IMG/VR virus record: IMGVR_UViG_3300022752_004372 | Span: 1-20,984 of that record | Length of the DNA stretch: 20,984 nt | Reading direction: 5' to 3' (one strand) | From: a virus | In this document: positions 1-20,984 of the stretch, piece by piece | Layout of the letters: each line of letters opens with the position of its first letter | Position numbering within the stretch: the first letter of the stretch is position 1 | Notes under the pieces: model-generated | Database searches by the model: none | What the model was told of the DNA's origin: nothing | What the model saw: the letters and a program-made list of their open reading frames with translations, nothing else | Made by a program: the position numbers and the translations under genes

Positions 1-2
1 TA

Positions 3-2510
3 AGCACAAATGCTTATGATGCTCATGTTGCTGCTGGTAATAAGAACCCTTTTAAGGTTATTCTGCCAACACAAGCGGTTCCATCTTTTACCGTGCGTGA
101 TTATGGTACGGGTCTTAGTCAGCAGGACATGGAGGAACTGTATACCACTTATGGGGCAAGCAACAAGAATGATAGTAATGATTTTGTTGGTTGTCTTGGA
201 TTAGGTAGTAAGAGTCCATTTGCTTATACCAAGAGTTTTAGCACAGTATCTTATTATAACGGAACTAAGTATTCTTATATTGCGGCTATGGACGAGAACG
301 GTGTTCCTAGTCTTAATCTGTTTGATATTAGTCCAACTAAAGAACCTAACGGTCTTGAAATTAGTTTCGCCGTTAAGCAGTGTGATTTTAGCGAGTTTAC
401 TACCAAAGCAAAAAGAATTTTCCATTACTTCAAGATGAAGCCCATTATTGAGGGTGGTTTTGGGGAGAATCTGTCCGATCATTCGTACTCTTATACCAAT
501 TTTGTTATTGATGGTAAGGGCTGGAGGATTGGTAGACTATCGAATAATAATGATCAATATCCTTCAGCGTACAACAATGCTGATAGTGGTATTATTGCTA
601 TCATGGGTAATATTGCTTATCCTGTTGATAGTTCAAAGATTATTGGAGAAGCAGAAAAAGACGTTTCCAATGATGCTATCCAGAAATGGAATCGTACCTT
701 CAAAAAGGTTGATGTGGATAATTGGAAGAATCTAGTCAAGGAGGTTCTAGGATCCGGTTTGTATCTTGAAATCAATTTTGATATTGGCGAATTGGAAATG
801 GATGTGAGTCGTGAAGGTTTACAGTATACAAAGAATGTTCTTAAAGTTTTGCGTGAAAGAACTCAGGATATTTATCTTCAACTCAAAGAAGATATGACCC
901 AAAAGATTACTCAGTGTACTAATCTGGTAGATGCTTATCAGACTTATTATAATTTGAGCGATCTTGCTGGTGGATGGACCGCTGGTGCATCATGGACCGA
1001 TCAGTCTGGAAAGACTCATGAATTAACTAGTGGTAAAGATCTTGAATACAAGTTCAAGAAAAATAAGCAGTTGTATGTTTTTAATTTTAGAACAGCCGGA
1101 TATCGCTCTCGTCGTATGGTTTATCTAACAGATAAAATTCATAATGAAACACTCAAGGGAGTTCCTCAATACTATTGGAGCGGAACTAAAAAGAGTGGTA
1201 AAATGATCTTTTTCCGCTGCGATATTAAGGGTGCTGAAACCGCCAAAAAGATTGTGACAAAATATTGCAATCAAAATGATTGTTTTGCATATCTGATGGT
1301 GGATAGTGATAATCCAGAAGATTCTACAGAGGGTTTTGATGATATCATTAGTGATATCGGTGGAGAAACCAATATAGTTAATGTTTCCGATTATCGTAGT
1401 CTACTTAGTAAGGGGCCACGCAAGAGCAGTGTTTCTTTTGGTAAGATTAGTGCTGGCGAGGTTTTTATTATTAGTGATTGTCCAGATGCTAATGATAAGC
1501 TAGTATTATCTGGTAATGGAATAAATGATTCTGATCTTTTAAGAGAAGTAGACGAAGATACTTACGAAAGTATCGAAGATCAAGATGAGACGATTTATAT
1601 TCCTATTATTAGGTATGCTTCGGCGGAAGGATTTCCATCTATCGCTTATCTTAATAAAATTATCAAAGATAAAAATCATACTCTTCACAATCTATTGAAG
1701 GACAAGAATATTCTTGCTATCAAGCAGAGTGCTGTTAGTAAGATCAAAGATTTGAATCTTATTGATTTCAATGCTTGGATCAAGCCTCAATTAAAGAGCA
1801 TGATGAGTAAACTTTGCGGAGAAGTTAGTTCGTATAAAAATATTGTAGACTACTGTACTGAACAGTATAATACAGAAGAAAAGAATGAGTCGTATGGTTA
1901 TTACAGAATTCGTACAGATAGGCATATAGCGGTTACTATTCTAGGCATTTTTGGTATTGATTATCATAAGTATATTAGTGGATCAGAACTTTGTAATCTG
2001 GTCGATCAATGGATGATCCATTACTTTTTTGCTCATGTTATTCATAATAGTTTTGATATGAAGTTTTGTAAGAAGTCAGAATACTTTGCTGTTATGACAA
2101 AAATATTAGCAAAACATAATATGAATGGTATTGATCCTGAGAAGATTCGTAAACAAACTCAAGAGTTTAATATCTTAAAGAGCGAGATCAATACTATGTA
2201 TAGTGAAGATTATACATCTAAGATAGTATCAATTTCTCAAGAATCCAAAGATTTTTGTGAGTCGATAACGAAAAGTTCTGATCTTAGAAAAAAGTTTAAA
2301 GCGGAAGTTGACAAGGTGCCGATGCTCAAGTATATTGTGAGTAGTGCGTTGGAAATAAACGGTTCTGATGCTGGATTGAACGGAATAGGTTCCTCTAATC
2401 CACTTAAAATAAGTCATAATCGTTACTATAGTCCACCAGCATGGTTTTTAACTATTGATGAAAACGGTATTGAACAGTTACGAAATAGTCTAGGTGTTTT
2501 GATCAAATAA
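3..2510 (+). CDS. rIIA: rIIA-like protein, GHKL-type ATPase (5' partial)
   Basis: The reading frame is open to the left window edge, so the true start lies upstream; 835 residues are visible. The visible N-terminus carries the GHKL (Hsp90/MutL/histidine kinase) ATP-binding signature: an N-box-like NAYDAH at visible residues 3-8, the G1 box DYGTGL at 33-38 and a G2-like GLGSKSP at about 66-72. T4 rIIA (725 aa) has this type of N-terminus and is membrane-associated. In T4 the rII pair affects lysis timing and growth in lambda lysogens; the biochemistry is not settled. An rIIB-like gene follows after 25 nt, the T4 order, which strongly supports the call. The long C-terminal part has no motif I recognise. 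The only other reading I would consider is a generic GHKL ATPase. Confidence 0.88.
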   Translation, partial: STNAYDAHVAAGNKNPFKVILPTQAVPSFTVRDYGTGLSQQDMEELYTTYGASNKNDSNDFVGCLGLGSKSPFAYTKSFSTVSYYNGTKYSYIAAMDENGVPSLNLFDISPTKEPNGLEISFAVKQCDFSEFTTKAKRIFHYFKMKPIIEGGFGENLSDHSYSYTNFVIDGKGWRIGRLSNNNDQYPSAYNNADSGIIAIMGNIAYPVDSSKIIGEAEKDVSNDAIQKWNRTFKKVDVDNWKNLVKEVLGSGLYLEINFDIGELEMDVSREGLQYTKNVLKVLRERTQDIYLQLKEDMTQKITQCTNLVDAYQTYYNLSDLAGGWTAGASWTDQSGKTHELTSGKDLEYKFKKNKQLYVFNFRTAGYRSRRMVYLTDKIHNETLKGVPQYYWSGTKKSGKMIFFRCDIKGAETAKKIVTKYCNQNDCFAYLMVDSDNPEDSTEGFDDIISDIGGETNIVNVSDYRSLLSKGPRKSSVSFGKISAGEVFIISDCPDANDKLVLSGNGINDSDLLREVDEDTYESIEDQDETIYIPIIRYASAEGFPSIAYLNKIIKDKNHTLHNLLKDKNILAIKQSAVSKIKDLNLIDFNAWIKPQLKSMMSKLCGEVSSYKNIVDYCTEQYNTEEKNESYGYYRIRTDRHIAVTILGIFGIDYHKYISGSELCNLVDQWMIHYFFAHVIHNSFDMKFCKKSEYFAVMTKILAKHNMNGIDPEKIRKQTQEFNILKSEINTMYSEDYTSKIVSISQESKDFCESITKSSDLRKKFKAEVDKVPMLKYIVSSALEINGSDAGLNGIGSSNPLKISHNRYYSPPAWFLTIDENGIEQLRNSLGVLIK

Positions 2511-2535
2511 ATTTCACAGGAAAAGGAGAATTAAA

Positions 2536-3387
2536 ATGAGCGTTCCATTTATGTGGGTTGATGGTAATTTGACGTTGATCTTGAATAATAAGGCTTATCA
2601 AGTTATTCCTGATCATATTAATTACAAGTTGATTCTTGAGGCTCTACCAACAGCAACCAATGATGAGTTGCTAGATCTGGTAGACATCGAAAAGGCAGTA
2701 TCATCGTTTAGCGATGGTCTGGTTGAGGTCAAGAACGGCAAGGTGCTATTTGATGGTGAAGAAGTTCATGGTAGCATTAGTAAGCGTATTCTAGAGTTTA
2801 TGAGCAAGGGATTACCGTTTCAGCCTCTTGTAAACTTCTTGAATAATCTTATGGAAAATCCCAGTATGCAGAGTCAAAAGGAACTGTATGATTTCTTGGA
2901 ACATGAACATCTACCAATTACTGAGGATGGTCATTTTCTAGCATACAAGGCTGTTCGTAACGATTATATGGATAAGTATGCTGGTACATTTGACAATCAT
3001 GTTGGACAAGTTTGCCAAATGAATAGGGCTAAGGTTGATGACAATCGTAATGTTGGTTGCTCTCAGGGACTTCATGCTGGTGCTTTGAACTATGTTGCTA
3101 ATTATGGTAGTGCTGATAACGGTGATCATATTATGATTGTTAAGATCAATCCAAAAGATGTGGTCAGCGTTCCTAGTGATTGTAATCATGAGAAACTTCG
3201 TACTTGTAGATATGAAGTTGTTGGTGAATATCAAGGTGAACTACTAAAACCTCTTTACAAGGCTGAGTTTAGTGAAGACTCTTATGATGACGATGAAGAG
3301 CAGTTATATGATGAGTATGATGATGATTACTGGAATCAGTACGAAGATGAAGATGAAGATTATGATCCTGATCAGGATTATGTTTGA
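2536..3387 (+). CDS. rIIB: rIIB-like protein
   Basis: A 283-residue protein directly downstream of the rIIA-like gene. The start is fixed by a strong ribosome binding site (AAGGAG about 9 nt before the ATG at 2536). The central region has the pattern of phage rIIB proteins: FLAYKAV near 135-141, a YAGT.DN segment, VDDNRNVGCSQGLHAG near 167-182, then VKINPKDVVSVPSD. T4 rIIB acts with rIIA in lysis control and exclusion phenotypes; its molecular role is uncertain. The last 40 or so residues are very acidic (runs of D and E with Y), a tail I do not associate with T4 rIIB. No signal peptide or membrane span is seen. The two genes probably share one transcript. Confidence 0.87.
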   Translation: MSVPFMWVDGNLTLILNNKAYQVIPDHINYKLILEALPTATNDELLDLVDIEKAVSSFSDGLVEVKNGKVLFDGEEVHGSISKRILEFMSKGLPFQPLVNFLNNLMENPSMQSQKELYDFLEHEHLPITEDGHFLAYKAVRNDYMDKYAGTFDNHVGQVCQMNRAKVDDNRNVGCSQGLHAGALNYVANYGSADNGDHIMIVKINPKDVVSVPSDCNHEKLRTCRYEVVGEYQGELLKPLYKAEFSEDSYDDDEEQLYDEYDDDYWNQYEDEDEDYDPDQDYV

Positions 3388-3394
3388 TAAAAAT

Positions 3395-3440
3395 GGAGTG
3401 AGCAATTTGGGCTATGGCGGTTCGATCCCGCCAACACTCT
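3395..3440 (+). ncRNA. tRNA-like element lacking an anticodon arm (tRNA remnant or mini tRNA-like structure)
   Basis: A canonical T-arm is present: 5-bp stem GGCGG/CCGCC (3416-3420 with 3428-3432) around the loop TTCGATC. On both sides sits an acceptor-like stem, GAGTG (3396-3400) with CACTC (3435-3439), extendable by a G-U pair. Between them, AGC/GCT (3401-3403 with 3411-3413) could form a short D-arm with GG in the loop. No anticodon arm fits in the 44 nt and no CCA is encoded. TTTT follows the element. It could be a deletion remnant of a tRNA gene, a tRNA-mimicking RNA, the tRNA-derived core of an attachment site, or simply the 3' structure of the rII transcript. Confidence 0.45.
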
Positions 3441-3479
3441 TTTGTTGACTATGATAGGTGTGGTGCCTTTCCCAACAAA
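3441..3479 (+). repeat. 7-bp inverted repeat in the primase leader
   Basis: TTTGTTG at 3441-3447 is the exact reverse complement of CAACAAA at 3473-3479, with 25 nt between. It lies just before the ribosome binding site of the primase-like gene at 3505, so a weak leader hairpin could affect its translation. With a stem this short and a loop this long it may also be chance. Confidence 0.25.
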
Positions 3480-3504
3480 TTTTAAGGAAATAAGGAATAC
3501 TAAA

Positions 3505-4632
3505 ATGTTTAGCGATAATCTTGGATTTAATCCGTTTTCAAATGACAATAGCACTTATGCTAATGGTCATGCTAGTGAAAGAAATCGTTTTTTGGCTTCT
3601 TTTAAGCAAGATAATATTTTTTGCTATAATGGTAATCCTCGTAAGAAAATTAGTAATATGAACCACACTAATGATATTAATGAAGCACTAGATGCTAACC
3701 TTAATAATCATTCTGATGTTTATTTTTATGTAAATGGTGGACGTAAACTATACGCTATTAAGCAGTTTACTTGTTGCTTTTGTGATATGGATGCTGGTCG
3801 TAATAGCGATGGAAAGTATTTTAAGCCCAGCATTGTTATGACTAAGAAAAAGCAATTCCTCAAAAAGATCAATGATTTTCCAGTTAAGCCTAGTTGGGTA
3901 GTTGATACTCGTAATGGCTATCAGTGTTACTGGATTTTTGATGATGCTAGTCGTAAAATTATTGGAGGCAACAAAACTTTCTGGAATGGCCTTCAAAAGA
4001 AGTTGGTGAACTATTTTGATGGCGATCCAAGAGCGATTAAGCCCAATCAGATTTATCGTGTGCCTTATACTTGGTGGCGTAAAGAATGGGAAAAGAAGGC
4101 TCCTTATTTTACCAGTATTCTTAGTGGTAGTACTGGTCAACCAATTAATGTTGCCGATCTAAAGTCTGCTCTTACTGGTCAACCCGCTACTTTACAGATA
4201 ATTCCTGAGAAATGCAGCGACGAATGGTATAAGGGTTATGCTAAGGCTTATAAGCAGTCTGATATGACGGGGGTTCCAGTAACAGTGGATGTTGCTTCAA
4301 AAATTCTTAATGAGTTACAGAACGTGGGTCCAAAAGGATTGGATAAATATGCTATAGCAGAACGTGTGTATGGTGATCCTGTGTCGATTACTCCAAGTTA
4401 TGGCGATCTTGATGGCGATCTTGACGAAGAGACAGACGCTCTTACAAGTCCTATGGGCGAGGCTGCTGACGAGGATATAAACCTTGATAGTCAGCAGACC
4501 AAACTTTTAAAGACCGTTGTAGAGTTCCTTAATCAAGTCTCAACGCCTCTCTACTTTAGTAATAATCGTTTTCTTAGTAGTGCGGCAAAAGATTTGGCTA
4601 ATCAACTTAGTGACAAGTTTTGTATCGGATGA
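3505..4632 (+). CDS. RepB-type archaeo-eukaryotic primase (AEP) domain protein
   Basis: A 375-residue protein. The ATG at 3505 is chosen because AAGGA lies 8 nt upstream; an in-frame TTG at 3442 overlaps the tRNA-like element and has no such site. Three AEP-like motifs occur in the right order. These are CDMDAG at 93-98 (the catalytic hhDhD type, D94 and D96), RNGYQCYW at 136-143 (the sGxxxYW type of RepB primases), and DPRAIKPNQIYRVPYTWWRK at 174-193 (the basic motif followed by the RxP segment). Such enzymes make primers for DNA replication. No helicase domain is fused: the C-terminal third is an acidic linker (about residues 285-330, with a repeated GDLDGDL) and a short helical end. T4 uses a DnaG-type primase, so this may be an added or replacement primase. 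Activity is inferred. Confidence 0.68.
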   Translation: MFSDNLGFNPFSNDNSTYANGHASERNRFLASFKQDNIFCYNGNPRKKISNMNHTNDINEALDANLNNHSDVYFYVNGGRKLYAIKQFTCCFCDMDAGRNSDGKYFKPSIVMTKKKQFLKKINDFPVKPSWVVDTRNGYQCYWIFDDASRKIIGGNKTFWNGLQKKLVNYFDGDPRAIKPNQIYRVPYTWWRKEWEKKAPYFTSILSGSTGQPINVADLKSALTGQPATLQIIPEKCSDEWYKGYAKAYKQSDMTGVPVTVDVASKILNELQNVGPKGLDKYAIAERVYGDPVSITPSYGDLDGDLDEETDALTSPMGEAADEDINLDSQQTKLLKTVVEFLNQVSTPLYFSNNRFLSSAAKDLANQLSDKFCIG

Positions 4633-4639
4633 GGGTTCC

Positions 4640-4676
4640 GTGTCAGGGGTATAGGAGACTCTATACCCTTTGACAC
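4640..4676 (+). terminator. Strong hairpin after the primase gene, without a clear U-tract
   Basis: GTGTCA (4640-4645) pairs with TGACAC (4671-4676), and GGGTATAG (4647-4654) pairs exactly with CTATACCC (4661-4668). The loop is GAGACT and there is a small G against TT internal bulge. The 14-bp stem starts 7 nt after the stop codon. What follows is AACCACTT, not a run of T, so it is not a classical rho-independent terminator. It may be a processing or mRNA-stabilising hairpin, or a weak terminator in front of the gene at 4703. Confidence 0.6.
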
Positions 4677-4702
4677 AACCACTTAAAATAAGGAGAAAAT
4701 AA

Positions 4703-5176
4703 ATGGGTAGACACACAAATAAACTAGAACAACTATTGTTAGAAGATGCAAATGCTCTAAAAGAATTTACCTATCTAGCGAATCAGTCTAAAACAACAAG
4801 AGCTTTATGGGATCATCTTAGAATACAAGGTTTTAGAAACGAGAAGTTTTATCAGGGATATCAGGTTTTAGCATATATTGTACGTCGCCTAGGACTTTCA
4901 AAAGCAAAAGGAAGTAAACGAGGTAGACATATTAATCCTCTTTTGCAGCTTTTATTAGCTGATGAAGAAGCTAAGAAAAAATTTATTGAATTGATGAATG
5001 AGTTAGGGTCTGCGGTAGGTCTTTATTATTATTTTGAAGAACACTCGTTCTATGGTAAAAAGTATTTTTTAAGGGGACAAACAATTCGTAATATCATAAA
5101 GAGACTAGGATTTAAGGGTCGTAGAGGACGCAATCGTAAAAATGTAGCCTATCAAAATAGATACAGTTATAGGTAA
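4703..5176 (+). CDS. Basic protein of two tandem copies of one domain, unknown function
   Basis: A 157-residue, strongly basic protein with a good ribosome binding site (AAGGAG, about 8 nt before the ATG). It consists of two related halves, offset by about 72 residues. Each half opens with GRH.N.L.QLLL (residues 2-13 and 74-85) and has an aromatic-rich middle (ALWDHLRIQGF against GLYYYFEEHSF). Each ends with an I..RLG. segment followed by a basic cluster (59-75 and 131-148). The predicted helices and positive charge suggest nucleic-acid binding by paired domains, but I recognise no named family. It may start the operon that runs to the RuvB-like gene. No cysteine or metal motif is seen. Confidence 0.7.
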   Translation: MGRHTNKLEQLLLEDANALKEFTYLANQSKTTRALWDHLRIQGFRNEKFYQGYQVLAYIVRRLGLSKAKGSKRGRHINPLLQLLLADEEAKKKFIELMNELGSAVGLYYYFEEHSFYGKKYFLRGQTIRNIIKRLGFKGRRGRNRKNVAYQNRYSYR

Positions 5177-5181
5177 GTAGT

Positions 5182-5574
5182 ATGCACGAAGATGATGACT
5201 ATAACGATGAGCATGATTATGATGATGCTCAAGACAAATATAAGCACTATTTCAAGTTTGATCCCACCGCTTGGGACGCTTGGGGTAAAATGCTATATAA
5301 TGCTCTAAATGATATAGTCGAAGGATCATCAAATGTGTGGTATGTCAATTTTCCCAAAAAGTCGTTTCCTGTGAATAGTTATTTCTCCAATACTGAGAAG
5401 TCTAAAAACTTCCAGTATTTGGGGATTAACTATCAGAAACAGCCTATATGGAAAAAAGAGTACTTTGTTCAAGTCGGATTAGCCAGAGAATACTTGAATC
5501 ATATTCAAAGTCATGCTGTTCATTTTGTATTACAGCCACATTACTACAAAGGATTATTTGATATCCTAAATTAA
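5182..5574 (+). CDS. Hypothetical protein with acidic N-terminus
   Basis: A 130-residue protein beginning 5 nt after the previous stop, probably translated from the same message; the ribosome binding site is weak. The first 20 residues are almost all D, E, Y and H (MHEDDDYNDEHDYDDAQDK). The rest is rich in aromatic residues (W, Y, F) and looks globular, with no membrane span or signal peptide. I recognise no family. The acidic start next to a basic predicted nucleic-acid-binding neighbour is noted, but no interaction is shown by the sequence. Confidence 0.6.
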   Translation: MHEDDDYNDEHDYDDAQDKYKHYFKFDPTAWDAWGKMLYNALNDIVEGSSNVWYVNFPKKSFPVNSYFSNTEKSKNFQYLGINYQKQPIWKKEYFVQVGLAREYLNHIQSHAVHFVLQPHYYKGLFDILN

Positions 5575-5588
5575 ATACGGAGAAATAT

Positions 5589-6005
5589 ATGAGCAAACAA
5601 AACTATATTATAGATGATTTAGAAGAATTTACAAGGTCAGCAAGAAAACTTGTATTCAATGGCTTTGATAAAAGCATAGGAGATGATCCTGACGAATTTA
5701 CCAAACTTATTACAGAAATTAGTAAGGAGGACATGAAGGAAATGGATCAAATTTTAACCCAACAAGAATCACTAGTAATAGTCAAGGGTTTGGCTAAAGA
5801 ACAAAAACATAAAATCACAAATGAGTCAAGATACTTAATTGATGAAAAAATATTTTCACAAATTATAGAAGAAATGAATGGACGCTTAGTCAGTAATATG
5901 TTAACTTCATTAGCGAGTAAAGGATTAATAGAATCTGCTTATGATGAACAAATTAATGATTTTGTCTTTTGGATAAAAGATGATGAAAATCGTGAAACCG
6001 ATTGA
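5589..6005 (+). CDS. Hypothetical acidic helical protein
   Basis: A 138-residue protein. The start is supported by CGGAG about 7 nt before the ATG at 5589. It is acidic and predicted largely helical. The C-terminal half (about 85-135) has a pattern like a small winged-helix: helices containing IFSQIIEEMNGRLVSNMLTSLASKGLIES, then a strand-like DFVFWIKD. That arrangement is typical of phage proteins that repeat a 'helix - short loop - K/RGLIE' unit, but the match is only visual. Its 3' end overlaps the next gene by 26 nt, so the two are probably co-translated. No function is claimed. Confidence 0.62.
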   Translation: MSKQNYIIDDLEEFTRSARKLVFNGFDKSIGDDPDEFTKLITEISKEDMKEMDQILTQQESLVIVKGLAKEQKHKITNESRYLIDEKIFSQIIEEMNGRLVSNMLTSLASKGLIESAYDEQINDFVFWIKDDENRETD

Positions 6006-6405
6006 AATTGATGCTTCTTTTTTATATAGATGTCCATCTGAAATCTGCGGCATTACTCATTGGTTGTATCTAAGAGAAGTAAAAACAAAAAATTTTAAAG
6101 TTGTTTGTTATTGTGGAACAGTATTTAAGCCAAAAACTATAACTGATATAGACATAAATTATACAGACAAACCACAAATAGCGGACCCATCGAAAGATAA
6201 TAACGCCTCAATAGATGGTAATAAATCAAATATAAGTATTCCGATTGACCTTTTGGAGAAGTGTGTTACAATACTGGTTCAGTACGGATTTAAAGCGCAA
6301 GAAGCAAAAGATATACTGTGTAAAACATATATATCTAATCAGATAGATGATGCTATAAAACTTATTGAGATATCATTAAAATCATTGGAGATAAAAAATG
6401 TCTAA
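5980..6405 (+). CDS. Zinc-ribbon-like protein with RuvA domain III-like C-terminus
   Basis: A 141-residue protein overlapping the previous gene by 26 nt and the RuvB-like gene by 8 nt. The N-terminal part has paired cysteines, C18-x4-C23 and C43-x-C45 with H27 between, consistent with a small zinc-binding ribbon. A polar linker (about 56-86) leads to residues 88-137. There the pattern LLEKCVTILVQYGFKAQEAKD, then a helix ending in IKLIEISLKSLE, resembles the three-helix domain III of RuvA, the part that contacts RuvB. RuvA domains I and II, which bind Holliday junctions, are absent. The direct overlap with a RuvB gene supports a RuvB-loading or targeting adaptor. UBA-like three-helix domains look similar, so context carries much of the call. 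Confidence 0.55.
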   Translation: MMKIVKPIEIDASFLYRCPSEICGITHWLYLREVKTKNFKVVCYCGTVFKPKTITDIDINYTDKPQIADPSKDNNASIDGNKSNISIPIDLLEKCVTILVQYGFKAQEAKDILCKTYISNQIDDAIKLIEISLKSLEIKNV

Positions 6406-7297
6406 AGGTATAAGGCCAACTAAATTTAGCGAAATTCTTGGACAAGATGATGTGATTAACAGACTAAAAGTCAGCGTGACGGGCTGTTTAAAAACATCAA
6501 CCGTGATGCCACACACTTTAATAGATGGGCCACCGGGACTTGGTAAAACTACCATAGCGAGTGCTATCGCCAACGAATTGAATGTGAATCTGTACACAAC
6601 CAACGCGGCAAATCTCAGAAGTGTTAAGAATATTATTCCATACCTTATGGGAATTGCTCCACGATCAGTTCTATTTATTGATGAAATTCATAGATTACCC
6701 AAACTTGTTGAAGAATTTTTATATCCTGTAATGGAAGATTTTGTATTAACTATTACTCTAGAGAAAAAACCAGAAACTATTGATCTTCCAGCTTTTACTT
6801 TGGTAGGAGCAACAACTAGTGGTGGTAGTTTAAGTCAACCGTTCTATGATAGATTCAGTATCAAAGAACATCTTAGTTTTTATAATGATACTGATTTAGC
6901 TAAACTAGCAAGATCGAACTGCGATAAACTATCTATTTCTATTGATGAAAGTGATCTTGTTGAGATTGCTAAAAGAAGCAAAGGAACTCCTAGAATTTTG
7001 AACTCTAGATTACAATGGTATAAAAATTACAAGACCTGTCATCCAAATTCTACAGAGTCTATAGATGAGATTTTCTCTATTCAGGGTATCGATCAAGATG
7101 GATTAGATGCTTACGATAGAACGTATTTGAATTTACTAGCAAGTAATAAAGGTAATCCATTAGGCTTAAAAGCGATATCTTCTCTTACTGGTATTGCTGT
7201 AGAAACTATTGAAAATAGTATAGAGCCGTATTTAGTTAGAAAAAAGTTTATATCACGAACCCAAAAGGGCAGAGTGATAGGAAACTATACTAAATAA
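6398..7297 (+). CDS. ruvB: RuvB-like Holliday-junction branch-migration AAA+ ATPase
   Basis: A 299-residue protein with the full RuvB layout (E. coli RuvB is 336). The N-terminal RP..F.EILGQ leads to Walker A GPPGLGKT at 44-51 and Walker B VLFIDE at 91-96. The RuvB-specific EEFLYPVMEDF follows at 105-115, then sensor 1 GATT at 137-140 and DRF at 151-153 with the likely arginine finger. Sensor 2 GTPR is at 196-199, and a C-terminal winged helix ends in EPYLVRKKFISRTQKGRV. All ATPase residues appear intact. The hairpin between MEDF and FTLVGATT is about four residues shorter than in E. coli; RuvA docks in this part of RuvB. GGAG precedes the ATG, which overlaps the upstream adaptor-like gene. 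RuvB hexamers drive branch migration; the phage role here is inferred. It is the last gene before a terminator. Confidence 0.9.
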   Translation: MSKGIRPTKFSEILGQDDVINRLKVSVTGCLKTSTVMPHTLIDGPPGLGKTTIASAIANELNVNLYTTNAANLRSVKNIIPYLMGIAPRSVLFIDEIHRLPKLVEEFLYPVMEDFVLTITLEKKPETIDLPAFTLVGATTSGGSLSQPFYDRFSIKEHLSFYNDTDLAKLARSNCDKLSISIDESDLVEIAKRSKGTPRILNSRLQWYKNYKTCHPNSTESIDEIFSIQGIDQDGLDAYDRTYLNLLASNKGNPLGLKAISSLTGIAVETIENSIEPYLVRKKFISRTQKGRVIGNYTK

Positions 7298-7336
7298 TAA
7301 TAGTATCTAAATTAAATTAGATAATTAATTTAAATC

Positions 7337-7366
7337 AAGATAGGTGGGCTTGTCCCACCTATTTTG
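7337..7366 (+). terminator. Rho-independent terminator
   Basis: A perfect 9-bp stem ATAGGTGGG/CCCACCTAT (7340-7348 with 7354-7362) with a 5-nt loop is followed by TTTTGC. The upstream A-rich flank can extend pairing into the T-run. It sits 40 nt after the RuvB-like stop and ends the first multi-gene block. Confidence 0.8.
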
Positions 7367-7367
7367 C

Positions 7368-7383
7368 TATAATAGTGTATAAT
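7368..7383 (+). promoter_or_regulatory. Candidate promoter with two TATAAT boxes and no clear -35
   Basis: TATAAT occurs at 7368-7373 and again at 7378-7383, just after the terminator and 22 to 37 nt before the DUF1501 start. No TTGACA-like hexamer lies at the usual 16-18 nt spacing; the terminator stem occupies that place. This fits a -35-independent promoter, such as one read by a T4 gp55-like sigma, but AT-rich DNA makes chance matches easy. Confidence 0.45.
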
Positions 7384-7404
7384 ATAACCAGAAAAGGATA
7401 TTTT

Positions 7405-8679
7405 ATGTTTAATAGAAGAAGCTTTATAAATACGGGCGTTTTAGGATATTTAGGATTAAATCTTGGAGACTACCTCAAATTAAGAGCAGAAGAACCTTCT
7501 GTTAAAAAAGCGAAGGCACAGTCAGTGATTTATATTTATCTGCCGGGTGGGTATGCTCATCAAGAAACATTTGACCCAAAACCGAATAGTCCGATTGATT
7601 ATAGGGGTCCTTTAAATAGTATATCCACAAGTATTCCAGGAATATTTTTTAGTCAATATCTGACAGAAACTGCAAAAATAGCAAATAAAATTAGTATTAT
7701 CAGATCAATGACTCATAGTGAAACAGCACATGAGCGTGGAACTAATAATATGTTTACTGGATATCGTCCTAGTCCAGCCATTCAGTATCCAAGTTTGGGA
7801 TCAGTAGTCAGTCAACAATTAGGAGTCAGGAATAATTTACCTCCATATATAACAGTACCTAATGTACCTAACGAATTTGCTGGTGCTGGATATCTTAGTC
7901 ATAGTTATTCATCATTTAGTCTTGGTGGAAATCCAGAAGATCCAAACTTTAAAGTTAGAGATTTAACACTGCCAGATGGAATATCTATAAATAGATTTGA
8001 CAAAAGAAAAGCAATGCTAGAAATAGTCAACAAAGAGTTCAATGTTAGTCAAAAGTCCGACTCTTTAGATTCTATGAATTCTTTTTATCAAAATGCTTAT
8101 GATATTATGAATTCGTCTCAGGCCATACAAGCATTTGATCTTAATAAAGAAGATGATAATACTAAAGAAATCTACGGAAAAACTGCTGCGGGAATGAGAC
8201 TCTTACTAAGTAGAAGATTAGTAGAAGCAGGAGTCAGATTTGTTAGCGTAAGTTATGGTGGATGGGATCATCATGATAATATAGCATCAAATATGAATAC
8301 TCAGTTACCATCTTTTGATAAAGCTTTTTCTGCACTAATAAATGATCTAGACCAAAAAGGATTACTAGATTCAACACTAGTGTGTGTTGCCACAGAATTT
8401 GGTCGTACACCTAAGATAAATCCCACCGCTGGACGCGACCATTGGCCGCGTGTTTTTTCTATAGTCATGGCAGGAGGCGGAATTAAAAAGGGTCTGGTGC
8501 ATGGCTCCAGCAACGACACAGCGAGTGAACCGCAGGACGATCCAATGAGTGTAGAGGACTGGGGCGCTACTCTATATCATCTGCTAGGAATTGATCATAC
8601 TAAACATTTAATAGCTCCAGGAAATAGACCAGTTAAAATTATTGATAATGGCCACATTATAGATAGTCTTATTGCATGA
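7405..8679 (+). CDS. DUF1501 family protein with twin-arginine-like N-terminus
   Basis: A 424-residue protein. The ATG at 7405 is preferred because AAGGA lies 6 nt upstream and it places NRRSF at residues 3-7, a typical planctomycete DUF1501 Tat-like start; an in-frame GTG at 7375 has neither. The hydrophobic stretch after the arginine pair is short and the Tat signal is only probable. Family hallmarks are FDPKP near 53, GGWDHH at 285-290, ATEFGRTP at 329-336 and GRDHWP at 343-348. The H and D residues resemble metal ligands of the alkaline-phosphatase/sulfatase fold to which DUF1501 is related. The enzymatic reaction is unknown. The family is abundant in Planctomycetes and would be unusual in a phage, so host gene capture is likely. 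The next gene begins immediately after the stop. Confidence 0.88.
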   Translation: MFNRRSFINTGVLGYLGLNLGDYLKLRAEEPSVKKAKAQSVIYIYLPGGYAHQETFDPKPNSPIDYRGPLNSISTSIPGIFFSQYLTETAKIANKISIIRSMTHSETAHERGTNNMFTGYRPSPAIQYPSLGSVVSQQLGVRNNLPPYITVPNVPNEFAGAGYLSHSYSSFSLGGNPEDPNFKVRDLTLPDGISINRFDKRKAMLEIVNKEFNVSQKSDSLDSMNSFYQNAYDIMNSSQAIQAFDLNKEDDNTKEIYGKTAAGMRLLLSRRLVEAGVRFVSVSYGGWDHHDNIASNMNTQLPSFDKAFSALINDLDQKGLLDSTLVCVATEFGRTPKINPTAGRDHWPRVFSIVMAGGGIKKGLVHGSSNDTASEPQDDPMSVEDWGATLYHLLGIDHTKHLIAPGNRPVKIIDNGHIIDSLIA

Positions 8680-8988
8680 ATGGTGTATGTTATGATCAGC
8701 ATATATGATATTATCATAATAGTATTATTATGTTTTAATATATTATGTTTTATTATAGGATATTTATTTGGTAAAATTAATAATAGTAATTTAAAAGTAT
8801 TTAGTAAACATCAAAATACAGAAAATTTAGTATTAGAAAATATTAATATAGATGAAGGTAGAGTTGTAACCAAAATCAGTACAGAAGGATACGAAAAAAA
8901 ATACGAAACCATAGGGACAATCAAAGAGTCAACAGAAAATATCAATACATCTATTAATAAGCTTAAAAACTTGAAGCACGGGAGATGA
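8680..8988 (+). CDS. Small single-span membrane protein
   Basis: A 102-residue protein whose ATG directly follows the DUF1501 stop; a second in-frame ATG at 8692 is an equally possible start, as neither has a strong ribosome binding site. Residues about 6-29 are a continuous hydrophobic segment (IYDIIIIVLLCFNILCFIIG), followed by K-rich and then hydrophilic, probably cytoplasmic, sequence to the C-terminus. Positive residues after the span suggest N-out/C-in topology. I recognise no family. It ends 4 nt before the actin-like gene, so a membrane anchor for the actin-like protein is a reasonable but unproven idea. Confidence 0.68.
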   Translation: MVYVMISIYDIIIIVLLCFNILCFIIGYLFGKINNSNLKVFSKHQNTENLVLENINIDEGRVVTKISTEGYEKKYETIGTIKESTENINTSINKLKNLKHGR

Positions 8989-8992
8989 TAAT

Positions 8993-9994
8993 ATGAGTTG
9001 TGGATTAGATGTTGGTACAAGTTATATAGTCTTGTCAAAACAAACAGTCAGCGGAATATCATATACTGATTTTCGTGATGCTTTTTATATCATTAGACCA
9101 ACAACTCCAGTTGCTATTAAAATGATAGAAAAGGGTTTGCAAGGCAAAACATTTATTAAAGATTCTGATAATTCATTTATTCTTCTAGGCAAAGATGCAA
9201 TAGAAAAAGCTATAGAAAGAAATGATAGTGCTAAAAGACCAATGTATAAGGGTGTAGTATCATCAAAAGAAAAAGAAGCAAAAAAAGTATTGGCTTTTAT
9301 ATTAAAAGAAGTAGTCGGCAAAGCATCGGAGCCAAGTGAAAAACTAATTTTTTGTAGACCAGCACAACCGGTAGATCAGCAAGATGATGATTTTGATGTT
9401 GGTTATCACGAAGATATTGTAAAAAGTATATTAGCAGAACAAGGTTATGATGCTAAGGCAATAAATGAAGCCGAAGCACTATGTTATGCTGGACTAGAAG
9501 ATAGTGACTATACTGGTATAGGAGTTAGTTGTGGTGCAGGAATGACCAATGTTTGTGTTATGTTAAATGGCGAACCAACAGTTACTTTTAGCACCACAAA
9601 GTCTGGGGACTGGATAGATCGTATGGTTGCTGTAGCACTAGGAGAACCAGACAGTGTTGTACAAGCAGAAAAAGAGCAAGGATCTTATACTATAGGACAA
9701 CCTAATGAAAATCCAATATTAGAAGCAGTATGTTCTTACTATGATAGGTTAATAGATTATACAACAAAATATTTGAGTGTAGCATTAAGTAATCATAAAT
9801 CATTACCAAAGTTCAAAGAACCATTAAAAATAGTTGTTGCTGGAGGAACATCTCTGGCACAAGGATATGTTCAAACATTTAAGAATAAATTAATACAAAA
9901 TAATTTTCCGCTACCGATAAAAGAAGTTGTTCATGCAGACGATCCTCTTCATGCTGTTGCAAAAGGGTGCTTAATAGCTGCACAAATATTATGA
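8993..9994 (+). CDS. Actin/MreB/Hsp70-fold ATPase (phage actin-like protein)
   Basis: A 333-residue protein with a good ribosome binding site (GGGAG about 9 nt before ATG). Three signatures of the actin-like ATPase fold are visible. Phosphate 1 is GLDVGTSYIVLS at 4-15. Phosphate 2 is GIGVSCGAGMTNV at 175-187, with NEAEAL just before it as in MreB-like connect regions. The adenosine motif is VVAGGTSLAQGY at about 281-292. The length matches MreB and ParM. Such proteins form filaments used in plasmid partition, cell shape or phage positioning. The gene lies between a single-span membrane protein and a secreted protease whose start overlaps its stop by 4 nt (ATGA). Whether it polymerises cannot be told from sequence. 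An Hsp70-like chaperone without a substrate domain is the alternative. Confidence 0.8.
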   Translation: MSCGLDVGTSYIVLSKQTVSGISYTDFRDAFYIIRPTTPVAIKMIEKGLQGKTFIKDSDNSFILLGKDAIEKAIERNDSAKRPMYKGVVSSKEKEAKKVLAFILKEVVGKASEPSEKLIFCRPAQPVDQQDDDFDVGYHEDIVKSILAEQGYDAKAINEAEALCYAGLEDSDYTGIGVSCGAGMTNVCVMLNGEPTVTFSTTKSGDWIDRMVAVALGEPDSVVQAEKEQGSYTIGQPNENPILEAVCSYYDRLIDYTTKYLSVALSNHKSLPKFKEPLKIVVAGGTSLAQGYVQTFKNKLIQNNFPLPIKEVVHADDPLHAVAKGCLIAAQIL

Positions 9995-10755
9995 CTAAAT
10001 TAATTAAACTATTAACATTAGCAATAATATTAACTACTAATACCTTTGCTGGCACTATAGATCCAGATGTAAAAGATAAACAATATTTAGATCATGCAAA
10101 AAATTTTCCTTATGTTGTATTATTAGTTGGTATTACAAAAAAAGATATTAAATATTCAGGATCAGCTGTTGCATATAAAGATAATATTATTCTAACTGCT
10201 GCTCATTTATTTGAGGATAGTAAAACTTCATCAGTATTAGTTGGTAATAAATTGATTCCTATTAAAAAAATAGTATCTCATCAAAAATATAAACATGATA
10301 TATTTGGTAAATATGATATAGCTATATGTTTACTATCTGATGCGATGAAATTAGAAAAATATCCAGAACTTTATGAAAAAGATGATGAATTAGGGAAATT
10401 TTGTGAGTTATCTGGATACGGTGCAACTGGTAATTTTTTACATGGAGTTAATAGTCCTGGTGGATTTCAAAGGGCAGGATCCAATACTATTGATGGTACT
10501 AATGATTTTTTATTGTTTTGTTCACCTTCCGTTAAGCATAATAAAACATTATTAGAATTTATTATAGCAGCTGGAGATAGCGGTGGAGGATTATTTATCG
10601 ATAATAAATTAGCCGGTATACATTCTGCTGTGATAGAAGATAAGCCAAATAGACATAAATCTAAGTACGGGACAGTCAGTACACATACTCGCATAAGTAA
10701 ATATAGAGATTGGATAAACAGCGAAATCATAAAATTAGAGGAGATAAATAAATAA
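9991..10755 (+). CDS. Secreted trypsin-like (S1 family) serine protease
   Basis: A 254-residue protein. The start at 9991 overlaps the previous stop as ATGA and gives a clean signal peptide: K4 and K7 near the start, hydrophobic LLTLAIILTTNTFA, with likely cleavage after A20. The triad is complete: H72 in LTAAH, D109 in KYDIAI, and S197 in GDSGGG (195-200). The spacing fits the chymotrypsin fold. It should act outside the cytoplasmic membrane, possibly on envelope proteins. Few cysteines are present, so disulfides are limited. With the subtilisin-like gene 2 nt downstream it forms a protease pair. Trypsin-like secreted proteases are rare in phages; lysis, wall modification or processing of phage surface proteins are all possible roles. 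Confidence 0.85.
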   Translation: MTKLIKLLTLAIILTTNTFAGTIDPDVKDKQYLDHAKNFPYVVLLVGITKKDIKYSGSAVAYKDNIILTAAHLFEDSKTSSVLVGNKLIPIKKIVSHQKYKHDIFGKYDIAICLLSDAMKLEKYPELYEKDDELGKFCELSGYGATGNFLHGVNSPGGFQRAGSNTIDGTNDFLLFCSPSVKHNKTLLEFIIAAGDSGGGLFIDNKLAGIHSAVIEDKPNRHKSKYGTVSTHTRISKYRDWINSEIIKLEEINK

Positions 10756-10757
10756 CT

Positions 10758-11693
10758 ATGTTTAATTTTTTAAAATTCAAAAGGAAAAATGAATGCGGAC
10801 TCTTGCCTCATACAAGAGAAAATTTGCACGGTATTTATGGATCAATGCAATTTTATCCATGGCCAATTAAAATGTTTGATGTTGAAAAATGTTGGAATAA
10901 AACCATGGGAGAAAAAGTTGTTGTTGCAGTTCTTGATACGGGATGCGATGTGACACATGAGGATCTAAAAGACAATATTGTTGCAGGTAAAAATATAGTC
11001 GATAATAATAACAATGTTATGGATGAAAATGGTCACGGAACTCATGTTGCTGGCACAATAGGTGCAGCAAATAATATTCTAGGCGTTGTCGGTGTTGCTC
11101 CTAAAGTTAAAATTATGCCTGTTAAAGTATTAGGTGAAAACGGTATGGGATCGAATACCGATGTCGCTAAGGGTATAATATGGGCCTGTGACCACGGCGC
11201 AGATATTATTACTATGTCACTAGGTTCGGAAAATCCATCTAAACAAATAGAAGATGCTCTAAAATATGCTAATACTAAAAAAGTAGTAGTATTTTGTGCT
11301 GCTGGAAATTCTGGTAATGAATCCGATATAAATTATCCAGCTAAATATCCACAAACTATTAGTATAGGGGCTATAGATAAAGATCTTAAAATATGTGATT
11401 TTAGCTGTACTGGAGATAGTCTCGACTTTGTGGCACCCGGTCAGGATATCCCAAGTTCCATTCCAAATAATTCTTATGCAGTTATGAGTGGTACGAGTAT
11501 GGCGACCCCATACGCTGTTGGTTGCGCTGCGTTACTATTGTCTTCCCATAGGAGGTATGACAATAAAAATATCCTATCTAAAGATGATTTTATTAAATTG
11601 TTTAGTCAACAGGCTATAAGATTAAAACAACCAGAATATGCAGGAAATAAAAGATATGAGGGTAATGGTATAATACGTCCAGTAGTTATATAA
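10758..11693 (+). CDS. Subtilisin-like (S8 family) serine protease
   Basis: A 311-residue protein starting 2 nt after the trypsin-like gene. The triad is complete: D60 in VLDTG, H93 in NGHGTHVAGT, and S247 in SGTSMATP, with the oxyanion asparagine N184 in AAGNSGNE. There is no signal peptide and only about 45 residues precede the catalytic domain, too few for a usual secreted-subtilisin prodomain. The N-terminal layout (LLPHTRENLHGIYG..., then an IK..D.EKCW segment) recalls intracellular subtilisins of Bacillus, which carry a short inhibitory N-terminal extension. It may therefore act in the cytoplasm or after lysis. The substrate is unknown. Processing of phage proteins or degradation of host proteins are options. 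Confidence 0.88.
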   Translation: MFNFLKFKRKNECGLLPHTRENLHGIYGSMQFYPWPIKMFDVEKCWNKTMGEKVVVAVLDTGCDVTHEDLKDNIVAGKNIVDNNNNVMDENGHGTHVAGTIGAANNILGVVGVAPKVKIMPVKVLGENGMGSNTDVAKGIIWACDHGADIITMSLGSENPSKQIEDALKYANTKKVVVFCAAGNSGNESDINYPAKYPQTISIGAIDKDLKICDFSCTGDSLDFVAPGQDIPSSIPNNSYAVMSGTSMATPYAVGCAALLLSSHRRYDNKNILSKDDFIKLFSQQAIRLKQPEYAGNKRYEGNGIIRPVVI

Positions 11694-11770
11694 GATATAA
11701 TCTCCCCCAGCTGCATAAATAATAATCATGTTTCTAATACTGTCAACCGCCAAGCCATATAAAAAAAATC

Positions 11771-11798
11771 TTGACTCTGGTTTGGTACAGGGTACTAT
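11771..11798 (+). promoter_or_regulatory. Sigma-70-like promoter
   Basis: TTGACT (11771-11776) and TACTAT (11793-11798) are separated by 16 nt and stand 21 nt before the ATG at 11819, with AGGAG in between. The -35 matches consensus at five of six positions, the -10 at four of six. It lies in the 125-nt gap after the subtilisin-like gene and probably drives the run of small genes that follows. No terminator hairpin is seen in the gap. Confidence 0.6.
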
Positions 11799-11818
11799 GT
11801 AGTAGGAGTGAATCGGCG

Positions 11819-11995
11819 ATGAACCAAGACGATAGAAAAATACAAAGACAGCAAAGTTTAAAGAACAAAAACTTTGATAAGTCCGGTGTAGACGAAAATT
11901 ATCAGCAATACAAAAAACAAAAAACAGAAATAAAAAAGAAAAAAGAAGACTTAGATCAGGAAGACTGGGAATACTGGAAAGAATATTATAAATGA
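11819..11995 (+). CDS. Small highly charged hypothetical protein
   Basis: A 58-residue protein. The ATG at 11819 has AGGAG 10 nt upstream; an in-frame ATG-free extension to 11771 would run through the promoter and is rejected. The protein is mostly K, E, D, Q, N and Y, predicted helical and possibly coiled coil (KKQKTEIKKKKEDLDQEDW). There is no hydrophobic core, so it may be disordered or fold with a partner. It is the first gene behind a good promoter, and its stop overlaps the next start as ATGA. No family is recognised. Confidence 0.6.
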   Translation: MNQDDRKIQRQQSLKNKNFDKSGVDENYQQYKKQKTEIKKKKEDLDQEDWEYWKEYYK

Positions 11996-12240
11996 AATTA
12001 TTGGAAGAATTATCAGGAGGAGATGTTTTTCTATATAATAATAATATATTTATTCTTACTATAGACTACAAACAAAAGCAAAATATACAATTAAAAAATT
12101 GCATATCTCTTAAGGATGGGTCTTCAAGATGGATAGAGTCTTCTATTTTAGTAGAAAATGTACCAATTTTTACAACTCAAACAGATGGCACAATAATACC
12201 TATAAAAGAAACAAAGAAAACAGATGAGTTGGGCAACTAA
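11992..12240 (+). CDS. Small hypothetical protein
   Basis: An 82-residue protein that starts with an ATGA overlap on the preceding stop, so translation is likely coupled. The sequence is predicted mostly beta: LSGGDVFLYNNNIFILTIDYK, then LKNCISLKDGSSRWIESSILVENVPIF and a TDGTIIPIKE end. This 'GDVF...N.IYILT.DYK...C.SL.DG..RW' pattern resembles small proteins I associate with T4-like cyanophages, whose function is not known. No membrane segment or metal motif is present. The last 17 nt overlap the next gene. Confidence 0.62.
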   Translation: MKLLEELSGGDVFLYNNNIFILTIDYKQKQNIQLKNCISLKDGSSRWIESSILVENVPIFTTQTDGTIIPIKETKKTDELGN

Positions 12241-12475
12241 AATAAAAAATTTCTGTAAAGCTTTATGGTTTCACATAGGCTACGGATTACCGAAATGTAG
12301 TCAGCAACAAATAAATAAAAGATTTCTAATATGTTTAGATTGTGAATTTTATGACTTAAAGCACAAAGAATGCTTGCAGTGTGGATGTAATATATCTCCT
12401 AAGAAAAAATTTCTAAATAAGTTAGCCTGGGCTGATCAAAAATGTCCAATAAACAAATGGAATAAAGAAATATGA
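12224..12475 (+). CDS. Small cysteine-rich, probably zinc-binding protein
   Basis: An 83-residue protein overlapping its upstream neighbour by 17 nt. Cysteines are arranged as C37-x2-C40, C50-x2-C53-x-C55 and C74-P, a spacing that fits one or two structural zinc sites. The pattern RF.IC..C...... C..CGC....K....A....CP..KW matches small phage proteins common in T4-like genomes and otherwise uncharacterised. The N-terminal 25 residues are helical and amphipathic with W and F. The stop overlaps the next start as ATGA. A regulatory or adaptor role is possible; none is shown. Confidence 0.65.
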   Translation: MSWATKIKNFCKALWFHIGYGLPKCSQQQINKRFLICLDCEFYDLKHKECLQCGCNISPKKKFLNKLAWADQKCPINKWNKEI

Positions 12476-13017
12476 GTACTCTATTAAATAAAAAAATTGT
12501 TACATATAATAATATTTCTCTATTTGATAATGTTAAAGGTTTATTAAAAAATGAATCTTCAAAATTTTTTATTATACCAAACATATGTTGGCCATACAAT
12601 AAAAAAATATCTAGTTTTTCTAGACAACTATATGAACATTATCCTATAGTAGAAGCTAATATAAATACTAGTAATATTCCAAAAAATTTATGTAGTATGT
12701 TATTAGCAGAAAAAAATACTATTACTAAAGGAAAAATCTTTATCGCAAATATGTATTGTCAGAATTCTAAAAAGAAAAATAATAGACTAATACATTATGG
12801 ACAATTAGTTTACTGTATGTATGAAATTAAAAATTTTATCCAAAATTTGAAAGATAATTTTCCAGATTTTACAACAGAAATACATTGTCCAAAATTTGGC
12901 ATTGGTAGTTGTGGTGGAAACTGGATTTTTATACAAGACTTGATAGATGATATTTGGGCATTAAATAATATTTACATTTATAATCATACTAACTCGAAGA
13001 AAAATCATAATGACTAA
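12472..13017 (+). CDS. Macrodomain-like protein (putative ADP-ribose-binding)
   Basis: A 181-residue protein, translationally overlapped on both sides. The fold-level pattern fits macrodomains: a first strand FFIIPNICW at 32-40 in place of the usual 'I.HqVN..G', and a helix ending SSFSRQLYEHYP at 47-58. Then come GKIFIANMYCQ at 87-97, HYGQLVYCMYEI at 108-119, and the most diagnostic part, CPKFGIGSCGGNWIFIQDLI at 139-158. That last segment parallels the 'P.iGcGlaGG.W..v..li' segment of Poa1-like ADP-ribose-1''-phosphate phosphatases. Such proteins hydrolyse or bind ADP-ribose derivatives from tRNA splicing or NAD metabolism. The N-terminal loop is divergent (no N..G), so catalysis is uncertain. 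Confidence 0.6.
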   Translation: MSTLLNKKIVTYNNISLFDNVKGLLKNESSKFFIIPNICWPYNKKISSFSRQLYEHYPIVEANINTSNIPKNLCSMLLAEKNTITKGKIFIANMYCQNSKKKNNRLIHYGQLVYCMYEIKNFIQNLKDNFPDFTTEIHCPKFGIGSCGGNWIFIQDLIDDIWALNNIYIYNHTNSKKNHND

Positions 13018-13144
13018 TGTAATTGTAGTATTAGTAATGATATCTGGTATTATTCATGGTTTAATAAAACTATCCGAATCTAATCACAGTACGGTTAGAT
13101 ACGATAATCTTTTTAATTTTCTATTTGATATAAAGCAAAAATGA
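13010..13144 (+). CDS. 44-residue membrane peptide
   Basis: A short open frame that fills the only gap in this block. Its ATG (13010) overlaps the macrodomain-like gene by 8 nt, and its TGA (13142-13144) overlaps the next start as ATGA, the same overlap used by its neighbours. Residues 2-19 (TNVIVVLVMISGIIHGLI) are hydrophobic enough for one membrane span; the remainder is polar with a K-rich end. The size and layout fit small phage membrane peptides, but no holin or inhibitor identity can be assigned. Confidence 0.5.
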   Translation: MTNVIVVLVMISGIIHGLIKLSESNHSTVRYDNLFNFLFDIKQK

Positions 13145-13671
13145 ATAGGCTTAAAAATCAGAGAGTCTACCTTGCTGGCGCTGTTGACAGAGCCAAAGAT
13201 AGAGGTTGTGGATGGAGAGAAGATATAACTCCTTTTCTTCGTAGTTTAGGTGTTGTAGTATTTAATCCTATTATTAAACCCTCAGAAATAGGATTAGAAG
13301 ATAAAGATACTCATAGCCTTAAAGGCAAACTGAAAAAGCAACATAGATTTGATGAGCTTTCAAGTATGATGAAAGTAATTAGATCTGTTGATTTAAGATT
13401 AGTTGATATTAGTGATTTTATGATAGTAAATTTGGATCTAGATATTCATCCATGCGGAACACTAGAAGAAATTTTTTGGGCAAATAGACAAAAGAAACCT
13501 ATCATAATTCATATGGTGCAAGGAAAAGAACACGCTCCAGACTGGTTATTTGGTGCTATTCCTCATCAAATGATTTTCTCAGACTGGAAAGATATATTCT
13601 CATATCTTGAACATATTAATTCATCAGAAAACATCAACACGTATAGGAGATGGTATTTTTTTTCCGTATAG
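13141..13671 (+). CDS. Nucleoside 2-deoxyribosyltransferase-like protein
   Basis: A 176-residue protein whose ATG overlaps the upstream 44-aa gene. It has the flavodoxin-like pattern of the nucleoside 2-deoxyribosyltransferase/DUF4406 superfamily: a first strand VYLAGAVD at 9-16, GWREDI at 24-29, VVVFNP at 38-43, SDFMIVNLD at 91-99, and GTLEEIFWA at 106-114. In that last motif E109 or E110 would be the catalytic nucleophile, and PIIIHM (120-125) follows. These enzymes swap or hydrolyse the base of deoxynucleosides or nucleotides. The direct neighbour is GMP reductase, which suggests purine pool remodelling. Substrate specificity cannot be inferred. The C-terminal 25 residues are less conserved-looking. 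Confidence 0.62.
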   Translation: MNRLKNQRVYLAGAVDRAKDRGCGWREDITPFLRSLGVVVFNPIIKPSEIGLEDKDTHSLKGKLKKQHRFDELSSMMKVIRSVDLRLVDISDFMIVNLDLDIHPCGTLEEIFWANRQKKPIIIHMVQGKEHAPDWLFGAIPHQMIFSDWKDIFSYLEHINSSENINTYRRWYFFSV

Positions 13672-13674
13672 TAT

Positions 13675-14802
13675 ATGAAAATTATAGATGGAATCAAATT
13701 AGATTTTGATGATGTTTTAATTAGACCCAAAAGATCTTCATTGGGTAGTAGATCGGAAGTTTCTTTGATTAGAAAATTTATTTTTCCACAATCTTCTAGA
13801 TCAATAGAATGTATTCCAATAATAGCTGCCAATATGGACACAACAGGAACTTTCAAAATGGCAGAAGTACTTGGTGATTCAAAGTGTCTAACGTGTTTAC
13901 ATAAGCACTATTCACCGGATAAACTTATTAATTTCTTTTCTTTACCAATATCCAAATATGCATTTTATTCAACAGGAATATCTATAAAAGATATAGAAAA
14001 ATTAGATTATATCTTTTTACAGCTTCATAATAAGGGATATGAATATCCAAATATCTGTATAGATGTGGCTAATGGCTATAGTGAATTATTCGTAAATACT
14101 GTTAAAGAAATAAGAGAAAAATATCCTTCGACTATTATTATGGCTGGTAATATAGTTACGCCCGAGATGACAGAAGAACTATTAATTCATGGAAGAGTTG
14201 ATATAGTCAAGGTAGGTATAGGCCCAGGCAGCGTTTGTACAACAAGACTTAAAACCGGCATCGGATACCCCCAACTATCTGCTGTAATGGAGTGTGCAGA
14301 CGCCGCTCATGGTCTACAAGGACACATTTGTGCTGACGGAGGATGTAAAACACCGGCAGATGTTTGTAAGGCTTTTGGCGGAAATGCAGACTTTACGATG
14401 TTAGGAGGAATTTTTGCTGGAACCGATTGTTGTGACGGAGAATGGGAATACGAATATCGTTGCGCCATTATTAATAACGACAGAGAAGTAGTTAGAGAAT
14501 GGTGGCAACCAAATGATCCTGGCTATCATCCACCAGAAAAAAGAAAAAAATCTTTAAAATTTTATGGTATGAGTAGTAAAGAGGCTATGAATAAACATAA
14601 TGGAGGAGTTGCCGATTACAGAACCAGCGAGGGTAAGTGCGTTACAATTCCGTATAAAGGAGAAACTACTCATATATTACAGGATATCTTGGGTGGTCTA
14701 AGAAGTGCATGTACATATATTGGAGCACAATCTATAAAAGACTTTAGCAAAAAAACTATTTTTATTAGAGTAAACCAAACACACAATAAGGTATTTCAAT
14801 GA
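13675..14802 (+). CDS. guaC: GMP reductase (GuaC-like, IMPDH/GMPR family)
   Basis: A 375-residue protein that aligns by eye along nearly its whole length with GuaC (E. coli 347 aa). Visible motifs are LDFDDVLIRPKRS at 9-21 and GPGSVCTTR at 183-191 with catalytic C188. Then come TGIGYPQLSAVMEC at 194-207, ADGGCKTPADVCKAFG at 220-235, FYGMSS at 296-301, YRTSEGK near 315-321 and GGLRSACTY. No CBS domains are inserted, and the MSS..A...H.GG block points to GMP reductase rather than IMP dehydrogenase. The reaction is GMP + NADPH to IMP + NH3 + NADP+. Between residues about 255 and 294, where GuaC has a short loop, there are about 20 extra residues rich in W, E and P. It ends in an ATGA overlap with the glycosyltransferase gene. 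Confidence 0.9.
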   Translation: MKIIDGIKLDFDDVLIRPKRSSLGSRSEVSLIRKFIFPQSSRSIECIPIIAANMDTTGTFKMAEVLGDSKCLTCLHKHYSPDKLINFFSLPISKYAFYSTGISIKDIEKLDYIFLQLHNKGYEYPNICIDVANGYSELFVNTVKEIREKYPSTIIMAGNIVTPEMTEELLIHGRVDIVKVGIGPGSVCTTRLKTGIGYPQLSAVMECADAAHGLQGHICADGGCKTPADVCKAFGGNADFTMLGGIFAGTDCCDGEWEYEYRCAIINNDREVVREWWQPNDPGYHPPEKRKKSLKFYGMSSKEAMNKHNGGVADYRTSEGKCVTIPYKGETTHILQDILGGLRSACTYIGAQSIKDFSKKTIFIRVNQTHNKVFQ

Positions 14803-15869
14803 ATAATATTAATTTCATATCACCACTAGGTATGACAGGATATGGTATTGCCGCCCATAATATACTAAAAGAATTATCTTATATGTATAATATTACTTAT
14901 TTTCCTATTGGACAACCACACATAGATAATCCTAAAGATGTAAAGTTAGTACAAGATTGTATCAATAGACAAGAAACTTTCGATTATGATGCCCCATGCT
15001 TTAAAATATGGCACCAATTTGATCTTGGGTTGAGAGCCGGCAGGGGTAAATTTATAGCGTATCCCTTTTTTGAGTTAGATACATTTACAACAAAAGAAAA
15101 ACACCACCTACATCATCCGGATCATTTAGTTGTATCAAGTAAATGGGCAAAAGAAATATTAATAAATAACAATATTACTAAACCAATTACTATAGCTCCT
15201 CTTGGTGTTGATAGAAATATTTTTAATCACTCGATGAGTGAAACAGTAGATAGAACAAATCTCCCATATATATTTATTAATGTTGGTAAATGGGAAATTA
15301 GAAAAGGACATGAAATATTAATAGAAATGTTTAATAGTGCTTTTTCTGAAACAGATAATGTTGAACTATGGCTTGTAACAGAAAACCCATTCTTGAATAA
15401 AGAACAAAATATGTTTTGGGCAGAATTGGTAAAAAATAGTAAATTACAATCCAAAATAAGACTCTTTCCAAGAATTGATACTCACGATAGATTAGCAGAA
15501 GTAATGTCATATGCAGATTGTGGTATTTTTCCATCAAGAGCAGAAGGATGGAATTTGGAATTATTAGAAATGATGAGTCTTGGTAAACCAGTTATAACCA
15601 CAAATTATGCTAGTCATACTGAATTTTGTACAAAAGATAATGCCTATTTAGTCGATATTACAGAAAAAGAAGAAGCTTACGATGGCAAATGGTTTAATGG
15701 AGAAGGTAATTGGGCTAAAATTGATCAATCTCATAAAGATCAATTTATAGAATATATGAAATATGTCTATACTAATAAAATTAATACCAATAAAATAGGT
15801 ATAGAAACAGCTGAAAAATATAACTGGAAAAATACCGCTAATTGCATATCAGCAGCAATAGAGGCATGA
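14799..15869 (+). CDS. GT4-family glycosyltransferase
   Basis: A 356-residue protein starting with an ATGA overlap on the GMP reductase gene. It shows the two-domain GT-B layout. The N-terminal domain opens with NFISPLGMTGYG, where GxG-type loops contact the acceptor, and contains DHLVVSSKWAKEIL. The C-terminal domain starts at VGKWEIRKGHEILIEMF (about 167-183). It carries the GT4 signature FPSRAEGWNLELLEMMSLGKPVI near 246-268, with E252 and E257 in the usual E-x-x-x-x-x-E region, followed by ITTNYASHTEF. GT4 enzymes transfer a sugar from an activated nucleotide donor with retention. In phages they modify DNA, proteins or surface glycans; this one's acceptor is unknown. No signal peptide is seen. 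Confidence 0.85.
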   Translation: MNNINFISPLGMTGYGIAAHNILKELSYMYNITYFPIGQPHIDNPKDVKLVQDCINRQETFDYDAPCFKIWHQFDLGLRAGRGKFIAYPFFELDTFTTKEKHHLHHPDHLVVSSKWAKEILINNNITKPITIAPLGVDRNIFNHSMSETVDRTNLPYIFINVGKWEIRKGHEILIEMFNSAFSETDNVELWLVTENPFLNKEQNMFWAELVKNSKLQSKIRLFPRIDTHDRLAEVMSYADCGIFPSRAEGWNLELLEMMSLGKPVITTNYASHTEFCTKDNAYLVDITEKEEAYDGKWFNGEGNWAKIDQSHKDQFIEYMKYVYTNKINTNKIGIETAEKYNWKNTANCISAAIEA

Positions 15870-15886
15870 TATTATATTGGTGTATA

Positions 15887-15895
15887 TATAAAATA
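15887..15895 (+). promoter_or_regulatory. Candidate T4 late-type TATA box
   Basis: TATAAAATA lies 31 nt before the ATG of the first probable virion-associated gene, in the only gap of this region. T4 late promoters use TATAAATA with no -35, read by gp55; a gp55-like sigma gene lies at 18705. There is one additional A compared with the T4 box and the surrounding DNA is AT-rich, so this is a suggestion only. Confidence 0.3.
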
Positions 15896-15925
15896 TCTTT
15901 TTAAATTTTAACAAGGATACTATTT

Positions 15926-16474
15926 ATGCCACTACCTAAACGAAGCCCAAAAGAAGATAAACAAAAATTTGTTTCTAGATGTATGGGCGATGAGACTATG
16001 AAAAAGGACTTTCCAAAGACTAGTCAAAGAATAGCCGTGTGCTTATCCCAAACACGAACAAAAGATAAAGCAAATTTAATAGAAGAAGTTCACGATCAAT
16101 TATTTGCTAATAATTATATGTGGAATGATGAATGGGACGAATTTGTGTGGGATATAGAGATTGATCAGGTGGTGGATGAATATGAAGAAGATAGATTGGT
16201 TAGCTCTAAAAAAGATAAAAAAAATGTTACACTAAATAAACCATTTAGAACACCAGATGGTCCAAAAAAATTTAGTGTTTATGTTAAGAATGAAAAAGGG
16301 AATGTTATTAAAGTAAATTTTGGCGACCCAAATATGGAAATCAAAAGAGACGATCCAGAAAGACGTAAGTCTTATAGGGCTAGACATCATTGTGAAGACC
16401 CCGGTCCTAGATGGAAAGCTAATTATTGGTCTTGCAAAATGTGGTCCACACCCAATGTTTCAGATTTAACATAA
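15926..16474 (+). CDS. Phage conserved protein, probably virion-associated (two small conserved domains)
   Basis: A 182-residue protein with an AAGGA ribosome binding site. The N-terminal 45 residues (FVSRCMGDETMKKDFP...QRIAVCLSQ) match a short module that recurs at the ends of phage head and portal-region proteins. An acidic linker (65-90) is followed by a C-terminal domain at about 105-176: TPDGPKKFSVYVKNEKGNVIKV, FGDPNMEIKRDDPERRKSYRARHHC and WKANYWSCKMW. That combination is familiar from prohead-protease-region proteins of T4-like and pelagic phages. The conserved C and H residues (C21, C41, H157-H158, C159, C171) may bind metal. The precise role is unknown; structural or assembly is inferred from family context. 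Confidence 0.65.
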   Translation: MPLPKRSPKEDKQKFVSRCMGDETMKKDFPKTSQRIAVCLSQTRTKDKANLIEEVHDQLFANNYMWNDEWDEFVWDIEIDQVVDEYEEDRLVSSKKDKKNVTLNKPFRTPDGPKKFSVYVKNEKGNVIKVNFGDPNMEIKRDDPERRKSYRARHHCEDPGPRWKANYWSCKMWSTPNVSDLT

Positions 16475-16487
16475 ATGGAGATCAATT

Positions 16488-17021
16488 ATGCAAAAATCAA
16501 TTCAAGATCTATTAACTGAACAAAATAAAGTTGCCCAAGCACAACAGGTTGAAGGTTATAGTTCGGCACAAGTAATCGATCTTCTTAAGAAGTCACTAAA
16601 TATTCACTGGCAACAAACAACAGTATTAAGTGCTCAAGCTGTTCATCTTGAAAGATGGGGATATAAAAAATTAGCTTCTGTTATTAAAGAGGATGCGTTA
16701 CAAGAGCATGAACACGCTATGATTAATTTATCAAGATTAGAATTTTTTGATCAAGATTACCAACCATTAACAGTAGCTCCACCATCATGGACTAGACACG
16801 ATATGTTAGCATTAATTAAGTATAATCTTGATTCAGTTAGAGAAGCATCTGCTGCCGAAAGAGCCACTATTATGGCCGCTAGAGCAGTTGGAGATGAGAT
16901 TACAGCAAATATTATGCTTCCTCTGTTACAGGGAAGCGAAGACGGTATTACATTATATGAAAGCTATTTGAAGCTAATTGACGAAATGGGTCTAGATAAT
17001 TTCTTAACACTACAAGTTTAA
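16488..17021 (+). CDS. Ferritin/bacterioferritin-like four-helix protein with an incomplete diiron site
   Basis: A 177-residue all-helical protein with GGAG 8 nt before the ATG. Its helices follow the bacterioferritin spacing: ERWGYKKLASVIKEDALQEHEHA at 55-77 corresponds to 'NWGLKRL...HESIDEMKHA', and RLEFFD to 'RILFLEG'. The ExxH of helix B is kept (E73, H76). Other expected ligands look replaced: helix A has no clear Glu at the E18 position, and helix D reads SEDGI at 150-154 where EEGH would be. Iron oxidation is therefore doubtful, though the fold seems secure. It may be a structural or DNA-protecting member, or an unusual ferritin. Neighbours are virion-associated-looking genes, so a packaged protein is possible. 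Confidence 0.6.
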   Translation: MQKSIQDLLTEQNKVAQAQQVEGYSSAQVIDLLKKSLNIHWQQTTVLSAQAVHLERWGYKKLASVIKEDALQEHEHAMINLSRLEFFDQDYQPLTVAPPSWTRHDMLALIKYNLDSVREASAAERATIMAARAVGDEITANIMLPLLQGSEDGITLYESYLKLIDEMGLDNFLTLQV

Positions 17022-17022
17022 A

Positions 17023-17715
17023 ATGCGATCATATAAAAATATTCTTAATTCTGTTGAAAATCAACTGGATAAAAATGCTCGAATAGATCGTATTAAATAC
17101 GATAATAAAATAGTTTTAGAAGATATTAAAGTACCAAAAAAATATCAATATATTGATTGGAAAAATTTAATACCTCCGCCATATAAAAATAGTAGTAAAA
17201 CCACACTACTAGAGATTGAGGAAATTGCTCTATTAACACACAACAGAACAAAAGAAGACGAAAAATTAATCTATTTAGTTGATAAAGAACCGCTAGACTT
17301 ATTTTATCCGATTCTTGAAAAACATAACATTACTTTTCCTAAAAAAATATTTGATCTTATTTATAAAGATGTTAGTCAATTAATTATAGCAGTAAAAAAT
17401 TACTATAATAGACCACGACCAAAACAATTAGCGGATATATATAATATATCAATTAATGTTTTAGTAACATCAACCCATCACACACCATCATATCCGTCCG
17501 GTCATACGGCCTATTCTGCTTTAGCATACCATTTGATCAAAACAGTGTATCGTAGTAATATACCAAATGAAATATATAGTTGTGTTGAATTAACTGGTAG
17601 AGCAAGAAAACTACAAGGTATTCATTATCAATCTGATATAGATGCTGGACTGCTATTTATTAACAAACTATTTAATACATATATTAAACCAAATATAGGA
17701 GATTATTATGATTAA
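17023..17715 (+). CDS. PAP2-superfamily acid phosphatase
   Basis: A 230-residue protein carrying all three phosphatase motifs: K125-x6-R132-P133, PSGH at 158-161 with H161, and R195-x5-H201-x3-D205. The histidine of motif three is the expected nucleophile and H161 the acid. There is no signal peptide and no set of membrane spans, so it looks like a soluble PAP2 enzyme, similar to those seen in T4-like cyanophages, rather than a lipid phosphatase in the membrane. Its substrate is unknown: phosphomonoesters, lipids or nucleotides are possible. It starts 1 nt after the previous stop and overlaps the next gene by 8 nt. Confidence 0.85.
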   Translation: MRSYKNILNSVENQLDKNARIDRIKYDNKIVLEDIKVPKKYQYIDWKNLIPPPYKNSSKTTLLEIEEIALLTHNRTKEDEKLIYLVDKEPLDLFYPILEKHNITFPKKIFDLIYKDVSQLIIAVKNYYNRPRPKQLADIYNISINVLVTSTHHTPSYPSGHTAYSALAYHLIKTVYRSNIPNEIYSCVELTGRARKLQGIHYQSDIDAGLLFINKLFNTYIKPNIGDYYD

Positions 17716-18676
17716 TCGCTATGGTGAAATTCTTAAAGAAGTTTCTAATTATCTTACAGAAGCAGCACAAAAAACATACAAAGGTAAAAAACGTAGCGAA
17801 TTAAAAGATAGCGATTTTTTATTTCCAGAAACACGATCTTTTCCAATAGTAACTCCTCAAGACATACCCGACGCCATTAGTAATTTTGGACGAATGAAAG
17901 GTCAAATGAGCTATGACGCTTTTTTGAAAAAACTTTATAATATGGCAAAACGAAAAGGTCCAGAGTTTGTTGCTGCTCTACCAGAAGCTAGTAAAAAACA
18001 ACTTAATATAAAAACTACAGCAACTAACAAATTTAATATAGGAGATGCTATAAAAAATATTAATTCGGAATGCAAACATTATGGTAGTCAGGGTGTTATA
18101 GTTGATATAGCAGAATTACCAAACGAAATGGGTAAGGTTGTAACATATCTAACAACTAATAGTGGTCCCACATGGTCTGCTGGAGATAGTTTAACTAAAA
18201 CAGAAATACAGTTAGCTTTTATGGAACCAGATTACGAATCTAGAATGGAAGTTCCTGTTGGAGAAGAAGAAGAAGAAGAAGAAGAAGAAGAAGAAGAAGA
18301 AGAAGAAGAATCTCCTTCAGAAGAACTTGATGAGTACAAACAAGACTTCTTATCAATGAATATTGGATCATTAAATGCAATAATGAATCATGCTAAAGCT
18401 ATTTTAGAATCAATAGATAGCGACCCTATGGTCAAACAAAACTTGACAGAGAGCTGGCTACAAGGTAAAATTGCAATTACCGAAGACTATATGAGAACAA
18501 TTCATGATTTTGTCAAGTATGTACCAGACAGCGACGATAATACCTTTGCTGGCGATAAACCAGGACTTTGGAATAACATTCGCAAAAAGAAACAAAGGGA
18601 AGGTAAAAATTATCGACCAGCTAAACCTGGAGATAAAGACAGACCGGATTCAACCCAGTGGAAAAGATTAACGTAA
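17708..18676 (+). CDS. Probable virion/capsid-associated protein with poly-Glu linker
   Basis: A 322-residue modular protein. Residues about 25-95 (DFLFPETRSFPIVTPQDIPDAISNFGRMKG...AKRKG) match the 'D.d F..p..R.fPi...qdv..Ai.rf....' module found with phage head and protease-region proteins. A beta domain follows (HYGSQGVIVDI... NSGPTWSAGDSLTKTEIQL). Next is a run of 16 consecutive glutamates (186-201) encoded by a perfect GAA repeat. A C-terminal helical module (SLNAIMNHAKAILESI... WLQGKIAITEDYMRTIHDFVKY) resembles a short domain at the ends of T4-like virion proteins. The end is basic and polar. A structural or scaffold-linked role is inferred. It overlaps the PAP2 gene by 8 nt. Confidence 0.62.
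   Translation: MINRYGEILKEVSNYLTEAAQKTYKGKKRSELKDSDFLFPETRSFPIVTPQDIPDAISNFGRMKGQMSYDAFLKKLYNMAKRKGPEFVAALPEASKKQLNIKTTATNKFNIGDAIKNINSECKHYGSQGVIVDIAELPNEMGKVVTYLTTNSGPTWSAGDSLTKTEIQLAFMEPDYESRMEVPVGEEEEEEEEEEEEEEEESPSEELDEYKQDFLSMNIGSLNAIMNHAKAILESIDSDPMVKQNLTESWLQGKIAITEDYMRTIHDFVKYVPDSDDNTFAGDKPGLWNNIRKKKQREGKNYRPAKPGDKDRPDSTQWKRLT
18263..18310 (+). repeat. Perfect (GAA)16 trinucleotide repeat
   Basis: Sixteen uninterrupted GAA codons, in frame in the preceding gene, encode a poly-glutamate linker. Not a single codon is GAG, so recent slippage expansion is likely rather than selection on the amino acids alone. Changes in repeat number would alter linker length without shifting the frame. 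Confidence 0.95.
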
Positions 18677-18704
18677 TCAACTAATATTTTGAAAAGGACA
18701 CCAA

Positions 18705-19277
18705 ATGGAAACAATAAGAAAATACGACACACTATCTACATATATATCTTTAGCTAAAAAGACTATTGCTAAGTTTGCTCCTAAGTTTTACAAAAACTTA
18801 ACACATGAAATGTTATCTAATGATGACGCAATATCTGATGTTGCTAATGCGATTATGACAGCAGATTGGAAATATGATAATGAAAGAACCGGAAAAACCA
18901 CAGGACAAAGTAAAACCAGATATTCTTATCGTAATCAATGTGCCATATGGGCCATAAAAACATATGTTACAAATAAGTATAAGAAAACCAATAAAAATAA
19001 TATATCATATGATCCAGACATACACTCTCATATAAATTCTTACGAAACTAATCCGCTAGAAATAATGATAGACGAAGAGTCAGAAGTTATACAAAAGGAA
19101 TGTATAGAAAAAATATTATCTTCAAATCTATTATCAGATAAACAAAAAGAACACATTAATCTATATTATTTTGAGAATATGACATTGGCTGATATTGGTA
19201 AAAGATATGGAGTTACAAGAGAAGCCATAAGACAAAGCTTACTAAAAGGAATCAATCAGATCAAATCATATGTATAA
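18705..19277 (+). CDS. Sigma-70-family sigma factor, T4 gp55-like (probable late sigma)
   Basis: A 190-residue protein with a good ribosome binding site (AAAAGGA, 8 nt before the ATG). Its N-terminal half (NDDAISDVANAIMTADWKYD... YSYRNQCAIWAIKTYV, residues about 38-87) follows sigma region 2, which binds the RNA polymerase clamp and the -10 element. Residues about 140-188 (LSDKQKEHINLYYFENMTLADIGKRYGVTREAIRQSLLKGINQIK) fit region 4.2, a helix-turn-helix with the TREAIRQ recognition helix. Small size and lack of regions 1 and 3 resemble T4-like phage late sigma factors. It may direct the polymerase to -35-poor TATA-type phage promoters. It lies next to probable virion genes and ends in an 8-nt overlap with the next gene. 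Confidence 0.8.
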   Translation: METIRKYDTLSTYISLAKKTIAKFAPKFYKNLTHEMLSNDDAISDVANAIMTADWKYDNERTGKTTGQSKTRYSYRNQCAIWAIKTYVTNKYKKTNKNNISYDPDIHSHINSYETNPLEIMIDEESEVIQKECIEKILSSNLLSDKQKEHINLYYFENMTLADIGKRYGVTREAIRQSLLKGINQIKSYV

Positions 19278-19617
19278 TATATATATTAAATATATCATTT
19301 TATCATTAAATGTTGATAATGATAAATTAGAATATTTTATGTTAAACTCTAATGATAATTCACTACCATCTATTAAATTAACTAATGATGACTCTATAAT
19401 TAGAGCCAGGGAAAATTGTATTAGACAACATTGCAATCTTGAACTATCTTGGTTAGATGACCGTTTATTAGACATTGAGTCTCATGAAGATAATATATAC
19501 ATATATTATATGTGTAGAATACCAATAGAGACAAAAATACATAATGGTCAATTTATTAAAATCACTGCTAAAGAACTTTTATCATCCATTATCCAAAAAG
19601 CAGTCAGATACGCATGA
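19270..19617 (+). CDS. Hypothetical protein, possibly a degenerate Nudix-like fold
   Basis: A 115-residue protein starting inside the sigma gene (8-nt overlap), so translation is coupled. The strand/helix pattern suggests a Nudix layout: YFML.SNDNSLPSIKL at 23-37, then a helix DDSIIRARENCIRQHCNLELSWL at 40-62, then DNIYIYYMCRIP at 74-85. The position that would be the REUxEExG catalytic box reads RENCIRQHCNL, without the required acidic residues. If related, it is probably catalytically dead and might only bind a ligand. This is a visual impression, not a motif match. No membrane segment is seen. Confidence 0.5.
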   Translation: MYNIYIKYIILSLNVDNDKLEYFMLNSNDNSLPSIKLTNDDSIIRARENCIRQHCNLELSWLDDRLLDIESHEDNIYIYYMCRIPIETKIHNGQFIKITAKELLSSIIQKAVRYA

Positions 19618-19960
19618 TGTGGTCCAAGAAGAAAATATAAAAGATATATGCAAAATATCTTTTTATATGGATAAAGATGGGAATATAGAAGTATTACTAG
19701 ACTGGCCAGACAATATGGAAGATATAAAACATTGGGCCAGCAACTATTCTGCTCTAATATCTGTGATAAATTGTGGTGGATTTAAAGGCGATATTGTTAA
19801 AATTCTTTTAGATTTGAAAGATGACGATTCATCGGATTTATTATCAAAAAAATTTATCTCACACACTCTTTCTAGATTATCAGAAGCCGAACGTATCACA
19901 GCATTTAATAGTGATAAACCAATTATCAATCCTCGCAAAGCCTTTCTTTATCCTAAATAA
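19544..19960 (+). CDS. Hypothetical phage protein
   Basis: A 138-residue protein. The ATG at 19544 lies 74 nt inside the preceding gene, a long overlap; an alternative GTG at 19619 would avoid it but lacks a ribosome binding site. The N-terminus MVNLLKSLLKNF is amphipathic. Residues 34-53 (DICKISFYMDKDGNIEVLLDWP) and SALISVINCGGFKGDIV at about 69-85 follow a pattern of small T4-like phage proteins found near Clp-like protease genes. No function is known. The C-terminal third is helical and polar. Confidence 0.58.
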   Translation: MVNLLKSLLKNFYHPLSKKQSDTHDVVQEENIKDICKISFYMDKDGNIEVLLDWPDNMEDIKHWASNYSALISVINCGGFKGDIVKILLDLKDDDSSDLLSKKFISHTLSRLSEAERITAFNSDKPIINPRKAFLYPK

Positions 19961-19965
19961 ATACA

Positions 19966-20400
19966 ATGTTACAATCAGAAAATCCTCAGATCATATGGGA
20001 AAAATGGAGAGATCCTTATGGATATGATGATTTATCAGATTTTAATGAACAAATCAAACAACAACAAGAAACACTAATTGATGAAAATGAAGACGATCAT
20101 GATAATGAAAAACCCAACATAGATACATTTAAATACAAAATACCTTTTATGTTTACTCCAATGGGTATAATTCCATACTCAGAAAATACTGCTAGTAATA
20201 AGATTTTTAATTTTTGGACCGGACATACCAACTTTAACCTAAGCGCTAAAATTTGTGATATTATAGAGAACACAGAGGGCGTAGAAACTTTAGATATTTT
20301 TACAAGATACAGATTTCGTGTTAGTATAGGAAAAGCTTTTATAGATTCTGACATAATGAGAAATATTAATCACAATACATATCAATTTTTTTTATCATAA
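19966..20400 (+). CDS. Hypothetical phage protein
   Basis: A 144-residue protein beginning 5 nt after the previous stop. It opens with WEKWRDPYG at 11-19, then an acidic D/E-rich stretch (33-50), then a compact domain with FMFTPMGIIPYSENTA and a 'FNFWTGHTNFNLS... GVETLDIFTRYRFRVSIGKAF' segment predicted as mixed alpha/beta. It lies immediately upstream of the ClpP-like gene and is likely co-transcribed with it. I recognise no named family. A structural or regulatory link with the protease is possible but not shown. Confidence 0.6.
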   Translation: MLQSENPQIIWEKWRDPYGYDDLSDFNEQIKQQQETLIDENEDDHDNEKPNIDTFKYKIPFMFTPMGIIPYSENTASNKIFNFWTGHTNFNLSAKICDIIENTEGVETLDIFTRYRFRVSIGKAFIDSDIMRNINHNTYQFFLS

Positions 20401-20404
20401 TTAT

Positions 20405-20984
20405 ATGACAGACAAAGATAAAGATAACGAACTATATAATATACATGATTTTGGCTTAGATGTCAAAAATAAAGAAATATATTTACATTCAGCATTTGAG
20501 TCTGAAGAAGAAGCTGGTATAGAATTTAGAGCAGCTATTAAATTACAAAAAAATATACGTTATTTAAATTTATTATCCAATGATCCTATACTAGTTCATA
20601 TGCACCTACCCGGTGGAATATGGGAGGATTGTCTTGGAATGTATGATACAATCAAGTCTAGTAAGAATAAAATAATTATACTAGCATATGCAAAAGTAGA
20701 GTCTGCTAGTAGTGTACTATTACAATCTGCTGATCTAAGAATTTTAATGCCCAATACTCATGTATTAATTCACTATGGCTCTTTAAGTATCGATAATGAA
20801 CATAAAGCAGCAATGAGTAGCTTACAATGGAGCGAAAAAGAGTCCCAAAAGATGATTGATATTTTTACTGAAAAATGTTTACTGAGTCCGTTGGCTTCTG
20901 AAAAAAAATGGAAAAAAATGATTATCAGAAAACATATTATGTCTCAGCTAGCTAATAAAAGTGATTGGATATTAGATGCAAATG
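20405..20984 (+). CDS. ClpP-like serine protease (3' partial)
   Basis: The frame runs from the ATG at 20405 to the window end (193 residues, no stop). It follows the ClpP/SppA crotonase-like fold: LVHMHLPGG at 63-71 with the oxyanion-type PGG, IIILAYAKVESASSVLLQSAD at about 90-110 with the expected nucleophile S100, and MPNTHVLIHYG at 115-125 with H123. The late SDWILDAN segment would supply the third residue and the usual 'R/S-D..l.A.EA' start. It appears catalytically intact. T4-like cyanophages carry similar ClpP-like proteins, which may process head or scaffold proteins. Whether it forms a tetradecamer or needs an ATPase partner is unknown. Confidence 0.75.
   Translation, partial: MTDKDKDNELYNIHDFGLDVKNKEIYLHSAFESEEEAGIEFRAAIKLQKNIRYLNLLSNDPILVHMHLPGGIWEDCLGMYDTIKSSKNKIIILAYAKVESASSVLLQSADLRILMPNTHVLIHYGSLSIDNEHKAAMSSLQWSEKESQKMIDIFTEKCLLSPLASEKKWKKMIIRKHIMSQLANKSDWILDAN

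Follow-up and report, generated by a model that had tools for sequence, protein, structure and literature searches.

RuvB is textbook machinery and is described as the partner of RuvA at Holliday junctions. In the RuvAB structure, RuvB holds domain III of RuvA by its helix alpha3 and its presensor-1 hairpin; the arginine finger of RuvB is on alpha5, and its acidic signature is on alpha4 (PMC9477746). Residues L167 and L170 of Escherichia coli RuvA are required for RuvB activity (PMC2628435), and R297, R300, and R302 of Thermus thermophilus RuvB are DNA-binding residues (PMC10272136). Among the 224 jumbo phages of a published survey, RuvC was found but no RuvB-like ATPase (PMC7824862).

The phage family considered here, which consists of uncultured large phages, encodes its own RuvB and, directly upstream in most members, a small adaptor protein. 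No description of this adaptor-RuvB pair was found in the open-licence papers that were searched. RuvB matches in three GenBank phage records were examined and set aside; these records are unverified and have a RuvA-like gene directly upstream, in the bacterial ruvAB order, and therefore look like host DNA. We consider the pair to be a phage-encoded DNA motor of the RuvAB type with a reduced adaptor in the place of RuvA, at a probability of roughly 0.7.

Organization of the locus

The window, meaning the whole stretch of DNA that was analyzed, is an IMG/VR virus record of 20,984 bases. Both open reading frames were confirmed where the original prediction had placed them (5980-6405, 141 aa, and 6398-7297, 299 aa), as was their 8-nt overlap, which results from the ATG of the RuvB gene sitting inside the 3' end of the adaptor gene. 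The start of the adaptor gene is in turn overlapped, by 26 nt, by a 138-aa upstream ORF, the third member of the adaptor/RuvB cluster. The features are as follows.

5589..6005, plus strand: conserved upstream ORF, 138 aa, no function assigned (ORF; conserved in relatives)
5980..6405, plus strand: adaptor gene, 141 aa, predicted zinc ribbon, linker, and RuvA-domain-III-like three-helix bundle (ORF; 41-member family; AlphaFold2 pLDDT 82; PDB profile and fold matches)
5983..6150, plus strand: zinc ribbon, adaptor residues 2-57, basic, pI 9.0 (C18, C23, C43, C45, and W28 invariant; weak fold match)
6151..6240, plus strand: flexible acidic linker, adaptor residues 58-87, low confidence at 67-83 (AlphaFold2 model and family alignment)
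6241..6396, plus strand: predicted RuvA-domain-III-like bundle, adaptor residues 88-139 (VIA-align; PDB profile; TIGR00084 in three relatives)
6398..7297, plus strand: RuvB gene, 299 aa, AAA+ large domain, lid, and winged-helix domain (Pfam; PDB; fold model)
6398..6405, plus strand: overlap of adaptor and RuvB genes, 8 nt (sequence)
6623..6649, plus strand: RuvB residues 76-84, forming helix alpha3, one of the two docking elements (relaxed sites 76 and 84; PMC9477746)
6743..6784, plus strand: RuvB presensor-1 beta-hairpin, residues 116-129 (relaxed sites 119 and 121; model strands)
7097..7282, plus strand: RuvB winged-helix domain (PF05491 match; conservation; PMC10272136)

The phage encodes a complete RuvB

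The 299-aa protein contains the three RuvB domains in the right order, each over the Pfam cut-off (PF05496 RuvB_N, 1.3e-45; PF17864 AAA_lid_4, 1.7e-8; PF05491 RuvB_C, 9.2e-20), and matched E. coli RuvB at 6.5e-61 in a PDB sequence search. Its AlphaFold2 model (pLDDT 88.7) matched 19 RuvB entries in the PDB with Z scores of 24 to 33.5, the latter for E. coli RuvB, and clamp loaders and other AAA+ proteins came next with Z scores of about 17. The protein is a complete RuvB. The original prediction that it keeps all of the ATPase motifs was confirmed: the Walker A and Walker B motifs, both sensors (sensor 1 and sensor 2, the latter R199), and the arginine finger (R152, which corresponds to E. coli R174) were invariant across 47 RuvB homologs. 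The arginine hairpin of the winged-helix domain, R287-K290-R292, corresponds in the alignment to R297-R300-R302, the DNA-binding residues of T. thermophilus RuvB; R287 and R292 are invariant in the homologs, and K290, which replaces the middle arginine, is nearly so.

The presensor-1 hairpin is present in the model as strands 116-121 and 124-129. The original prediction that it is about four residues shorter than usual was correct as a measurement (14 residues versus 18 in E. coli, L135-L152), but the importance attached to the shortness was not upheld: one clade of relatives has a longer insert at this position, and because hairpin length varies among relatives a shorter hairpin is not diagnostic of the family.

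A different identity was raised by phrog_168, the phage clamp loader family, for which the sole match in 15 relatives was RuvB itself, even though these phages encode the alpha subunit of DNA polymerase III (Pol III alpha). The RuvB-like protein would then be a phage clamp loader and the adaptor its small subunit, together replacing T4 gp44/gp62. However, domain content and fold speak strongly against a clamp-loader identity, since the protein has full RuvB anatomy, including the winged-helix domain, and its model scores 24 to 33 against RuvB versus about 17 against clamp loaders. Furthermore, no bacterial beta clamp was found in 11 long relatives, a clamp and its loader can come from the host, and the RuvB sites that relax when the adaptor is missing (see below) lie at the RuvA docking site. 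The search for a T4 clamp (PF02916) matched nowhere, positive controls included, and is uninformative by itself. We regard a clamp-loader pair as highly improbable.

The adaptor combines a predicted RuvA-domain-III-like bundle with a zinc ribbon

Single-sequence scans of Pfam and PHROG with the adaptor returned nothing useful, and a single-sequence tblastn search against GenBank phages gave no match. Relatives of the adaptor were gathered from viral contigs, and 41 were aligned. C18, C23, W28, C43, and C45 are invariant in these homologs, as is G103. The AlphaFold2 model (pLDDT 82) consists of a confident N-terminal ribbon, a disordered linker (residues 67-83), and three helices (89-101, 106-120, and 125-139). 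According to the alignment and the model, residues 1-57 form a four-cysteine zinc ribbon in the place where RuvA has its junction-binding core, and the zinc-ribbon-like start that had been noted in the sequence is borne out by the four invariant cysteines, the invariant tryptophan, and the confidence of the predicted ribbon. In fold comparison, the ribbon resembled ribosomal ribbons of the S27e type weakly (Z, 2.2-2.6), and its pI is about 9 throughout the adaptor family.

Independent profile and fold routes lead to the same assignment for the C terminus. When the 41-member profile was compared with all PDB sequences, the best match was domain III of RuvA (1ixs_A, E value of 4.8e-4; 1ixr_A, 0.0039). 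In a Foldseek search of 350,542 PDB chains with the adaptor model, ranks 1 to 11 were all RuvA (probability, 0.82-1.00), with E values no better than 0.1 to 1 because the domain is about 50 residues long. The top 12 PDB entries found by VIA-align were likewise all RuvA (Z, 6.3-8.0), and the next unrelated entry scored 5.4. RuvA_C was the Pfam family matched by the most adaptor members (5/41), and ruvA was the NCBIfam family matched by the most (11/41). The individual sequence matches between the adaptor and RuvA are weak (E values of 1e-4 to 1e-2) but concordant. L99 and Y102 of the adaptor align with L167 and L170 of E. coli RuvA, and the family keeps leucine or methionine at the first position and mostly tyrosine at the second. 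Judged from sequence profiles and a predicted fold, the C terminus of the adaptor is a RuvA-domain-III-like bundle, in accordance with the earlier reading of residues 88-137; neither type of search placed these residues in an unrelated family.

The same topology occurs in UBA domains, and the three-helix bundle could be regarded as a generic UBA-like domain that is linked to RuvB by an accident of operon structure. UBA entries do appear in the fold list, but at Z scores of 5.0 and below, under the RuvA entries; the profiles pick RuvA among all PDB chains and all Pfam and NCBIfam families, with no UBA family among the 25 Pfam families most often matched by adaptor members; and the relaxation described below is specific to the docking site. 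We consider a generic domain with an accidental link to RuvB very improbable.

TIGR00084 (ruvA) was searched through 11 long related phage records and matched the C terminus of the adaptor only, in three records, with the alignment limited to model positions 132-201. No RuvA core (domains I and II) was found in the 11 records by this search, which, together with the zinc ribbon at residues 1-57, upholds the claim that the protein has no junction-binding RuvA core. Because this defining core is missing, the adaptor is not a RuvA.

The adaptor gene accompanies RuvB in related phages

The family includes 104 distinct RuvB proteins whose start could be read, and 88 of these are immediately preceded by the adaptor. 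Conversely, 70 adaptor loci were looked at, three of which stop at a contig edge, and RuvB follows the adaptor at all 67 of the loci with room downstream. The co-occurrence anticipated for related phages was therefore confirmed, far above chance. The remaining 16 RuvBs lack the adaptor, which counts to that extent against a fixed pair, and it follows that RuvB can do without the adaptor in some of the phages; as shown below, the same 16 strengthen the case for docking. In these 16 cases RuvB is adjoined by the conserved 138-aa ORF that otherwise lies upstream of the adaptor. The adaptor was not found elsewhere in eight adaptor-less records, including records of 154, 187, and 200 kb. On the RuvB tree, the presence or absence of the adaptor switches 11 times, at least 4 of these on strongly supported branches.

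The docking surface of RuvB relaxes when the adaptor is missing

Since the published structure assigns the arginine finger to alpha5 and the acidic signature to alpha4, helix 76-84 of the phage RuvB is alpha3. In order to compare RuvBs with and without an adaptor, sites at which at least 95% of adaptor-bearing RuvBs have Ile, Leu, Val, Met, Phe, Tyr, or Trp were collected (90 hydrophobic sites), and a site was considered relaxed if it fell below 90% hydrophobic in the 16 adaptor-less RuvBs. Only 4 of the 90 sites relaxed, of which two (76 and 84) lie in alpha3 and two (119 and 121) in the presensor-1 hairpin. When 16 adaptor-bearing RuvBs were drawn at random 2,000 times, no draw reached as many relaxed sites.

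The per-cell rate of loss in adaptor-less RuvBs was 8.3% at the interface versus 0.75% elsewhere. In adaptor-bearing RuvBs, the corresponding rates were 0.9% and 1.0% (Fisher P of 2e-6, with related sequences treated as independent and with interface ranges set around the published elements after the four sites had been seen). Loss was concentrated at the interface and not elsewhere, and general fast evolution is therefore not the explanation. When kinship was allowed for on the best tree, intactness was lower than in the nearest adaptor-bearing relative for 7 of the 11 adaptor-less lineages and higher for none (P = 0.016); the strongly supported branches alone provide four independent pairs, too few for a sign test. 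RuvB I128, which aligns with I150 of E. coli RuvB, is conserved with and without the adaptor, and the hairpin is therefore not wholly released in adaptor-less RuvBs.

Relaxation of the RuvA-domain-III docking surface when the adaptor is gone argues, from sequence comparison, for selection for adaptor binding at the RuvB hairpin, and the suggestion that the adaptor docks through this hairpin is supported by the behavior of sites 76, 84, 119, and 121. The adaptor and RuvB very probably form a working adaptor-motor complex, and we hold their pairing and docking with high confidence.

A bare domain III without a junction core might also compete with RuvA for the RuvB of the host, in which case the adaptor would be a decoy that blocks host RuvAB. 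However, the adaptor gene is locked to the phage RuvB, and it is the docking surface of the phage's own RuvB that relaxes in the absence of the adaptor. It seems very unlikely that the adaptor is directed against the host protein.

The adaptor gene also evolves faster than its neighbor. Between the window and relative L012, dN was 0.21 for the adaptor versus 0.012 for RuvB, and dS was 0.75 versus 0.26. DNA identity to L012 and similar relatives was 64 to 83% over the adaptor (window 5898-6397) and returned to 94 to 98% at the start of RuvB. Faster evolution of the adaptor would suit a targeting module with a changing partner; recombination at the adaptor locus is an alternative because dS is also higher there.

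Neighboring genes

The interval between RuvB and volactin is variable cargo among relatives. Volactin, a family of actin homologs (PF25216, 1e-60), is encoded at window 8993-9994 and lies downstream of RuvB in many relatives; in GenBank phages, matches to it were confined to two huge uncultured phages. A DUF1501 protein (8e-112) with an N terminus resembling a twin-arginine signal is encoded at window 7375-8679. Planctomycetes and their relatives commonly have DUF1501 proteins with twin-arginine-like signals, which hints at a host in Planctomycetes or a related group. Proteases of the trypsin-like and subtilisin-like types lie in tandem at window 9967-11693 and are found downstream of RuvB in relatives as well; the N terminus of the first is signal-like. 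Genes for IMP dehydrogenase, a glycosyltransferase, a ferritin-like protein, and a PAP2 phosphatase are located at window 13675-17715. rIIA- and rIIB-like genes adjoin each other at window 93-3387, in a family whose relatives have no detected family B polymerase. In G001, the closest long relative, a LAGLIDADG ORF interrupts the Pol III alpha gene (L110:13600-16593), and two ORFs share the NTPase domain; Pol III alpha is likewise in two pieces in relative G008.

Possible function of the motor

In the proposed mechanism, the adaptor bundle would dock on RuvB at its alpha3 helix and its presensor-1 hairpin, as sequence, predicted structure, and evolution suggest. By analogy with RuvA domain III, the bundle would tether RuvB and stimulate its ATPase activity and nucleotide exchange (PMC9477746), and the RuvB ring would pump double-stranded DNA. 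The basic zinc ribbon on its flexible linker may serve as the anchor, in place of the junction-binding core of RuvA, gripping either DNA or a protein of phage replication or recombination; we infer that targeting of the motor could thus be the task of the ribbon.

The replication and recombination genes of related phages bear on where such a motor might work. Pol III alpha is present in all 15 relatives of 112 to 238 kb, an Endonuclease VII-family nuclease is present in 11 of them, and a terminase-like ORF, backed by tblastn matches to Bacillus phage terminases, is present in 9. G001 encodes a DnaB-type helicase, RecA, SSB, and PhoH in addition to Pol III alpha. RuvC was not detected over the cut-off in 11 long relatives, nor family B polymerase in 9 relatives; these absences, like that of the beta clamp, are provisional because the records may be incomplete. 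The motor might act in branch migration or fork remodeling during recombination-linked phage DNA replication, a role suggested because RecA and an Endonuclease VII-type nuclease occur in the same phages and RuvC is absent. The odds for branch migration appear to be about even.

Alternatively, the adaptor may dock on RuvB as proposed while its ribbon steers the motor to a replisome, packaging, or transcription protein, so that duplex DNA would be moved away from junctions. The lack of both the RuvA core and RuvC in the 11 long relatives and the presence of the phages' own Pol III alpha in 15/15 relatives are in keeping with a target of this kind, and zinc ribbons are frequent in transcription and replication proteins. 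On the other hand, RecA and Endonuclease VII-type nucleases in the same phages fit recombination, and the partner of the ribbon is still only putative. Taken further, RuvB might be a duplex DNA motor of general use that interchangeable adaptors of the domain III type direct to its target, with the zinc-ribbon adaptor recruiting it to a nonjunction site (replisome, packaging, or transcription) and with some relatives running RuvB adaptor-free. Both the nonjunction target and this broader scheme are tentative and less probable than not.

Implications and comparison with known systems

These phages form a widespread family that encodes its own RuvB together with a stand-alone domain-III-like module joined to a different, putative targeting domain, and in which repeated natural absences of the adaptor mark the docking surface of RuvB. 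The phage appears to have rewired the steering of the RuvB motor. The system makes it possible to ask whether domain III alone is enough for the RuvB cycle, whether RuvB works away from junctions, and how RuvB operates without any adaptor, and it offers a small two-protein motor for biochemistry.

Compared with the phage clamp loader gp44/gp62 (phrog_168), the phage RuvB is an AAA+ ATPase of a related clade, but it has the lid and winged-helix domains of RuvB and a fold much nearer to RuvB, and no sliding clamp was detected. The adaptor shares with RuvA (TIGR00084; RuvA_C, PF07499) the predicted C-terminal fold and a weak but specific sequence match, whereas it covers just the last 50 to 70 or so of the 202 model positions of TIGR00084 and the DNA-binding core is missing. 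Unlike bacterial RuvAB (E. coli, T. thermophilus, and Salmonella typhimurium RuvA with Streptococcus thermophilus RuvB), the pair is phage encoded, RuvC was not found with it, and the adaptor is without the junction-binding tetramer core formed by RuvA domains I (OB fold) and II (helix-hairpin-helix), with a basic four-cysteine zinc ribbon in the place of the core. It has in common with bacterial RuvAB a complete RuvB, a domain-III-like docking module preceded by a flexible linker, and matching docking surfaces on RuvB.
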